From: Ahniella affigens | Lineage (GTDB): Bacteria > Pseudomonadota > Gammaproteobacteria > Xanthomonadales > Ahniellaceae | Assembly (NCBI RefSeq): GCF_003015185.1 | Contig: NZ_CP027860.1 | Span: 5,425,001 to 5,489,000 of the forward strand | DNA: 64,000 nucleotides | Direction of reading: 5' to 3' | Shown here: in pieces, positions 1 to 64,000 of the stretch | Numbering within the stretch: position 1 is the stretch's first letter | Layout: each line of letters starts with the position of its first letter | Position numbers and translations under genes: made by a program | Notes under the pieces: model-generated | The model's database searches: none | The model's input: the letters and a program-made list of their open reading frames with translations, nothing else | What the model was told of the DNA's origin: nothing

Positions 1-2
1 TG

Positions 3-821
3 ATTGCGCTGCTGCCATTCCGTTTGGGCGTGCGCCTGGGGTGGTGGCTGACCCGATTCAAGCTGCTCTATCGGGGGGGCGTGCATCAGGCGGCCGACCA
101 GGCGCAGAACTTCGGGTTCGCCGCTGATCGGCAGGATTTTGAGCATCGTTGCCGGTTTCACCGGCTGATGGACTTGACCGACCTCTACTGGTCCAAGACG
201 CGCAGCGACCGCCATATCGACCGGAACTTCGATCAAACTGGCGACTGGCCGGCCGACGGCCCGGTGATGGCGGTGACGTTTCATTGGGGTGGCGGGCATT
301 GGGGTATTCGCAGCCTGCATCGCACCGGTCGGCCGATTGTGTGCCTGGCCGGCCCCTTGGACCCCGAGCATGTCGGACATCTGAGCGTGCTGTATCGCTA
401 CGCCTGCTGGCGCACGCGCGAGGTCGAAAAACATAGCGGCCGGCCGCTGTTCAAGCGTTATCGAGGCATTGCGGTGCGCGATCTTCGCGACAAGGCAAAG
501 TCCGGAGACAGCATTTTGTCGTTGATCGATGTGCCACCGGGCGAAGTCGGTGGTGCGCGCCCGGTCACCTTGCTCGGACGCGACGCCAAACTGCCCAATG
601 GCTTGGTCAAGATGGCCGAATTGTTGAAACTGCCGATCGTGTTTTACGCGGCGCGGATCAACCCATTGACGGCCCGAGTGGAGTTTCGGATCGGCGCGCC
701 GCTCGACCCGACAGACCGCGATGCCGTGCTGCAGGAAGCGGCGCGCTGGCTCGACGAGATGATTCAGCGTGACCCGGCGGCCTGGATGTTGTGGGCACAG
801 GCGCCCGGGTTTTTTCGGTAG
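3..821 (+). CDS. LpxL/HtrB-like lysophospholipid acyltransferase (5' end outside window)
   Basis: The frame is open from the first bases of the window (position 3), so the true start lies upstream; the TTG at 24 is only the first start-like codon. The visible 270 or so residues carry an HWGGGHWG block, which corresponds to the catalytic His region of the LpxL/HtrB acyltransferase family, followed by a conserved DVPPGE-type segment and a C-terminal WMLW motif. Family members transfer acyl chains to lipid A or related lipids at the inner membrane. The strict HX4D/E spacing is not obvious, so this is a divergent member. The substrate cannot be told from the sequence. Confidence 0.7.
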   Translation: MALLPFRLGVRLGWWLTRFKLLYRGGVHQAADQAQNFGFAADRQDFEHRCRFHRLMDLTDLYWSKTRSDRHIDRNFDQTGDWPADGPVMAVTFHWGGGHWGIRSLHRTGRPIVCLAGPLDPEHVGHLSVLYRYACWRTREVEKHSGRPLFKRYRGIAVRDLRDKAKSGDSILSLIDVPPGEVGGARPVTLLGRDAKLPNGLVKMAELLKLPIVFYAARINPLTARVEFRIGAPLDPTDRDAVLQEAARWLDEMIQRDPAAWMLWAQAPGFFR

Positions 822-905
822 CGTCAGTTTGCCTCGTGCGGAAGGTCGACATTTCGACGCGACGCCCGGCGGCATCCGATGCCAATCGGCAACGTTACCG
901 AAGAC

Positions 906-1979
906 TCACCGCCGCCCGTACTTCTCCACCAGGCGCTTGCCGAAGGATTTGTTCACGACCTTTTCCTGCGCTTTGCGGTCGGCAGCCCGTGCCTTGCTAT
1001 CGGTGAGTTCCTGGCTCAACTTCCGGTAGTTCGCCAACCGTTCCGAGTCCAGTTGACCCGATTCCAGCGCGGCGCGAATCGCACAGCCGGGCTCGCGGGC
1101 ATGCTGGCAATCGCGGAACCGACATTGGAGTGCCAGTGCTTCGATGTCTTCGAAGCTCTGCTCAATCGCCTCCTCGTCTTCCGCCTGCAACTTCAATTCG
1201 CGCATGCCGGGTGTGTCGATCAGGCAAGCGCCATTGCTGAGGCTGAGCAACGACCGGTGCGTGGTCGTGTGCCGACCGCGCGAGTCGTGCTCGCGCACAT
1301 CCTGGGTGGCCTGGCGTTCCTCGCCGAGCAGCAGGTTGCTGAGCGTCGATTTGCCAGCGCCGGACGAGCCGACCAGGCAGATCGTTTCGCCGGGTTGCAG
1401 CGCCGACAGCAACAACGTCCGGCTGTCTTCGGACTTCAGATTCAGCGCCAGAACGGGTGCCTGCGCCCCAAAGCGGGAACGGGCGTCGTCCACCAGCGCG
1501 GCCGCTTCCGGATTGCGGTCCAGCTTGCTGAAGACGATCAACGGACGGGCACCAGAACTCGCAACCAGCGTCAGATAGCGCTCGATCCGCTTGAGATTGA
1601 AATCGCCATCCAGGCCACAGACGATCAGCACGCAGTCCAGATTGACCGCAATGATCTGGGTCGCGTCATGATCGCCGGCGGCGCCTCGGCGCAACACCGT
1701 GCGACGCGGCACGATCTCGCGGATCAGTGCGGCCTCCTTCCCCCGGCCCTCGACGAACACCCAGTCGCCGACATGGGGTCGGTGGCTGCCATCCACCCCC
1801 GGCTTCCGCAGCGACGCTGGGGTCCGCGCCCGGTGCACACAGACGCCGTCGTGGATCTCGAACTGATCGCGATGCTGGGCAATCACGCGCGCCAGGATCG
1901 CAGCCTCGAAAGGCGGGTCGGGAAGCGGCTCGGTTCGGGGCCAGCCAATAGCGGTCAAAGTGGATTGCATTGGCAACAT
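906..1979 (-). CDS. rsgA: Ribosome small subunit-dependent GTPase A (RsgA)
   Basis: Circularly permuted GTPase that assists late 30S maturation and binds the decoding region of 16S rRNA. The sequence shows an N-terminal OB-fold region, then G4 (FSKLD), the P-loop GSSGAGKST, the DTPGMREL G3-like motif and a C-terminal zinc knuckle of the form CRFRDCQHAREPGC, in the order typical of RsgA. I chose the ATG at 1979 (a second ATG is at 1970), giving about 357 residues; the open frame continues upstream to 2099 but that extension is longer than family members and unlike them. The gene is monocistronic, convergent with nothing and divergent from the DUF4345-type gene at 2111. Confidence 0.93.
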   Translation of the reverse strand: MLPMQSTLTAIGWPRTEPLPDPPFEAAILARVIAQHRDQFEIHDGVCVHRARTPASLRKPGVDGSHRPHVGDWVFVEGRGKEAALIREIVPRRTVLRRGAAGDHDATQIIAVNLDCVLIVCGLDGDFNLKRIERYLTLVASSGARPLIVFSKLDRNPEAAALVDDARSRFGAQAPVLALNLKSEDSRTLLLSALQPGETICLVGSSGAGKSTLSNLLLGEERQATQDVREHDSRGRHTTTHRSLLSLSNGACLIDTPGMRELKLQAEDEEAIEQSFEDIEALALQCRFRDCQHAREPGCAIRAALESGQLDSERLANYRKLSQELTDSKARAADRKAQEKVVNKSFGKRLVEKYGRR

Positions 1980-2110
1980 TGTATTCACAGACGCCCTGTC
2001 GACGACAGTTGTCCGACAATTGCCGTTCAGCCGGCTGTGACGGACGGAATGCTCGATGACCGTCTGGCGCAAAAGCCCATTACCATCGCTGCAACGCACG
2101 AGACCCTGGC

Positions 2111-2509
2111 ATGCGCACCCTGACTCTGATTGTTCTGCTGCTTTCGGCCTTGTCCTTCATCGGATTTGGGCTGGTGCTCACCGCGCATCCGATCGAAATC
2201 CTGGCCATGACGGACGTCCATGTCAGTGGTCCGATCGCGGACACCGAAATCCGGGCGTTTTACGGTGGTCTGGAACTGGCCCTGGGCGGATTGATTCTGG
2301 CCTGGACGGTGGCGCCGAGCCGACGCCGCGATGCGCTGCTGCTGACTGCGGTGAGTTACGGCGGTATCGGCCTCACCCGCCTTGGGTCCATGTTGGTGAC
2401 CGGCGATCAGAGTTCGTTCCTGATGTTCGCAGTGGCCACCGAGCTTGGCTTTTTGATCATAGCCACCCTGCTGTACCGACACACGCCAGCGAGCCAATCA
2501 GGCCGTTAA
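2111..2509 (+). CDS. DUF4345-type small membrane protein
   Basis: A 132-residue protein with four predicted hydrophobic helices and no signal-peptidase site. The spacing of the helices and the central TEIRAFYGGLELALG segment match my recollection of the DUF4345 family of small inner-membrane proteins with no assigned function. The ATG at 2111 follows the divergent rsgA promoter region directly. It ends 4 bases before the sensor kinase at 2514, so the two are likely co-transcribed, which may hint at a membrane-related signalling role but does not prove it. Confidence 0.7.
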   Translation: MRTLTLIVLLLSALSFIGFGLVLTAHPIEILAMTDVHVSGPIADTEIRAFYGGLELALGGLILAWTVAPSRRRDALLLTAVSYGGIGLTRLGSMLVTGDQSSFLMFAVATELGFLIIATLLYRHTPASQSGR

Positions 2510-2513
2510 GACC

Positions 2514-4037
2514 ATGGACCGTTTGGCCCTGCGCCTGTTTGACCCCAGTGTTCAGCACATTCGACCCGTGCGTGACGCTGTGGTCGCAGGTGTGGTGGTC
2601 TTCCTGATCTCGTGCCTCGGCATTGCGCTGGTCTTTCACCGCGCGATGCAGTCGAACTTCGAGGCCGTTCGCTGGGAGCTGTTGCAACTTGCCCGTACCG
2701 CCGCCACGACGGTCGATCCGGTGCTGCACGAGCAACTCCAGCAGACGGAACAGACCCGGTCGGCGACACACCTGCAGGCGCTGGCACCTCTGGTGCGCTT
2801 TCATCAGGCCGCCCGCAATGTGATCTATCTGTACACCGCACGCGAGCGAAACGGCCAAATTCAGTTTGTGCTTGGCACCGACACGTTGTTCCGGGTTGCG
2901 GGCGACGATTTGCCGGCCGACCCGATTGGCACCCCTTACACCGGGAACGATCGTTTCTTTCGCGAGGCTTTTGCGACCCACCAGGAAGTCGTCGGCACCG
3001 AAATCGTGCATGAACGCGTCCGCAGCTACATCAGCGCCTATGTGCCACTGGTCGACGCCAATCAGCGTTTTTACGGCGTGCTGGGCATCGACATGGTCAG
3101 CACGGATTTCGAACAGCGCATGGCTGGGATCCGTGTTGCTGCCGGCTACAGCGTCCTCGTGGTCAGTCTGCTCGCGGCGCTGAGTGCCTATTTGATCTAC
3201 TGGTTTCGCAGCGGCCAAGCCAAAGCCCGGAACCGCGAAATGGTGCAGGCTGAGGCCATGCGCCTCGCGCTCAGCAAGGCGCAGGAATACGCCGTGCTCG
3301 CCGAGCAGCATGCCACCGAGGCCGAGCGGGCCAATATGGCCAAGAGTGAGTTTCTGGCGATGATGAGCCACGAGTTGCGCACGCCGATGCACGGCGTGCT
3401 CGCGACCACGAGCCTCCTTCAGGAAAAGCACGCGAATCCGACCGATCAGCGCCTCCTGGGTCTGATCGAGCGCTCTGGCAACAGTCTGCTTCGGATCATC
3501 AACGAACTGCTCGATCTGGCCCAGATGGAAGCGGGCATGACGCGTTTTCAGATCGAACCGATCAACCCGGCGTGCCTGTTGTCGGATGTCATGGAATTGA
3601 GCCGCTTCGGTGCCGAGAACAAGGGGCTGGAACTGGTCGTCCACGTCGCCGATGACCTCCCGCAACCGTTCTACAGTGATGGCGGGCGATTTCGCCAGGT
3701 ACTACTGAACCTGATCGGCAACGCGATCAAATTCACTGAGCGTGGCCAAGTCAGTGTGACCCTGGTCGCCGAGGGCGCTTCCGGTGTGCGGCTGTCGGTT
3801 CGTGATACGGGAATCGGCATTCCGGTCCACGCATTTGAGCGCCTGTTTCAGACGTTCTCGCAGGTCGATGGCTCGTCGCGACGCCGGTTCGGCGGCACTG
3901 GCCTGGGCCTTGCCATCTGCAAGCGTCTGGTCACGCTTGCGCACGGCGACATCGGTTTTGACAGCGCCGAAGGTGAGGGCAGCCTGTTCTGGTTCACTTG
4001 GTTTGCCGAGCCGGCGCCACCAAACGAGCAACCCTAG
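2514..4037 (+). CDS. Membrane sensor histidine kinase
   Basis: 507 residues: an N-terminal transmembrane helix (about 22-42), a periplasmic domain of roughly 170 residues that looks Cache-like, a second helix (about 205-225), a short coiled coil, a HisKA dimerisation domain with SHELRTP (phospho-acceptor His286) and a HATPase domain with N, G1 (DTGIGIP) and G2 (GGTGLGLAI) boxes. There is no receiver domain and no adjacent response regulator, so it is an orphan kinase by context. It follows the DUF4345-type gene by 4 bases. The signal is unknown. Confidence 0.9.
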
Positions 4038-4187
4038 CCGCTCGTTACCTCCGCGTGCACGGCACTAGATTCCGTGCAACGAGAATCCTGAATGTTCAGG
4101 TGGGGTTGCGATCCAGTTAAGAAGCAATTCAGCCGTTTTGACCCAGGATGGTCAGCACGTACCCCGCGCCGTCCCTGGAGGAACATC

Positions 4188-4751
4188 ATGCGCACCCTGA
4201 TCAAGATGCTGAGTCTTTCTGCTGCTTTGGCCGTTTCGCAGGCGGGCTTTGCGTACCAAGATTCGTCGGTCGAGTACGACTACGCCGACGTGCTCTCGGT
4301 GGATCCGATCGTGGAAACGGTCAGCGAGCCGGTCGAGCGCCAGGTTTGTCGCCGCGAGCCGGTGCAAACCTATCAGCCACAATACGCGTACCAGGATCGT
4401 CGTCACCGTGACCCGACCGGCGCGACGGTACTCGGCGCCATCATCGGCGGCGCGTTGGGCAACACCGTAGGCCGCGGCGATGGCCGTCGCGCTGCGACGA
4501 TTGCCGGTGCCGTGATTGGCGGCGCAATTGGGCATGACAATGCCCGTCGCGGTCGTTACGTTGAAACCGGTGGCAGCTATCGCACGCACTACGAAGATGT
4601 GTGCTCCGTTCAAACCGACTATCAGGAAGAAGAGCGTGTCGTTGGTTACGACGTGACTTACCGCTACAACGGTCGGGTCTATCACACCCAGACCGACCAC
4701 CACCCCGGCGACCAGATCCGCGTTGAAGTGGCCGTATCGCCTGCGTTCTAA
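4188..4751 (+). CDS. Glycine-zipper 2TM surface protein
   Basis: 187 residues starting at the ATG at 4188 behind GGAGGAACATC, a good ribosome-binding site; an open frame to 4092 is present but the signal peptide starts at 4188. After the signal peptide (cleavage near SQAGFA) comes a Tyr/Glu-rich segment, then two glycine-zipper helices (ATVLGAIIGGALG and IAGAVIGGAIG) separated by a short basic loop, then a Tyr-rich C-terminal domain with two cysteines. This is the layout of the glycine-zipper 2TM family (SlyB/17-kDa antigen relatives), normally outer-membrane or periplasmic proteins. There is no lipobox Cys after the signal peptide, so it is not a classic lipoprotein. A strong terminator follows. 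Confidence 0.8.
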   Translation: MRTLIKMLSLSAALAVSQAGFAYQDSSVEYDYADVLSVDPIVETVSEPVERQVCRREPVQTYQPQYAYQDRRHRDPTGATVLGAIIGGALGNTVGRGDGRRAATIAGAVIGGAIGHDNARRGRYVETGGSYRTHYEDVCSVQTDYQEEERVVGYDVTYRYNGRVYHTQTDHHPGDQIRVEVAVSPAF

Positions 4752-4775
4752 CGCCGAGCCGGTTCCCAATCATGC

Positions 4776-4806
4776 AAAATGCCCGCGCGAGCGGGCATTT
4801 TGTTTT
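4776..4806 (+). terminator. Rho-independent terminator after the glycine-zipper gene
   Basis: Perfect stem AAAATGCCCGC / GCGGGCATTTT with a four-base GCGA loop, followed by TGTTTTGG. It lies 25 bases after the stop codon of the plus-strand gene and, being flanked by A and T tracts, could also serve topA transcription from the other side. Confidence 0.85.
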
Positions 4807-4876
4807 GGCGCGGCGCCTAAGTGCTGTAGTGGTTTGAGTGGTGGTCGAAGAATGCGTCGTGATGTCGCAAGTAGGC

Positions 4877-4926
4877 CACTCCCACTCGCGTGGGAGCGGG
4901 AGTCGGCTCCCGCCCCGCGAGCGCGG
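4877..4926. repeat. REP-like GC-rich stem-loop between convergent genes
   Basis: The stretch contains CCACTCCCACTCGCGTGGGAGCGGGAGT followed by CGGCTCCCGCCCCGCGAGCGCGGG, which can fold into two nested stem-loops (ACTCCCAC with GTGGGAG, and GCGGGAG with CTCCCGC). The GTGGGAGCGG motif recurs near 17.8 kb, so this looks like a dispersed REP-type element rather than a gene-specific terminator. It sits between the convergent glycine-zipper gene and topA. Confidence 0.6.
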
Positions 4927-4927
4927 G

Positions 4928-7486
4928 TCAGAACGGCGCTGTATCGAGCTCTGCCGCGCGTTTCTTGCTCGCCGATGCTTTCGCTGCAGGTTTCTTCGCA
5001 GCGACCTTCTTTGCCGCAGGTTTTTTCGCGGCCGCTTTCTTGGCTGGGGCTTTCTTCGCTACGGGTTTCTTTGCCGCAGCCTTCTTGACCGCGGCTTTCT
5101 TGACCGCAGCCTCAGCAGGCGCTGCCTTCTTCGCGGGCGCTCGCTTGGCGGCCGCTTTCTTGGCGGCGCCGCGCTTCGCACCCGGCTTCAGCCGAACCGG
5201 CTTACCCTTCTCGGCCAGAATCGTTTCGCAGTCTGCCGCCGTCAAAGACGCCGGTTCGCGATCCTTCGGCACGTTGGCATTCTTGCTGCCATCGGTGATG
5301 TAGGGACCAAAGCGACCATTCAGCACCTGAATCCGGCCGTCATCGAAGCTGTTGATGATCCGATTCGCGGCCGCCTGTTCCTTTTCAGCAATAACGGCCA
5401 GGGCGCGATCAAATTCGATCGTATAAGGATCGTCGGGTGGCTTGATCGACGCATAGGTCGAGCCATGCTTGACGAAGGGTCCAAAGCGGCCAATCGCCGC
5501 CGACACTTCCGCGCCATCCGGCGCCACACCGAGCACGCGCGGCAGCTTGAACAGCTCCAGCGCATCCGGCAGCGAAATGGTGTGCAGGCTCTGCCCCGGG
5601 CGAAGCGACGCGTACTTCGGCTTTTCGTCGCCTTCTTCCTTCGAGCCGATCTGGGCAAAGGCGCCATAGCGCCCGAGTCGCACGCTGACCGACTTGCCGG
5701 TGACGGGGTCTTTGCCCAGGACGCGGTTGGACTTGGCGTCGTCGAACGTCACCGAGTCCATTTTGTCGGCGACGAGGGACTTGAACGGCACCCAGAAGCG
5801 TTCCATCAAGGGCACCCATTCCTCCTCGCCGCGGCTGACCGCATCGAGTTCATCCTCCAGGCGCGCCGTGAAGTCGTAATCCACGTACTGCGGAAAGTGG
5901 TTCGACAGGAACTTGGCGACCACGCGGCCCACATCGGTCGGGCGGAAGCGGCGGTTGTCGAGCAGCACGTACTCGCGATTCAGCAGCACCTGAATGATGC
6001 TTGCGTAGGTGGACGGACGCCCGATGCCGTATTCCTCCAGCGCCTTGACCAGCGAGGCTTCGGAAAACCGTGGTGGCGGCTCGGTGAAGTGCTGATCGGC
6101 AATGACTTCGGCAAGTGCAATGACCTGCCCTTCCTTCATTGCCGGCAAACGGCGCCCTTCTTCGTCGTCTTCATCGGACTTCTGGTCGCGGCCTTCTTCA
6201 TAGACGGCGAGAAATCCAGGCTCAATGACCGTGGTACCGGTGGCGCGGAAACTGTGCGTTTTACCAGCGGCCAGATCGACCGAAATGGTCTCCAGCTGCG
6301 CGGGCGCCATCTGGCACGCAATCGTGCGCTTCCAGATCAACTCATAAAGACGCAGCTGATCGGGATTCAGGTAGGCCGCCACCGATTCTGGTGTCCGCAT
6401 CGCCGATGTCGGCCGAATGGCCTCATGGGCTTCCTGCGCGTTCTTCTGCTTGGTTTTGTAGAAGTTTGGGCCATCGGGCAGCGCCTGCTTGCCAAAGCGC
6501 TTCGCGATCAATTCGCGGAGTTCGCTGATGGCATCGGCGGACAAATGGACCGAGTCGGTACGCATATAGGTGATCAGACCGACCAGGCCTTCCGGACCAA
6601 GCGGCACACCTTCATACAGACCCTGCGCAATGCGCATCGTCCGCGTCGTGCCAAAGCCCAGCTTGCGCGCGGCCTCCTGCTGCAGCGTGGACGTGATGAA
6701 CGGCGGTGCCGCACGACGCTGCCGCTGCTTGCGGGTGACCTCGCTGACGACCAGTTTGCCACCGGCGTCCGCCAGAATCTGGTTTCGCGTGGCCTCTGCG
6801 CTCGTCTGATCGCGGAAGCTGAACTGCTCGACCTTCTCGTTCGCAAACCGGGTCAGCTTGGCCGAGAAGGGTTGATTCGGGTAGGCGCAATCGGCGGCCA
6901 GGGTCCAGTACTCCTGCCGGACAAAGCGCTCGATTTCCTCTTCACGCTCGACAATCATCCGAAGCGCCGGCGATTGCACGCGTCCGGCGGACAAGCCGGT
7001 TTGCACCTTGCGCCACAGCACCGGCGACAGATTGAACCCGACGAGATAGTCGAGCGCGCGGCGCGCTTGCTGGGCATTGACCAAATCGCCATCGACCTTG
7101 CGCGGGTGACTAATGGCTTCCTTGATCGCTTTCGGCGTGATTTCGGAAAACACCACGCGGTGGACCGATTTGTCCTTCAGCAAGCCCTTGTTCCGCAAGA
7201 TCTCGCTGATGTGCCAGCTGATGGCCTCGCCCTCGCGGTCCAAGTCGGTCGCCAGATACAGGGCGTCGGCCTTACTCGCGGCTTTGACAATGGCGTCGAC
7301 ATGCCGCTCATTCCGTTCGATGAGCTCATAGCGCATCGCGAAGTCGCGGTCGGTGTCGACCCCATCTTTTTTTGGCAAGTCGCGGACATGGCCGTAGGAG
7401 GCCAGGACACTGAAGTCCTTGCCCAGGTACTTGTTAATGGTCTTCGCCTTGGCAGGCGATTCCACAATCAGCAGATTCTTGGCCAT
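4928..7486 (-). CDS. topA: DNA topoisomerase I
   Basis: 852 residues, type IA topoisomerase that relaxes negative supercoils. The N-terminal TOPRIM domain shows IVESPAKAKTI and the acidic DLDREGE motif (81-87); the catalytic Tyr307 lies in LITYMRTDS. The C-terminal part carries three Topo-C repeat blocks (GRYGAFAQIG, GRFGPFVKHG, GRFGPYITDG) and no C4 zinc-finger cysteines, ending in a tail of about 80 residues made of Ala/Lys/Pro repeats (AAKK, PAKK) that should bind DNA. The ATG at 7486 opens directly with MAKNLLIVESPAKAK, so the start is secure. Likely monocistronic. Confidence 0.97.
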   Translation of the reverse strand: MAKNLLIVESPAKAKTINKYLGKDFSVLASYGHVRDLPKKDGVDTDRDFAMRYELIERNERHVDAIVKAASKADALYLATDLDREGEAISWHISEILRNKGLLKDKSVHRVVFSEITPKAIKEAISHPRKVDGDLVNAQQARRALDYLVGFNLSPVLWRKVQTGLSAGRVQSPALRMIVEREEEIERFVRQEYWTLAADCAYPNQPFSAKLTRFANEKVEQFSFRDQTSAEATRNQILADAGGKLVVSEVTRKQRQRRAAPPFITSTLQQEAARKLGFGTTRTMRIAQGLYEGVPLGPEGLVGLITYMRTDSVHLSADAISELRELIAKRFGKQALPDGPNFYKTKQKNAQEAHEAIRPTSAMRTPESVAAYLNPDQLRLYELIWKRTIACQMAPAQLETISVDLAAGKTHSFRATGTTVIEPGFLAVYEEGRDQKSDEDDEEGRRLPAMKEGQVIALAEVIADQHFTEPPPRFSEASLVKALEEYGIGRPSTYASIIQVLLNREYVLLDNRRFRPTDVGRVVAKFLSNHFPQYVDYDFTARLEDELDAVSRGEEEWVPLMERFWVPFKSLVADKMDSVTFDDAKSNRVLGKDPVTGKSVSVRLGRYGAFAQIGSKEEGDEKPKYASLRPGQSLHTISLPDALELFKLPRVLGVAPDGAEVSAAIGRFGPFVKHGSTYASIKPPDDPYTIEFDRALAVIAEKEQAAANRIINSFDDGRIQVLNGRFGPYITDGSKNANVPKDREPASLTAADCETILAEKGKPVRLKPGAKRGAAKKAAAKRAPAKKAAPAEAAVKKAAVKKAAAKKPVAKKAPAKKAAAKKPAAKKVAAKKPAAKASASKKRAAELDTAPF

Positions 7487-7930
7487 GTTCCATCTATCGG
7501 ACCGTCTTGGCGGCCCAGTATTTAGGTATTGAATACGAGAAAACGTGCATTAGACCGGAAAACCGGCGATGAACTGACCGGTCTCCCCTTTTTCCAGTGA
7601 AGTGCCTTTGGCATGGAGCTGTCAAGACTTGGTTTCGGGGTCGAGCCTTGGATGTGCGCTGATGTCAGGGGCGTAACTTCAACAAAAACAACAGCTAAGA
7701 ACACTACAGTCAACTACAAAAGTGGCCCGTGCCGGGGTTGGCCAGTCTTCGATCCATGCCCGATTCGCCCCCCGAGACGATCACCACCCCAGGGCTCGGC
7801 CGGCCGGATGGCCGTTCCAATCGGCCAAATCCAGGTCATTGGCACCCACGCGACGAGAGGCGTGGGCGCGCCACGCCACCCTGTTCCCCGGGACCGTACG
7901 CGAACCATGCCCTCGGCGATCCAGGCAGTT
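7487..7930. other. 444-base intergenic region upstream of topA
   Basis: Lies between the 5' end of topA and the stop codon of the CHAT gene, both on the minus strand, so it must hold the topA promoter and any terminator of the upstream operon. Overlapping open frames on both strands look like shadows, with no convincing start or conserved motif. A weak stem CCCACGC/GCGTGGG (7845-7866) is present without a T tract. Confidence 0.5.
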
Positions 7931-9913
7931 TCAACTCTTCTTCTTGGCGATCTTGGTCGGCGCGCCCGTGCGACGCGGCTTGACTGATTTGGCCATCGGC
8001 TCGGCATCCCGGCTGTCCCGCTTCTCCTGTGAGCCGTCGAGCGTACGGTGCGCCAATGACAAGAGCGGGACAGTGACAATGTCCCGATAGGGCGGGGCAT
8101 TGAGGCGGTACAAATGCTGGAGCAGCACCGTTCGGTTGTCGCCGCCCCACTCCTCCCGCTGCGCTATCTGCTGACACAAGTCCGTGATCTCTTCCGCCGA
8201 CACGGGCACCTCGGTCGTCGGCAGGCTCGCCTGCTTCAACAACAGCAATTCCAGGCGTTCCGTTAATGCCCAGAACAGGTTCTGGCCTGACAGCAAATTG
8301 AGCTGTTGCGCCGTGCTGGCGTCTCGCGCCATCCAGAGCTTGTCGGCGGGGGCGCCCAGCGTGGCAGGACGGTCGTCACCCAGGGCAGTCAGGCTCAGCT
8401 GTTCCCGCAGTGCGGCCGTCAACACCCAACTGGCGCCCGGTTCGAACTGATAGCTCCGCAGGTAGGCATCGCGGGCCAGGCGCGCGTAGGTGCGACAGAG
8501 CGGTGAACTCGTTGCGCCGATCGCCACGCCCAGACGGCGATAGGTGCCGGCGCAAATGCGCTCAATCGCTGCCTGTTTGCCAGTATCGTCGCCGATCCGG
8601 CGCCTGAGGCCTTGGATTTCCTGCTCGACCTGAGCCGCCAGGAGCCGCGCTCGCTCTTCGCGCGATTCCTGCGTCGCCTCCGTTCGCACTGACATCCGCC
8701 GAGCCAGCGCCGCCAGCCGAAAATCCAGTCGCCGCAGTTCCGCACTCAGATTGACGTCGTCATGATCGTCTGCCAACGAGACATAGCACACGATGCTGGC
8801 CCAGTCGTGCGTGTGGGCCAGGCGCACCGCGAGTTGCCGGCGCAGGTCGACAAAGGCCGCGCGCGGATCGCGGGCGGCGAGCAAGTACTCGTAGAGCACG
8901 CTGGCCATGACCACCGAACCCTGAAACGTCAGCGGGAATTGGGAGCCCACGACGAGCGGAATGCCCGCTTCGTGCAGCGCATGCAGAATGCTGTCGCCAG
9001 TCGGATTCAGGGGCACCGGCACGGGGCTGCCGCTGTCGCATACCGCCAACGTGACGACGACCGGTCGTTGCAAGCGGTCGCCGCCGTTTTGCACAGGTCT
9101 GAGCGCCCGCGCGAGATTGCGACCAGTCACCTGCTCGACGCCACCGCGACCGTCGGGCAATTGCACGGTCAAGTGCGCTTCCTGCCGCTGGTCGAGCCGC
9201 CCGCCATGCGCGAGCAGATGGACATGCGTATACGCGGCGCTGGCACACGCATCATGCAACTCGCCAAGTGTCGGATTGGCCAGAATGGTGAGCATTTCCG
9301 GAATGTCGTCGTCACGATGGGCAACCCAGGGATCAATCGCTTCCCGGAGCGCCTGCACGTGGGCTTCATAGGGGACGGGTGCGCCGGGCAGATCGGCAAA
9401 CACAAACAGAATGCGCGGCCGAAACGGCGCCCGGTAGCGCGCACCCGCAGCGCGCCTTGATTCGCGCGTCAGACAGATGGGGGCACTCGACTGCAGCAGC
9501 GCATGTTGCCCGGGTCCTGGAAAGCCCGGTGGCGAAATCGCCAACTCGAAAGGCAGTAGGGCCAGTTCACTGGCCGACAGCACGAGCCTTGCATGGATGA
9601 AATTGCCGGCGGCCTGCCCGAGCGCATTGAGCAAGCCCGGAATCTCGCCGAGCCAATTGCCGAGCATCTCACCGAGCGAGCGGAGTTCATGCGCGCGACG
9701 ATCTTCAAGGTGCCTCCGCACAGCTTCGTCGGCCTGTTGATTGCCGATGTAGCGCAACGCCTGCAGGGAGGCCAGAACATCGCGATGCTCCTTCGGAAAG
9801 TGCAGGGTCGTCGCCTCGTGGTTGTCGCAGACCGCGAGATACGGCACCAACGGCGACAACAATTGATTGTGTGAAGGGCCTTGCCGCAATAGTTCGAGAT
9901 TGATCGTTTTCAT
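7931..9913 (-). CDS. CHAT-domain (caspase-like) protease
   Basis: 660 residues from the ATG at 9913 (an open frame continues to 10012 but overlaps the upstream gene). A helical N-terminal region (1-160) is followed by a caspase-HetF-associated-with-TPR domain: beta strand PRILFVFADL, catalytic His236 in HLLAHGG and catalytic Cys292 in LAVCDSG, with the downstream GIPLVVGSQFPL segment typical of CHAT. Residues about 390-600 are helical, partly coiled coil and possibly TPR-like, and the tail is basic (ends AKKKS). Both dyad residues are present, so an active cysteine protease is expected. It starts 7 bases after the stop codon of the metallophosphoesterase gene, so the two form an operon. The substrate is unknown. 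Confidence 0.85.
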   Translation of the reverse strand: MKTINLELLRQGPSHNQLLSPLVPYLAVCDNHEATTLHFPKEHRDVLASLQALRYIGNQQADEAVRRHLEDRRAHELRSLGEMLGNWLGEIPGLLNALGQAAGNFIHARLVLSASELALLPFELAISPPGFPGPGQHALLQSSAPICLTRESRRAAGARYRAPFRPRILFVFADLPGAPVPYEAHVQALREAIDPWVAHRDDDIPEMLTILANPTLGELHDACASAAYTHVHLLAHGGRLDQRQEAHLTVQLPDGRGGVEQVTGRNLARALRPVQNGGDRLQRPVVVTLAVCDSGSPVPVPLNPTGDSILHALHEAGIPLVVGSQFPLTFQGSVVMASVLYEYLLAARDPRAAFVDLRRQLAVRLAHTHDWASIVCYVSLADDHDDVNLSAELRRLDFRLAALARRMSVRTEATQESREERARLLAAQVEQEIQGLRRRIGDDTGKQAAIERICAGTYRRLGVAIGATSSPLCRTYARLARDAYLRSYQFEPGASWVLTAALREQLSLTALGDDRPATLGAPADKLWMARDASTAQQLNLLSGQNLFWALTERLELLLLKQASLPTTEVPVSAEEITDLCQQIAQREEWGGDNRTVLLQHLYRLNAPPYRDIVTVPLLSLAHRTLDGSQEKRDSRDAEPMAKSVKPRRTGAPTKIAKKKS

Positions 9914-9920
9914 GAGCGCC

Positions 9921-11333
9921 TCACAGAATCCGTGTGCTGACTGGTTTGTCCTCGCCAAAGCGCCACAGGGCGCCATGGCAGCGACCATCGGGCTCCTTGG
10001 CCAAGCGCGCATAGGACTGCCGAATCAACAGTCGCTTTTTCTTGACCAAGTCCGCGAGAGAACCGCTCTTGGTGTCCTCCAACCAGGACTTGAATGCCGG
10101 CAGGTCCTTGCGCAGGGCTGGATCGAGCCGCATCAGATAGGCCCAGGTGCCGGTGTTGAAATGGTGACCCGTCGGAATGATCAGTGAGCGATCAAAATGC
10201 GTGTGGCCGCTGACCAGAAAATCGGTGTGCTGGGCAAAGCGATCTTGAGCGCGCTCGTTGTCGGCGTCGGCGACGTCGAAACGGAAACTCTGATCCTGAT
10301 CGAGCGATTCCAGGGCTTCCTGCAGGACCCGTTCCTCGCCCTGACCGGTCAGTTTGGCGCCGATCGCCGACCAGAAACCGAGCGTGCCCGATTGCTCGGT
10401 GAGGTCATACGCGCTCACGCCTTCTGCCAGGCGCAGCTCGGCGCGGTCAAGCAGTTCGGCAGACAGACGCTTTTGCTCCGCCAGTCGCAACGCGCGCGGC
10501 TCGATGGCGCCCCCTTCCTGAGACCCCTCGCCCGAATCACCCGAGAGCAGCCCAAACGACGTACCGACCTTGCGGGCATAGGCCGCCGCCATGCTGCCCA
10601 AATGCTTCAGCACCGACCGGTCCACCGCAGCAAGCAACTTCACAGCGCCCTCTTTCTCGGGCTTCAAAACGTCTACAAATGGATGCCGCGCTTTGATCGT
10701 GTTCATGGCGTCAATGACCAGTTGCGTGCCCGCATTCGGCACCCAGCGCGTGGGGTCGGCACCGCGTTCAAACACGCCAACATTGATGCCCTGGCGAATG
10801 CGGCGAAGGACTTCAAAATCGACGACATTCCAATCGTCCACCTCATTGCCATGCACACACAGCACGCGTCGATATCCCACACGCAGGCTGAGCCCCGTGC
10901 CATCGGCGATGAAGCGGATGCGACTCTGAGCAGCCGGATCGGCACCCGCCAATCGGTGCACAAGCGCCGCCTGGACTGCATCCAGACAGAGTTCCAGATC
11001 ATGGTTGCCGAGATTGATCAGCAGAAAACGCTCGGGGGTCTGCACCAAAGCCGCCATGGCATCGAACGACGCCTTGAAGCTTGCGTCCGCCATGATCCGG
11101 TGCAACTTGTCGAGCGCACCGTGCGCATCGAAGTAGCGGGCGTTTGGCTCGGCCAGAAAGTCAATGAAATCGCCGTTGATGACCAGCGCCGCCGACAGGG
11201 CCGCATCGAGCCGCACCTGATCAATGAAGGCTGGGAAGCTCTGACTTCCTGAAAAAATCTGAAAGCCGGCAGCGCCACCGATATGAAGATCAGAGACGAC
11301 ATAGACCACATCAAACGAATCGCGCGCAACCAT
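9921..11333 (-). CDS. Calcineurin-like metallophosphoesterase paired with CHAT protease
   Basis: 470 residues from the ATG at 11333, where SFDVVYVVSDLHIGG begins soon after the start; an open frame to 11456 adds sequence unlike the family. All metallophosphoesterase motifs are visible: SDLHIG (Asp15, His17), NGDFID (Asp55), GNHD (Asn110, His111), VHGNE (His161) and SGHTH (376-379), so a two-metal active site is intact. Between residues 170 and 370 is a long, partly helical insert with charged segments, much larger than in small phosphodiesterases. The substrate (nucleotide, nucleic acid or phosphoprotein) is not evident. It is the first gene of a two-gene operon with the CHAT protease. Confidence 0.85.
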   Translation of the reverse strand: MVARDSFDVVYVVSDLHIGGAAGFQIFSGSQSFPAFIDQVRLDAALSAALVINGDFIDFLAEPNARYFDAHGALDKLHRIMADASFKASFDAMAALVQTPERFLLINLGNHDLELCLDAVQAALVHRLAGADPAAQSRIRFIADGTGLSLRVGYRRVLCVHGNEVDDWNVVDFEVLRRIRQGINVGVFERGADPTRWVPNAGTQLVIDAMNTIKARHPFVDVLKPEKEGAVKLLAAVDRSVLKHLGSMAAAYARKVGTSFGLLSGDSGEGSQEGGAIEPRALRLAEQKRLSAELLDRAELRLAEGVSAYDLTEQSGTLGFWSAIGAKLTGQGEERVLQEALESLDQDQSFRFDVADADNERAQDRFAQHTDFLVSGHTHFDRSLIIPTGHHFNTGTWAYLMRLDPALRKDLPAFKSWLEDTKSGSLADLVKKKRLLIRQSYARLAKEPDGRCHGALWRFGEDKPVSTRIL

Positions 11334-11563
11334 GTTCCACCCCAAGTGCCGGCAACGTAAGCCACTATACGGAAGACCCGCCGTCACCACAAATGCAGTG
11401 ACGCCCAAGCACGATCGCGAGCTTGCCGTGGCTCCCGACTTGCGTCGGCAAGACAACCTTGGCGAGGCGCCGCAACCTTCGGCCGTTTTTCAGCCTGCTG
11501 CATGCAGTGTGGTCGATGACTGTCGCAACGGCTGCGACTTTCCGGCGGGATGAAACGAGCGGG

Positions 11564-12055
11564 TCAAACCAGCGCGTAGTGTCCTGCTGGATAAAAGGCG
11601 CCAGCTTCTGGATGTTGCTGCCACAGCGCGCGAAGGCTGAGGCCTTGTCCAGGCACCACAAAGTCCGGCGCCAAGTCGGTCAACGGCTTCAACACAAACG
11701 CATGCTTCAGCTCGGGGCGAGGAATCTGCAGGTTGCCGGGGCCTTTGAGCATGGCGTCGCCGAAGAACACGATATCAATGTCGATCGTGCGGCTGGAAAA
11801 CCGCGGCACGTCGCGTTTGCGGCCCAGCGCGTCTTCCAGTTCGTGCAGCCAGCGATCGAGCCGGTAAACATCCCAATCTGTGTCGAGCCACGCACCCGCA
11901 TTCAAGAATGCCGGGCCGTCAAACCCGACTGCGGCCGTTTCGTACACCGGCGAAAACCGAACCGGTCCGAATGTGTCGCGTAACGCCGTCGCGGCCGCTT
12001 GCAAATGCCGATATGGCTCCTGGTTCGAGCCCAGGCTCAACAGCACCTCGGTCAT
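11564..12055 (-). CDS. folK: 2-amino-4-hydroxy-6-hydroxymethyldihydropteridine pyrophosphokinase
   Basis: 163 residues; transfers pyrophosphate from ATP to 6-hydroxymethyl-7,8-dihydropterin in folate synthesis. The opening LLSLGSNQEP, the central RFSSRTIDIDIVFFGD block and the following IPRPELKHAFVLKPL block are diagnostic of HPPK. Its ATG overlaps the folB stop by 4 bases (12052-12055), so translation is coupled. folB catalyses the step before it in the pathway. Confidence 0.96.
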   Translation of the reverse strand: MTEVLLSLGSNQEPYRHLQAAATALRDTFGPVRFSPVYETAAVGFDGPAFLNAGAWLDTDWDVYRLDRWLHELEDALGRKRDVPRFSSRTIDIDIVFFGDAMLKGPGNLQIPRPELKHAFVLKPLTDLAPDFVVPGQGLSLRALWQQHPEAGAFYPAGHYALV

Positions 12056-12411
12056 GTCGGCTTCTGGCCGCGCTCAATCTGCACGCCCACACCGCGCGCG
12101 CCACGCACGGCGCCGGGCTTGGTCAGTCTGAGCTTGACCCAGCGCACGCCAAACTCCTGCAGCACGATCTCGGCGCAACGTTCGGCCAACGTTTCGACCA
12201 GGCCGAACTGGCTATCGCCAATGTACTGTGCGAGGCGCTTGCTGACGGCTTTGTAGTCGAGCGTATCGCCGATCTGGTCGGTTGCCGCCGGAATGCGATT
12301 GTCGAACGCCATTTCCAGATCGAGCACAACGGGCTGTTTGGCCCGTCGCTCCCAATCGTAGATGCCGATCAAGGCTAGAACTTCGAGTCCGTCGACAAAC
12401 ACAATATCCAT
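12052..12411 (-). CDS. folB: Dihydroneopterin aldolase
   Basis: 119 residues; converts dihydroneopterin to 6-hydroxymethyl-dihydropterin and glycolaldehyde. The sequence shows IGIYDWERRAKQPVVLDLE, the DTLDYKAVS motif and LVETLAER with the substrate-binding Glu, all in family order, and ends with LTKPGAVRGARGVGV. The ATG abuts the tsaD stop codon directly (TAGATG) and the stop overlaps folK, so tsaD-folB-folK are one transcription unit. Confidence 0.95.
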   Translation of the reverse strand: MDIVFVDGLEVLALIGIYDWERRAKQPVVLDLEMAFDNRIPAATDQIGDTLDYKAVSKRLAQYIGDSQFGLVETLAERCAEIVLQEFGVRWVKLRLTKPGAVRGARGVGVQIERGQKPT

Positions 12412-13425
12412 CTACACCCGCTCCAAATCTGCCAATGGCCAACGCGGCACCACATTCAGGGTGCCATGGTCTGTGTGCCCGGCGGCCAATCGCAGGGCCC
12501 CGGCAAACGCAATCATGGCGCCGTTGTCGGTACAGAACTCGTGACGCGGGAACGCAACCTGAAAGCGATGCCTGCGACCCAAGTCTGCGAGCAGCGCGCG
12601 CAGCGCCTGATTGGCGCCCACGCCGCCCGCCACAATCAAGGTGCGCGCGCCGGTTTGCTGTAGCGCGCGCTCACACTTGATCGCAATGGTTTCGGTCACG
12701 GCTTCCTCAAACCCGAGCGCGAGATCGGCTTTGGTCTGCTCGCTCTGATCCGACTTCTGCCAAGCCAGCAGTACCTGGGTTTTCAGACCCGAGAAGCTGA
12801 AATCAAGGCCGGGTCGGTCGCACATCGGCCGGGCAAACCGAAACCGACCGGCTCGACCCGATGCCGCCAACCGCGCCAGATGCGGTCCGCCCGGATACGG
12901 CAGGCCGAGCATCTTCGCGGTCTTGTCGAACGCTTCGCCGGCCGCATCGTCCAGAGTGTCACCCAATAGCTCGTAGGCGCCAATGGCCTGCACATCAATC
13001 AGCTGCGTATGCCCACCCGACACCAGTAACGCGACAAAGGGCGGCTTGGGCGCATTTGCTTCAAGAAGTGGCGCGAGTAAATGGCCTTCCATGTGATGCA
13101 CGCCGATCGACGGAATCTCAAGTGCCCAGGCCAGGGCCCGAGCTAGCGCTGCGCCGACGAGCAACGCGCCCGCCAATCCCGGTCCGGCCGTATAGGCGAC
13201 GCCATCGAGATCGCCAACGCGGAGCCCGGCGGCCGCCAAGGTCTCGCGAACCAGTGGCACGATCTTGACCACATGCTCGCGCGACGCAATTTCGGGCACG
13301 ACACCGCCGTAGGCCTGATGCAGGTCAATCTGCGTAAACAGGCGATGTGCGAGCAGGCCGCGCTCGTGGTCATAAACCGCAAGCCCGGTTTCATCGCAGG
13401 AGGTTTCAATACCAAGGACACGCAT
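12412..13425 (-). CDS. tsaD: tRNA N6-adenosine threonylcarbamoyltransferase
   Basis: 337 residues; the catalytic subunit that places the threonylcarbamoyl group on A37 of ANN-decoding tRNAs. It begins [13 protein letters not shown], contains the metal-binding HHMEGH motif (about residues 110-115), the [10 protein letters not shown] loop and the C-terminal CTDNGAMIA motif with the Asp ligand. Length is normal. First gene of the tsaD-folB-folK run and divergent from the small membrane protein gene at 13579; in many gammaproteobacteria rpsU lies divergent here instead. Confidence 0.96.
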
Positions 13426-13578
13426 CTGTGTGGAATCGAATCACGGGCAGCCAAGCGAATCGGGCGTCCGCCAAAAGCGACGACCGTCACCAGCAATGGG
13501 GGGCCATTGCCGACATTCAAGGAAACAGCCTAGCATCTTAGCCTTGTTGATTCTGCACGTCCCAAAGGAACGAGCTCG

Positions 13579-13803
13579 ATGCCATTGGTATTCCTGATTC
13601 TGCTCGGTATTGCCGCGTATGCCCTGTACCGGGTGTATCAGCCCGTCAGCAAAGGTAGCGAGAGCGAGCTGTTGCGGCTCTGCCTCGGTGACGACGCCCT
13701 GGCAAACCGATTGATCCGGCGCGAATTGGAGTTGAGCCCCGAGATCGGGCGGGCCGAAGCGGTGCGACGGGCCGTGATCGCGTGCCAACGCGATCGTCGT
13801 TGA
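13579..13803 (+). CDS. Small single-pass membrane protein
   Basis: 74 residues: an N-terminal hydrophobic helix (about 2-18) followed by a short amphipathic cytoplasmic region with a LLRLCLGDDALANRLIRRE segment. AAGGAACGAGCTCG precedes the ATG at 13579 as a plausible ribosome-binding site. The protein-like composition and its position in a divergent promoter region with tsaD support a real gene. Function not recognised. Confidence 0.6.
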   Translation: MPLVFLILLGIAAYALYRVYQPVSKGSESELLRLCLGDDALANRLIRRELELSPEIGRAEAVRRAVIACQRDRR

Positions 13804-14003
13804 TGACGAGGCGGGCCCTCAATAGCAGCAACTCCGGCTCGGGGACGTCCGCGCGGGCAAAAACGAGCGGGGCGCTTGGCAGTAGCCAGCCAGAATCCGG
13901 GGGTTCGTCAGCAGAAACCCGGGTTTCGTCGCAAACCCCAGCAGGTGAGGGGCGCGATCCGCATCATCGCCACCATCACAATGGAATGATGGAGACTCTG
14001 ACC

Positions 14004-15641
14004 ATGCGCCCGATCCTGCTGACCTTCGCCCTCGCCGCCATGGCGTTGGTGACCTTTGCCGCCGATGCCGAGCCACTCTCGATCGACGCGATCCTGAGCG
14101 CCCGCTTCGACGGCGACCGCAGTGGTGCGTGCGTGCTGGCCGCGCAGATCGACGGTGATCGCGTCGAGACGGGCAAAGTCTGCGCGGATCCCGAGCGCGC
14201 GCGGAACTGGAATGCCGACACGAGCTTCGAGATTGGCTCGATCAGCAAAACCTTCAATGGCCTGATGCTCGCGCAGGCGGTGGCCGCGGGCACCATCAGC
14301 CTGGATGACCCCATCGCCAAGCATCTGCCCAAGCGCACCAACGTACCAACGTTTGATGGCCAGCCCATCCGGATTCGGCACTTACTGACCCATACCGCCG
14401 GGCTGCCCTCTTTGCCGCTTCGATTTGCGCCGAAAAAGCCGGACAACCCGTATGCCGATTTGAGTGACGCGGTGCTGATCGGCTCACTCGCGGATCTGAA
14501 ACTGAGTGCGGCGCCGGGCACCAACTGGGCCTATTCGAACTGGGGCGCGATGTTGCTGTCCCATATCCTGGCGCACCACGCCAAGACTGACTATCCGACG
14601 GCAATGCAGAAGACCTTGTTCGAGCCGATCGGGATGACCTCGGCAAGCCTTGGCGGCAAACGAAAAGGGGTCAAGTTGGCGGACGGTCACCTGAGCTCCG
14701 GTGCGCCGACGGCACATTGGGACTTTCCGGACACGATGGGCGGCGTCGGGGCAGTGCGCGCGTCCTTGCATGACTTGATCGCGTATGCAAAGGCCGAGCT
14801 GCATCCTGATTCGGTGCCGGCATTGAGCGCCGCGCTCACAGAGTCGCAGGAACTGCTCAGCACGTCTGCGCCGCAAATGGCGTGGGGTTGGATCGTACGC
14901 GACACGGACGGTGGGCGTCGGTACGCGCATGAAGGCGGCACGGGCGGCTTCTCCAGTTTGCTGATGTTCGAGCCCAAGCGGGGCCGCGCCACGATCGTAT
15001 TGAGTGATGCGGCGCTGACCGACGTCGGTGGTCTCGGCCAGGTCGCTATGGCGATCGATCAAGGCACGACCGAGGGTTTGGCGCCGCGCCGGGAGATCGC
15101 CGCCGATGCCGAACTACTCAAGGCGCTGACCGGCGATTGGCTGATCAGCGGTGCGCTACCCGCCAAGCTGTGGGTCAACGATGGGAACCTCGTGTTGCAG
15201 GCGCAGGGGCAATCGGCGTTCGAGTTGGGCCATGACAGTGCCGGTGCCTTCTTCGTGCGACCCGTGGATGCGGTCCTTGTGCCGGTGAAGGCCGAAGACG
15301 GTACGTATTCGCTGCGCTTGCATCAGGGTGGTGGCGTCGTGCCGGTCACACGTGTGAAGGCTCCGGAACAAGTTGTCACGTTGGACGCGGCCGCGCTCGC
15401 GGCTTATGTCGGCAAGTACCCGTTGGCACCAAACTTTGTGTTGTCAGTATTCGTCGACCAGGGCCAGCTGATGGCGCAGGCCACCGGCCAAGGCGCCTTC
15501 GCGCTGACGCCAGAAGGCCAGGATGTGTTCACCGCGCGCGCGTTCGGCATCGAGATTCAGTTCAACCGGGCAGTCGATGGCAGCGTCAAAAGCCTGAATC
15601 TGAAACAGGGCGGCGCGAACACGCCGGCGGAGAAGCAGTAA
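14004..15641 (+). CDS. Secreted serine hydrolase of the beta-lactamase/class C family
   Basis: 545 residues. I chose the ATG at 14004, 9 bases after GGAG and followed directly by a signal peptide (MRPILLTFALAAMALVTFAADA); upstream in-frame codons to 13782 give no signal sequence. The serine penicillin-binding fold motifs are present: SISK (Ser79, Lys82), YSN in WAYSNWG and HEGGTGG near residue 311. The C-terminal 170 residues form an extra domain often seen in beta-lactamase-related hydrolases. It probably acts in the periplasm on peptides or esters; antibiotic resistance is not implied. Its stop overlaps the start of the kinase gene (TAATG), so it is the first gene of a three-gene operon. 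Confidence 0.85.
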   Translation: MRPILLTFALAAMALVTFAADAEPLSIDAILSARFDGDRSGACVLAAQIDGDRVETGKVCADPERARNWNADTSFEIGSISKTFNGLMLAQAVAAGTISLDDPIAKHLPKRTNVPTFDGQPIRIRHLLTHTAGLPSLPLRFAPKKPDNPYADLSDAVLIGSLADLKLSAAPGTNWAYSNWGAMLLSHILAHHAKTDYPTAMQKTLFEPIGMTSASLGGKRKGVKLADGHLSSGAPTAHWDFPDTMGGVGAVRASLHDLIAYAKAELHPDSVPALSAALTESQELLSTSAPQMAWGWIVRDTDGGRRYAHEGGTGGFSSLLMFEPKRGRATIVLSDAALTDVGGLGQVAMAIDQGTTEGLAPRREIAADAELLKALTGDWLISGALPAKLWVNDGNLVLQAQGQSAFELGHDSAGAFFVRPVDAVLVPVKAEDGTYSLRLHQGGGVVPVTRVKAPEQVVTLDAAALAAYVGKYPLAPNFVLSVFVDQGQLMAQATGQGAFALTPEGQDVFTARAFGIEIQFNRAVDGSVKSLNLKQGGANTPAEKQ

Positions 15642-16879
15642 TGCACGTGCCAGGGCTCGATCCCGAACCACCAACCCTGATTGACCTGGAGCAGCCGTTG
15701 CCGGGGGAGCGCATCCGCGGCGATACGCCACGCTTCTTCGAGTACCACCGCTACCCGGCCTTCAGCAAACATTGGCTCAAGGGGCGCACCATCATTTTTG
15801 GAATCATTCTGCTCGGCTTTACGCTCATGGCGTTTGCTGGCAACCAGATGATCCTCAAAGACCTCGCACTGTCGGTCAAGCTCGCGTTGTTGTTCTTCTT
15901 CGGGTTCCTGTCGTTCTCCATGCTTGGTCCCGCGCTCGCGACGGCAATCCGGTATCGGCGTTGGTCGCTGAGGAGCGAACGGGCACTGGTGTTGACGGCG
16001 TTGCTCTTTGGTTTGGTGATGTCGGGCTTGATCGACACGCAGATTTCCGGGCACATCCAGCAGGAAACCGAACACAAGCTTCGAGCTGCGGGCATCATTG
16101 ACAGTAAGCCGGTCGAGGCAATCAAGAAGCAGGAAAAGACCCCGTTGGTGATGGCGCTGAAGCTGCTGAGCGCCGCGATGATCTATGGCCTGTTCGGTGG
16201 CGGCATCGCGGTGTTCACTTACTGGGGCGAACCGCGCCGGCGGAAGGCACATGCCGAAGCTGAGGTGATGCGGGCCAACAAGGCCGAGAGTGAGCAGCGT
16301 TTAAGCTTGCTGCAATCGCAGGTTGAACCGCACTTCCTGTTCAACACGCTGGCCGCCGTGCGGGCCTCGTTGCGAACGCAACCTGCGGATGCCGAGGCGA
16401 TGTTGGATGCCCTGATCGACTACTTGCGTGCGACGATCCCAAAGATCAGAAGTCAGGGCCAACACGACAGTACCTTGGGTGATCAACTCGATCTGGTGGG
16501 CCACTATCTGCGCCTGATGCAGCTCCGAATGGGGCATCGTTTGAGTGTGCAGATTGCGGCCGACGCGACGCTTCGACAGCGGGCGTTTCCGCCCCTGCTG
16601 TTGCTGAGTCTCGTTGAAAACGCCATCAAGCATGGTCTCGAGCCAAAGCCCGGACCGGTCAGTGTTCGCGTTGTGGCGAGTGAAACGGCAACATCGCTGG
16701 TTATTGAAGTGATCGACGATGGCGTGGGGCTGGGGGCCACTGCAATGGGCTCGGGCGTCGGTCTGCAAAACCTGCGCGAGCACCTGAAGGCGCGTTTTGG
16801 TGATCGCGCTGGATTCGAACTCGTGTCATCTGCCAGTGGTGGTACGGTAGCGCGCATGCACCTGCCCCGGGAGTCTTGA
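15641..16879 (+). CDS. LytS-type sensor histidine kinase
   Basis: 412 residues with four predicted transmembrane helices (between about 48 and 195), then a coiled linker, a His_kinase (LytS/YehU-type) domain with QVEPHFLFNT (His231) and a HATPase with NAIKHG and DGVGLG motifs. It overlaps the hydrolase stop codon and lies 7 bases before the LytTR regulator, its likely partner. The membrane part resembles no sensor domain I can name. The operon suggests that the hydrolase is either the output or part of the stimulus processing. Confidence 0.9.
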   Translation: MHVPGLDPEPPTLIDLEQPLPGERIRGDTPRFFEYHRYPAFSKHWLKGRTIIFGIILLGFTLMAFAGNQMILKDLALSVKLALLFFFGFLSFSMLGPALATAIRYRRWSLRSERALVLTALLFGLVMSGLIDTQISGHIQQETEHKLRAAGIIDSKPVEAIKKQEKTPLVMALKLLSAAMIYGLFGGGIAVFTYWGEPRRRKAHAEAEVMRANKAESEQRLSLLQSQVEPHFLFNTLAAVRASLRTQPADAEAMLDALIDYLRATIPKIRSQGQHDSTLGDQLDLVGHYLRLMQLRMGHRLSVQIAADATLRQRAFPPLLLLSLVENAIKHGLEPKPGPVSVRVVASETATSLVIEVIDDGVGLGATAMGSGVGLQNLREHLKARFGDRAGFELVSSASGGTVARMHLPRES

Positions 16880-16886
16880 ACCCGCA

Positions 16887-17657
16887 ATGCCGCCAACCAC
16901 TGACGACCAGGAGCTGCGTGCGCTGCTGGTGGAAGACGAGGCGCCGCAACGCCAAGCGCTCATGAGCCTGCTCGCGGCGCAATGGCCCACGCTGTCGATC
17001 ACCGTGTGTGAGGACGGCATCGCCGCGCTGGAGGCCATTGCCACGGGCAGTTTTCATATCGCGTTTCTCGACATCCGCCTGCCGGGTGCGGACGGTCTGC
17101 GGGTTGCGCGCGCGTTGCCAGCTTCGACCCAGATCGTGTTCACCACGGCGTATGATCAGCATGCGATTGCCGCCTTCGAAGCCGGTGCACTCGACTATCT
17201 GTTGAAGCCCATTACGGAAGATCGCCTCGCCCGAACGGTGCTGCGGATTCGCGAGCGCCTGGCGCAAGTCCCGCCCCCGATGGTCAACGGTATCGATGCG
17301 TTGCAGGCGCTGAGGCAGCGCGATGCGAAAGCGCCGCTCCGATGGATCAGCGCCAGCGTTGGCGATTCAGTTCGGTTGATTGGCATCGACGAAGTGTTTG
17401 GGTTTCAGGCCAAGGACAAATACACGCGTGTGCTGACTCACGGTGGTGAGGCAATCATCCGACTGTCACTCCGGGAGTTGTTGGATCAATTGGACCCGGA
17501 CGCGTTCTGGCAGGTCCATCGCAGCCTGATTGTCCGCGTGGCCGCGATTGACCGCGCTCAGAAAGACGAGCTCGGTAATTGGCGACTACGCCTGCGCGGT
17601 CTTGATGAGTGGTTTCCGGTGAGTCAGGCGTTTGCCGGCAAGTTTCGCGGGATGTAG
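16887..17657 (+). CDS. LytR/AlgR-type response regulator
   Basis: 256 residues: a receiver domain (about 10-130) with phospho-acceptor Asp62 in FLDIRLPGADG, the conserved Thr in FTTAYD and Lys in LLKPI, followed by a LytTR DNA-binding domain (about 150-250) containing FQAKDKYTRV and FWQVHRSLIVR. LytTR proteins bind paired imperfect direct repeats. It is encoded 7 bases after its cognate LytS-type kinase. Confidence 0.93.
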   Translation: MPPTTDDQELRALLVEDEAPQRQALMSLLAAQWPTLSITVCEDGIAALEAIATGSFHIAFLDIRLPGADGLRVARALPASTQIVFTTAYDQHAIAAFEAGALDYLLKPITEDRLARTVLRIRERLAQVPPPMVNGIDALQALRQRDAKAPLRWISASVGDSVRLIGIDEVFGFQAKDKYTRVLTHGGEAIIRLSLRELLDQLDPDAFWQVHRSLIVRVAAIDRAQKDELGNWRLRLRGLDEWFPVSQAFAGKFRGM

Positions 17658-17691
17658 GAGACTGGTCGCCCAGCGTGCGCGTCGCGACGTT

Positions 17692-17760
17692 TTGGGAGTG
17701 GTTTCAGCCGCGAACTGATCTTGCGGCTAGATTGATTCGGGCCTGAAGGCCCTCCTACAA
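17692..17760. repeat. REP/BIME-like repeat unit, copy 1
   Basis: Contains TGGGAGTGGTTTCAGCCGCGAA, then CTTGCGGCTAGATTGATTCGGGCC and TGAAGGCCCTCCTACAA. The last part is the reverse complement of a variant of the first (TGTAGGAGGGCCTTCAGGCCCGAAT), so the unit is a pair of inverted REP-like sequences. It is repeated almost exactly at 17806-17876. Located in the 298-base convergent gap between the LytTR gene and tex. Confidence 0.8.
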
Positions 17761-17805
17761 ACTGGCGAACGGATCTTGCGGCAAGCTTGGTTCGAATGCG
17801 TGGTT

Positions 17806-17876
17806 TTTGTGGGAGCGGCTTCAGCCGCGAACAATCTTGCGGCTAGATTGATTCGGGCCTGAAGGCCCTCCGACAA
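17806..17876. repeat. REP/BIME-like repeat unit, copy 2
   Basis: Second copy of the unit at 17692-17760, differing at few positions (TGGGAGCGGCTTCAGCCGCGAA here gives a better stem). Between the copies is a degenerate third piece (GAACGGATCTTGCGGCAAGCTTGGTTCG). This array may act as a transcription barrier between convergent genes. Confidence 0.8.
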
Positions 17877-17955
17877 CCAGAGAACCAATCCGACACAAGC
17901 GCCGGGCAGCGCGAATTCGGTGCGCTGCCCAGCGATCACCCGCGGCGATGTCGCC

Positions 17956-20316
17956 TTACTGCCGCTTCGCCCGCGCAAACGCATCGGCAAGCGCATTGCC
18001 CGCGGCAGGCTTCTGACCCATCGCACCGGGCTTCGGACCAAACTCGCGTTGCTTCGGTACGCCGCGCGTGTCGTCGCGTTTCGGGCCGGCCTTGGCGTCT
18101 CCGATCGGATCATCAAGACGCATCGTCAACGCGACGCGCTTGCGGAGCAGATCCACCTCAATGACCTTCACCTTGACGATATCGCCCGTCTTCACCACTT
18201 CGCGCGGATCCTTGACGAACTTGCTGGACAACGCCGATACATGCACGAGGCCGTCCTGATGGACACCGATATCGACAAACGCGCCAAACGCCGCGACATT
18301 GCTGATACGACCTTCGAGCACCATGCCGGGCTTCAGATGGCTGAGCTCATGCACGCCCTCGGCAAATGTTGGCGTGACGAATTCCGGGCGCGGGTCACGA
18401 CCGGGCTTTTCGAGTTCGCGGATGATGTCCTTGACGGTCGGCAAGCCAAATTTTTCGTCGGTGAACTCGGCTGGGTTCAGCTTCTTCAGACTGCTGCCAT
18501 CGCCGATCAGCACGCGAATGTCGCGTCCGGACTTGGCCAGAATGCGCTCCACGACCGGATACGATTCCGGATGTACACCAGACGCGTCCAGCGGGTTGTC
18601 GCCATTAGCGATCCGCAAGAAGCCCGCAGCTTGTTCGAATGCCTTGTCGCCAAGGCGTGGCACCTTCGTCAGGTCAGCGCGGGTCTTGAACGCGCCGTAC
18701 TGATCGCGAAATTTGACGACGTTTTCGGCAACGCCAGCGCTAAGTCCGGACACGCGAGTCAGGAGCGCGGCCGAGGCGGTATTCAGATCGACACCCACGG
18801 CATTCACGCAGTCTTCGACCACGGCATCCAGCGAGCGCGCGAGCTTCACCTGATTAACGTCATGCTGATACTGACCAACACCGATCGCCTTGGGGTCGAT
18901 CTTGACGAGCTCGGCGAGCGGGTCCTGCAGACGACGGGCAATCGACACCGCGCCGCGAAGCGAGACGTCCATTTCCGGAAACTCCTTCGCCGCCAGTTCA
19001 GACGCCGAATACACGGACGCACCGGCTTCGCTGACCACCACCTTTGCCAGCTTCAGCTCCGGATGCTTCTTCATCAGTTCGCTGACCAACTGCTCAGTCT
19101 CGCGACTCGCTGTGCCGTTGCCAATGGCGATCAACTGGACGCCGAGCTGTTTGCAGCCGGCCGCCAGTTGCGAGATCGATTCATCCCAGCGATTCATCGG
19201 CGCATGTGGATAGATGACCCCCGTCGTCAACACTTTGCCGGTGTGATCGACCGCGGCGATCTTCACGCCGGTCCGAAGTCCCGGATCGAGGCCAAGCACG
19301 ACCTTGTGCCCAGCCGGCGCCGCCATCAGCAGGTCTTTCAGATTCGCGGCAAATACGCGGATTGCTTCTTCCTCGGCGGCTTCGCGCAGTTTCCCGAACG
19401 AATCGAGCGTCAAATGCACATGCAGTTTGACGCGCCAGGTCATGCGCGCGCAGTCGAGCAGAAACACATCGCCCGGTCGGCCACGGTCGGCGAGTTTCAG
19501 ATGCGCACCGACGCGGCCTTCAGCGGATTTGTGGCCGGCGGCGGCAATCTCCTCGAACGGCGTCTCGCTCGCGGCATTGCGCGACAGCGCCGCAGCAACC
19601 GGCAACAGCTCCAGGTCGAGAATGCCTTCGTTGCGTCCGCGCATCATCGCGAGCACGCGGTGCGACGGCGCCGCCTGAATCGGCTCGACATGATCAAAGT
19701 AGTCGCGGTATTTGGCACCTTCGGTCTGCTTGCCATCGAGCACCTTGGCGCGCAGCTGCCCGGTCTCCCACAGCCAGTCGCGCAGGCTGCCGACCAGACT
19801 CGGGTCTTCCGACCAGCGTTCCATCAGAATATGGCGGGCCCCTTCGAGTGCGGCCTTGACGTCGGCCACGCCCTTTTCGGCGTCGACAAAGCCCAGCGCG
19901 AAGTCGGCTGGCACCAGGCTCGGATCGTTGAACAGGCCGTCGGCCAGCGGTTCCAGCCCGGCTTCGCGCGCAATTTGCGCCTTGGTGCGTCGCTTGGGCT
20001 TGTACGGCAAGTACAAGTCCTCCAGGCGCGCCTTGCTGTCGGCCGCGAGGATGTCGCCACGCAGCGCGTCGGTCAGTTTCCCTTGCGACTCGATGCTTTC
20101 CAGAATGCTGCGGCGACGGTCTTCGAGTTCGCGCAAGTATCCGAGGCGCTCCTCGAGGGTGCGCAGCTGGGTGTCGTCCAACCCTTCGGTCACTTCCTTT
20201 CGATAACGCGCGATAAACGGCACCGTTGCGCCGGAATCGAGCAATTGGATGGCTGCAGAGACTTGCAGTGGGCGGGCGCCGATCTCTTCGGCAATGCGAT
20301 GTTCAATGGACAGCAT
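17956..20316 (-). CDS. tex: Tex-family S1 RNA-binding transcription accessory protein
   Basis: 786 residues from the ATG at 20316; a TTG at 20337 is the only longer option. The N-terminal region reads [17 protein letters not shown] like other Tex proteins, then comes the YqgF/RNase H-like core ([14 protein letters not shown]), a helix-hairpin-helix region ([22 protein letters not shown]) and a C-terminal S1 domain ([23 protein letters not shown]) with a basic low-complexity tail. Tex binds nucleic acid and is linked to transcription and stress fitness. Length is typical. Divergent from the glycosyltransferase gene. Confidence 0.96.
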
Positions 20317-20700
20317 GGGGGACAAATCGTAGACCAATCAGACCCGGCAGGAATACCGAACATCGAATGGTAATCACCCCGGGCGCTTGCATTCAAAGGG
20401 CCGGATGTGGTTGCCCCGGGCTCAGGCCCCGAACCGCGCTGCCCGCAGTTCCTGAAAACGAATGCGAATGGTTCGAATTTGCTAAAGAAAAGAATGACTT
20501 CCGAATGCAATTGCTTAACGTTCCGGCCGCTACCGTTTGCCCACCCGCTACATTGGACCAATCGGCGCAGGCAGCAACTTGGGTGACCGCCCGAGCGTTG
20601 CAGCCCATGATTGGGATCGTCCGGTGCGGCTGACTCACGCCAGAACCACCACTACAAGCGTCTCGAAGCACGCAAGCATTCGGGACCAACAAGAGCACGC
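20317..20700. other. 384-base divergent intergenic region
   Basis: Separates tex (minus) from the glycosyltransferase (plus) and must contain both promoters. An AT-rich stretch at about 20470-20520 (AAAGAAAAGAATGACTTCC) stands out from the surrounding GC. No repeat, hairpin or convincing small gene was seen. Confidence 0.45.
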
Positions 20701-22182
20701 ATGGAAGACGTCACCACCGCAGCACCTACCAAGGCGCCCCAATTCGTCCTGCTCCATTCCTGGAAATGGCTGGCGCTGATCCTCTTGGTCCTGGGCTTTG
20801 CCTTTCAGGGCAGCCGCGGCTTGTGGGAGCCGGACGAAGGCCGGTACACCGAAGTCGGCATGCAGATGCTGAAACGTGGCGACTTCATCACGCCGCATCG
20901 CCATCACCATCGAATCCACCCCACCAAACCGCCGATGACGTACTGGGCGATTGCCGCGAGTGTTGCGATGTTTGGCAAGTCCGAGTGGGCGGTCCGGCTG
21001 CCCTATGCGCTGGCCTTCGTCGCGACCGGGCTGCTGCTGTTCGCCGCGGGGCGCAAGCTGATGCCGGCGTATCCCGCATTGCCCGCGCTGATCTACGCCA
21101 CGATGTTTCTACCGATGCTGGCCACCAACTTGGTGACCACCGATGTGTTTCTGACGCTCTTTGTCACGGCGGGCGCCATCGCCTACCTGGTGCTCGGCCA
21201 CACACGTCTGGGCGTGCGCCTGATGTGGTTGGGTTTCGGGCTCGCCTTTCTCACCAAGGGGCCACCTGCGCTGCTGCCACTCGCCGGTTTACTGATTGCC
21301 CATCGCTGGTCTGGAAGGCCGGTCCGTGCCTTGATTGATGCCTGGGGTCTGATTGTGTTCTTGGTGGTCGCGTTCACGTGGTATGGACTCGTGGTGTGGC
21401 GCAATCCCGGCCTGCTGTCGTATTTCATCCACGATGAAGTGGTCGCGCGAACGATCAGTGACAAGCACGGGCGCTCACCGCAATGGTGGGGCGGTTTTTA
21501 CGTGTATGGGCTGACCCTGCTGATCGGAACCTTGCCGTTTGGATTGAGTCTGATTCACCGCTGGCGCGAGTCACCGCTCACGCGTGTTGGCCGCCAGAAC
21601 CTGCTGAGCGAGGACAAGCTGCTCTGGTGCTGGCTGCTCGTGCCGCTCGTGGTCTTCATGCTGGCCCGCTCGCGTCTGCCGCTCTACCTGCTGCCCCTGT
21701 TCCCGGCCATTGCGCTGCTGATCGCTCGCAACTGGCAGCGCCAGAACCTGGCGCTGCCGCTACGCATGGTGGTGCTGACCCTTTTTGCATCGAGCCTGCT
21801 GGCGCTGAAAGGCTATGCCGGCTACATGCCCAGTCACCAGGACATGCGCTCGTTGTCCGCAGAGATCGCCAGGAAAGTGCCCTTTGCGCCGCACGAACTG
21901 GCGTTCGTCAACACCAAGCCAAAATATGGCCTGGCCTATTACCTGGACATCGACGCCGAGTGGCTCGATATCGGGGGCAATCCGAGTGGCGAGTACGATG
22001 ACAGCCTGGCGTCTGAGTTGTATCAGAACGAAGGTCCGCGGCTTTACTTGCTCCGGCCAGAAAAAGTTGATGCATTCCTCGCCAAGGCCGCCGAGCTCGA
22101 CCAGGAGGTTGCCGACTTCGGGGCCACCCATGGTTATCGCTTGTTTGGTTTGAAGAACACCGTCGATCAACGCCTGAATTGA
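20701..22182 (+). CDS. ArnT/PMT-like membrane glycosyltransferase
   Basis: 493 residues from the ATG at 20701. A short cytoplasmic leader is followed by a first helix and a periplasmic loop with WEPDEGRYTEVG, which carries the Asp-Glu pair typical of GT-C glycosyltransferases, then HPTKPPMTYW and about ten more hydrophobic helices up to residue 395. The C-terminal 100 residues are soluble. ArnT-type enzymes move a sugar from an undecaprenyl carrier to lipid A; other relatives glycosylate proteins or other envelope components. No lipid A modification operon is adjacent, so the acceptor is open. Confidence 0.85.
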   Translation: MEDVTTAAPTKAPQFVLLHSWKWLALILLVLGFAFQGSRGLWEPDEGRYTEVGMQMLKRGDFITPHRHHHRIHPTKPPMTYWAIAASVAMFGKSEWAVRLPYALAFVATGLLLFAAGRKLMPAYPALPALIYATMFLPMLATNLVTTDVFLTLFVTAGAIAYLVLGHTRLGVRLMWLGFGLAFLTKGPPALLPLAGLLIAHRWSGRPVRALIDAWGLIVFLVVAFTWYGLVVWRNPGLLSYFIHDEVVARTISDKHGRSPQWWGGFYVYGLTLLIGTLPFGLSLIHRWRESPLTRVGRQNLLSEDKLLWCWLLVPLVVFMLARSRLPLYLLPLFPAIALLIARNWQRQNLALPLRMVVLTLFASSLLALKGYAGYMPSHQDMRSLSAEIARKVPFAPHELAFVNTKPKYGLAYYLDIDAEWLDIGGNPSGEYDDSLASELYQNEGPRLYLLRPEKVDAFLAKAAELDQEVADFGATHGYRLFGLKNTVDQRLN

Positions 22183-22228
22183 ACGCGGCGAACGCCTCGG
22201 CAGGCAGGTGCATTCCAACCGACCGGGG

Positions 22229-25200
22229 CTAATGTGCTCCGATGCCGCTTCCGCTACGACCGATCTGGCTGGGCGGCACGCCAAACTCTGCCTTGAAGCT
22301 CCGCGAGAAATGCGACAGTGATTCGAAGCCAACCGCGTACGCCACTTCGCTGACCGAACCTTGGTTCTGGCTCAGCAGTTCGTGTGCGCGCCTGAGCCGA
22401 ACCTGGCGCAGGTAGTCTGCCGGCGCCGTGCCCAGACTCTCCTGACACTTCCGGAACAGCGTGCTGCGATCCATATGAAGCTTGTCGGCCAGTGTTTCCA
22501 CGCTGAGCTTGGTGTCGCCGAGACTGCTGAGCAGGACTTGGTCCAAACGCTCACTGAACGTGGCGCGCTTCCTGGTTCCTGCCGATGCCGTGGCTGCCTC
22601 AGCCGCGACCATCGCGCGGGGCGGTTCGCTGAGTCGGCGCGCCAAGCGCTGCTGTGCGGCCAATAGCGCCGCGATGCGCGCGATGAGTTCGGACGTATCG
22701 AATGGCTTCGGCAGGTAGTCGTCGGCGCCAATGGTCAGGCCGCTAACGATGTCGCGCTTCTGCCCGCGGGCACTCAACATCAGCACCGGAATGAATGCGA
22801 TCTCGGGATCGGCGCGGAGTGCGGCCACAAACTCGTGACCGTCCATGACCGGCATCATCAGGTCGGTAACGATCAGATCGGGCGTTTCGGCGCGACTGAT
22901 CGTGAGCGCGTCGGCGCCATTGCCGGCGTCGATGACGCGATAGTTTGGCGCCAGCTGCGATTTCAGAAACGCCCGCAGTTCTTCGTTGTCATCGACCACC
23001 AACACGGTCTTGCCGCTGCTCAGCGCCTGCTGAACCGTACGCTCCATGGCTGCCGGCAAATGGTGTGAGCCATGACCGGCTTCTGGCAGCGGCAGGGCCT
23101 CCAGCGACGCATCCGCTGCCGCCAACGGCAGCAGAAACCAGACTTTGGTGCCGACGCCGAGGGTGCTGTCGATTCCCACTTGTCCGCCATGCAGTTCGAC
23201 GAGCTCGCGGACCAGCGCGAGTCCGATCCCCGTACCGCCGCGAGCCATCTTTTGATGGTGCGCCGACTGGAAATATCGCTCGAACACCTGTGGCACATCC
23301 TCCGCTGGAATGCCCGGGCCCTGATCCTCGATCAGCACGCGTGCATACCCATTGTCTGTGCCCAGATACACGCCCACCAGACTGCCCGAGCCGGAAAACT
23401 TCAGCGCGTTGCCGATCAGATTGGACAGAATCCGACGCAACTGCACCACATCGACCGACACAGGCAGCAGCGACTCTGTCTCGGCGTGAATCTGCAACGC
23501 AATGCCCCGTAGCCGGGCGAGCTCCGCAAAATCCTCGCCGAGTTGTCGGGTGAACGTCGCCAAGTCGATGGTCTGTTTGTGCAGCTTGATCTGGCCCGCT
23601 TCAAGGCGATGCAAATCGAGGACCTCGTCCACGAGATGTTGCATCTGCGCACTGTTCTTCAACGCGGTGTCAGCAAGCTTCGCAGAATCGGGATCGTGAT
23701 TGGCGCGCGCACGCTCACGCAGCGCCTGCAACGGCCCGATCATCAACGTCAGCGGCGTCCGAAATTCGTGCGACACGTTGGCGAAGAAGCGCGTCCGGGC
23801 TGCGCTTTGCTCGGCGAGCTCATCGCGCTGTTGGCGGATCGTCTCGGTCCGCTCGGCAACCTGTGCGCCAAGCTCGCGCGCCCGCAACTCCAGTGCCTGC
23901 ACCCGCCAACGTCGGCCCAGGCTCGCCGCGAAGAGCAGCATGCCGAGCGCGGCCAGCGCATAGAAGGCCTTGGCCCAAAGTGTCAGGTACCAGGGCGCCG
24001 GACGGTACAAGGTGATACGCAACGGGGTCGCGGTCAGGCCCGCATGATCGGTCGCCTCAACTTCAAACACCGATTCGCCGTAGGGCAGCTGCGTGAAATC
24101 CTTGAACGCCTCAGGTCGCCACGCCGACCACTCGCCGCTCCCTGGCAGCAAGCGGTCCCGATATTGCACCGGAGTGCCCAAACTGTAATCGGGCACCGCA
24201 AACTTGAGTCGCATTTCGTCGAGTGCCATCGGCAGGTCCAAGCGATTGGGATAGGCCAACGCGTTCGCTTGCTCGCCCGGACTCGGCCGACCAAGCACCA
24301 CGCCAGCAAAGCGCACGGCCAACGTGGGTCGCCGAAACGGTGCACGCGGCACCCGGAACACGCCTTCATTGGCCGCGATCCAGAGATGGTCGCCATCGAT
24401 CAGCGCGTCATTCCAACTCGGCCCATCCAACAGATACGACAGCGTGGGGTCGGCGGTGAACGTGTTGCGTTGCAGACTGAGCATGCCAGAGGGTGACCAC
24501 AGTCGACCCGGTTCCGAATCAACCGCCATCCGGCGCAGGTTGATTTGAGAACTGAGCAACGTGAGTTGCAATGGCGGCCCCTGCAAGTCCTGGGCCATGT
24601 CGCCCGTCCCAACGAGCAGGCGATCGCCCACCCGAAACACATGGTTCCAGCCCTTCTGCACGCCAGCCGACCCATCCCATCGCTCGATCTGGCTCAAAGA
24701 CCAGTCGGCCGCGGGCCGGACCCGCACCAGGTCACCATCGTTGCTGCCGATCCAGAGGCTGCCGTCAGCTGCCTGGGTGCCGCGCGCGAGGCCGATATCG
24801 AAATTCGGTAGATCGCCGTCGCTTTGCCACGCGCCATCGTCCCAGCGATAGCGCTGCAGGCCCCGGGTGCTGAAGGCGTACACGTGGTTGGGTTGCGTTT
24901 GATCCTGGACCAACTGGTTGATACGTCGGGATGCAAACAGCTGCGTGGCGCTTGATGCGCCATCAAATAGCGCCCACAACGCGTTGTCAGCGCCAATCAG
25001 CAAACTGCCCGACTCGGCATGGCTGAGCAGCGACACGCCGTTTGCCGGACCGTCCACGCGCACAAAGCGCGCAGCGCGCTCAGGCTCTGGCGTCAGCCGG
25101 TAGACGCCTTCGGAGCCTGCCGCGTAAAGCTGCCCCTGATGCCTGTGCACAGCCTCCATGATCGTTGACACGCCCTGCGCGCGACCAAACCTGGTAATGC

Positions 25201-26206
25201 CGCTGCCCAGATCAAGCCGGGCAATGCCGCCCTCCATCGTGACCCACAAGCCCTGTTGGCGGTCGAGGTCGAAGCCCGTGATGCGATTGCCCGGTAACCC
25301 ATCCGCGGTATCCACGCGCTGCGCCAGGGTGCCATCTGAATTCAACACGAGCAGCCCGCCTAGGCGTGTACCGAGGACGATCCGACCATCCGGCAGTGGC
25401 AGTACCGCCGTGGTCTTCAGCGCAGTCCCAAGCGAATCGGCCGCCGAAGGCCAATGTGCGAGGCGCGGGCCTTCGAGGCGCCATAGGCCGCGATCCAGCG
25501 TGGCGACCCAGCCCTGATCCGGCCCGGTCTCGACCATGCCAACGATCGGTGTGCCAATGAGCAAGTCAAAGCGATGGTCGTCGACAAACACCCGGCGCGC
25601 ACCATCGAAACGCTGGATGCCGCTCGTTTCCTGAATCAGGACGGTCTGCCCCAATCGGTACATGTTGCCGATGTGGCGATGGTCGAAGACTTGCAGCGAC
25701 CCGTCCGGCGGCTGCCAGAACACGTGCTCGCGGGTCGCAAAGAACATCCCGTCGGGGCTGATCTTGCTCCGACCGATCATCCCGAACCCGTCTTGTCCGG
25801 CGGCTTGGCTCAAGGAGTGAAACGTGTAGTTGCCGTCGGGGCCTTTGCCGTACCAGCCGAAATCGTCGATCGTGCCAGCCACGAAGCGGTCGCCATCACT
25901 GTCGACGTCCCACACCCATTTGTCGACGCCGGAAGGCATCAGCTTTTGCCAGTACACCCCGTCGAAAACCAACACCGAGTTCGAGGTGGCGATCAGCACC
26001 GAGCCGTCGTCACGCGCGTCAACCGCCCAGTTCTGCGGATGTTCCCGGCCCGGTGCCGGCAGCCAGGTTTGCATGGGCATGGGCAATGGCAGGTCTGCCA
26101 GCGGTGCCGCCAATACCGGCCGAAATGCAGCCGCAGCCATGCCCGCCAGCACCAGGAACGGCAGTCTGGACAATGACTTGGACAAGGTGGCTCGGAGTGG
26201 ATGCAT
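22229..26206 (-). CDS. Hybrid two-component system in one protein (propeller sensor, kinase, receiver, AraC output)
   Basis: 1325 residues from the ATG at 26206, which starts a signal peptide/anchor (MHPLRATLSKSLSRLPFLVL); the frame is open to 26746 but that part is shadowed by a plus-strand gene. Order: periplasmic beta-propeller repeats (about 50-640), a Y_Y_Y-like beta-sandwich (about 650-730), one transmembrane helix (YLTLWAKAFYALAALGMLLF), HisKA (NVSHEFRTPLTL), HATPase (GPGIPAEDV, GGTGIGLAL), receiver (VLVVDDNEE, DLMMPVMDG) and an AraC-type double helix-turn-helix at the end. This is the hybrid architecture best known from Bacteroides carbohydrate utilisation. Ligand and targets are unknown; no glycan-degradation locus is adjacent. 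Confidence 0.92.
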   Translation of the reverse strand: MHPLRATLSKSLSRLPFLVLAGMAAAAFRPVLAAPLADLPLPMPMQTWLPAPGREHPQNWAVDARDDGSVLIATSNSVLVFDGVYWQKLMPSGVDKWVWDVDSDGDRFVAGTIDDFGWYGKGPDGNYTFHSLSQAAGQDGFGMIGRSKISPDGMFFATREHVFWQPPDGSLQVFDHRHIGNMYRLGQTVLIQETSGIQRFDGARRVFVDDHRFDLLIGTPIVGMVETGPDQGWVATLDRGLWRLEGPRLAHWPSAADSLGTALKTTAVLPLPDGRIVLGTRLGGLLVLNSDGTLAQRVDTADGLPGNRITGFDLDRQQGLWVTMEGGIARLDLGSGITRFGRAQGVSTIMEAVHRHQGQLYAAGSEGVYRLTPEPERAARFVRVDGPANGVSLLSHAESGSLLIGADNALWALFDGASSATQLFASRRINQLVQDQTQPNHVYAFSTRGLQRYRWDDGAWQSDGDLPNFDIGLARGTQAADGSLWIGSNDGDLVRVRPAADWSLSQIERWDGSAGVQKGWNHVFRVGDRLLVGTGDMAQDLQGPPLQLTLLSSQINLRRMAVDSEPGRLWSPSGMLSLQRNTFTADPTLSYLLDGPSWNDALIDGDHLWIAANEGVFRVPRAPFRRPTLAVRFAGVVLGRPSPGEQANALAYPNRLDLPMALDEMRLKFAVPDYSLGTPVQYRDRLLPGSGEWSAWRPEAFKDFTQLPYGESVFEVEATDHAGLTATPLRITLYRPAPWYLTLWAKAFYALAALGMLLFAASLGRRWRVQALELRARELGAQVAERTETIRQQRDELAEQSAARTRFFANVSHEFRTPLTLMIGPLQALRERARANHDPDSAKLADTALKNSAQMQHLVDEVLDLHRLEAGQIKLHKQTIDLATFTRQLGEDFAELARLRGIALQIHAETESLLPVSVDVVQLRRILSNLIGNALKFSGSGSLVGVYLGTDNGYARVLIEDQGPGIPAEDVPQVFERYFQSAHHQKMARGGTGIGLALVRELVELHGGQVGIDSTLGVGTKVWFLLPLAAADASLEALPLPEAGHGSHHLPAAMERTVQQALSSGKTVLVVDDNEELRAFLKSQLAPNYRVIDAGNGADALTISRAETPDLIVTDLMMPVMDGHEFVAALRADPEIAFIPVLMLSARGQKRDIVSGLTIGADDYLPKPFDTSELIARIAALLAAQQRLARRLSEPPRAMVAAEAATASAGTRKRATFSERLDQVLLSSLGDTKLSVETLADKLHMDRSTLFRKCQESLGTAPADYLRQVRLRRAHELLSQNQGSVSEVAYAVGFESLSHFSRSFKAEFGVPPSQIGRSGSGIGAH

Positions 26207-26359
26207 TTGCCTGGATGGTGCAGGGCTTTGCATGGCCGATGCAAGCGCCATGAACTGCGGACCGGCAGCAGTCGCGATGGCGCCTTCGTTCGTACAGTCT
26301 GGCCCACGCTGGCAGGGCGACCCCGGAAGGACTCCGTTCATGGCCTTGTCCGCGCCATC

Positions 26360-26821
26360 ATGAGTGTCGGGCAGGCAGCCAACATGTTCAACGAGGATTT
26401 CGAGTTTCCCGAGAACCGCATTCTGTCGGTCCAGGCCGACACGCGCGCGCCCCCGAGTGTGAGCGGCAACGGCGACTTCGCCCGCCAGGGCATGGGGCGC
26501 CCGGGACTCAATTCCGACATTCAGGACACCGAGGGCACGCTGTTGATTCCGATCGGGGCGATTGTGGACTTGCTGAGCGAGCACCCGCTCGAAGTCGATG
26601 AACTTCGCGACCACCTCGGCTCCGCGCTTCGCATCTATGCGCGCCGCGTCAGGGATCGGGCCGAGGTGGCGCTGCTCCAGCGCGGCAGCGATGAGCGCTG
26701 GCAGCATTTGGGCTGGAATCGCGTGCAGTCGGACGTCGACATCCATTGGTTTGCGCGGGCGGTGCTGATTGGCCCGAGCGTGCGTTACGAACTTGACTCG
26801 GCGCAGATCCGGCTCGATTGA
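26360..26821 (+). CDS. Unknown 153-residue protein
   Basis: Starts at the ATG at 26360 (MSVGQAANMFNEDFEF); an ATG at 26384 is an alternative. The sequence is protein-like, with a disordered first third and a second half containing an amphipathic helical segment (LLSEHPLEVDELRDHLGSAL) and a WFARAVLIGP segment. No family recognised. Divergent from the hybrid two-component gene, with about 150 bases between starts, so the two may share a regulatory region. Confidence 0.55.
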   Translation: MSVGQAANMFNEDFEFPENRILSVQADTRAPPSVSGNGDFARQGMGRPGLNSDIQDTEGTLLIPIGAIVDLLSEHPLEVDELRDHLGSALRIYARRVRDRAEVALLQRGSDERWQHLGWNRVQSDVDIHWFARAVLIGPSVRYELDSAQIRLD

Positions 26822-26878
26822 AGTACCTCAGGCGAAGTCACCGGTGCCACGGCACAGACGTGTGGCTAGCATTGGCGG

Positions 26879-29266
26879 ATGCCCACGCGCCATGACCATG
26901 ATCCGACGCTCGCCACGGATGCCCCGTTCCGCGAGTGTTTGCTGGCGTTCGTCTATCGCTGGCTGATTCGCCTGCTGTTGAAGCCGCTGTTGTCTCCCCG
27001 CTGGACGATCAGCGCCCAGCGGCGCTGGCTGGATTGGCTGTCTTGGTTGAATCGGCCGACGCCCGGAATCGACGTTGTAGCAGCCACCGTCGCCGGCCTC
27101 CCCGGCGAGTGGTTGCACCCGGCGCACGCGGCAAATCTCCGCGACGCCGTCGTGCTCTATCTGCACGGCGGCGCCTTTTGTGTCGGCAGCCCGCGCACCC
27201 ATCGACCGTTGGCCATGAGGCTGGCGCGCGACACCGGTTTGTCTGTCTTTGCGGCCGACTACCGTTTGGCGCCGGAACACCCGTGGCCGGCAGCAATCGA
27301 CGACGCCGAGGCCGCCTTTCTGGCGTTAGCCGAAAGCCGGCGGGTGTTGGTCGTAGGCGATTCCGCTGGCGGCACGCTCGCGTTGCTGTTGGCGCAGCGT
27401 TTGCGCGATCGCGGGTTGCCAGGCCCGGCGGCATTGGGACTGCTATCGCCCGTGGCGGACTTGGCGGTTCAGGTCGATGGACGGACCGAGCGTTTGGACC
27501 CGATGCTCAGCCAAGCCTGGCTGTCGGACTGCTTCGGACATTGGCTTGGCAAGCCCCCATCGGACCTGCCAACCGCATCGCCAATCGCTGGTTCGCTTTC
27601 AGGGCTGGCGCCCACCTTCGTGCACTTTGGCGAGCAAGAGTTGCTCGCGGCAAGTTGCGAGCGGCTTGTGGCGGCGATGCAAGCCGCGGGCGTAAGCGCC
27701 GAAGGCCATTGCTGGCTGCGTCGCTGGCATGTGTTTCAACTACATGCCAATACCCTGCCCTCGGCTAATGCGGCGCTGAGTTGTCTCGGGCGGCAACTGT
27801 TGTCGGTTCTTGATGCGACCGAGCCGCCGCGCGAGCGCACGCTGGAGGTGCTGATCATGGGCGCGGGCATGTCGGGGCTCTGCATGCTGCGCGGACTCAA
27901 GCAGCGCGGTCAGCACGATGTGTTGGCGCTGGAAAAGCAGCCGAACCTGGGCGGCACTTGGTGGGACAACACGTACCCAGGCGCCCAGGTTGACGTGCCT
28001 GCGCCGGCCTACGCGTTTTCGTTTGCGCCGAATCCAGACTGGCAGCAGCGATTCGCCAGCGCGAGTGAGATTCAGCGCTATCAGCAGCGCTTGGCCGAAC
28101 GCGAAGGGCTGCTGCCGCATCTCCGATTCAACACCAGATTGACAGCTGCACATTGGCAACCGGACCAGAAACGCTGGCGCTGCGAGACGGCCTGTGGTCA
28201 GGTGATTCATGCCCGGCATTTCGTGTGCAGCACCGGGCCGCTGAACCAACCGCGCTGGCCCGACATTCCGGGGCTGAACCGATTTGCCGGGACACGCCTG
28301 CACTCGGCAAGATGGGATCATCAAGTCGATCTGACGGGCAAGCGCGTGGCGGTAATCGGCACCGGCTCGACGGCCGTGCAACTGATCCCGCCGTTGGCAG
28401 CACGAGCCGGGCATCTCACGGTACTGCAGCGCACGCCAAACTGGATTCTGCCGAGGCTCGGTCGGCGCTACCGGTGGTTTGACCGCGGGCTGGCGCGCGT
28501 CCCGGGCTATGCCCCCATGGTGCGCGCCAGTTGGGTGCGCTTTCTCGAATGGGTGCGCAGTGGCTTTGACGACGGCACCGTTGGGCGTTCGCTCATGCTG
28601 GCGATTGCGAGGCGGTTGCGAGAATGGCAGCTCTCTGATGCACCTCTTCGGGCACTGCTGACGCCGAACTACCCGCTCGGCTGCAAACGCCTGATTTTTG
28701 CGAACGACTACTACCCGGTGTTCCGCCGGCCAAACGTCGTGTTGGAGACCGGCCCGATCAGCGAGGTCATCGAGCATGGCGTGCGGCTGGCCGACGGTCG
28801 CATCCTGGATGTGGATGTGCTGGTGTGCGCGACGGGCTTCGAAACCGTCCGGTTGCTGGCATCGGTGGACATTCGCGGTCGCTCCGGCGCGTGCCTGGCC
28901 GACCGCTGGCAGGAGGGTCCGTCGGCGTTCCATGGCATCACCGTGCCGGATTTCCCGAACTTCTTTCTGATGCTCGGCCCCAATACAGCCACAGGGCATA
29001 CGAGCACCCTGCTGTTCATCGAGCCCGCGGTCCAGCATGCACTGGCGGCCATGGCGCACGCTGGCAACGGAGCGGTGGAAGTCGCTGCCGCGGCATTTGC
29101 GCGGCATAACGACGCGTTGCAGCAGCGTCTGCAAGGCTCGGTGTGGGCGCAGTGCCAGAGCTGGTATCGCGCCGCAAACGGACGGGTCGTGGCCTTGTTC
29201 CCGGGCCGGACGCGGGAGTACGTCGTCGGCGCTGCATTTCGTGCCGACGACTACCATTGCCATTGA
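26879..29266 (+). CDS. Fusion of an alpha/beta hydrolase and a flavin-dependent Baeyer-Villiger-type monooxygenase
   Basis: 795 residues in one frame. Residues 1-310 are a hormone-sensitive-lipase-type hydrolase: oxyanion motif HGGAF (96-100), nucleophile elbow GDSAGG (Ser162), catalytic His284 in WHVF; the usual Asp position reads GEQELL, so Glu may substitute. Residues 322-795 are a flavoprotein monooxygenase: FAD Rossmann motif GAGMSG (328-333), the Baeyer-Villiger fingerprint FxGxxxHxxxW (FAGTRLHSARW, 469-479) and the NADPH Rossmann motif GTGSTA (494-499). The monooxygenase would convert a ketone to an ester or lactone and the hydrolase would open it. Substrate unknown. Confidence 0.9.
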   Translation: MPTRHDHDPTLATDAPFRECLLAFVYRWLIRLLLKPLLSPRWTISAQRRWLDWLSWLNRPTPGIDVVAATVAGLPGEWLHPAHAANLRDAVVLYLHGGAFCVGSPRTHRPLAMRLARDTGLSVFAADYRLAPEHPWPAAIDDAEAAFLALAESRRVLVVGDSAGGTLALLLAQRLRDRGLPGPAALGLLSPVADLAVQVDGRTERLDPMLSQAWLSDCFGHWLGKPPSDLPTASPIAGSLSGLAPTFVHFGEQELLAASCERLVAAMQAAGVSAEGHCWLRRWHVFQLHANTLPSANAALSCLGRQLLSVLDATEPPRERTLEVLIMGAGMSGLCMLRGLKQRGQHDVLALEKQPNLGGTWWDNTYPGAQVDVPAPAYAFSFAPNPDWQQRFASASEIQRYQQRLAEREGLLPHLRFNTRLTAAHWQPDQKRWRCETACGQVIHARHFVCSTGPLNQPRWPDIPGLNRFAGTRLHSARWDHQVDLTGKRVAVIGTGSTAVQLIPPLAARAGHLTVLQRTPNWILPRLGRRYRWFDRGLARVPGYAPMVRASWVRFLEWVRSGFDDGTVGRSLMLAIARRLREWQLSDAPLRALLTPNYPLGCKRLIFANDYYPVFRRPNVVLETGPISEVIEHGVRLADGRILDVDVLVCATGFETVRLLASVDIRGRSGACLADRWQEGPSAFHGITVPDFPNFFLMLGPNTATGHTSTLLFIEPAVQHALAAMAHAGNGAVEVAAAAFARHNDALQQRLQGSVWAQCQSWYRAANGRVVALFPGRTREYVVGAAFRADDYHCH

Positions 29267-29366
29267 ATTCCAACACGCACCGCGCTGGGACGAAGACCGG
29301 TGCGAATCGAATGCCACTTCAGGTAGTCTTGCCGACTGAATTCAACTCGCCGACCAGGACTGCGAC

Positions 29367-30089
29367 ATGCGCCTTCTGACTCAAACCGGACTGCTCTTGG
29401 CGCTGCTGACGCTGGCTGATGTGACCGTCGCAGCCGCGGTGAAATTGGGTGCGCCGCTTCCGGGCACGCCGCGTGACCCTCATGGCAGCACGATTGTCGC
29501 CGACCCGAGTTTTGAGTCAGGCACGCCGAACCCGGTTTGGTCGGAGTCCTCCACCAACTTTGATACCCCACTCTGCACCGTCGACGCATGTGGCACCGGC
29601 AACAGTGCGCAACCCGTGAATACGGGCGATTGGTGGGTGTGGTTTGGGGGCATCGACGCGGACGAAACCGGCGAAGTGGCGCAAACCGTCACGCTGCCGA
29701 GCGCGGACGTCTTGAAGCTCAACTTTGCGTTCCAGGCGCCGGTCTGTTCGGGCGCCGCAACCGACTTTGTCGAGGCCCGCATCAACGGCACCACCGTCTG
29801 GCGTGCTCACGGCGCCGGCCCGCTGTGTGGCATCGGTACCGGCTACACGCCCATCTCGGTGGATATCAGCCAGTTCAGTGGTCAGACGGTCACGTTGGCA
29901 TTTTTCTCGATCATCAGTGGGGGCAAGGGCCCCAGTGCCGTGCTGGGCACGGACGCCTGCAATTTCTTCATTGATGACGTCTCGGTCGGGACGTCCAGTT
30001 TTGTTCCAGCGCTGAGCTCGTGGGCTCTGTTGGCAGCGGTGATGCTGCTCGGTGTGATCGGCCTGGTTGGACTGCGTCGGTTCCGTTGA
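29367..30089 (+). CDS. Secreted protein with IPTL-CTERM-type sorting signal
   Basis: 240 residues: signal peptide (about 1-25), a beta-rich domain with several paired cysteines (CTVDACGTG, PVCSG, PLCGIG), then a C-terminal tripartite signal: VPALSSWALL, a hydrophobic helix and RRFR at the very end. That matches the IPTL-CTERM family layout, proposed to mark surface or exported proteins for a sorting enzyme. The beta-rich domain resembles carbohydrate-binding-like folds only in a general way. No sorting enzyme gene is in the window. Confidence 0.75.
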   Translation: MRLLTQTGLLLALLTLADVTVAAAVKLGAPLPGTPRDPHGSTIVADPSFESGTPNPVWSESSTNFDTPLCTVDACGTGNSAQPVNTGDWWVWFGGIDADETGEVAQTVTLPSADVLKLNFAFQAPVCSGAATDFVEARINGTTVWRAHGAGPLCGIGTGYTPISVDISQFSGQTVTLAFFSIISGGKGPSAVLGTDACNFFIDDVSVGTSSFVPALSSWALLAAVMLLGVIGLVGLRRFR

Positions 30090-30160
30090 TCAAGCGCCTG
30101 CGCCGTTGTTGCACAGGACCGGCAACCGTCAACCTGGTGCGGGTCCGGAGTGGCTGCCGC

Positions 30161-30598
30161 TCACTTCTTGCTGCGAAGCTCTTTACGCACCACCAGCTTG
30201 AGCCCGCTCCAGACCTCGTCCACCGCACAGACTTTGATGTCGACCCAACCAAGCGGCAACGCGAGCTCGCGGATGCGGTCCTCCGTCACATCAGTCTTGC
30301 GCTTACTGGTCTTTTTCGGCCACGAAATCCAGAGCGACGCGTGCTCCGGTAGCACGCGTCTCGCCGTCTGCAACAGATCGGCCAGCACTTTGGCTTCGGT
30401 GACGAAAGCCTGCATCCAATCCGTCCCGGGATGCATGCGGGCATGCCACACCACGCCGAGAGCGTCGTTCCCAAGCAGATCGACATAACCATCTGGCGCC
30501 TGATCAAGACACGCAATGAGGCCCGCCTTCAGACCGAGTTTCTTGGCGAGCGGTGTACCGGAGTATCCCGAAACGGTCGTGTTGATGGTCTGTGACAT
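30161..30598 (-). CDS. DUF3052-type protein
   Basis: 145 residues. The opening YSGTPLAKKLGLKAG and the later LWISWPKKTSKRKTDVTEDRIRE match the pattern of the DUF3052 family, small soluble proteins of unknown function. Ends with a basic tail (RKELRSKK). Transcribed alone, convergent with the IPTL-CTERM gene and divergent from the amidohydrolases. Confidence 0.75.
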   Translation of the reverse strand: MSQTINTTVSGYSGTPLAKKLGLKAGLIACLDQAPDGYVDLLGNDALGVVWHARMHPGTDWMQAFVTEAKVLADLLQTARRVLPEHASLWISWPKKTSKRKTDVTEDRIRELALPLGWVDIKVCAVDEVWSGLKLVVRKELRSKK

Positions 30599-30660
30599 GG
30601 GTCATGGCTCGCACGGTGGACGTACTCTGGCATAGTCGCGGCTTCCCTAGGGAGACTGCC

Positions 30661-32085
30661 ATGCCATTCAACCATCCACGACGCTTGCTGTGGGCAAGCT
30701 TGTTTCTCAGCACGCTGGCTGCTGCCGGCGAGCCCTTCCCGTCGACCTATCAGCCGTTGCCATCCACGCCCCTACTGATTCGCGATGCCACGGTCTTGAT
30801 CGGTGATGGCAGCAAGATCGAATCCGGCGATGTACTCGTGCGCGATGGCAAGATTGTCGCGGTCGGTGCCAATTTGACGGCCGAGGCGGGCGTTACCGAG
30901 ATCAACGGCAGCGGTCGCGTGCTGACACCCGGGATCATCGACATCCACTCCCATCTCGGCGTGTACGCAAGCCCCGGTTTGCAAGGGCATCAGGACGGCA
31001 ACGAAGCGACCGACCCGGTCACGCCGGGTGTGTGGGCCGAGCACAGCATTCTGCCGGATGATCCGGGCTTTGATGCTGCGCGCGCCGCGGGCGTCACCAG
31101 CATGCTGATTCTGCCGGGTTCGGCGAATTTGATTGGCGGACGTGCCGTCGCCGTGCGCAACGTCCCGGCGCAGACTTATCAGCAGATGAAATTTCCGGGT
31201 GCGCCACATGGCTTGAAAATGGCGTGCGGCGAAAACCCCAAGCGCGTGTATGGTTCGCTCGGCCGCGCACCGCAAACCCGCATGGGCAACGTCGCCGGCT
31301 ATCGTCAGGCGTTTGCTGACGCGCAGCAGTATCTTGACGACTGGCAGCGCTACGACAAGGCCCTGGCCGAGTACACCAAAAAGCAGGCTGAGGCGGCATC
31401 GAGCAAGAAAAAGAGCAAGGATCAGAAGGAGCCGGGCGAGCCGCCCAAGGCGCCCCATCGCGATCTGAAACTCGAGACGCTGGCGGGCGTGCTGAAAGGT
31501 GAGATCCTCGTTCAGAACCACTGCTATCGCAGCGATGAGATGGCCAACCAACTCGATCTGGCGAAAGAATTTGGCTTCAAGATCACCACGTTCCACCATG
31601 CGACCGAGGCCTATCAGATCGCCGATCTGCTCGCCGAGAATGGCACCTGCGCGGCGATGTGGGCCGACTGGTGGGGCTTCAAACTGGAAGCGTTCGAAGG
31701 TGTCCAGGAAAACATCGCGATTGTCGATCGCGTCAAGAATGGCTGCGCCATCGTGCATTCCGATTCGTCCGAGGGCATTCAGCGTCTGAACCAGGAAGCA
31801 GCGAAGGCCATGGCGCGCGGCAACGCAATGGGTTATGGCATTGACTCGGCGCACGCGATCCGCTGGCTGACCGAAAACCCCGCCAAGGCCATGGGTATTC
31901 TGGATCAGACCGGCACGATCGCGGCGGGCAAGCGCGCCGACCTCGTGCTGTGGAACCGCGATCCATTCAGTGTGTACGCGTTGCCGGATTCGGTATTCAT
32001 TGACGGCGCCGAAGTGTACGCGCGCACCGATCCCAAGAAGCAGCACGTTTCAGATTTCCGCCTGGGCACGGAGGTGCAGCCATGA
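30661..32085 (+). CDS. Secreted amidohydrolase-family enzyme
   Basis: 474 residues from the ATG at 30661 behind GGGAGACTGCC; upstream in-frame codons to 30592 give no signal sequence. Signal peptide (about 1-21), an N-terminal composite-domain strand (LIRDATVLIGDG), the metal motif HSHLG after GIIDI, a charged linker rich in Lys (about residues 240-270), TFHHATEAYQ, VHSDSSEGIQ and the closing GTIAAGKRADLVLW typical of imidazolonepropionase-like amidohydrolases. It should act on a cyclic amide or similar substrate in the periplasm. Its stop overlaps the next gene by 4 bases (ATGA). Confidence 0.88.
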   Translation: MPFNHPRRLLWASLFLSTLAAAGEPFPSTYQPLPSTPLLIRDATVLIGDGSKIESGDVLVRDGKIVAVGANLTAEAGVTEINGSGRVLTPGIIDIHSHLGVYASPGLQGHQDGNEATDPVTPGVWAEHSILPDDPGFDAARAAGVTSMLILPGSANLIGGRAVAVRNVPAQTYQQMKFPGAPHGLKMACGENPKRVYGSLGRAPQTRMGNVAGYRQAFADAQQYLDDWQRYDKALAEYTKKQAEAASSKKKSKDQKEPGEPPKAPHRDLKLETLAGVLKGEILVQNHCYRSDEMANQLDLAKEFGFKITTFHHATEAYQIADLLAENGTCAAMWADWWGFKLEAFEGVQENIAIVDRVKNGCAIVHSDSSEGIQRLNQEAAKAMARGNAMGYGIDSAHAIRWLTENPAKAMGILDQTGTIAAGKRADLVLWNRDPFSVYALPDSVFIDGAEVYARTDPKKQHVSDFRLGTEVQP

Positions 32086-33335
32086 AATTGACGTTCAAGA
32101 TCCGTGGTTCGCTGCTGAGTGTCGCAATAGCTGGCGCATGGGTGGGCCAAGCAGGCGCCGCCGACGTGCTGATTCAAAACGCGACGGTGCACACCGCGTC
32201 GTCGGCCGGAACACTGACTGACACCGATGTGTTGATCCATAACGGCCGCATTGCCGCGATCGGCAAAGACTTGGTGGCCGCCAACGCCGAAATCGTCGAT
32301 GCAAAGGGCAAGCCGCTGAGCCCCGGCTTGTTCGGCGGCGTCAATGCGCTCGGCATCGAGGATGTGTCCCTCGAAATTGGCACGGTGGATTCGGCCTACA
32401 CGCCGAGTGCGACAGTGCCAGCAGGCGAGCAGGAATATCGACCCGAGTTCAACGTGGCCGATGCCTACAATCCAGAGTCTGTGGTCATTCCGGTGCAGCG
32501 CGTCGAAGGCGTGACGTTCGATGTGGTCGCGCCCAATTCATTGCCCGGCGGCACCCTGTTCTCGGGCCTCGGTGGCGCGGCATTGCTCGATGGGCGGAGC
32601 CAGTTCCTCAGCAATTCCGAAACACTGTTCATCGCGTTTGGGACCGGCGCATCGCCTTTAACGGGCAACTCCCGCGCGGCGCAGCTCATGCTGCTGCGCG
32701 AGGCATTCGTCGAAGCGAAGGCGCCAGCCGTTACCGATAATGGCCTGCTCACCGCGCAAGGTCGTGCGACGTTGCGTCGATATGCCGATGGCGGCCGCGT
32801 AGCGTTCAACGTCAACCGTGCGATCGATATCAGCCGCGTGCTCGACTTTGCCAAGACGCAGGGCATCAAGCCCGTCATTATCGGCGGCATCGAATCCTGG
32901 CAGCTGCGCGATCGTCTGGCCGCCGAAAAGGTCACCGTCGTGCTCGATCCACTTGTGAACCTGCCGAACGATTTCGATTCCCTGGGCGCATCACTCGAAA
33001 CCGCCAATTGGCTGAACCAGGCGGGCGTGCCATTAGCGTTCTACCTGAGTGGCGATGCCGCCCATAACGCCCGCAAAGTCCGCCAAGCTGCCGGCAATGC
33101 CGTGGCGCACGGATTGGATTGGCAGGCCGGCCTACGGGCGATCACGTCAGTGCCCGCGCGCACGTTCGGCATTACCGACCGCGGCGAAATTGCCGTCGGC
33201 CAGTTCGCCGATCTGGTGCTGTGGACCGGCGATCCGTTGGAAGTCACCACACTCGCCGAAACCGTCTGGATCGAAGGCAAGGCACAAAGCCCCCGCACGC
33301 ATCAGACTGAATTGCGGGATCGCTACAAGCGCTGA
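32082..33335 (+). CDS. Amidohydrolase-family partner lacking the HxH metal motif
   Basis: 417 residues with a signal peptide (cleavage near AGAADV). It keeps the composite-domain strand (LIQNATVHTASS), the family C-terminus (GEIAVGQFADLVLWTGDP) and a barrel of normal size, but where active enzymes have HxH it reads SPGLFGGVNALGIED, so metal binding by the usual site is lost. It overlaps the active paralogue by 4 bases and is probably a non-catalytic partner in a heteromeric enzyme. The last 75 bases of this gene recur at 43.9 kb. Confidence 0.82.
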   Translation: MKLTFKIRGSLLSVAIAGAWVGQAGAADVLIQNATVHTASSAGTLTDTDVLIHNGRIAAIGKDLVAANAEIVDAKGKPLSPGLFGGVNALGIEDVSLEIGTVDSAYTPSATVPAGEQEYRPEFNVADAYNPESVVIPVQRVEGVTFDVVAPNSLPGGTLFSGLGGAALLDGRSQFLSNSETLFIAFGTGASPLTGNSRAAQLMLLREAFVEAKAPAVTDNGLLTAQGRATLRRYADGGRVAFNVNRAIDISRVLDFAKTQGIKPVIIGGIESWQLRDRLAAEKVTVVLDPLVNLPNDFDSLGASLETANWLNQAGVPLAFYLSGDAAHNARKVRQAAGNAVAHGLDWQAGLRAITSVPARTFGITDRGEIAVGQFADLVLWTGDPLEVTTLAETVWIEGKAQSPRTHQTELRDRYKR

Positions 33336-33475
33336 AAGGTCAAATCCGCCGCGCGGCGCCAATTCCGTAGGGGCAGACCTCTGTGTCTGCCCCTGTCGCC
33401 GAGAGCCTGACGGCGGTTGGCGCACATTGGCCGCACCGGGCGCGGCAGACACAGGAGTCTGCCCATACGGATTGG
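33256..33475 (+). repeat. Left 220-bp direct repeat: 3' end of amidohydrolase gene plus stem-loop pair
   Basis: Covers the last 80 bases of the amidohydrolase gene and two inverted stem-loops just after it: GGGGCAGACCTCTGTGTCTGCCCC (about 33370-33393) and GGCAGACACAGGAGTCTGCC (33443-33462). The whole arrangement recurs at 43879-44100 with high identity in the coding part and first stem-loop and less in the spacer. Confidence 0.9.
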
Positions 33476-33762
33476 CGACAAAAAACGGCGTCTCGTATTC
33501 GTGGTGAGTCGATATCCAAGAAAGCGTAAAGTCGGAACGTTTTCGGGCCACGACAGCTGTACCAACGGTGCATTGTTCGCGAGCATGAGCGATCTCGCAA
33601 TGTCGGGATCAGGAGATCTCGACAGTAGTGTCGACTTGCCGACAACAGTGCCAAGTTGGTCGCTGCCGTGCCAGATGATCAGCGACCTGGCGACTACCTC
33701 GGCTTCACGGTAGCACTGGAGGGCGATCCCCTTGGCGTATGGCGTATTTCAGGACTCTGATC
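33476..33762. other. Gap at left end of accessory region
   Basis: After the direct repeat and up to the lipoprotein start nothing protein-like was found on either strand. Composition becomes more AT-rich here. AGGACT 9 bases before the ATG at 33763 is the likely ribosome-binding site of the next gene. Confidence 0.4.
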
Positions 33763-34698
33763 ATGCGAGCACTCATTCACCGACTGTTTTTCTTATTAAT
33801 CCCCGCACTCGCCGCTTGCAGCGAGCAGCAGCAGACCTTGCGTTGGGAAATCATTGACCCAGACAGCGGCAAGGGTATTGAAGGGGTGTGGATCAATTTC
33901 CTTTGGTATGGCGAAGCGACCGCCCGCGGAATTCGTCCCTGTGTCGGTGCTGTGTTAGGACGCACCGATGCCAATGGTGTGTTTCAAAGCACCGCGCCGC
34001 AAGAGGGATGGGTGTATGCACAATCGGCCATGATGTTTAAACGCGACTACCAGCCGCTGCAGTTCAAGCTGCACCCCAAGGATGAGAACCTGGTGATTGC
34101 GGAAGTCGTGGTTCAAGTTCATGAGCGCAATGCTTATCCGGCTTGGTTCGAGCGCCTGCACTCATTGGGATATGAGTATGTTGACCTCGGTGGCCTATCG
34201 ACCACCACCTTGTTTAAGAAGACTTTCTCCGCCGAGCGCATTAAGGACAAAATGAACCACCTCCCGTTCGAACCCGGTGGCCGCCAGGAGTATTGGGTGA
34301 AGCGGCGCACCTTGCCAGAGTACGCCGCTGCACCTGGTGTTGGTGCGACCTGTCCAAACGAGGGCGCGGTCAAGATCGGCTTTGATGATCAGCGGCTGCT
34401 GAACTTGCTTGACTACGAGCGCGCGATGCATGCCTATGACTATCTTTGTGACCCGCAATGGGACACGGTGCCAGCCGAGTATGCGCAGACGAGGTCCCGG
34501 AGATTTGTCAACCAATCGCTTTGGCTGTTGGCGGACGCAAATAAAGCATACGAAGAGGCGAAAGCGGTGATACCGGATTACTTGTCCGAGTACCGATCGC
34601 CTGACATCGAAGATCGCGCCCTCCGGGTTGATGAGCGGATCGCCTTCTGCAAATGGCTAGAACCGCAGACGCGTCAAAGCACGGAGCCAAAGACATGA
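33763..34698 (+). CDS. Putative lipoprotein of unknown function
   Basis: 311 residues from the ATG at 33763, chosen because it begins a lipoprotein signal (MRALIHRLFFLLIPALAAC, lipobox LAAC). The mature part opens with a beta-rich domain (DPDSGKGIEGVWINF, TDANGVFQSTAP) resembling the Ig-like or CNA-B-like modules found in envelope proteins, followed by a helical region. Probably anchored in the inner or outer membrane. Its stop codon overlaps an ATG (ATGA, 34695) that starts a broken second gene. No family recognised. Confidence 0.7.
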   Translation: MRALIHRLFFLLIPALAACSEQQQTLRWEIIDPDSGKGIEGVWINFLWYGEATARGIRPCVGAVLGRTDANGVFQSTAPQEGWVYAQSAMMFKRDYQPLQFKLHPKDENLVIAEVVVQVHERNAYPAWFERLHSLGYEYVDLGGLSTTTLFKKTFSAERIKDKMNHLPFEPGGRQEYWVKRRTLPEYAAAPGVGATCPNEGAVKIGFDDQRLLNLLDYERAMHAYDYLCDPQWDTVPAEYAQTRSRRFVNQSLWLLADANKAYEEAKAVIPDYLSEYRSPDIEDRALRVDERIAFCKWLEPQTRQSTEPKT

Positions 34699-34940
34699 AG
34701 CAGACTTTGTTTCTATTGGCCACTGTTTGCAGCTTCAGCGCAAGGGTATATGAGGTCGATACTCTCGGGTGGTACGCAGGGCGGCAACCGGCTTCCCGCC
34801 TCGCGGACCCAAATCCCAGCGCACCCAGGTCGAGCGCATCGACGAAAACGGGCGTGTACTGTTATTCGTGACCACGGCGTGGAAGCGCGAGAAACGAACG
34901 ACAAGAGGCGAGCCGAATCTCGCAGCTCTGCCTCCACCTC
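34695..34940 (+). pseudogene. Broken second gene after the lipoprotein
   Basis: The ATG at 34695 overlaps the lipoprotein stop (coupled translation) and encodes a signal-like start (MKQTLFLLATVCSFSA). Protein-like sequence then continues across at least one frameshift: LSGGTQGGNRLPASRTQ in one frame, and TQVERIDENGRVLLFVTTAW in another (from about 34823) up to a stop near 34938. This looks like the shrunken remains of a secreted protein. Family unknown. Confidence 0.45.
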
Positions 34941-35188
34941 GGTGATGACACCTTTCAGCGACGTATTGGCCTCAACCCGCCACTCCGTGTGGATCATCCC
35001 GCAAGAGATTAGCGGGTGCATTTCGGACACCCAACCCGTGGCGGATCTGGACCAGGCAGCGCTCTTTTGTCGCAAGTCACCCCCTCCCTGGCCCTCCCCC
35101 ACGAGCGCGGGGGAGGGGATTTCGGACTCGCTGAACTGTCGGGAAGCCGTTTCCTGACCGAAAATTGAGGCCCGGAAACGTCGAATAA

Positions 35189-35488
35189 TCAGAAGCTTAC
35201 TGCGGCAATTCCGCCTGAGTCCGGCTGTCGGGAACCGGAAATGGCGTCAGTAACACTCAACGCCAGTGATTTCAGTCGCTTGCGGCGGGCGCGCCCCCTC
35301 TTCCTGTACAACTGAGGTGTCCCACTGACAGCATTTGCAGGCAATCCGATGCCTACTGACATTTTTTCCTGAAGAACGTTGCAGCGTTGGAACGGTAGCC
35401 ACAGCCATCGTGAAATCGCATTCGCCACAAGTCGCGGCTGCCGCAAGATGGGTGAGATCTGGTGAGCCAATGTCGTTGTTGCAGACAT
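35189..35488 (-). CDS. Possible small gene in repeat copy A
   Basis: 99 codons from the ATG at 35488, preceded by AGGAGGACAGTC, a near-perfect Shine-Dalgarno. The equivalent frame in copy B also starts with MSATT after AGGAGG. Shared residues include LRQPR, LQEK and SVGIGLPAN. Amino-acid identity is no higher than nucleotide identity, so coding is uncertain. Function unknown. Confidence 0.3.
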   Translation of the reverse strand: MSATTTLAHQISPILRQPRLVANAISRWLWLPFQRCNVLQEKMSVGIGLPANAVSGTPQLYRKRGRARRKRLKSLALSVTDAISGSRQPDSGGIAAVSF

Positions 35489-35589
35489 GACTGTCCTCCT
35501 ACTTGATTGACGGACACCGGCCAGGCCCGCCACCGACACGGTCGGCAGCGCGATCAAATCACCAGCGGAGACCGCATTCCGTCGCTAAC

Positions 35590-36447
35590 CTAGCGTGGCG
35601 CCTTCGACTTACCGTCGAGGCAGCGCCTAACCTGTTCCTCAGTCCATGGATCTTCGTTCCATTCACCTAGCTCGTTTAGAATCTGGACGAGTTCTGCGAT
35701 TAGGCGCAGTCGAGCTGGCGCCGGCATCGCGCCGCCGTGTTGGCCCAACACATGATCGAGCAAACGAGCCGCGTAGCGAGGCTTGGCACCGGGCTTGTTC
35801 GGACGATCAATGAAGGACTTTGGCGGCTCCCATTGCAGAAGCGTCGCGGCGGCACGCGTTAGCAGGGAGTCATTTCCCGCCAGCGGCAATTCGATCTGCT
35901 GGCGAGCGCCTGCGATCATGAGTTGCACCGCGATATGCGTTTGCTCGGGCGAATACTTGGCGGCTTTGGCGGGTAGCGTCACGCTGTTCTGGTAGTCGCT
36001 GTTCCGAAGAAGGTCTCCGATGCCCAAGATTCCTCTGAAAGGCCAGCTGGCCAAGTCGTCGTGCAACTTCGTGAACGCTCTCGCATATCGCTTTGCTTCC
36101 CCTTTCAGTTCTCCCGTCGTCTTCTGCGCGTTATTCGGGAGCCGTGAGTGCTTTAGCAGTCCGTTGAATCCGGCGTATTCGAGCCACGAGCAGGCGAAGT
36201 CGAACGGACGATCTAGTTATCCTGCGAGGGCCCAAGTGGCCTGGCGTCGGCGACCTTGAAGGAATCCATGGGCCGCCCACTCGTTGCTCTCGGCGCCGGC
36301 GACGCACCAGGGAGGGCGCTCCTTGAAGTCATCAGGTCTGAATCCATGCTCGCTCTTAAACTCGCAACAGAGCTCGTCCTAGCGGTGGTCACGCACCAGT
36401 TGAGAATTGGACGCAACAAACTCCATCCGTTTCGTTTGCCGTTTCAT
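35590..36447 (-). pseudogene. Dead copy of the unknown 285-codon gene
   Basis: Homologous along its full length to the intact gene at 41401-42258. Reading the same frame, the N-terminal part contains at least two nonsense codons: TAG where the intact copy has codons for NREDEL, and TAA where the intact copy reads AGYLDRP (near 36216). The C-terminal 158 codons (from about 36066) remain open and nearly identical to the intact copy. The start codon region has also decayed. Confidence 0.8.
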
Positions 36448-36596
36448 ACGTTTGCTCTAGCCTTGTGACCTGTTCATTAGGTCCATTGCTGGTCGCGATT
36501 GTCAAAGAGACCTATATGCAACAAGGCAAGACTGTTTCAGGTAGTGAAGGCATACTTCCGGAATCGAACCACTGCATTCGAGATAGGAGTGCGACA

Positions 36597-38402
36597 ATGA
36601 ATCCAAACCAACATATCAAAGACTTCCTGTCCTACTACCTGTCTTTCCAAGTTCCGCCACAATTTGCAGTTCTCTTGGACGGTCCATGGGGAATCGGAAA
36701 GACGTTCTTTGTGAAGAGCATCGTCAACTCGCCATCCAACGGTGAGCCCAAGCATGTTTATGTGAGCCTTTATGGCCTTACCTCGTTCGATGAGATAGAC
36801 GATGCCATCTTTCGGTCGATGTACCCCGTTCTTGAGAGCAAGGGTGCGAAAATCGGAGGTCGTGCGCTCAAGACAATAGGCAAGTATCTCAATATCGAGA
36901 TTGACCTGAAGACGAAGGAATTTATCAATAGGGCCGGTACAGATCTCTACATATTCGACGACTTGGAGAGGTGTGAACTGCCGATCAACGCAGTTATGGG
37001 ATACATCAACGGGTTTGTTGAGCATGATGGTCGCAAGGTAATAATCATCGCCAACGAAGCGGAGATCAAGGATGCAGAGGGATACAGACGCATTCGGGAG
37101 AAATTGATTGGAAAGACTTTTCATGTGCAGTCGGTATTCAATGACGCTATGGATAGTTTTACTGACTCGATCCAGAACGCACTAGTGCGGTCCGCTGTGC
37201 AGGCCAACTCCTCTTTGATTTCGGACATCTATCACAAATGTGAACTGAACAATCTTCGGGTGCTTCAACAGACGATATGGGATTTCGGGCGAGTTCATTC
37301 GTGTCTCGAGGATCGACACCGAGCCAACGACAAAGCGATGGCAGAACTAATGGGGTTGCTATTTGCGCTGTCTTTCGAAATCAAGGTTGGGAGGCTTACT
37401 TGCGATGACCTAAAAGATCGGTTTTCAAACCTGTTCGTGTACTCAATGAAGCGAGAGTCTCACGAAGTACCGCCACCTCGAATCTACGTTGCAAACAGCC
37501 GATATCCGACAGTAAACCTAGCTTCAACCATCCTGTCCGACGAAACTCTGGTCAACGTGATCGTTAGAGGATTCGTAGATAAGGACCAAATTCGTGAAGA
37601 TCTAGACCGAAGTTCCTTTTTCATGACAGTGGCACGTGAACCGTCGTGGCGTACCGTATGGAACGCTCATGAAAGGAAAGAGGAAGAGGTCAATGGCGCG
37701 ATTGCAGAGATGGAGCGTGCGTTTACCAATCACGAGTTCGTAGTGACCGGAGAAATGCTTCATGTGTTTGGACTCAGGCTGTGGCTCGCAAACCTTGGTG
37801 CCATTTCGAGGAGCAAACGAGAAGTGGTCGGAGAATGTAAAGATTATATCGATTTCCTCTACAGCAACCGCGGACTCGAGTTGCCGTCAAAGCATGAAAG
37901 CCTCACCCGCTTCTCGTTCGACTCATATGATGGGCTTGCCATTCACCAAGCCGATACGTCGGAGTATCGGGAGGTGCGCGACTATCTCGACGAGAAGCGT
38001 CGGGATCAAGACGTCGAAAGACGCCCCGAAATTGCGGAGCAGTTGTTGGCGAACATGGCAAACGACGTGTCTCTCTTCACGCGGCGGATCTGTCTGACAA
38101 ATCACGATGACAACGAGTTCTACGATATTCCCGTACTGGCCTCTCTTGATCCGCAGCGGTTCACTGAAAAGCTCTTGGATCTACATCCGCAAGAGCAGCG
38201 GGCTGCGATATTCGCATTGCAGTTGCGGTATGAACGCGGTCGCATTGATGGGGAACTTGCAGCAGAGCGGGAATGGGCAGCGAAGGTTAGAGAGCTTCTT
38301 CTCGATGCGAGCAATCGGATGACTCCCGTCTCTAAGGTCATTCTGCAAGCGCTTGTGGCATTCGGACTCGAAGAGGCACTTGGCATTCAGAGTAAGAGCT
38401 AA
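36597..38402 (+). CDS. KAP-type P-loop NTPase
   Basis: 601 residues from the ATG at 36597, 8 bases after AGGAG; an open frame to 36465 lacks a good start. Walker A is GPWGIGKT (29-36), Walker B is YIFDDLERCE (119-127), and NEAEI (about residue 165) fits a sensor region. This is the KAP family layout (relatives of PifA, which blocks phage T7 in F-plasmid hosts), here without transmembrane helices. The C-terminal 350 residues are helical and of unknown type. Codon use is more AT-rich than in the core genes, consistent with transfer. An antiphage or mobile-element-related role is inferred from family and location only. Confidence 0.8.
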   Translation: MNPNQHIKDFLSYYLSFQVPPQFAVLLDGPWGIGKTFFVKSIVNSPSNGEPKHVYVSLYGLTSFDEIDDAIFRSMYPVLESKGAKIGGRALKTIGKYLNIEIDLKTKEFINRAGTDLYIFDDLERCELPINAVMGYINGFVEHDGRKVIIIANEAEIKDAEGYRRIREKLIGKTFHVQSVFNDAMDSFTDSIQNALVRSAVQANSSLISDIYHKCELNNLRVLQQTIWDFGRVHSCLEDRHRANDKAMAELMGLLFALSFEIKVGRLTCDDLKDRFSNLFVYSMKRESHEVPPPRIYVANSRYPTVNLASTILSDETLVNVIVRGFVDKDQIREDLDRSSFFMTVAREPSWRTVWNAHERKEEEVNGAIAEMERAFTNHEFVVTGEMLHVFGLRLWLANLGAISRSKREVVGECKDYIDFLYSNRGLELPSKHESLTRFSFDSYDGLAIHQADTSEYREVRDYLDEKRRDQDVERRPEIAEQLLANMANDVSLFTRRICLTNHDDNEFYDIPVLASLDPQRFTEKLLDLHPQEQRAAIFALQLRYERGRIDGELAAEREWAAKVRELLLDASNRMTPVSKVILQALVAFGLEEALGIQSKS

Positions 38403-38805
38403 CAGTTGCCCTAGCAATGAACGCTTGCGTTACGTGAAACGACTCCGAATTGCGCCAAAGGTTTCATGCGCCAATCCCATTGTTCTGTTCGTCACTTGAT
38501 TGGGGCAATGTTAAGTCTGTGTGGAAAGGTAAGAGCTGACCCCGGAAATCTGCACAGCGCGAAGAGTTGAATCTCTGCTTCCGCGGGCGATGATACGCCC
38601 ATGAGGAATGGAGCAGAACAAGAGCGGACGACAACGCCGCAACCACTCGCCGGCCTTCGGCGTACTAGCCAACGGTGTTTTGGAAGTTGGGCGTTGTATC
38701 GGAGTTGTGGGCTACTCGGCAGTATGGACAAACCGTTGGATAGGCCCTGCATTGGCGCAAACCTGTCTTCCGGTCGAGTGAGGCTCTCCGAGCTCCCGAC
38801 CTCAA
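38403..38805. other. 403-base gap after the KAP gene
   Basis: Contains AAGAGCTGACCCCGGAAATCTGCACAG (about 38530-38557), which looks like a dispersed-repeat fragment. The overlapping open frames on both strands look like chance translations of repeat sequence. No gene supported. Confidence 0.4.
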
Positions 38806-38967
38806 CTAGCGGAACAACTGTTCCACAGTTAGTACCGGAAAGTCACTTACCCCCGCCTCTTTAGCAAGGAGATTGGCGTTCTCGCCGAGACGGCATGACA
38901 CCGGAAACAACGAAGCGCCATTGCTCATAAGCCAAATACTGCGAGTGACACCATTCGAGATGCCTAA

Positions 38968-40190
38968 GGAGGGTCTGAACAAGTCCCGCAATTTCTGGTT
39001 AGATACAGGTGTTGCGGCGAGGTTATTTCAGCATGGACCAGATGAGTTTCGGTGACGCGGAATATGCGGCTAAGAAGAAGCAGACGCGTCGGGAGGTATT
39101 CCTAGCCGAGATGGAGCAAGTCGTGCCGTGGGCAGCATTGCTGAAGGACATTGAGTCGGTTTATCCGGTCGCCGGTCGCGGCCGTCGCCCGTACCCCGTT
39201 GAAGTGATGCTCCGGGTTCACCTGATGCAGAACTGGTTTGGGTTGAGCGATCCGGCGATGGAAGAAGCGCTGTATGAGATCGTGTCGATTCGGAACTTTG
39301 CCGGTCTGACGCTGAGCGGCAGCATTCCAGACGAGACGACGATCCTGAACTTTCGGCGTCTGATTGAGACGAATGATTTGGCTTCGTCGATACTGGAGCG
39401 GATCAACGGTCATTTGTCGCGCAAGGGCTTGCTGCTGAAGCGTGGCACGATCGTCGATGCGACGATCATCGCGGCACCGAGTTCGACGAAGAACTCAGAC
39501 GGTGAGCGGGATCCTGAGATGCACCAGACGAAGAAGGGCAACCAGTGGTACTTCGGCATGAAGGCGCATATTGGCGTGGATGCTGACAGTGGTCTGGTCC
39601 ACACAGTGGTGACGTCGGCAGCCAATGATGCCGATGTTGATCACGTTGAAAGCCTGCTGCACGGCAAGGAAGAGACAGTATGGGCAGATGCGGGCTACCA
39701 GGGCGCCGACAAAAACATGCGCGAGAACCATCCGCGCAAGCAGCGCTTCCCTGAGTGGAGGATTGCGATGCGCCGAAGCGCGATCAAGGCGATGGAAGAA
39801 GGTCGGGCAAAGAGCAATATCGTGAAGATCGAGCGTAGGAAGGCGCAGGTTCGCGCGCGAGTCGAGCATGCGTTTCAGAAGGTGAAGTGCTTCTTTGGGT
39901 ACAACAAGGCGCGCTTCAAGGGATTGGCCAAGAACACCAGTCACATCGTCACCCTGTTCGCGCTGGCCAATTTGCATCGTGTCAGAAAAGTGCTACTTGA
40001 AACTGCAGGGGAGTTGCGCCCGAAGTTCGCGAGCTGATCACGAAAGAGGGGCAAAGTAGCGCCAGAACCGCTTTCCCAAGTGAAGAACGATACCGATTAG
40101 GAAGGATACTTAACGGATCACCGACCGAAACCCGCCTGAGAATCCGGAGGACGGAATCCATCGCCAAAAACCGACTTGTTCAGACCCTCC
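38968..40190 (+). mobile_element. IS5-family insertion sequence, 1223 bp, with CTAA target duplication
   Basis: Imperfect terminal inverted repeats: left GGAGGGTCTGAACAAGTC (38968-38985), right GACTTGTTCAGACCCTCC (40173-40190). Both ends are flanked by CTAA (38964-38967 and 40191-40194), the target size and consensus (YTAR) of the IS5 group. One transposase gene fills it. Intact duplications and a joinable host gene point to a recent insertion. Confidence 0.95.
39033..40037 (+). CDS. IS5-type DDE transposase
   Basis: 334 residues from the ATG at 39033 (another at 39042). Closely follows the IS5 transposase pattern: GRRPYPVEVMLRVHLMQNW, RDPEMHQTKKGNQW and the DDE residues in IVDATII, WADAGYQG and RVEHAFQ. 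The frame is intact, so the element may still be active. Confidence 0.95.
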   Translation: MDQMSFGDAEYAAKKKQTRREVFLAEMEQVVPWAALLKDIESVYPVAGRGRRPYPVEVMLRVHLMQNWFGLSDPAMEEALYEIVSIRNFAGLTLSGSIPDETTILNFRRLIETNDLASSILERINGHLSRKGLLLKRGTIVDATIIAAPSSTKNSDGERDPEMHQTKKGNQWYFGMKAHIGVDADSGLVHTVVTSAANDADVDHVESLLHGKEETVWADAGYQGADKNMRENHPRKQRFPEWRIAMRRSAIKAMEEGRAKSNIVKIERRKAQVRARVEHAFQKVKCFFGYNKARFKGLAKNTSHIVTLFALANLHRVRKVLLETAGELRPKFAS

Positions 40191-40641
40191 CTAAGTGTGG
40201 TAACGAGCGATGAGATGACGATTTGTGGATGGAGATTTGATCGGACCGGAGGATGCCAGCTGGATCTTCGTGGCAACTCACATCTGCCAATGGCACTGGA
40301 TTGGCTTCGCCGACTGCAAACCCTCGTTCCGCGGACGCGTATTTGTAGTCGAGAGGCCAAGTATCAGGATCTTTCGAGGCAACATCGAAATGAATTCCCA
40401 GATGATTTTGCCGCCACAATTTTATGAAGGCCTCCGATCTGACCACCACTACGCATCGCTCGTTGTCGCCGTATGGCTCAGAATCGATCCTCATGAACAC
40501 TGGTCCTCTCTTGGTCGCAACGGCAAAAAGAAATGAAGGGCGCGACCAAATGGTGCGGAGTCCGAGATAAGTTACGTCGCTTCTACTCCAGGAACTTTGC
40601 ATGTCAATTTGTGGAGCGCCGCCTGTTAGTTTCGGAACCAC

Positions 40642-40810
40642 TTGGAGGTCCTATATTCTGTTGCCGATACGAACCCGATTGTGGACCGTACCCCAAATCC
40701 CTGCCTGTTGGTGCGAGACGGCGGAATATTTACATGGGGTTGTCCCGGTTCGCAACGCGGCCGGTGACTTCTTTGAGGAGCGAGATCTTGCTTTCAAACT
40801 TGAGCAGGTG
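40642..40810. other. Short spacer upstream of the split gene
   Basis: Lies between the 5' end of the split minus-strand gene and repeat copy B. It should hold that gene's promoter. Nothing else seen. Confidence 0.35.
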
Positions 40811-40951
40811 CGAGTGCATCTCGGACACCCAACTGGTGGCGGATCTGGACCAGGCAGCGCTGTCTTGCCGCAAGTAGCCCCGTCCCTGGCCCACGCCAGC
40901 GAGCGCGGGGGAGCGGATTTCGGACTCTCTGAACTGTCGGGTAGCCGTTCA

Positions 40952-41299
40952 CTAACCGAAAACTGAGGCCTGGAAACGTCGAATAATCAGAAACTTATCG
41001 CGGCAATTCCGTCTGAGTCCGGCGGATCGAAACAAGTGTCGGGAACAGGAAATGGCGTCAGTAGTTCTCGGCATCAGCGATGTCAATCGCTTGCTGCGGG
41101 CACGGCTCTGTCTGCCGACCAAATGCGGTGCCCTACTGACAGTGTTTGCAGGCAATCCGATGCCTACTGACACCTTTTCCTGAAGAATGGCGCACCGATG
41201 AAACGGTCGCCACAGCAACTGCGAGGGTGCACTCGCGGCAAAACGCGGCTGCCGCAAAATGAGTGGAACTTGGCAAGCCATGTTCGTCGTCGCAGACAT
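40952..41299 (-). CDS. Possible small gene in repeat copy B
   Basis: 115 codons from the ATG at 41299, behind AGGAGGACATAT (41300-41311). Counterpart of the frame at 35189-35488, with a different C-terminal end. A stem GGCGGG/CCGCC lies just upstream of the ribosome-binding site in both copies. Rich in Arg and Ser, with no known domain. Coding status uncertain. Confidence 0.3.
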   Translation of the reverse strand: MSATTNMACQVPLILRQPRFAASAPSQLLWRPFHRCAILQEKVSVGIGLPANTVSRAPHLVGRQSRARSKRLTSLMPRTTDAISCSRHLFRSAGLRRNCRDKFLIIRRFQASVFG

Positions 41300-41400
41300 A
41301 TATGTCCTCCTACTGGATTGGCGGACACCGGCTAGGCCCGCCACCGACACGGTCGGCAGCGCGATCAAATCACCAGCGGAGACCGCATTCCGTCGCTAAC

Positions 41401-42258
41401 CTAGCGTGGCGCCTTCGACTTACCGTCGAGGCAGCGCCTAACCTGTTCCTCAGTCCATGGATCTTCGTTCCATTCACCTAGCTCGTTTAGAATCTGGACG
41501 AGTTCTGCGATTAGGCGCAGTCGAGCTGGCGCCGGCATCGCGCCGCCGTGTTGGCCCAACACATGATCGAGCAAACGAGCCGCGTAGCGAGGCTTGGCAC
41601 CGGGCTTGTTCGGACGATCAATGAAGGACTTTGGCGGCTCCCAATTCAGAAGCGTCGCGGCGGCACGCGTAAGCAGGGAGTCACTTCCGGCCAGCGGCAA
41701 TTCGATCTGCTGGCGAGCGCCTGCGATCATGAGTTGAACCGCGATATGCGTTTGCTCGGGCGAATATTTGGCGGCTTTGGCGGGTAGCGTCACGCTGTTC
41801 TGGTAGTCGCTGTTCCGAAGAAGGTCTCCGATGCCCAAGATTCCTCTGAATGGCCAGCTGGACAATTCGTCGTTTACCTTCGTGAGCGCTTTAGCATATT
41901 GTTTTGCTTCCCGCTTCAGCGCTCCCGTTGTCCTCTGGGCGGTATAGGGGAGCCTTGAGTGCTTTAGCAACCCGTTGAAGCAGGCGAGATCGAGCCACAG
42001 ATACGCGAAGTCGAACGGACGATCCAGATAGCCTGCGAGGGCCCAAGCGGCTTGGCGTCGGCGATCTCCGAGGAAGGCTTGAGTTGCCCACTCGTTGTCC
42101 TCCGCGCCAGCGATACACCAGGGAGGACGCACCTCGAAGTCATCAGGCTTGAAGCCGTTCTCGCTCTTGAATTCGCGCCAAAGTTCGTCCTCCCGGTTGC
42201 CACGCATCAGCAGGGGTTTCGACTCAACAAATTGGTTCCATTTCGTATACTCGTTCAT
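41401..42258 (-). CDS. Unknown 285-residue protein, intact copy
   Basis: Start chosen at the ATG at 42258 (MNEYTKWNQFVESK); an ATG at 42270 and an open frame to 42387 are alternatives. Visible features: a charged N-terminal half with PPWCIAGAEDNEWATQAFLGDRRR split by conserved Trp and Asp residues, a central SWPFRGILGIGDLLRN, and a helical C-terminal domain with ARLLDHVLGQHGG and EDPWTEEQVRRCLDG. No family recognised. The dead paralogue 5.8 kb away shows that it belongs to a duplicated accessory module; the KAP gene lies between the two copies. Confidence 0.7.
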   Translation of the reverse strand: MNEYTKWNQFVESKPLLMRGNREDELWREFKSENGFKPDDFEVRPPWCIAGAEDNEWATQAFLGDRRRQAAWALAGYLDRPFDFAYLWLDLACFNGLLKHSRLPYTAQRTTGALKREAKQYAKALTKVNDELSSWPFRGILGIGDLLRNSDYQNSVTLPAKAAKYSPEQTHIAVQLMIAGARQQIELPLAGSDSLLTRAAATLLNWEPPKSFIDRPNKPGAKPRYAARLLDHVLGQHGGAMPAPARLRLIAELVQILNELGEWNEDPWTEEQVRRCLDGKSKAPR

Positions 42259-42691
42259 GCTTCCGGTCATCGGCTGTGGATCGCTAAACACCTTTCGCAA
42301 AATGTGAACCGCGATTAACGGCAAGTGGCTGGGTAAACACGCTTTGACTAGGAAACCGACTGTTAGTTCAGAAACAACAACTCGCACTTGCCCTTCAGAC
42401 GCCTCGATTCAGACTCAAAGGTGCGCACCCACAAAAATCTGCTCAGCACATCGCGCTTGGGTTGATCGTTCGGATTCCGTCCGAGCGGCAACCCAGTCGC
42501 GTCACCGAGGGGGAGCACTTCTGGGTTGACAACAAAGTGGGCTGCCGTAAGCGTACCTACTACGAAATTGCTAAGGCGACACCCCGCGAAGTCAGGAGAC
42601 CTCGTTCGTGCCCCGATGCTAACCTTTTCCGACGTTTGGGGGCGCCGTTTCCAATTCTCCCAGGCCGATTCGCGATTCCAGAGAATTCTCA
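42259..42691. other. 433-base gap before the IPTL-type gene
   Basis: Must contain the promoters of the minus-strand unknown gene and the plus-strand secreted protein. Overlapping open frames on both strands lack start sites and domain signals. Confidence 0.4.
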
Positions 42692-43456
42692 ATGACTCGG
42701 GTTCTATGCAAGTTGTGGTTCTTGGCACTGCTCCTAGTAGCAGCACCATCATCGGTGACCGCTTTTGTCGATCCGCCGACGCTGATCACTACCGATGCAG
42801 TTGCTGGTGTTCCCGTCTACATTCGACTGCGGCATGGAGTGTGTGACGACTTTTTCGTTTGGCCAAACCCGCCAAGGTTTACCGTTCAAGGGGCTCAGGC
42901 TGAATGGGTGTCGTTTTCAGTACATGCAGAGGATGACAATCTATGCATTTACCCGGTTTTCGACGGACCCGTGCGAATCGGGGCGTTTCCCGAGCCTGGC
43001 GACTACACACTTGTGATCCGCCGAGAATATGACGACTTTTTCGGAACGAGAGTTACTGAAACTCTAGCGACCTTCAATGTTCGGGTGCGTGCAGCAAGCG
43101 ACATACCGACCCTATCGTGGGTCGGTCTACTTCTGCTCTCGATGTTCCTAGTGTACTTTGGAGCTCGAAAAGCCAAGCTTCGGTTCCTACTGCTGACGAC
43201 CGTGCTTGCCGCTCAAGGGTGGAGCGCGCTCGCTCAGGACAAGAGCGTGTTTCTCCTTTTGGCGCAGGAAAACGCGCCAGATCCCCAGACCATTGTCGAC
43301 TACGTCGGTACTTCACCACTTCCGCCGGGGCCGCCGCCTCTCGTCACATTGGCGCAGTTTCCTCCAATTGACGCGCGCTTCCTGCTCTCGTCGCGAGCGA
43401 ATCCGCATTTCAGAGACTACCTGTCAAGGTCATATCTACGCGCCTTGCTCACCTGA
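42692..43456 (+). CDS. Secreted protein with internal IPTL-type segment, fused to the start of a second secreted protein
   Basis: 254 codons from the ATG at 42692. Residues 1-24 are a signal peptide, 25-130 a beta-rich domain with cysteines, and DIPTLSWVGLLLLSMFLVYFGARK is a typical IPTL-CTERM signal that normally ends a protein. Here the frame continues without a stop into LRFLLLTTVLAAQGWSALAQ, a second signal peptide, and 70 further residues until a stop at 43454. It therefore looks like two adjacent genes whose boundary has been lost, the second being frameshifted. Confidence 0.6.
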   Translation: MTRVLCKLWFLALLLVAAPSSVTAFVDPPTLITTDAVAGVPVYIRLRHGVCDDFFVWPNPPRFTVQGAQAEWVSFSVHAEDDNLCIYPVFDGPVRIGAFPEPGDYTLVIRREYDDFFGTRVTETLATFNVRVRAASDIPTLSWVGLLLLSMFLVYFGARKAKLRFLLLTTVLAAQGWSALAQDKSVFLLLAQENAPDPQTIVDYVGTSPLPPGPPPLVTLAQFPPIDARFLLSSRANPHFRDYLSRSYLRALLT

Positions 43457-43826
43457 GCCATCCTGCGTTCCGCCCGGCGCACAGCGCCTTTATCGCAAGT
43501 GCAGCGCTGCACTGACTGACTGTGCGGTGTTTCTTGAGAGTGAACGGTCGACCTTTGAATCTCAAGGGTACACAGGAACAGTCTCAAGTGTCCCAACGCA
43601 TATCGGTTACGCGTATCCATCAACAGACACAGACTCCGATGGTCTGGTCGATGGATACGAGCTTGTCGCGGGGACGCTTCCATCTGTTTCTGATTCCGAT
43701 TCAGACGGAGTAGCCGACGGTATCGAATACCCCATGTCCGCGGTTCCAATCGGTGACCCTTGCAATGCCGGTGGCAACATCGGATGTCCGCCCGTTCCTG
43801 TTCTGTTTTCGAACGGGTTTGAGTGA
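43160..43826 (+). pseudogene. Frameshifted secreted protein gene with calcium-binding-type repeats
   Basis: The second protein starts around the signal peptide near 43170 in one frame, and its coding sense shifts near 43436 (from ...SRSYLR to APCSPEPSCVPPGAQ). It continues in another frame with DTDSDGLVDGYE and DSDSDGVADGIEYP, which are thrombospondin type-3-like Asp-rich repeats, to a stop at 43824 after LFSNGFE. The two halves together read as one surface protein, so a single frameshift has broken it. Confidence 0.6.
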
Positions 43827-43878
43827 CTGGCAATTTCGGGCCGGCGAGTCGTTCCAGAAAGCGGAGATGGCAAACCTA

Positions 43879-44100
43879 CCGAAACCATGTGGATCGAAGG
43901 CAAGGCGCAAAGCCCCCGCACGCATCAGACCGAATTGCGGGATCGCTACAAGCGCTGAGTAGCCAAATCCGCCACGCAGCGCCAATTCCGTAGGGGCAGA
44001 CCTCTGTGTCTGCCCCTGTTTCGGTCGCCTTGAGTGCGGGTGATGGACGGATGTGAACACCGGGCCGGGCAGACGCAGGAGTCTACCCCTACGGACTGGT
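43879..44100 (+). repeat. Right 220-bp direct repeat
   Basis: Repeats 33256-33475: the last 80 bases of an amidohydrolase gene, including its stop codon at about 43956-43958, then GGGGCAGACCTCTGTGTCTGCCCC (43994-44017) and the second inverted stem-loop near 44067-44090. There is no gene body upstream, so this is an isolated 3' end. Confidence 0.9.
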
Positions 44101-44577
44101 GATTGCTCGCGCGGTCCGCTCATGTACCTCTAGAAAGATCGCAAAATCAACACGTTGGAGCGCCTCCAAGAATGTCCCAGGCGCTCGATCCACAGCCACA
44201 TTTGTCGGGATTGCGAAATTCTGTCAGTTCGGCACGTGCATCAGTGATGTCAATTGATTGGACTCGAATGCGGACATAGTTCGCAAACCGAGTCGCGTCC
44301 AAAATGACGCGATATACCGCCAATCCGTTGGTTACTGACGACATTTCCAGGAATCTAAAGTCCAAGTTCTAGTCGAAGCCGTCGGTGCAGGGTGCAGGCG
44401 CCCGCAATGCTTGAGCGCTGTTCCGGTCAGAGTTGGGGGCTGGTTTTAGCCATGTCCGCTGTCGACCCAAATCGGACCTTCGCAGGTTTCGATACGGCAG
44501 TCACACCATACTCGAGGCGCGCAGGTAGAGACTCATGCCGTAGTAGACTCGTCTGAACGTGGTTCACAACAGACGCA
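44101..44577. other. 477-base gap before the STAND gene
   Basis: A minus-strand frame at 44147-44344 (ATG at 44344) encodes a protein-like peptide (YRVILDATRFANYVRIRVQS, ending GGAPTC) and could be a small gene or a fragment; confidence is low. The rest should contain the promoter of the STAND gene. No ribosome-binding site better than CACAACAGACGCA precedes its ATG at 44578. Confidence 0.35.
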
Positions 44578-47500
44578 ATGAGTAAGGCGGCACGTGGTTC
44601 CCACAGAGGAGACGAGTATCAGGTTGGAGTTGCCATCCATTGGCTCATCCAGCTGCTCGTAGACAGTCGCGTCGAAACTGTTGAAGTCGAGGCCGTGGCC
44701 CTACCCGGCGATTCGGAGGTGGTGGCGGTAGACGACGTAATCGTGTCGTTTGGCGATGCGAACATGCTGTTTATTCAGGCGAAGAAGAGCCAGCCTGATC
44801 AGCGCGCATGGGCGATCGCCGACGCGTTGATGCGCGAGGAACTGCTCAAGGCCTTCAGACAAACTCGGGACAGGACGGGCGCGCGCGTTGAGTTCTGGTC
44901 TCACAGCCCTTTCTCCAATCTCGCCAAGCTCATCGAGTCGCACAGCGACTATGCAACCTATGCGACCTTCGACGCTCATGCGCCGAAAACGCTTCGCAGC
45001 GCCTTGTCGGAGCTCTCGAAGGTAGTAGAACTGCCACCGGCGGACGCGTTTACTTGGTCGCGCGTTCTGGGCATCGGTCCGCACTTCGGAGCTGCGCAAT
45101 GGGAGGCGCGCAACCGCCAGGAGCTTGCTTCACTGACGACGGACGAAGCTATCGCTTACGACGTAATCGAGCGAATGGTACGGCGCCGCCAAGCGTTCTC
45201 GGCGTCGCCGATCAGACGACAGGACCTGTTCACGGAGCTCGATAAGCGTGGCGTCTCGCTGGTCCAGCGTGGCGCGCACCGGTCGCCGAATGAACTCCAT
45301 GATCGCTTTGCAAGTGCTTCGTCGTCTTTGCTGTCCTGGCGATCTGTACTTCCCGATGGCCAGTGGCTTGAGCGCCAAGAGCTGGACACCCTGCGTTCAA
45401 CCATCACTTCGCTTGACCAGTCGGTGACCCTCCTTTTGGGGGATCCAGGGAGCGGCAAGTCCGCTCTTCTCGCGCGCCTTGGGCAGTCACTGTACGACAG
45501 TTCTCGCGCGATTCTTGCGATCAAGGCGGATCAGTTGCCGGAAGAGGTTGTTGATCGGGCATCGTTGACGAAGGCCTTGGAGCTTCCCGACGACGTGATC
45601 TCCTGCGTACGCCAGCTGGCCCGCTCGCGACCGGTGGTGGTTATTGTCGATCAGCTCGACGCCCTGGCAGAGCTCGTGGTGCAACATTCCGGCCGCCTGC
45701 GCGTGCTTCTGCAACTGGTTAGAGACTTGTCAGAGCAAGCGAACGTTCATATCGTCGTCTCCTGTCGTTCGTTTGAGCACCGCCATGACCCCCGCCTCAG
45801 GGCCATCGATGCGGAAGTGCTCAATCTGACTCTGCCGACATGGGAGCAGGCAGCCGAAGTGTTGAGCGCGCGGGGAATCTCCGCAAACGGCTGGAGTGAG
45901 TCGATCCGCGATGATCTGCGCTCTCCCCACGCGTTAGACCTGTTTCTGCAACTGGTTAAGGACTCGGACTCCGGCAGCCTTCTGGAGGGCTATCAACAGA
46001 TGCTGGATGCGCTCTGGCAGAAGCATTTGCTCTGCGATCCGAGTGGCCTTCGTCGGGACGTCGTCATCGCGGTTGCGTCCATGATGGCCGAACGGGAAGT
46101 GCTTTGGCTTCCTCAGTCACGGTTCGATGGCTTCGCACAAGCCGTAGGTCAGCTCGTGGCCGCCGGAATTCTGATCACCGACCAAGGCCGACTGGGCTTT
46201 CGTCATCAGACGCTTTACGAGTTCGTGCGCGCTCGCGAATTCGTTGACGGCGAAGGTCGTCTCACAGAGGCAGTAGTCGCTCGCCAGCAGAGCGTACGAA
46301 TTCGCCCGTTGATTTGGCACGCGCTAGGCTACATGCGAAGCGTCGACGCAACTGCCTACCAACGAGAAATAGAAAGGCTCTGGAGCGCCGCGCTAAGACC
46401 TCACTTACGCGGGCTCCTTATCGACTTCATGGGCCAGGCGCGGGCACCGTTGCCCGCCGAAGCAAGGCTAGTCCTACAAATCGCTAACGACATCACATGG
46501 CGACCGCGTGTTCTTGCTTCGACAGCTGGAAGTGCGGGCTGGTTCAATTGCCTGCAGAAGCACCTCGTGCCCCAGGTGATGATGCTCGAACCTGATGAGG
46601 CCCGAACATGCCTGCCTCTTCTTGTCGGCGTGGCAGCAGTCGAACCGGACGCAGTTCGAAGCCTGATCGATCGCCATTGGCTACCGCGCGAGCGCTACGA
46701 TTCGCTCTCAATGTTCGTGCTGGAACAACTTCCGCAGTGGTCGGGCGACGACGCAAATCGCTTTGCAAGGATTGCCTCTAGATCGGTCGTAGAACCTTGG
46801 TCGATCAGCGCTATCGCCACACGCATGAGCGAGACTCTGCCGGAACATGCGCCACGGATCGTACGCATTTGGCTTGATCGGTTCGAGCAAGGTCTGGAGC
46901 TTGGCTCGGAGGGTGAGCGGAAGACCGATGGCTCCGAATCCTTGCGAAACAGGCTGACAAAACTACTCATTGGGCACGAGCTCTATGACTTGCCGGTCGT
47001 CGCCGAAGCGTCACCGGCGGCGTTCTTGGCAGAGATCTGGCCGTGGTTCGTGAAATCGGTTGAGCAGTTGGGCAGCGACTACCGCGACGAGGCAATGTAC
47101 CGTCGCGAGTCAGCTGCAATCGACATTTGGGATGATGAGCTCCTTCCCAGAGAGCGGCCGATCGTCGATTCAGTCGTCTCAGCAATAGAAGGGCTCGCCA
47201 ATTCCGACCCTGGACGGTTTGTTGCGTTTGCAGGCCAATACTCCGACACAGATCAGATGATCGTTCAGCGGTTGCTTGCGCGGGGTATGACAGTGGTCGC
47301 AACGTCACTCCCAGACGAAGTGGCGGACTTTCTTCTCGCCGACGAGCGTCGACTGCTGTTGGGCTCTTTCAGTCGGTCCAGTGGCGACACGAAAGAACTC
47401 ATCCGAGTTGTAATGCCGTTGCTGGACCCATTCAAGAGAGAGAGAATCGTATCCAATATTCAGGGCTGGAACCGTTGGCGGAACTACCCAGAGGATGGCG

Positions 47501-49233
47501 CCAAGACACGGCTAAGAAGGCGGACATGGAACCGAGAGCATAGGCTGCGCCTGCTACAGGCTATTCCAGTCGATTGCCTGTCCGATGCCCAACTCAAGCA
47601 CCTCAGGGAAGAGGAGCGCGCACTTGGAAATGTCGACGATGGAGACCGACACGATATCGAGATGACTGAGGTGTGTATCCCAGTCAGCACCGAGCAAATG
47701 TCGCGGGCACAGGACGAGCACATACTTCAGATCCTTCGAGAGCTCGATGATAGTCAGGACTGGAGAATTTCTGCGCGCAGCCGTCGCCCCATTTCCCGCA
47801 GTGGCGGGGCAATTGAGGCAGGGCGCGAACTAGAAAAGCTGACAAAAGCCGACCCGGAACGCGGTATTCGAATCGCGCTGCAGCTTGCCCCTGGGTTGAA
47901 TGAGATTCCGGCGGGATTCGTTATTCGGGCGCTTAGCGAGGATTCGTCGAACTCAAGGAGACTGTATGAGCTGATCGAACAGCTCGTGGCGAAAGGATTC
48001 AGCAGCCGTGATTTCACTGCGGACGTTGCCGGCGCCGTGCGGAGCGCATCGAAGTCCACTTACCCGCCAAAAGGCGTCGTGGAAATCCTCAAAGATTGGT
48101 TGAGGAACTCACCAGTAGCCGAGGTGACGGGATCGGAGGATGCCGAGGACGAGCGGAAACCCTACGTGCTCGAACATGCGCGAAGTTTGCTCTGGGGTGG
48201 CGATCTGACGGTCGTCCTTCCAGCGGGAAATTTCCCGCTTCTCTCCGCGGTTTCGCATCTATTGCTCTGCCTCGAGCCACCTGATACCGACGCTTGGATA
48301 AGTGCCCTCGAAGAACACTTACAGAAGCCAGAGTCCTGGCGTGTCTGGGCTTCGCTTTGGCCGGACCTCGTCAATCTGCACCTGGTCGAACGTAGGCGAG
48401 CCATTAATCTGTTGGATCGCTTGGTGTCCGCGTATCCCGATATGTTCGTGAGTCGTCAGGGAGCATTTCTTCTCGCACATGTGCAGCGCTGGGCGCCGTC
48501 GACTGACGTGCAGCGGTGGGTCGGTACAATTCTCGGCCAAGGGTCACCACGCGCGGATCAGGTCGCAGGTGAGATAGCGGCCCTTCACTCGATAGCCGCG
48601 CATGGCGGCGCCTGGGCCACTGAGATCGTCGATTCGTCCTGCGCCCCTGAAGGTTATCCCTGGGTTTCAGACGCGCTTCGGCTAGGAGTGGCATTCGCCA
48701 TTGCTGAACTCTGGGCTGAACCTGCGTTTCGCAAAGCTGCTCATCCTCGCCTGTTTGCGTTGATGCAAACCGGATCAACACCGGTCCTGCGCGCATTGGC
48801 CACCGTGTTTGATCCGAGAACGTTTGGACCCGACCGGACCTGTGTTGAATTGCTGGACCTGCTTGCTGTGCGACCCGAGATTGGGGTAGCCAAAGTTGAT
48901 CGAGTTTCGGAGTGTCTACTGGAGATGGCGACTTACGAGCCAGTGCGAGTGTGCAGTGCCACGCTCGCGCTCCTGAATTCCTGCCATACGTCGGTCACAG
49001 CAAGCTATAACTTGGCTGGCGAGAATTTCGTCCAGATTGCGTTGACGTTGCAAGAACAAGGCGCTGAGGTCAAAGAAATGGCGGCTGATCTCTTTGAACG
49101 GATCCTGGAGCTGCGAGTTCCGTATTTGGATGAGTTTCTTGTCGACCTCGATAAGCGCACAACTAATGCTCAGAAGCCGAGTCGGCCACGCCGGTCGCGT
49201 CGGAAGGCGAAGGCGAGGCCGGTGTCCAAATAG
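44578..49233 (+). CDS. Avs-like STAND NTPase with N-terminal PD-(D/E)XK nuclease
   Basis: 1551 residues. The N-terminal domain (1-220) has GDEYQ (Glu13), VDDVIV (Asp53) and IQAKK (Gln67, Lys69), the pattern of PD-(D/E)XK nucleases seen in DUF4297/Cap4-like effectors. The STAND/NACHT NTPase (about 265-520) shows Walker A GDPGSGKSALL (288-298), Walker B VVVIVDQLDAL (Asp358), an Arg-containing sensor (SCRSFEHRHD) and an HALDLF segment preceded by Pro, then FRHQTLYEFVRAREF. The remaining 1000 residues are a helical repeat-like region with no clear motif, the expected target-sensing part. This is the architecture of Avs antiphage proteins, which detect viral proteins and cut DNA. The gene is single and complete. 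Confidence 0.82.
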   Translation: MSKAARGSHRGDEYQVGVAIHWLIQLLVDSRVETVEVEAVALPGDSEVVAVDDVIVSFGDANMLFIQAKKSQPDQRAWAIADALMREELLKAFRQTRDRTGARVEFWSHSPFSNLAKLIESHSDYATYATFDAHAPKTLRSALSELSKVVELPPADAFTWSRVLGIGPHFGAAQWEARNRQELASLTTDEAIAYDVIERMVRRRQAFSASPIRRQDLFTELDKRGVSLVQRGAHRSPNELHDRFASASSSLLSWRSVLPDGQWLERQELDTLRSTITSLDQSVTLLLGDPGSGKSALLARLGQSLYDSSRAILAIKADQLPEEVVDRASLTKALELPDDVISCVRQLARSRPVVVIVDQLDALAELVVQHSGRLRVLLQLVRDLSEQANVHIVVSCRSFEHRHDPRLRAIDAEVLNLTLPTWEQAAEVLSARGISANGWSESIRDDLRSPHALDLFLQLVKDSDSGSLLEGYQQMLDALWQKHLLCDPSGLRRDVVIAVASMMAEREVLWLPQSRFDGFAQAVGQLVAAGILITDQGRLGFRHQTLYEFVRAREFVDGEGRLTEAVVARQQSVRIRPLIWHALGYMRSVDATAYQREIERLWSAALRPHLRGLLIDFMGQARAPLPAEARLVLQIANDITWRPRVLASTAGSAGWFNCLQKHLVPQVMMLEPDEARTCLPLLVGVAAVEPDAVRSLIDRHWLPRERYDSLSMFVLEQLPQWSGDDANRFARIASRSVVEPWSISAIATRMSETLPEHAPRIVRIWLDRFEQGLELGSEGERKTDGSESLRNRLTKLLIGHELYDLPVVAEASPAAFLAEIWPWFVKSVEQLGSDYRDEAMYRRESAAIDIWDDELLPRERPIVDSVVSAIEGLANSDPGRFVAFAGQYSDTDQMIVQRLLARGMTVVATSLPDEVADFLLADERRLLLGSFSRSSGDTKELIRVVMPLLDPFKRERIVSNIQGWNRWRNYPEDGAKTRLRRRTWNREHRLRLLQAIPVDCLSDAQLKHLREEERALGNVDDGDRHDIEMTEVCIPVSTEQMSRAQDEHILQILRELDDSQDWRISARSRRPISRSGGAIEAGRELEKLTKADPERGIRIALQLAPGLNEIPAGFVIRALSEDSSNSRRLYELIEQLVAKGFSSRDFTADVAGAVRSASKSTYPPKGVVEILKDWLRNSPVAEVTGSEDAEDERKPYVLEHARSLLWGGDLTVVLPAGNFPLLSAVSHLLLCLEPPDTDAWISALEEHLQKPESWRVWASLWPDLVNLHLVERRRAINLLDRLVSAYPDMFVSRQGAFLLAHVQRWAPSTDVQRWVGTILGQGSPRADQVAGEIAALHSIAAHGGAWATEIVDSSCAPEGYPWVSDALRLGVAFAIAELWAEPAFRKAAHPRLFALMQTGSTPVLRALATVFDPRTFGPDRTCVELLDLLAVRPEIGVAKVDRVSECLLEMATYEPVRVCSATLALLNSCHTSVTASYNLAGENFVQIALTLQEQGAEVKEMAADLFERILELRVPYLDEFLVDLDKRTTNAQKPSRPRRSRRKAKARPVSK

Positions 49234-49587
49234 AGCCGACTCTACTCACGACTGCACCGTACCAGACAATGCCCGCTTCTGGCCGAAAGCAGACGTGACT
49301 TGTAGTCGGCACCGGCGTCGTGGTCAAACATCGCCGGAACTGATGAACAGCTTCGCCGATATTTGCAGGGAACACTCGACAGGTCACGCTCGCTTTGCAC
49401 GTTCCCTTTTCCCGGGTTGCCACTCTGTTCATGACTTGCAACATACTCATTGTCTTGCGCTGAGCGATCCGCGCGTCAGCTGGGTACCAAATCGATGGAA
49501 AGCAACGGATCTGTCTCCTATGGGTAATAGGAGTCGAGCGCAGCCATGAAATTCATGTGCATAGCCTCGCGTGGACGTTGTGGCGAC
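49234..49587. other. 354-base gap after the STAND gene
   Basis: No clear terminator and no supported gene. The plus-strand frame that crosses the STAND stop codon is a shadow. An ATG at 49547 (MKFMCIASRG) runs straight into the repeat at 49588, so it is at best the truncated start of a gene. Confidence 0.4.
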
Positions 49588-49770
49588 GGTGCATTTCGGA
49601 CACCCGGCTCGTGGTAGATCTGGATGGGGCGGCGCTGTTTTGTGGCAAGTAACCACCTCCCTGGCTCTTACCCGCGAGGGCGGGAGAAGGAACTTCAGAA
49701 ACGCCAAACTGCCGGGAAGCCGCTTTCTGACCGAGAAATGAGGCTCAGAAACGTCGAATAGTCCGAAGTC
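49588..49770 (+). repeat. Partial third copy of the long repeat
   Basis: GTGCATTTCGGACACCCGG to AGAAACGTCGAATAGTCCGAAG matches the first 180 bases of copies A and B, then stops. All three share a short reading frame, (I)SDTxxVxDLDxAALxCxK, which may be the end of an old coding sequence. Confidence 0.8.
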
Positions 49771-49818
49771 GTGGGGGACACCTTTGGGACAATAGGTGCC
49801 TTGCCGGGCAGGTCTGGC

Positions 49819-50145
49819 TCAGTCGATCATCACACCGGCGGCTTCGCGGCCAGCGAAGCCGACTCGAGTACCTGGGAAGTGATCAACGATGCGTGACAGC
49901 AGCGGGAAACCGAGAATGCCGATTGACACCCAGAGCAGTTTGCGGAACGGGTACATGCGCCAATAGGGCGAACCACCGGTGACGACAATGCCGCCAGCCA
50001 ACTATGGGTCACGTGTCAAATAGATTAGTGCGATCTGGGGTCCGAGGCTATGGCCGCCGATCCAGATCGTCACGGACGGCCAGCGATTGCGCACGAACAT
50101 GAGGCCGTCTTCGACGTCGTCGAAGACGTGGTTTTGTAACGACTG
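49819..50145 (-). pseudogene. Remnant of an alpha/beta hydrolase gene
   Basis: On the minus strand from about 50145 the frame reads DVEDGLMFVRNRWPSVTIWI, then GGHSLGPQIALIYLTRDP with the nucleophile elbow GHSLG, a TAG stop where a Gln codon (CAG) is expected, and then LAGGIVVTGGSPYWRMYPFR down to a natural-looking stop at 49819. The part upstream of 50145 is lost at the junction with the metallopeptidase gene. Both a truncation and a nonsense change mark it as dead. Confidence 0.7.
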
Positions 50146-50176
50146 CGTTTGGACATGAAAACTCCTTCGGCTCAGT

Positions 50177-51241
50177 ATGAGCCTTGCTAGGGGTGCCCGC
50201 AAATTCAGAGTAGAACCAGATAGACTTGAATCGTTGCTTTCACGTCGCGCGAAGTCGCGCTTTAGGACGGACAAGGCTATCGTGGAACAGGAACAGCGCA
50301 CATACCCGGGAAAGCTGGAGCGAACACCAGAGTTTTGGAGTTCAATTGTCAGTCAGGTCGATAAATCTGTGCGCTCTGTCGATGAAAAACTTGGCAAGGC
50401 GCTTGGATCAGAGCGTTGGCAGATTGATTTCTCATGCACACGGTCGAACCGCATCTCGCCAAGAATTCTGTTGCTTCAGAATCGCCGTCTGCGGATCGAG
50501 TTTCCTGAGGAGTTCTTCTTATGGACAGATGAGGCGGCGCAGTTCATGCATGGTGACGTTCCCTACAGGAATGCGCTTTCCATCTGTCAGGCCCGACCTG
50601 ACGAGGACCATTCCAGATTGTTTCATCAGCTTTGGTGCCTTTGGATTGCTCATCACGAAGTCTCTCACTTTCTCTGCGGACACCTTTTCCATCTGTCTGT
50701 CACAGAGTTTGTCGAGCTCGGTGCGATTGGAGGCAAGCCATTTCCTCATGAAATGCGTTTACTTCGAGAGGCAATGGAAGTGGATGCCGATATCAATGCA
50801 GCCAAACTATTTTTTGCTGACATCGGCCGACTATCAGCGAGTCAAGCATGGGATGACTTCTATGGCCTGAACGACTGCAGTGTCTTGCTGATGCAGGATT
50901 TAGCGTTGATTTTTCTTCCGTTGTTCTTGGAAATCAGCCACTCAGAATCGAGCGACGCTAGCAGACGGGTCCACCCATCTGCCTTCCACCGACTCGTGTT
51001 GTTTCAGCTATTCGGTCTGAATGCATACCGTAAGGAAGTCCACTCGAGCGTAGAGCAACATTTGGGCGGATATGGAGCAGGCCTTAAGAAAGCGATCGAA
51101 CTGTTGATTCATCTTGATGGAACAATGCTTCGCGAGAAGCCAGCGGAACCGGATTTTGTTTCACACAAGCGAGCGCTTCTCTCGGTTCAAATGGAAAGAA
51201 AAAGGCTGGTTAAGTTCCCTGATGACTGGCTCAAGAAATAG
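50177..51241 (+). CDS. HExxH metallopeptidase-like protein
   Basis: 354 residues from the ATG at 50177. The zinc motif HEVSH (160-164) lies in a hydrophobic helix (LWCLWIAHHEVSHFLCGH), and the third ligand and supporting residues are likely in EAMEVDADINAA (Glu201, Asp203/205), giving a gluzincin-like arrangement. The N-terminal 150 residues and C-terminal 100 residues are not recognisable. There is no signal peptide, so it acts in the cytoplasm or is released by lysis. Base composition is low in GC, as in the other island genes. It could be a defence-associated or toxin-type peptidase; no partner gene is adjacent. Confidence 0.7.
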   Translation: MSLARGARKFRVEPDRLESLLSRRAKSRFRTDKAIVEQEQRTYPGKLERTPEFWSSIVSQVDKSVRSVDEKLGKALGSERWQIDFSCTRSNRISPRILLLQNRRLRIEFPEEFFLWTDEAAQFMHGDVPYRNALSICQARPDEDHSRLFHQLWCLWIAHHEVSHFLCGHLFHLSVTEFVELGAIGGKPFPHEMRLLREAMEVDADINAAKLFFADIGRLSASQAWDDFYGLNDCSVLLMQDLALIFLPLFLEISHSESSDASRRVHPSAFHRLVLFQLFGLNAYRKEVHSSVEQHLGGYGAGLKKAIELLIHLDGTMLREKPAEPDFVSHKRALLSVQMERKRLVKFPDDWLKK

Positions 51242-51910
51242 TCGTGGCAGTCGATCGGCTCTGTTGTATACGACTGCGCGCCGCAGGCGATCTGATGCTA
51301 TGGGTCCAAATTGACAGATGGCGATTCGCAGGAAATCGACTCAGAGCGGTGCGCTCTTAACTTGGTCGGCGAGAGAAACTTAGGGACCTTCGACTACCCA
51401 CTTTAGAATGAGCAAATTGAGGTTTCTTTCCCTGCGCTCGATCGTTCTGTAGTAAGCCCCATGCATCTGGATCGAGTCTGCAAAGGACTCCTGGCTGAAC
51501 TCCATCGGCGTGCGCCGTTCACGAATAGCGACCCCGGAGCGCTGTGGTACAGCGGACACATGCAAGAGTTCCTGGATCGAAACGCCAAGGCCAACAAGGC
51601 GCAGTGGCCGCCACAAAGCTCGGCGTGTAGGGTCGCGCTGCCGCGACTGCTGGCGCCAACGACTCCCGCGACCTTTGACGCCAGCACAACACCGATTCTT
51701 GGGCGCATCTCGGGAACCAAAATTCTGTCATTGGTCAAATCCACCGGCGCACTTCGGCCAATCAACTATGTTGATAGCGTCTTCATGTAAATCAATGACT
51801 TGAAGATCGCTGTCAGCCCCACTGACATGATTGAGCTGACCGTCCACCATTTGACAACCTGCTGAGAGCAATAAGCAATCCCGACAGCATTCCACCCACC
51901 GCATCGCAAT
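51242..51910. other. 670-base gap at right end of accessory region
   Basis: Two short overlapping frames (plus 51461-51790, and its minus-strand shadow) have no ribosome-binding site or domain signal; the plus-strand one begins MHLDRVCKGLLAELHRRAPF and may be a fragment. Sequence returns toward the core composition to the right. No terminator seen for the metallopeptidase gene. Confidence 0.4.
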
Positions 51911-51955
51911 TCCGCCACGGCCATGGCGGATTTCGCCATAATGGCCAGAATGGCG
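51911..51955. promoter_or_regulatory. Two adjacent palindromes, candidate operators
   Basis: TCCGCCACGGCCATGGCGGA (51911-51930) and CGCCATAATGGCCAGAATGGCG (51934-51955) are both near-perfect inverted repeats built on CGCCAT/ATGGCG. They lie 100-150 bases upstream of the secreted protein gene whose operon encodes a GlxA-type regulator, so autoregulation is a reasonable guess. Confidence 0.55.
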
Positions 51956-52058
51956 TTTTTCGCCACGCCTTACGCCGATCCGCCACTCTTTTAATGGGGG
52001 ATTTGGGAGCAAAGTACTCGCACTGGGAAATGGTTCCCAGGATGAAAAGGAGATTCCC

Positions 52059-52490
52059 ATGCGTCTGTTTACCCGTTCCGTGCTGGCCCTTGGTCTGACT
52101 CTTGCCGGAGCCGGTGTTGCGCAAACCCTCCCCGCACAGGGTGAGGCGTCCCCGGCTTTTGTGGCCGCCAGTCATTATGCGGCACGGTTTGATCCGGGCC
52201 TGAAGTCCATCCGCTTTATGCCGCTGACCGGTGGCGACTCGATCGTGCCAATTCCGGCCAGCTGCGACAGCGCCGAACTCGCACCGGGGGTGTGGTACGT
52301 CAGCCAGTCGGCCAATGGTCAGCTCGTGCTACGTGCGCCGTCGAGCACCGCGCTGGCTGCCAATCAGTCTGCCGAAATCGATGTCGGTGTCTGTGGCACC
52401 GGTAATGCCGACAAGCAGCATTTCAATGTGCCAGCGAGCGCCTGGCAGTTTCTGGCCGCCAATGTCGGCGCGCTGTACGTGGGTCGTTAA
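52059..52490 (+). CDS. Small secreted protein of unknown function
   Basis: 143 residues behind AAGGAGATTCCC, an excellent ribosome-binding site. The signal peptide is about 1-21 (MRLFTRSVLALGLTLAGAGV, cleavage near VAQ). The mature part is beta-rich and contains two cysteines (SCDSAEL and VGVCGTG) that could form a disulphide. No family recognised. It lies 2 bases before the GlxA-type regulator gene, so both are in one operon. Confidence 0.75.
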   Translation: MRLFTRSVLALGLTLAGAGVAQTLPAQGEASPAFVAASHYAARFDPGLKSIRFMPLTGGDSIVPIPASCDSAELAPGVWYVSQSANGQLVLRAPSSTALAANQSAEIDVGVCGTGNADKQHFNVPASAWQFLAANVGALYVGR

Positions 52491-52492
52491 TC

Positions 52493-53524
52493 ATGGCGCG
52501 GCTTGCCAGTGTTGAGAAAGACGTGGAGCCGAGGCGGGTCCGCCTCGGCATCCTGGCCATCGACGGCATCATGATGTCGTGTGCGTCGGCGCCCATTGAT
52601 GCGTTCAAGATCGCGCAGACGGTCGCGGAAATTCGCGATGGCAGCAAGGCGCCAAGATTCGAGGCGGTGATGATCGGTGCCCGTGGCCAGAGAGAAGTCA
52701 CCACCTCGGCGGGGCTGACTATTTCAGGCCTGTCGTCGCCGGATCGCGCGCTCGACTACGTCATGGTCCCGGGCATTGGAATTGGCAGCGCCGAACAGAT
52801 TGGTCGACGTCTCGAAGACGCCGGTCCGGAAGTCGAACTGCTGCGCTCGCTGCATCTTCGCGGCGTGAAACTGGCTGCGACGTGCACGGGGACATTCCTG
52901 CTCGCGCAAACCGGATTGTTGGCGGGGCGCCGTGCCACGACAACCTGGTGGCTCGCGACGGCATTTCGTCGGCAGTTTCCGGACATCGAGCTCGATGCGA
53001 GCGAAATGCTCGTGCAGGATGGCGACTTCTACACGACGGGTGCGGCAACGGCGATCTTCTCGCTGATCTCGCATATGGTCGGCCAGGCCGGCGGCAACGA
53101 CTTGGCCCAGCAGGTCGCGCGCCTGATGGTCATGGACGCCGATCGGCAAAGCCAAGCACCGTACATTTCGCAGGCGCTCTTGGAAAAGCCGCGACATGGC
53201 ATGACCGAGAAGGCGCAGCGCTTCCTGGAGAAGGAACTTCATCGGGAAATCAGCGTTGGCGAGCTCGCCGAGATTTGCAATGTCAGCGAGCGCAGTTTGC
53301 TTCGGCATTTCCAGGCGCAGCACGGTATGAGTCCGTTGAGCTACATGCAGCATTTGCGTGTCGAACGAGCCAAGGCCTTGCTGGAGGCCAGCCATTTCAG
53401 TTTCGAGGAAATTGTTGAGCGATGTGGCTATCGCGATGTACCGAGCTTCCGCAAACTGTTCAAACGCGAAACGTCGATCACGCCTGCTGACTATCGCGAG
53501 CGCTTTCGGTTGCGCGCGCGATAA
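52493..53524 (+). CDS. GlxA/FtrA-type AraC-family transcriptional regulator
   Basis: 343 residues: an N-terminal DJ-1/PfpI-like glutamine amidotransferase domain (about 15-190) with its nucleophile-position Cys131 in ATCTGTFLL, a linker, then two AraC-type helix-turn-helix motifs (about 240-335) with VSERSLLRHFQAQHG and CGYRDVPSFRKLFKRETS. Such regulators usually use the first domain for ligand sensing. The preceding gene and the palindromes upstream are the most likely targets. Confidence 0.93.
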   Translation: MARLASVEKDVEPRRVRLGILAIDGIMMSCASAPIDAFKIAQTVAEIRDGSKAPRFEAVMIGARGQREVTTSAGLTISGLSSPDRALDYVMVPGIGIGSAEQIGRRLEDAGPEVELLRSLHLRGVKLAATCTGTFLLAQTGLLAGRRATTTWWLATAFRRQFPDIELDASEMLVQDGDFYTTGAATAIFSLISHMVGQAGGNDLAQQVARLMVMDADRQSQAPYISQALLEKPRHGMTEKAQRFLEKELHREISVGELAEICNVSERSLLRHFQAQHGMSPLSYMQHLRVERAKALLEASHFSFEEIVERCGYRDVPSFRKLFKRETSITPADYRERFRLRAR

Positions 53525-53528
53525 AGGT

Positions 53529-53603
53529 GAGGAGCCTCTGAACAAATTCAGAGGCGATGCGGGTCTGAAAGTCCAGGATGGACTTATTCAGACCCTCGCT
53601 AAG
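53529..53603. repeat. 75-bp MITE-like element related to the IS5 ends
   Basis: Its ends GAGGAGCCTCTGAACAA (left) and TTATTCAGACCCTCGCTAA (right) are imperfect inverted repeats that resemble the terminal repeats of the IS at 38968-40190 (GGAGGGTCTGAACAAG). It has no coding room. Target duplication is not evident. Confidence 0.6.
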
Positions 53604-53606
53604 TCG

Positions 53607-53629
53607 CGGCGCGGCAACCTGCCGCGCCG
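53607..53629. terminator. Strong hairpin after the regulator gene
   Basis: CGGCGCGGCA, loop ACC, TGCCGCGCCG: a perfect 10-bp GC stem 80 bases after the regulator stop. The following AGGCATTTCCT is only weakly T-rich, so efficiency as an intrinsic terminator is uncertain. The rest of 53630-53824 holds nothing recognisable. Confidence 0.5.
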
Positions 53630-53824
53630 AGGCATTTCCTCCGCATTCGCTGGCAGCGGCGCGGTTTCAACTGATGCGTCATGTCGCTGCAGCCGTCTGC
53701 AAGGCTGGACGACGCAGTTTCGCGCGAATGACTGTTGCCAGCACCGTCTATGTTGGACGACACCTCACAAAGTGGCGCATCATGGCGATGTTCTGAAACC
53801 CAGAACGTCTTGCGAGTCGTCCAA

Positions 53825-54691
53825 ATGACCCAATCTCCCGAAGAAGCAGCCCGCCTGCACGTGCCAGCCGGGCATTTCTACTCGCCCATCATTGATCTGC
53901 AAGATCTAATGGCGAGGCGGGATCAGGTTTGGCCCCAGAACCCGGTGGATCCGCCCGGAGTCGACTTCAACGGCGCGTCCCACATCGACTTGTTGACGAA
54001 CGTTTTTCCGACATTCATGCCTGACTACCAATACCCAGAAGTATTGGACGAGAGCGCTGATCTGACGCAGTTCTTCACCCGCAATTCGCAGTTCAGTTGG
54101 CTCGACGCACGGGCGCTGTTCGTCCTGCTTCGTCACTGGCGTCCGCGCCGAGTGATTGAAGTTGGCTCTGGCTTTTCGACCTTGTTGATGGCCGATGTGA
54201 ACCGGAGGTTTCTGGATGGCGCAAGCGAGATCACTGCAATTGAACCGTACCCGAGAGACTTTCTGAGCACTGAGCGCCTCGGCCTGAAGGACGTCGTCGT
54301 CAAGAAGGTGCAGGACGTGCCGCTCGCATTCTTCGATCAACTGCAGGCGGGGGACTTGTTGTTCATCGATTCATCGCATGTCAGCAAAACAGGTAGTGAC
54401 GTCAACCATTTGTTCCTCGAAGTCTTGCCGCGCTTGAAGAGCGGCGTCCGGATTCACGTTCACGACGTGTTCTACCCGAATGACTATCTGCAAGACTGGG
54501 TGTTGGGGGAAGGGCGCAGTTGGAATGAGCAATACATGCTGCAGTGTTTCCTGGCGTTCAATAGCGCTTTCCGTGTGATCTTCGGGTGTAACTACGCCTT
54601 CACGCGTCACTTCGAACTGGTCAGATCAGCTCTGGCGCATCCGAACGGGGCCGCCTTCAGCGGCGGCAGTTTTTACCTGGAGCGGGTGTGA
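53825..54691 (+). CDS. SAM-dependent methyltransferase (Methyltransf_24 type)
   Basis: 288 residues from the ATG at 53825; an in-frame extension to 53735 has no ribosome-binding site. The SAM-binding motif EVGSGFSTLLMADV (about residue 105) and the acidic LLFIDSSHVSK motif (about 180) are those of class I methyltransferases related to the Methyltransf_24 group, often found in glycan or secondary metabolite loci. The C-terminal part (WNEQYMLQCFLAFNSAFRV) is also typical. The acceptor is unknown. Transcribed alone. Confidence 0.8.
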   Translation: MTQSPEEAARLHVPAGHFYSPIIDLQDLMARRDQVWPQNPVDPPGVDFNGASHIDLLTNVFPTFMPDYQYPEVLDESADLTQFFTRNSQFSWLDARALFVLLRHWRPRRVIEVGSGFSTLLMADVNRRFLDGASEITAIEPYPRDFLSTERLGLKDVVVKKVQDVPLAFFDQLQAGDLLFIDSSHVSKTGSDVNHLFLEVLPRLKSGVRIHVHDVFYPNDYLQDWVLGEGRSWNEQYMLQCFLAFNSAFRVIFGCNYAFTRHFELVRSALAHPNGAAFSGGSFYLERV

Positions 54692-54826
54692 GGACGATGA
54701 TCTAGCGCGCGGTTCTTGGCACATGTGGCAAGGACGGATCTGCTCGGTGTGACATCCGCGCGGATCCGGTGACGAGGGCGATCGGCCGGCTTAAGGGTCG
54801 AACACTTTGTGCCATGGATCACATCG

Positions 54827-56059
54827 TCAGTCAGTATCGAGCGCGCGAATCAAAGCGCCGCGAATCTTTAGTGCTGGGGCAGCGCTCGCATCCGTCCAGA
54901 CCACCAGCGCCTGCCGACCCATTGCGGCCAGTCGGGGGATACCGGTCATTCGCCCAGGCGGCAACCGCGTGACGTCGTGGATCTCAAGCACTTTGCCAGC
55001 GGCATCGATCAGGCCGACTCTCAAGACGGTTTCGTCACCATCGACGCCCAGCCAGCTGAGCAAAGCTTGATCGCGACCGAAGGCCACGGCATCCACGCGG
55101 CCCAATACGCCCTCACCTCGCTCGATCACGCCGAGATCGACAAAGCCATGATCATGCAGTGCCAATCGAAGCACGGTGCTCGTGCCTTGTTGTGTCGGCC
55201 AAAACACCAGTGGGAGCCCGTCAAGACTTGCCATTGCTGGCCCATTAACCGGGCAGCCGGTGATCTTCCAGTCATCGCGCAGCACGCGCTTCGGCAGGCT
55301 CCAGCCGGTCCCGTCAAAGCGCACCGCATGGATATCGCGGATCTCCTCTGGGCTACGGTTGCGATAAACGATCCAACTGTCGTTACCAATTCGCCGGCCA
55401 TCGGTGTTGCAGCAGTCGCAAGTCAGTTCATCGAGCTCCCAATGCGCTACCACACGCATCGCGCCATCGACACGCGCCGCATGAATCGCAGTATGCGAGC
55501 CTTCGTGCTCATGGTCGCCATCGCCGGCCATCGCCGCCCCGTGGCGCGCATCGAGCCAGCTCACCAGCACGTCGTTCCCGCCAGCCGGCAACAAGGTCAC
55601 AAAGCCATGTTCAGTTGACGTGCCGTCGTCATGCACTGTTAGTGGCGCAGACCAGGTCTGGCCGCGATCCTTCGAACGCACCAGCCGCACGTCATACGCA
55701 TAGGGCTGATTCGGATCGGACTTCGCGAGAAAGAAGCTCACCCAATCGCCGTCATCCGTCTCAACCAGACTCGGAAAATCCGCCCAATTGACGAACCAAT
55801 TCCGCCCCTCGGCAATCGTGCCGCGACGGCGCATGTTGCCATCACGGTCCAGCTCCGCGAACGTTAGCTGGGCATCTGATCCATCTCGTTGCTGCGTCGT
55901 CAGCACGAATCCGCCGCGAACGGTAGCGACTGATGGCAGCGCCGAACCTGGCAAGTCGATTGGCTGCAACAGCAGCAAACTCGAAGCGCCAGACGCGCCA
56001 TTGATCGCGAGTGCACTGATGGCCAACACCGACTTCAGAATTGCATCGCGCTTACGCAT
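54827..56059 (-). CDS. BNR-repeat (sialidase-fold) exported protein with CxCC motif
   Basis: 410 residues with a signal peptide (about 1-24). The mature part has Asp-box-like blades (SKDRGQTWSAP) of a six-bladed propeller, but sialidase catalytic residues are not recognisable. A CDCC motif in DELTCDCCNTD (near residue 215) offers three clustered cysteines, a possible copper site. Its start overlaps the stop of the multicopper oxidase gene by 8 bases, so it is the last gene of the yicC-gmk-tolC-like-oxidase run. A role in copper binding or delivery is inferred from context. Confidence 0.75.
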   Translation of the reverse strand: MRKRDAILKSVLAISALAINGASGASSLLLLQPIDLPGSALPSVATVRGGFVLTTQQRDGSDAQLTFAELDRDGNMRRRGTIAEGRNWFVNWADFPSLVETDDGDWVSFFLAKSDPNQPYAYDVRLVRSKDRGQTWSAPLTVHDDGTSTEHGFVTLLPAGGNDVLVSWLDARHGAAMAGDGDHEHEGSHTAIHAARVDGAMRVVAHWELDELTCDCCNTDGRRIGNDSWIVYRNRSPEEIRDIHAVRFDGTGWSLPKRVLRDDWKITGCPVNGPAMASLDGLPLVFWPTQQGTSTVLRLALHDHGFVDLGVIERGEGVLGRVDAVAFGRDQALLSWLGVDGDETVLRVGLIDAAGKVLEIHDVTRLPPGRMTGIPRLAAMGRQALVVWTDASAAPALKIRGALIRALDTD

Positions 56060-57353
56060 CGCGCTTCACCCGGGTCGGCGCGCCGAACTGAGGATCGCTG
56101 CTGATGCGCTTCGCGACAGTACCGTGCGGCGGCTGATACCAGCCCGGATCCTGATGACTTCCCTTCGGCAAACCATCGCGCACTTTGACGACGGTAAACA
56201 TGCCGCCCATCTCCAGATTGCCGTAAGGCCCCTTGCCCATCATCATCGGCAGCGTGTTCTCGGGGCCTTGCATGTGCCCGGAATCGGTGTGGTCCTGATG
56301 CTCGGCCATGCCGTTCTCGCCCATGGCCATATAGCCCGGCAAGAGTTCGCGGATCCCCGATGCAATGCCGGATTGGTCGACCCCGAGCAGGTTCGGCACA
56401 TGATGCCCCATCGCATTCATCGTGTGATGCGACATATGGCAATGAAATGCCCAGTCGCCCGGCACGGCCACAAACTCCAGATCACGCGTCTGGCCGACGC
56501 CAACGATCTCGGTCACCTCGCTGCGCCATTGTCCCCGCGGCCAGCGACCGCCGTCACCGCCCGTTACCTGGAATTTGGGGCCGTGCATATGAATGGGGTG
56601 ATTCCACATCGACAGGTTCGCGACGCGAATCCGCACCCGCTCGCCGCTGGCTGCGAGAATCGGATCAATGGCCGGAAACACTTTGCTGTTCATCGTCCAC
56701 AGCTCAAAGTCCTGCATGATCGATGGGTCTGGCCGGCTCGTACCCGGGTGCAGCGCAAAGTGGTGCAACAGCACCGCGTAGTCGCGATCGATCGGCTCGG
56801 GTTCGCTGGCTGGGTGAATAATGAAAAACCCCATCATGCCGAGCGCCATTTGCACCATCTCATCGGCGTGCGGATGATACAAATGCGTGCCGTGTTGCTT
56901 CAGCGTGAACTCGTAGGCGTAGGTCTCGCCGGGTTTGATATGCGGCTGACTCAATCCGCCCACGCCATCCATGCCACTCGGCAGCAAAATCCCGTGCCAA
57001 TGCACGCTCGTGTGCTCGGGCAAGCGGTTGGTCACGAGGATCCGGACCCGGTCGCCCTCGTTTACTTCTATCGTCGGGCCGGGGCTAGACCCGTTGTAAC
57101 CCCAAAGCCGCGCCCGACTACTTTGGCCAGGCCCACCAGGGCCGAACTCGTGTTCGATCTCCTCAGCCACCAAATGAAACTCTTTAACGCCATTGACGAG
57201 CCGGTACGGCAAGCTCCAACCATTCAGCGTGCGGACGCGCTTTGGCGTATGCAGGCCCGGCAGCGCCTCAGCCGCTACCTGATTGGGCCGGAGCAGCGCC
57301 ATTGGCGATAGGGCGCCAAGGAGCTTGAACAGATTGCGACGGGACGCTTTCAT
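56052..57353 (-). CDS. Multicopper oxidase
   Basis: 433 residues. The N-terminus MKASRRNLFKLLG resembles a twin-arginine signal. Copper motifs are in order: HWHG (His118, His120), HLYHPH (about 157-162), HPIHMHG (about 270-276) and HCHMSHHTMNAMGHH (about 315-330), giving the type 1 and type 2/3 sites, although the terminal motif ends with Met-rich residues rather than the strict laccase form. A C-terminal Met/His-rich stretch follows. It probably oxidises Cu(I) or another metal in the periplasm, beside an efflux-type outer-membrane factor and a CxCC protein. Confidence 0.88.
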   Translation of the reverse strand: MKASRRNLFKLLGALSPMALLRPNQVAAEALPGLHTPKRVRTLNGWSLPYRLVNGVKEFHLVAEEIEHEFGPGGPGQSSRARLWGYNGSSPGPTIEVNEGDRVRILVTNRLPEHTSVHWHGILLPSGMDGVGGLSQPHIKPGETYAYEFTLKQHGTHLYHPHADEMVQMALGMMGFFIIHPASEPEPIDRDYAVLLHHFALHPGTSRPDPSIMQDFELWTMNSKVFPAIDPILAASGERVRIRVANLSMWNHPIHMHGPKFQVTGGDGGRWPRGQWRSEVTEIVGVGQTRDLEFVAVPGDWAFHCHMSHHTMNAMGHHVPNLLGVDQSGIASGIRELLPGYMAMGENGMAEHQDHTDSGHMQGPENTLPMMMGKGPYGNLEMGGMFTVVKVRDGLPKGSHQDPGWYQPPHGTVAKRISSDPQFGAPTRVKRDA

Positions 57354-57362
57354 GGCCGTCGC

Positions 57363-58799
57363 TCAGTGGTGATCAGCATGCGCATCGCGGGTGGGCTCCG
57401 GAAATAGTGACTGCAGGTTGATCGCGCTGCCATCGGTCTCAGCAAACGCCGACGCATCAGGCCATCGGCCCCCGAGCTCGGCACGTAACGTCGTCCGCGC
57501 CAACCAGTAGTCGCGCACGGCCTCCAGGTACTCACCGTAAGCAGCGAACTCCGCAGCGCGCACCGCAAGCAACTCGAACACACCATCCAGCATGAAATTG
57601 ACATCGGCCTGCTTGCCGGCCACCACGCGTTCGCGATTCGGCAATAACACCTGGCGGTAGACGCGGGCGATCTCGAAGGTATTCAACACTTTCGAGCGAG
57701 ACACCTGAATCTGGCCATCGAGCTGAAACTGCGCGCGCTGCAACGCTGCATCAGCCTCGGTGAGCGCCGCGTCGGCCCGCTGAATATTGGCTTGCCCCTG
57801 CGAGAAGATCGGCAATTCCAGATGCAGACTGCCACCGAGTCGGTCGGATTCGCCCGTGCTCGACTCACGCTCGCCTTCGAGTTCAAAGCTGCCGAGCCAG
57901 CGCCAGCGCTTTGCCGATTTCAGCGCTTCTGCGGCCAGGTCGCGACGATGCTGCAATGCCTGCAGATCAAGCCGTTCGTGCCGCGCCAATGCGGTCAACT
58001 CGTTGGTCGACCACGGCAGCATGGTCGGCATTGGCAGGCTGTCGGGGACCGTCCAGTCGCCATCGACCGGCAGCATCAGCCAGTTCGCAAGCTGCAGCCG
58101 TGCCTCAAGCCGTTCGGCTTCCCCACGCGTGGCGGCAATCGCCGCCGCGGCAGCCTCGGCTCGAAATTCGGCCGCTTCGCTCGCGCGGAGCGTGCCGGCT
58201 TCAACCATGCGATCCGCGAGGTCGGCACTGTGCCGGCTGGCTTTCCGGATCGCCTGTTTCAACGTGGCGGACTGCGCCGCCGCGACGGCCTGGAACCATG
58301 CCGATTCCACGGCCGTCGCGATATCCAGCAGCGCCTGAGCGGTTTCGGCCAACGTGGCATCTTTCGACAGCAGGCCCAGCCGACGCCGGTCACGCAGCGT
58401 CAGCAAATCGGTCAGGCTGAGACTCAGTGCGCGCGTGAGTTCCGCACCGGCATCACCATGCAGGCGCGTCACATTGATCGCTGGGTTCCCAATGCGGAAG
58501 GCCTCTGACACATCGGCTTCGGTATAGCCCAGCGCCGCGAGCTTTTGCCGCACTTCTGGATGAACGCGCAGCGCGCGTTGCACGGCGTCCACCCGACTGA
58601 TCACGCCCGCACCCGCATCCGGCTTGATAGTCACATCGGTATCGGGCAAATCGACCGGCGCGCCGATCCGGTCGGTCAACGCTTCTTGCACTGGGGCCCG
58701 CAGGGTTTCCGAAGTCATGCCCGCACAGGCCGAAAGCAGCGGCAACACACCCGCCAGCAACATTGCCAACAGCCATGGTCGTCCCAATTCCGATCGCAT
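57363..58799 (-). CDS. TolC-family outer-membrane factor lipoprotein
   Basis: 478 residues with a lipoprotein signal (lipobox LLSAC at about 21-25). The rest is long amphipathic helices with two OEP repeats (for example AALGYTEADVSEAFRIGNPA and TEADAALQRAQFQL), as in CusC/TolC channel proteins of tripartite efflux systems. No inner-membrane pump or adaptor is adjacent; the neighbours are a multicopper oxidase and a CxCC BNR protein, so metal resistance is likely. It starts 4 bases after the gmk stop codon. Confidence 0.85.
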   Translation of the reverse strand: MRSELGRPWLLAMLLAGVLPLLSACAGMTSETLRAPVQEALTDRIGAPVDLPDTDVTIKPDAGAGVISRVDAVQRALRVHPEVRQKLAALGYTEADVSEAFRIGNPAINVTRLHGDAGAELTRALSLSLTDLLTLRDRRRLGLLSKDATLAETAQALLDIATAVESAWFQAVAAAQSATLKQAIRKASRHSADLADRMVEAGTLRASEAAEFRAEAAAAAIAATRGEAERLEARLQLANWLMLPVDGDWTVPDSLPMPTMLPWSTNELTALARHERLDLQALQHRRDLAAEALKSAKRWRWLGSFELEGERESSTGESDRLGGSLHLELPIFSQGQANIQRADAALTEADAALQRAQFQLDGQIQVSRSKVLNTFEIARVYRQVLLPNRERVVAGKQADVNFMLDGVFELLAVRAAEFAAYGEYLEAVRDYWLARTTLRAELGGRWPDASAFAETDGSAINLQSLFPEPTRDAHADHH

Positions 58800-58803
58800 C
58801 GGC

Positions 58804-59415
58804 TCAGGTCAGCAGTTGCTGCAACAGCGAGTCGAGCCGGATCAGCTGCGAATCGCGGCGCAGCCGCGAGGCATGCACGATCGTGACCATCTGTTCGAGC
58901 GCGGTATCAAAGCGATCGTTGACGATGATGTAGTCAAACTCATGGGCATGCGCCATTTCCTCGCGCGAGCCTTGCAGACGCCGCAGGATGACGTCTTCGG
59001 CGTCCTGGGCGCGCCGGCGCAGGCGCTGTTCCAGCTCGTCTTTGGACGGCGGCAAAATAAAGATACTGATCGTCTTCGGCAGCAGCGCGCGGACAATGCG
59101 GGCGCCTTGGTAGTCGATCTCGAGCAGCACATCTTCGCCCGCGTTCAGGCGATCCTCGACCGCGGATTTGGCCGTGCCCTTCAGGTCACCATGAACCAGC
59201 GCGTGCTCCAGGAACTCGCCGCGCTCGACCATATTGAGAAATACTTCCTTGCTGACAAAGTGGTAGTGCACGCCATTGGTCTCGCCGGGGCGTGGGCCCC
59301 GTGACGTGTAAGACACCGACAGCTTGATGCCCGGCTCGCGCTTTAAGAGCGCGTTGACCAGACTGGATTTGCCGGCACCAGACGGGGCTGCGACGATGAA
59401 CAGATTGCCGGGCAT
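58804..59415 (-). CDS. gmk: Guanylate kinase
   Basis: 203 residues; phosphorylates GMP to GDP with ATP. P-loop APSGAGKSSLV, GMP-binding YTSRGPRPGE and the TNGVHYHFVSKE motif are all intact. It lies 7 bases downstream of yicC, a conserved pairing. rpoZ, which often follows, is absent; the TolC-family gene follows instead. Confidence 0.97.
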   Translation of the reverse strand: MPGNLFIVAAPSGAGKSSLVNALLKREPGIKLSVSYTSRGPRPGETNGVHYHFVSKEVFLNMVERGEFLEHALVHGDLKGTAKSAVEDRLNAGEDVLLEIDYQGARIVRALLPKTISIFILPPSKDELEQRLRRRAQDAEDVILRRLQGSREEMAHAHEFDYIIVNDRFDTALEQMVTIVHASRLRRDSQLIRLDSLLQQLLT

Positions 59416-59422
59416 GCTGACC

Positions 59423-60307
59423 TCACTCGATATTCTGGATTTGTTCGCGCAACTGCTCGATCAGCACTTTAAGCTCGACCGATGCCTGGCTGGTGCGAGT
59501 GTCCACCGACTTTGAGCCCAGCGTGTTGGACTCACGATTGAACTCCTGCAGCAGAAAATCCATGCGGCGCCCAACGGGCTCAGCTGAGTCCATTCGCGAA
59601 CGGGCTTCCTTGAGATGCGATTCGAGGCGATCGAGTTCCTCATCGACATCGATTTTCTGCAAACTGAGAACCAATTCCTGCTCCACGCGAGATGGGTCGA
59701 CCGTGGTCTTGATCTCGGCCAATCGGGTTTCGAGCTTGTTGCGAAGCGCGACCCGGATATCCGGCAGCAGCCCGCGAACCTCGATCACAATGCGTTGAAT
59801 CGCATCGAAGCGCTCCAACATCAGCGTGCGCAGACGTTCACCTTCCCGCTGGCGGGTGTCTACAAAGTCTACGAGCGCACGCTCGAACACCGCGAGCACC
59901 TCCTCGAAAAACACGTTTTGATCCACTTCGGCCTCGGCGATCACACCCGGGAATCCGAGAATCTCAATCGTGCTGGCCGAGCGTGGCACCTCGGTGATGA
60001 GGCCGTGTGTCCGGTGGAGATTCAGGAGCTGGCGTTCAAGCTGAAACAGGGCGGCGACCGTATGCACGTTGAGGCTGAGCTGCGATTCATTCTGGGCATC
60101 GCGGAGCCGAATATTGATATCGACTTTGCCTCGGCTGAGGCGCTTTTCCAGGCGCTCGCGGAGCCTCGGTTCCAGACCGCGCAAGTCTTCAGGGCAGCGG
60201 AGCCCCATTTCGAGAAAGCGATGATTGACCGAACGCATTTCGATCAAGACCCGGCCTCGGCAACTGCTGCCTTCGGCGCTGGCAAATGCGGTCATACTGC
60301 GAATCAT
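59423..60307 (-). CDS. yicC: YicC-family endoribonuclease
   Basis: 294 residues. Starts MIRSMTAFASAEG as usual for YicC, contains EMRSVNHRFLEMGLR and ends with the GRRMDFLLQEFNRESNTLGSK-type motif and a conserved C-terminal helix. YicC proteins are RNases involved in RNA turnover. First gene of the five-gene minus-strand run; divergent from rph with 174 bases between starts. Confidence 0.95.
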   Translation of the reverse strand: MIRSMTAFASAEGSSCRGRVLIEMRSVNHRFLEMGLRCPEDLRGLEPRLRERLEKRLSRGKVDINIRLRDAQNESQLSLNVHTVAALFQLERQLLNLHRTHGLITEVPRSASTIEILGFPGVIAEAEVDQNVFFEEVLAVFERALVDFVDTRQREGERLRTLMLERFDAIQRIVIEVRGLLPDIRVALRNKLETRLAEIKTTVDPSRVEQELVLSLQKIDVDEELDRLESHLKEARSRMDSAEPVGRRMDFLLQEFNRESNTLGSKSVDTRTSQASVELKVLIEQLREQIQNIE

Positions 60308-60481
60308 GGTGAAACCCTGTGCTCTTGTGACCCAAGATCGTACCAGCCCGCCCCTTGGTCGCGCAGTGATGAACTACTTGGCGCGACGCGTCAGTGGCCC
60401 GGACCCGATCGCTGGCCGGGTCGTGAGCGGGAACGATGCGCCTGCTAAAGTGTCTAGGAATCGCTTTCCAGGAATCCTTCC

Positions 60482-61207
60482 ATGACTCAGTCCCGTCCCA
60501 GCGGCCGCGCGCCGAATCAGCTTCGCGCCGTCTCAATCGACCGCCACTACACCAAGCATGCCGAAGGCAGTGTGTTGGTGCGCTTTGGCGATACCCACGT
60601 GCTCTGCACGGCCAGCGTCGAGGAGAAGGTTCCGAACTTTCTGCGCGGCAAGGGCGAAGGCTGGGTGACGGCGGAATACGGCATGCTGCCGCGTGCCACG
60701 GGCACCCGGAGTGCCCGCGAGGCCGCAAGTGGCAAGCAAGGCGGGCGTACGATGGAAATCCAGCGTCTGATCGCGCGCGCCCTGCGCGCCGTGGTCGATC
60801 GGCGCGCGCTGGGTGAACGCACGATCACGCTCGACTGCGATGTCATCCAGGCTGATGGCGGCACTCGCACTGCCGCCATCACCGGTTCGTATGTCGCGCT
60901 CGTCGATGCGATCCGCCATCTGCGCCAAAAAGGCAGTCTCGACCGCGACCCAATTCACGGTCAGGTGGCGGCAGTCAGCGTGGGTATTTTCGCGGGCATT
61001 CCCATCCTCGATCTCGACTATCCCGAAGACTCGGCATGCGAGACCGACATGAACGTCGTGATGAACGACGCCAATGCGCTGATCGAAGTCCAGGGCACCG
61101 CCGAAGGCCATGCGTTCCGGCGTCAGGAGCTCGACGCGATGCTGGATCTGGCGACTGCGGGCATCCAGTCGTTGATGCAACTGCAGCGCGAGGCGTTGGC
61201 ACGCTGA
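60482..61207 (+). CDS. rph: Ribonuclease PH
   Basis: 241 residues; phosphorolytic 3'-5' exoribonuclease that trims tRNA 3' ends. Contains [38 protein letters not shown] and the phosphate-binding [17 protein letters not shown] segment. AGGAATCCTTCC precedes the ATG at 60482. The stop codon overlaps the rdgB start (TGATG). Confidence 0.97.
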
Positions 61208-61806
61208 TGCGTCTGGTTCTGGCGACCGGCAATCGCGGCAAGCTCGCTGAGATGCGCGAGGTCTTGGCCGATCTCGATTGCGACTTGGTGGCGCAATCCG
61301 ATCTCGGCGTGGTCGATGCCGAGGAAACCGGGTTCACCTTTGTCGAGAATGCGCTGATCAAGGCGCGGCATGCGTGCCACACCACCGGCTTGCCCGCGCT
61401 GGCCGACGACTCGGGTCTGATCGTGCCGGCCTTGAATGGCGCGCCCGGGTTGATCACGGCGCACTACGCCGGCGTACATGGCGATGCGCCGCGCAACATT
61501 GCGCGCCTGCTTGCCGAGATGCAGGGCTTTGAAGGCATGCAACGCCGTGCCACGTTCTACTGCGTCATCGTGTTCCTTCGGCATGCGATGGATCCCGAGC
61601 CGCTCATCGCAGAGGGGCGTTGGTCGGGCACAATTCTGACGGCACCGCGTGGCACGGGTGGTTTTGGCTACGATCCGGTGTTCTTCGATCCGCTCGCCCA
61701 GCAGTCCGCAGCGGAACTGCCTGCGTCCATCAAGAATGCGCGCAGCCATCGCGGTCTGGCGCTGGTCAGCCTCAAACAGCAATTACTGCACCGGAAGGAA
61801 ACCTGA
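61207..61806 (+). CDS. rdgB: XTP/dITP diphosphatase
   Basis: 199 residues; removes non-canonical purine triphosphates such as dITP and XTP. It starts [20 protein letters not shown] with the nucleotide-binding TGN motif, then ADDSGL (metal ligand Asp), YAGVHGDAPRNIARL and GTGGFGYDPVF. The frame continues upstream to 61036 within rph, but the overlap at 61207 and the family N-terminus fix the start. Confidence 0.96.
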   Translation: MRLVLATGNRGKLAEMREVLADLDCDLVAQSDLGVVDAEETGFTFVENALIKARHACHTTGLPALADDSGLIVPALNGAPGLITAHYAGVHGDAPRNIARLLAEMQGFEGMQRRATFYCVIVFLRHAMDPEPLIAEGRWSGTILTAPRGTGGFGYDPVFFDPLAQQSAAELPASIKNARSHRGLALVSLKQQLLHRKET

Positions 61807-63041
61807 TGAGTCTGCGCGAGACGTTGTTTCCTGGCCTGAAGCGACTCCGCCGCCGGCAGACGGCATCCGATCTGGAGTTTCTGCTGAGTGAGCGGATTGC
61901 CGGCATTCACCCGGATTGGTGGGATAGCCTCGCGCAGAACGCCAGCATCTTTCTGTCGCGACCTTACCTCGACATGCTCGAAGCGAATCTGCCCGAGCAG
62001 ATCAGCATGCGCTACGCGATGCTGTCCCGGCGCGGTCAGCCGGCCGCCTTGCTGGTCATGCAGAAGTTGCGCCTGGAAGCCGACCGGATGCAGCCAAAAA
62101 AGCCGAGCGCGCAGGGCTTGCGTGCCCGGATCAAACAAGGTGCCCGCGAACTCGCGACGCGGCCACTGGAATCAAGACAAGTGCTGACGCTCGGCAACAT
62201 GCTGAGTTATGGCCAGCACGGCTATTATCGGCATCCGGGTTTGTCACTGCCGGAGTTCTGGCATGGCGCCGCCGAAGCGATCTATCGCATCCGGCGTGCC
62301 GAGAAGCTTGAAGGTGGCGCCGACTTTCAGTTGATCAAGGACCTGGTCGGCACAGATATCGAAGGCGCGACGGACTTGGTCGACTTCGGCTATCGCGAAC
62401 TCGAAACCGAGCCGAACATGATGCTGACGCTCAATCCGGAATGGGCCAGTTATGCCGACTATCTGGCGAGCCTGGCGTCGAAGTACCGCAAGAATGTGCA
62501 GAGCCGAATTCTGAAGCCATTCGAGCAGGAGCGCTTCCGGATCGGTGTGATCGCCAATCCGGGCGCTTCGGCGAAACGTCTTCACGAACTGTATCTGGCT
62601 GTCCACGAGGCCCAGGATTTTCGCCCGTTCACGCTCCCGGAATCGTATTGGCGGGCGCTACCGCAGACGCTCGGCAAACGGGTCAGGGTCGTCGGACTTT
62701 GGCTGGACGAACGGCTCGTCGGCTTTGTGGTGATGTTGAAGGATGTCGACGGCACGGTGTATGCCTATCACATCGGTTTCGACAAAGAAGCCGCTGGCGA
62801 ATGGCCGATCTATCTGCGGCTGCTGCATGCCGCGATTGCGGAGGCCATCGAACTGCGTGGTGCCCGCATGTCGCTTGGCCGAACCGCACTCGAACCCAAG
62901 GCCGCGTTGGGCGCCAAGCCGGAGCGCATGCTGGTGTATGCGCGCCATCGCCAGCCCTTGTTGAACAAGATGGTGCGGGGGCTGTTGGCCGGAATCGAGC
63001 ACGACGAGGCACCGGAGCGAAATCCGTTCAAGTCGACATGA
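61806..63041 (+). CDS. FemAB/GNAT-type N-acyltransferase-like protein
   Basis: 411 residues from the ATG at 61806, which overlaps the rdgB stop. The C-terminal half has the look of a GNAT/FemAB fold (VRVVGLWLDERLVGFVVML, VYAYHIGFDKEA, IELRGARMSLGRTALEPK), with the last part similar to BioF2-like acetyltransferases. The N-terminal half is partly similar. Such proteins transfer aminoacyl or acyl groups in cell-wall or lipid modification. Substrate unknown; the rph-rdgB-this gene order suggests co-transcription. Confidence 0.75.
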   Translation: MSLRETLFPGLKRLRRRQTASDLEFLLSERIAGIHPDWWDSLAQNASIFLSRPYLDMLEANLPEQISMRYAMLSRRGQPAALLVMQKLRLEADRMQPKKPSAQGLRARIKQGARELATRPLESRQVLTLGNMLSYGQHGYYRHPGLSLPEFWHGAAEAIYRIRRAEKLEGGADFQLIKDLVGTDIEGATDLVDFGYRELETEPNMMLTLNPEWASYADYLASLASKYRKNVQSRILKPFEQERFRIGVIANPGASAKRLHELYLAVHEAQDFRPFTLPESYWRALPQTLGKRVRVVGLWLDERLVGFVVMLKDVDGTVYAYHIGFDKEAAGEWPIYLRLLHAAIAEAIELRGARMSLGRTALEPKAALGAKPERMLVYARHRQPLLNKMVRGLLAGIEHDEAPERNPFKST

Positions 63042-63096
63042 GTCAACATCACGTCGCACTGCGTCATCAATCAAGCATCCGTACGGGGAAGGCATC

Positions 63097-63876
63097 ATGG
63101 GCAAGCTGAAGAGAAAAGAATACGACGAACTGCTGGAGCCGCTGCAGGTGGAACTCTGCGAGATGCAGCGCTGGGTACAAGCTACGGGCCAGCGTGTGGT
63201 GGTGGTCTTCGAGGGCCGCGATACGGCCGGCAAGGGCGGCGCCATCGGTGTGTTCTCGCAAACCTTGAATCCGCGTGGTTGCCGCGTGGTCGCCCTGCCG
63301 AAGCCCACCGATCGCGAGCGCACGCAGTGGTATTTCCAGCGCTATGTCGAGCACCTGCCTGCCGCCGGCGAAATCGTGCTGTTCGACCGCAGCTGGTACA
63401 ACCGCGGCGGCGTCGAAAAGGTGATGGGCTTTTGCACGGACGCCGAGTACCAGCGGTTCCTGAAACAAGTGCCGGTGTTTGAGCAGATGCTGATCGACGA
63501 CGGCATTCTGCTGTTCAAGTATTGGTTTTCAGTGGATCAGGCGCAGCAAGAGGAGCGGTTTGCCGAGCGCTTGGATGACCCGCTGAAGCGCTGGAAGATC
63601 TCACCGATCGATTTGGCTGCGCGCAGTCACTACGACGACTACACCGCCGCGCGCGATGCATTTTTCAAGGTCAGTCACGCCCGCAAAGCTCCGTGGTTTG
63701 TGGTGGATGCCAATGACCAGCGCCGCGCGCGTCTAAATATGCTCCGACATCTTCTGGATAAACTACCGGATCATCAGGTGCCAGCCGACAAGCTGGAGTT
63801 TCCGCCGCTGAAGCGCAAGCGCTTGGGCAAGGACGAGGTGCAGGCCAATCACGAGGCGGTCCCGGAGCGGTTCTGA
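63097..63876 (+). CDS. ppk2: Polyphosphate kinase 2
   Basis: 259 residues; single-domain PPK2 that makes nucleoside triphosphates or diphosphates from polyphosphate. Walker A GRDTAGKGG and Walker B FDRSWYNRGG are intact, with the downstream lid segment RWKISPID. GGGGAAGGCATC gives a good ribosome-binding site. The remaining 124 bases of the window (63877-64000) show no gene. Confidence 0.95.
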   Translation: MGKLKRKEYDELLEPLQVELCEMQRWVQATGQRVVVVFEGRDTAGKGGAIGVFSQTLNPRGCRVVALPKPTDRERTQWYFQRYVEHLPAAGEIVLFDRSWYNRGGVEKVMGFCTDAEYQRFLKQVPVFEQMLIDDGILLFKYWFSVDQAQQEERFAERLDDPLKRWKISPIDLAARSHYDDYTAARDAFFKVSHARKAPWFVVDANDQRRARLNMLRHLLDKLPDHQVPADKLEFPPLKRKRLGKDEVQANHEAVPERF

Positions 63877-64000
63877 TCGGGCTAGCCCGTGCGCCCGTTC
63901 GCGGTCGACGTCTCAGACAGTACCCGGCGGTCGGAGCGATGATGTCGCCAAAACAATGCTTGCCGAATGATTCCGAATCACCCGTTTGGCCCTTGTTGTC

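What the first reader, a model, noticed from the sequence alone, without database searches (positions are those of the whole stretch)
7931..11333. Two-gene operon of a metallophosphoesterase and a CHAT caspase-like protease
Seen: the genes are 7 bases apart, both with complete catalytic motifs (SDLHIG, GNHD and GHTH in the first; His236 and Cys292 in the second), and they form an isolated two-gene unit between topA and folK. Known: CHAT proteases act as executioners in bacterial immunity (for example with type III-E CRISPR and gasdermins), and calcineurin-like phosphoesterases appear in several predicted conflict systems. Inference: the pair may be a compact signal-and-protease defence or stress-suicide module, with the phosphoesterase's 200-residue insert as sensor or regulator. 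No gasdermin-like or other obvious target gene is adjacent.
Basis: partly seen in the sequence, partly recalled or inferred. Interest (0 to 1): 0.8.

Follow-up and report, generated by a model that had tools for sequence, protein, structure and literature searches.

The report
Paired phosphoesterase and caspase-like protease genes
Two neighbouring bacterial genes, one for a metal-dependent phosphoesterase and one for a caspase-like protease, travel together between distant bacteria and probably form a self-defence or cell-suicide module.

Summary
A calcineurin-like phosphoesterase (MPE, 9921-11333) and a CHAT protease (7931-9913) lie 7 bases apart on the minus strand, catalytic motifs intact. 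The pairing is conserved: the 13 closest MPE relatives of one species-wide scan all have this CHAT type directly downstream (Burkholderiales, Bradyrhizobium, Acidobacteria, Desulfobulbaceae, Myxococcales and others), and in 72,556 plasmid records the two proteins hit the same 8, adjacent in each. The unit is rare and patchy (2 of 397 other sampled genomes of the phylum, 0 of 9 of the family) and horizontally moved, so hardly housekeeping. More distant MPEs pair with a CHAT gene in reverse order (2 loci) or with a trypsin-like protease gene (2 loci). In four lineages it sits near nucleotide-signalling or conflict genes (TPR-S, TIR, CARF6-ORC/CDC6-Dam); the window's copy sits among housekeeping genes. 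The MPE core folds like LpxH, the CHAT half like Csx29 and separase. I judge a conflict or suicide role likely (0.65). My preferred mechanism, the protease controlling the MPE by cutting its low-confidence linker, is untested inference. No PADLOC model matches this MPE, and ten literature searches showed no description of the pair.

The parts
9921..11333 (-). Metallophosphoesterase gene (MPE), 470 aa, first gene of the unit
7931..9913 (-). CHAT caspase-like protease gene, 660 aa, second gene of the unit
9914..9920 (-). 7-base spacer between MPE stop and CHAT start
11277..11294 (-). MPE metal motif SDLHIG (residues 14-19)
   Evidence: S14, D15, H17 nearly invariant (missing in one contig-end fragment)
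11160..11177 (-). MPE metal motif NGDFID (residues 53-58)
   Evidence: N53, G54, D55, D58 invariant
10998..11009 (-). MPE metal motif GNHD (residues 109-112)
   Evidence: invariant
10845..10853 (-). MPE motif HGN (residues 161-163)
   Evidence: invariant
10377..10586 (-). MPE residues 250-319: low-confidence, poorly conserved stretch inside the insert; candidate proteolysis site (inference)
   Evidence: pLDDT under 50; majority fraction 0.44 against 0.64, 0.67 and 0.75 in residues 1-160, 161-229 and 372-400; the C-terminal residues 401-470 are also low, 0.48
10197..10208 (-). MPE metal motif GHTH (residues 376-379)
   Evidence: invariant
9851..9871 (-). CHAT-protein N-terminal signature HNQLLSP (residues 15-21)
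   Evidence: H15, N16, L18, L19, S20, P21 invariant in 14 of 14; not found in the stretches held (match plus 1.5 kb) of the other 7 CHAT loci of the genome
8783..9676 (-). CHAT domain (residues 80-377)
9206..9208 (-). Catalytic His236
   Evidence: invariant in 14 of 14
9038..9040 (-). Catalytic Cys292
   Evidence: invariant in 14 of 14
7994..8764 (-). Helical C-terminal half of the CHAT protein (residues 384-640), TPR-S-like in relatives but not detectably in this copy

Best explanation
The two genes form one functional unit, a protease-phosphoesterase pair of the bacterial conflict or programmed-death kind. Shown here: conserved active sites, strict co-inheritance among close relatives, patchy horizontal spread, and a different protease partner in some distant MPEs. 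Inferred: on infection or stress a signal acts on the CHAT protein, probably through its helical, TPR-S-like C-terminal half. The activated protease then cuts the co-encoded MPE in its low-confidence linker, near a conserved GLL[SG]-type motif, and so releases or alters the MPE, an LpxH-like enzyme expected to hydrolyse a nucleotide-type phospho(di)ester. That would kill or arrest the cell. The MPE would thus hold the place that gasdermin (recalled) or Csx30 holds in other CHAT/caspase systems. My estimates: conserved two-gene unit 0.95; conflict or suicide role 0.65; this protease-to-MPE order 0.35.
For: Unit: the 13 closest MPE relatives (13 of 52 loci returned) all have the CHAT gene immediately downstream. 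Two further CHATs found without using the MPE also have it upstream. PLSDB: 8 MPE records and the same 8 CHAT records, adjacent and co-oriented in each. One copy in each of 8 host genomes at E <= 1e-10. MPE and CHAT identities covary over 14 pairs, Pearson 0.87, Spearman 0.67, Mantel p 0.0001. Mobility: CHAT proteins of an Acidobacteria MAG and of Bradyrhizobium are 62% identical, higher than all but two of the 91 comparisons; one copy on a 37.5-kb plasmid. Conflict kind: TPR-S neighbours in Paraburkholderia and Bradyrhizobium, TIR neighbours, CARF6, ORC-CDC6-like, second MPE and Dam neighbours in Methylobacterium. Protease-to-MPE order: in L022 the protease is Trypsin_2 fused to nSTAND1 and WD40, in L023 Trypsin_2 with only a sub-cut-off AAA/NACHT match, while the MPE is kept; the MPE linker is long, variable and modelled below pLDDT 50. 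Folds: Csx29 and separase for CHAT, LpxH for the MPE.
Against: No cleavage or phosphoesterase activity was or could be measured. The low-confidence linker may be only a spacer, and the MPE C-terminus is about as poorly conserved (0.48). Around the window's copy the neighbours are housekeeping genes. Several other lineages (L009, L018, L021, L084) have ordinary metabolic or transport neighbours, judged by eye from my gene calls. The window's own CHAT does not match TPR-S, its genome has only a sub-cut-off TPR-S match, and a profile-profile comparison of CHAT C-termini with neighbouring TPR-S proteins gave probability 2%. In 5 of 8 host genomes the separate TPR-S genes are not near the pair. Nucleotide-signalling neighbours fit the rival order, MPE as regulator of a signal, equally well. 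No match to either protein in the phage collection, nor in pattern scans of viral contigs.
Confidence: 0.35

Rival explanations
1. Signal-gated protease with a signal-trimming phosphoesterase: a nucleotide-derived messenger activates the CHAT protein through its TPR-S-like C-terminal half, and the MPE hydrolyses (or makes) that messenger, setting the threshold. The CHAT protease is the executioner and its target lies elsewhere.
For: TPR-S matches in 10 of 14 pair CHATs at E <= 0.1, best 5e-6; two matches inside CHAT genes over the Pfam cut-off in whole-genome search. Neighbours of the TPR-S, TIR or CARF6 kinds in four lineages. LpxH-like core, recalled as a nucleotide diphosphate hydrolase fold. 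PMC7159879 predicts the calcineurin-superfamily domain of one conflict system to be a nucleotidyl phosphodiesterase (passage).
Against: No messenger synthase is part of the unit itself. The window's CHAT has no detectable TPR-S. Profile-profile support is absent. It does not by itself explain why the MPE is kept while CHAT is replaced by a trypsin-like protease.
Confidence: 0.3
2. Toxin-antidote arrangement: one of the two enzymes is constitutively harmful and the other holds it back by binding, with catalysis of the inhibitor unimportant.
For: Tight co-inheritance, short spacer, patchy spread and a plasmid copy are typical of such pairs.
Against: Both active sites are conserved, which argues that both catalyse. 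Both proteins are large for an antidote.
Confidence: 0.12
3. A housekeeping or envelope-lipid module: the MPE is a second LpxH-like lipid enzyme and the CHAT protein a regulatory protease of metabolism or cell cycle.
For: Best structural match of the MPE is LpxH, Z 17.3, rmsd 3.6, 199 residues. The window's flanks are housekeeping genes by recall.
Against: The genome has a true LpxH elsewhere (TIGR01854, 288.7 bits) and P0002 matches no NCBIfam model at E <= 1. The MPE is missing from 9 of 9 other family genomes and the CHAT protein was not found in 395 of 397 other sampled phylum genomes (where only the three best first-look candidates of a genome were scored).
Confidence: 0.08
4. A conserved pair with a non-immune regulated function (development, predation, stress adaptation).
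For: The eight host genomes searched are fairly large, 4.5-9.4 Mb. No defence-type genes recognised near several copies (by eye).
Against: Horizontal spread and links to TIR, CARF6 and TPR-S genes in four lineages.
Confidence: 0.15

Closest known systems
Type III-E CRISPR Craspase protease Csx29 / TPR-CHAT
   Same: Caspase-like His-Cys CHAT fold; best structural match, Z 21.2, rmsd 3.9, 301 residues aligned. Its His-Cys dyad and its cutting of Csx30 are in passages of PMC9729208.
   Different: No N-terminal TPR: here CHAT is N-terminal and the helical part C-terminal. The conserved partner is a phosphoesterase.
SAVED-CHAT effector
   Same: CHAT protease; PADLOC SAVED_CHAT model matches at 3.1e-7 and fold Z 18.8, rmsd 2.7, 188 residues.
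   Different: The PADLOC match covers only profile positions 126-267 of 498, and Pfam finds no other domain in P0001.
Borvo (CHAT defence)
   Same: CHAT protease domain PF12770 listed for Borvo in a table of PMC10952713 (passage).
   Different: No MPE partner in that passage. Sequence not compared here.
Bacterial gasdermin operons (recalled)
   Same: Two-gene logic of a latent partner next to a caspase-like or trypsin protease; here MPE with CHAT, or MPE with a trypsin-like protease.
   Different: The partner is an enzyme, not a pore former; cleavage of it is not shown.
Conflict systems with calcineurin-superfamily and caspase effectors (PMC7159879, PMC8195603)
   Same: Both enzyme classes are named there as effectors of bacterial conflict systems (passages). 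A CBASS review lists calcineurin-like phosphoesterase domains as effectors joined to SAVED (passage of PMC10419184).
   Different: In the passages seen they are domains of larger systems; a two-gene MPE-CHAT unit is not in them. PMC10907252 names both a CHAT and a metallophosphatase domain among diversified conflict loci, not as a pair (passage).
LpxH (UDP-2,3-diacylglucosamine diphosphatase)
   Same: Core fold.
   Different: About 210 residues lie between the HGN and GHTH motifs; no LpxH model match; a true LpxH sits elsewhere.

Membership tests
CHAT peptidase family (PF12770) | CHAT domain over the curated cut-off | tested here: met
   66.4 bits against 24; 14 of 14 relatives match at E <= 0.1
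CHAT peptidase family (PF12770) | His-Cys catalytic dyad | tested here: met
   H236 and C292 invariant in 14 of 14
CHAT peptidase family (PF12770) | Protease activity | not testable with these tools
   needs an assay
Calcineurin-like metallophosphoesterase superfamily (PF00149) | Domain over the curated cut-off and metal-ligand motifs | tested here: met
   22.6 bits against 21.5, a narrow pass; motifs conserved
LpxH equivalog | Match to the LpxH model at its cut-off | tested here: not met
   P0002 matches no NCBIfam family at E <= 1; the only TIGR01854 match of the genome is elsewhere
Craspase TPR-CHAT (type III-E) | N-terminal TPR followed by CHAT | tested here: not met
   CHAT is N-terminal and the helical part C-terminal
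Craspase TPR-CHAT (type III-E) | gRAMP/Cas7-11 gene and CRISPR array nearby | not tested
   neighbours read by eye from the ORF list only
SAVED-CHAT effector | SAVED ligand-binding domain fused to CHAT | tested here: not met
   only CHAT in Pfam at E <= 1; PADLOC match limited to positions 126-267 of 498
TPR-S sensor proteins (PF20308) | TPR-S domain in the C-terminal half of the CHAT protein | tested here: inconclusive
   10 of 14 relatives at E <= 0.1, best 5e-6, not P0001; two over cut-off; profile-profile comparison negative
Bacterial gasdermin operon | Gasdermin gene beside the protease | not tested
   none recognised by eye in the ORF list; no gasdermin model was run
Anti-phage defence system | Protection against phage | not testable with these tools
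   needs plating assays

The most novel reading that the evidence does not exclude
A bacterial caspase-type protease has a metallophosphoesterase as its dedicated partner and substrate, so that proteolysis is converted into hydrolysis of a nucleotide or lipid phosphoester. Different protease classes (CHAT, and a trypsin-like protease fused to an NTPase) have been wired to the same phosphoesterase group, which would make 'protease-gated phosphoesterase' a general execution step in bacterial conflict systems.
Probability: 0.25. Interest if true: 0.8.

Novelty: new variant of a known kind. Interest (0 to 1): 0.6.

Why it matters
CHAT proteases are executioners whose partners define how they are triggered and what they cut. 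A small, mobile two-gene unit with a constant phosphoesterase partner gives a simple system in which trigger, order and target can be tested directly, and it points to a recurrent protease-phosphoesterase coupling that I did not find named in the resources searched.

Tried and rejected
Housekeeping or lipid role: rejected as main reading because of patchy spread and a separate LpxH. The large samples scored only the three or five best first-look candidates of a genome, so rarity may be somewhat overstated; the 48 genomes and the 10 were scored in full. Phage carriage: no match at E <= 1e-5 in 50,697 phage records; none in IMG/VR by pattern scans. Empty-site comparison: 7 of the 9 other family genomes were fetched; all 7 keep tsaD-folB-folK without the pair, but topA was not found in the 3.6-6.5 kb held beyond folK, so no clean empty site could be shown. 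Promoter and terminator scan: no promoter-like site (0.6 expected) and one terminator-like site (4.4 expected); not informative. PDB sequences searched with both profiles: nothing convincing, best E 0.043 for the MPE and 0.37 for CHAT. The 194-aa Paraburkholderia protein after CHAT has no Pfam or PADLOC match and no convincing PDB match (best E 0.072); I suspected a SLOG-like fold from a glycine motif by memory and do not claim it. Profile-profile test of CHAT C-terminus against neighbouring TPR-S: negative.

Flank comparison: 99 proteins within about 6 kb of 15 pair loci hit 83 PADLOC models at 1e-8, against 8 models for 109 proteins within about 7 kb of 15 control MPE loci. Each of the 25 pair models shown is matched by three proteins and they are kinase-type models (PD-T4-6, mad6, C3a189, MkoA), and the other 58 are not shown, so I do not use it as proof. 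I had dropped 8 of 117 called control proteins and 2 of 96 called pair proteins, and had added 5 proteins annotated on the Methylobacterium plasmid that my gene caller missed or trimmed, which include the CARF6 and Dam genes and so favour the pair side.

Not followed: the 37 more distant MPE loci (L024-L060) gave no CHAT like P0001 by tblastn, but only the upstream genes of L025 and L027 were tested with the CHAT domain model; in five of the 37 my script did not call the MPE gene. L021 is a contig-end fragment, kept in counts. L083 and L064 appear to be the same contig as L014 (same length, same match) and are not counted twice. Gene starts and neighbours in unannotated loci rest on my own simple gene caller.

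Literature: ten searches showed no paper on an MPE-CHAT pair among the rows listed; one search was wasted by ambiguous words and one search returned no paper. Papers were seen only as passages or listings. Burroughs et al. 2015, the likely prior work on TPR-S and nucleotide systems, is not held and is recalled only; subscription papers are largely outside the library.
Full report
What is there. On the minus strand of the window a 470-residue calcineurin-like metallophosphoesterase (MPE, 9921-11333) is followed after 7 bases by a 660-residue CHAT protein (7931-9913). Pfam confirms both over their cut-offs, the MPE narrowly. The flanking genes, folB and folK upstream and topA downstream, run in the same direction; these names are recalled from the sequences. 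The genome carries eight CHAT loci; in the stretches held for them (match plus 1.5 kb) the MPE protein is found only beside this one.

The pair is a conserved unit. A scan of one genome per species with the MPE returned 52 loci. The 13 best (37-42% identity, L009-L021, tblastn E 2e-61 or better) all have a relative of the CHAT protein directly downstream, with a gap of 52 bases or less or a small overlap. They come from six Burkholderiales genomes (four of them Paraburkholderia and not independent), another betaproteobacterial MAG, a Lysobacterales MAG, Bradyrhizobium, an Acidobacteria MAG, a Deltaproteobacteria MAG, a Desulfobulbaceae MAG and a Myxococcales MAG. Searching with the CHAT profile instead found two more genomes in the phylum sample, both with the MPE upstream. 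In 72,556 plasmid records MPE and CHAT each hit 8 at E <= 1e-20, the same 8, adjacent and co-oriented (four of them re-read). Seven are Paraburkholderia replicons of about 1.9-2.6 Mb, one a 37.5-kb Methylobacterium plasmid. Each of 8 host genomes searched has exactly one such CHAT at E <= 1e-10. Identities of the two proteins covary over 14 pairs (Pearson 0.87, Spearman 0.67, Mantel p 0.0001); one close Paraburkholderia couple raises the Pearson value.

It is accessory. With the CHAT profile at E <= 1e-20, 3 of 398 phylum genomes match, the own one included, 2 of 200 of the order, own included (the other appears to be the genome of L014), and 2 of 48 in the class of G022, the same two as. Searches scored only the best three or five candidates of a genome. 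With the MPE profile 1 of 10 family genomes matches, the own one. Seven relatives keep tsaD-folB-folK without the pair. The CHAT proteins of an Acidobacteria MAG and of Bradyrhizobium are 62% identical, exceeded by only two of 91 comparisons, both within Betaproteobacteria. No match in the phage collection or in pattern scans of viral contigs.

Anatomy. His236 and Cys292 are invariant in 14 CHAT proteins. The most conserved stretch of those I measured is the N-terminal one with the signature ELLRxGPxHNQLLSP (majority fraction 0.85 for residues 1-30). The signature was not found in the stretches held of the other seven CHAT loci of the genome, nor in the reverse-order loci L025 and L027. The predicted structure (pLDDT 79.5) matches Csx29/TPR-CHAT (Z 21.2, 301 residues), separase (5fc2, Z 18.8, 306 residues) and SAVED-CHAT (Z 18.8, 188 residues). 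The helical C-terminal half matches Pfam TPR-S in 10 of 14 members at E <= 0.1 (best 5e-6), not in the window's member; in whole genomes two such matches inside CHAT genes exceed the cut-off and one does not; a profile-profile comparison did not support it. The MPE core matches LpxH (Z 17.3, 199 residues), model pLDDT 69.8. Between its HGN and GHTH motifs lies an insert whose ends are conserved and whose middle (residues 250-319) is modelled below pLDDT 50 and is poorly conserved (0.44), except a GLL[SG]-type motif (G261 and L263 invariant). The C-terminal residues 401-470 are also poorly conserved (0.48).

Partner exchange. Two more distant MPEs (about 30% identity) have in place of CHAT a downstream gene for Trypsin_2 with nSTAND1 and WD40 (L022), or for Trypsin_2 with only a sub-cut-off AAA/NACHT match (L023). 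Two others (L025 Phycisphaerae, L027 Myxococcales) have a CHAT-domain gene immediately upstream, the reverse order (2.3e-5, just over the cut-off, and 7.7e-10). So this MPE group has been joined to proteases in at least three arrangements. I did not check the remaining distant loci in the same way, and many of them look unrelated.

Neighbourhood. In L010-L013 (Paraburkholderia) the unit is followed by a 194-aa protein and a TPR-S/MAP3K_TRAF_bd protein, and in L010, L011 and L013 by a TIR protein, below the Pfam cut-off but matching PADLOC ThsB at 1.1e-17. L010 has upstream an AAA ATPase with a sub-cut-off bpMoxR match and a WD40 protein; L012 has an NB-ARC-WD40 protein upstream. Of three Paraburkholderia plasmid loci read, one (L089) has a TPR-S relative nearby. 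Bradyrhizobium has two TPR-S genes downstream, the only ones of that genome found; in two Paraburkholderia genomes the only over-cut-off TPR-S gene is the neighbour; in the other five genomes searched the separate TPR-S genes lie elsewhere. The Bradyrhizobium TPR-S protein matches MAP3K5 (ASK1) of the PDB at 2.8e-6. On the Methylobacterium plasmid the next genes are CARF6, ORC-CDC6-like, a second MPE and a Dam methylase. A Myxococcales copy has a ThsB-like TIR gene about 2 kb away. By contrast the window's copy and L009, L018, L021 and L084 have ordinary neighbours, judged by eye from gene calls.

Interpretation. Shown: a two-gene, co-inherited, horizontally mobile unit with two conserved active sites. 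Inferred from established knowledge: such features together with conflict-type neighbours suggest immunity or programmed death. For the order of action I prefer protease acting on MPE, because the MPE is the constant partner while the protease class changes, because in L022 the protease is fused to an NTPase and WD40 that would act as sensor and so act first, and because the MPE has a long variable linker. The rival, a nucleotide signal gating the CHAT protease with the MPE adjusting the signal, is nearly as likely. Nothing here measures either.

Novelty. No PADLOC model matches this MPE at E <= 1, and ten literature searches showed no description of the pair. Calcineurin-superfamily and caspase domains are already named as effectors in bacterial conflict systems (passages), so I class it as a new variant of a known kind.

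Noticed in passing
L025:6279-7979 and L027:5596-8001: Distant MPEs preceded directly by a CHAT-domain gene, the reverse order of the window's pair.
   Followed up: partly
L022:3866-8239 and L023:9335-12889: MPE relatives followed by a trypsin-like protease, fused to nSTAND1-WD40 in L022 and with a sub-cut-off AAA/NACHT match in L023.
   Followed up: partly
L087:9186-14084: CARF6, ORC-CDC6-like ATPase, a second MPE with a sub-cut-off wHTH-Calcineurin_assc match, and Dam methylase beside the pair on a 37.5-kb plasmid.
   Followed up: partly
L010:11567-12148: A 194-aa protein without any convincing family match, conserved in four Paraburkholderia between CHAT and the TPR-S gene.
   Followed up: partly
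L017:4960-7347: A 795-aa protein that joins TPRs and a second metallophosphoesterase domain, on the opposite strand upstream of the pair.
   Followed up: no
L017:13797-15299: A second TPR-S gene about 2.3 kb downstream of the pair.
   Followed up: no
L024:7983-9488: MPE whose reading frame departs from the family near the last metal motif, possibly a broken gene or an assembly error.
   Followed up: no
about 2.2 kb beyond window position 64000 (G000:C1:5491194-5491508): Sub-cut-off TPR-S match inside a 952-aa open frame.
   Followed up: no
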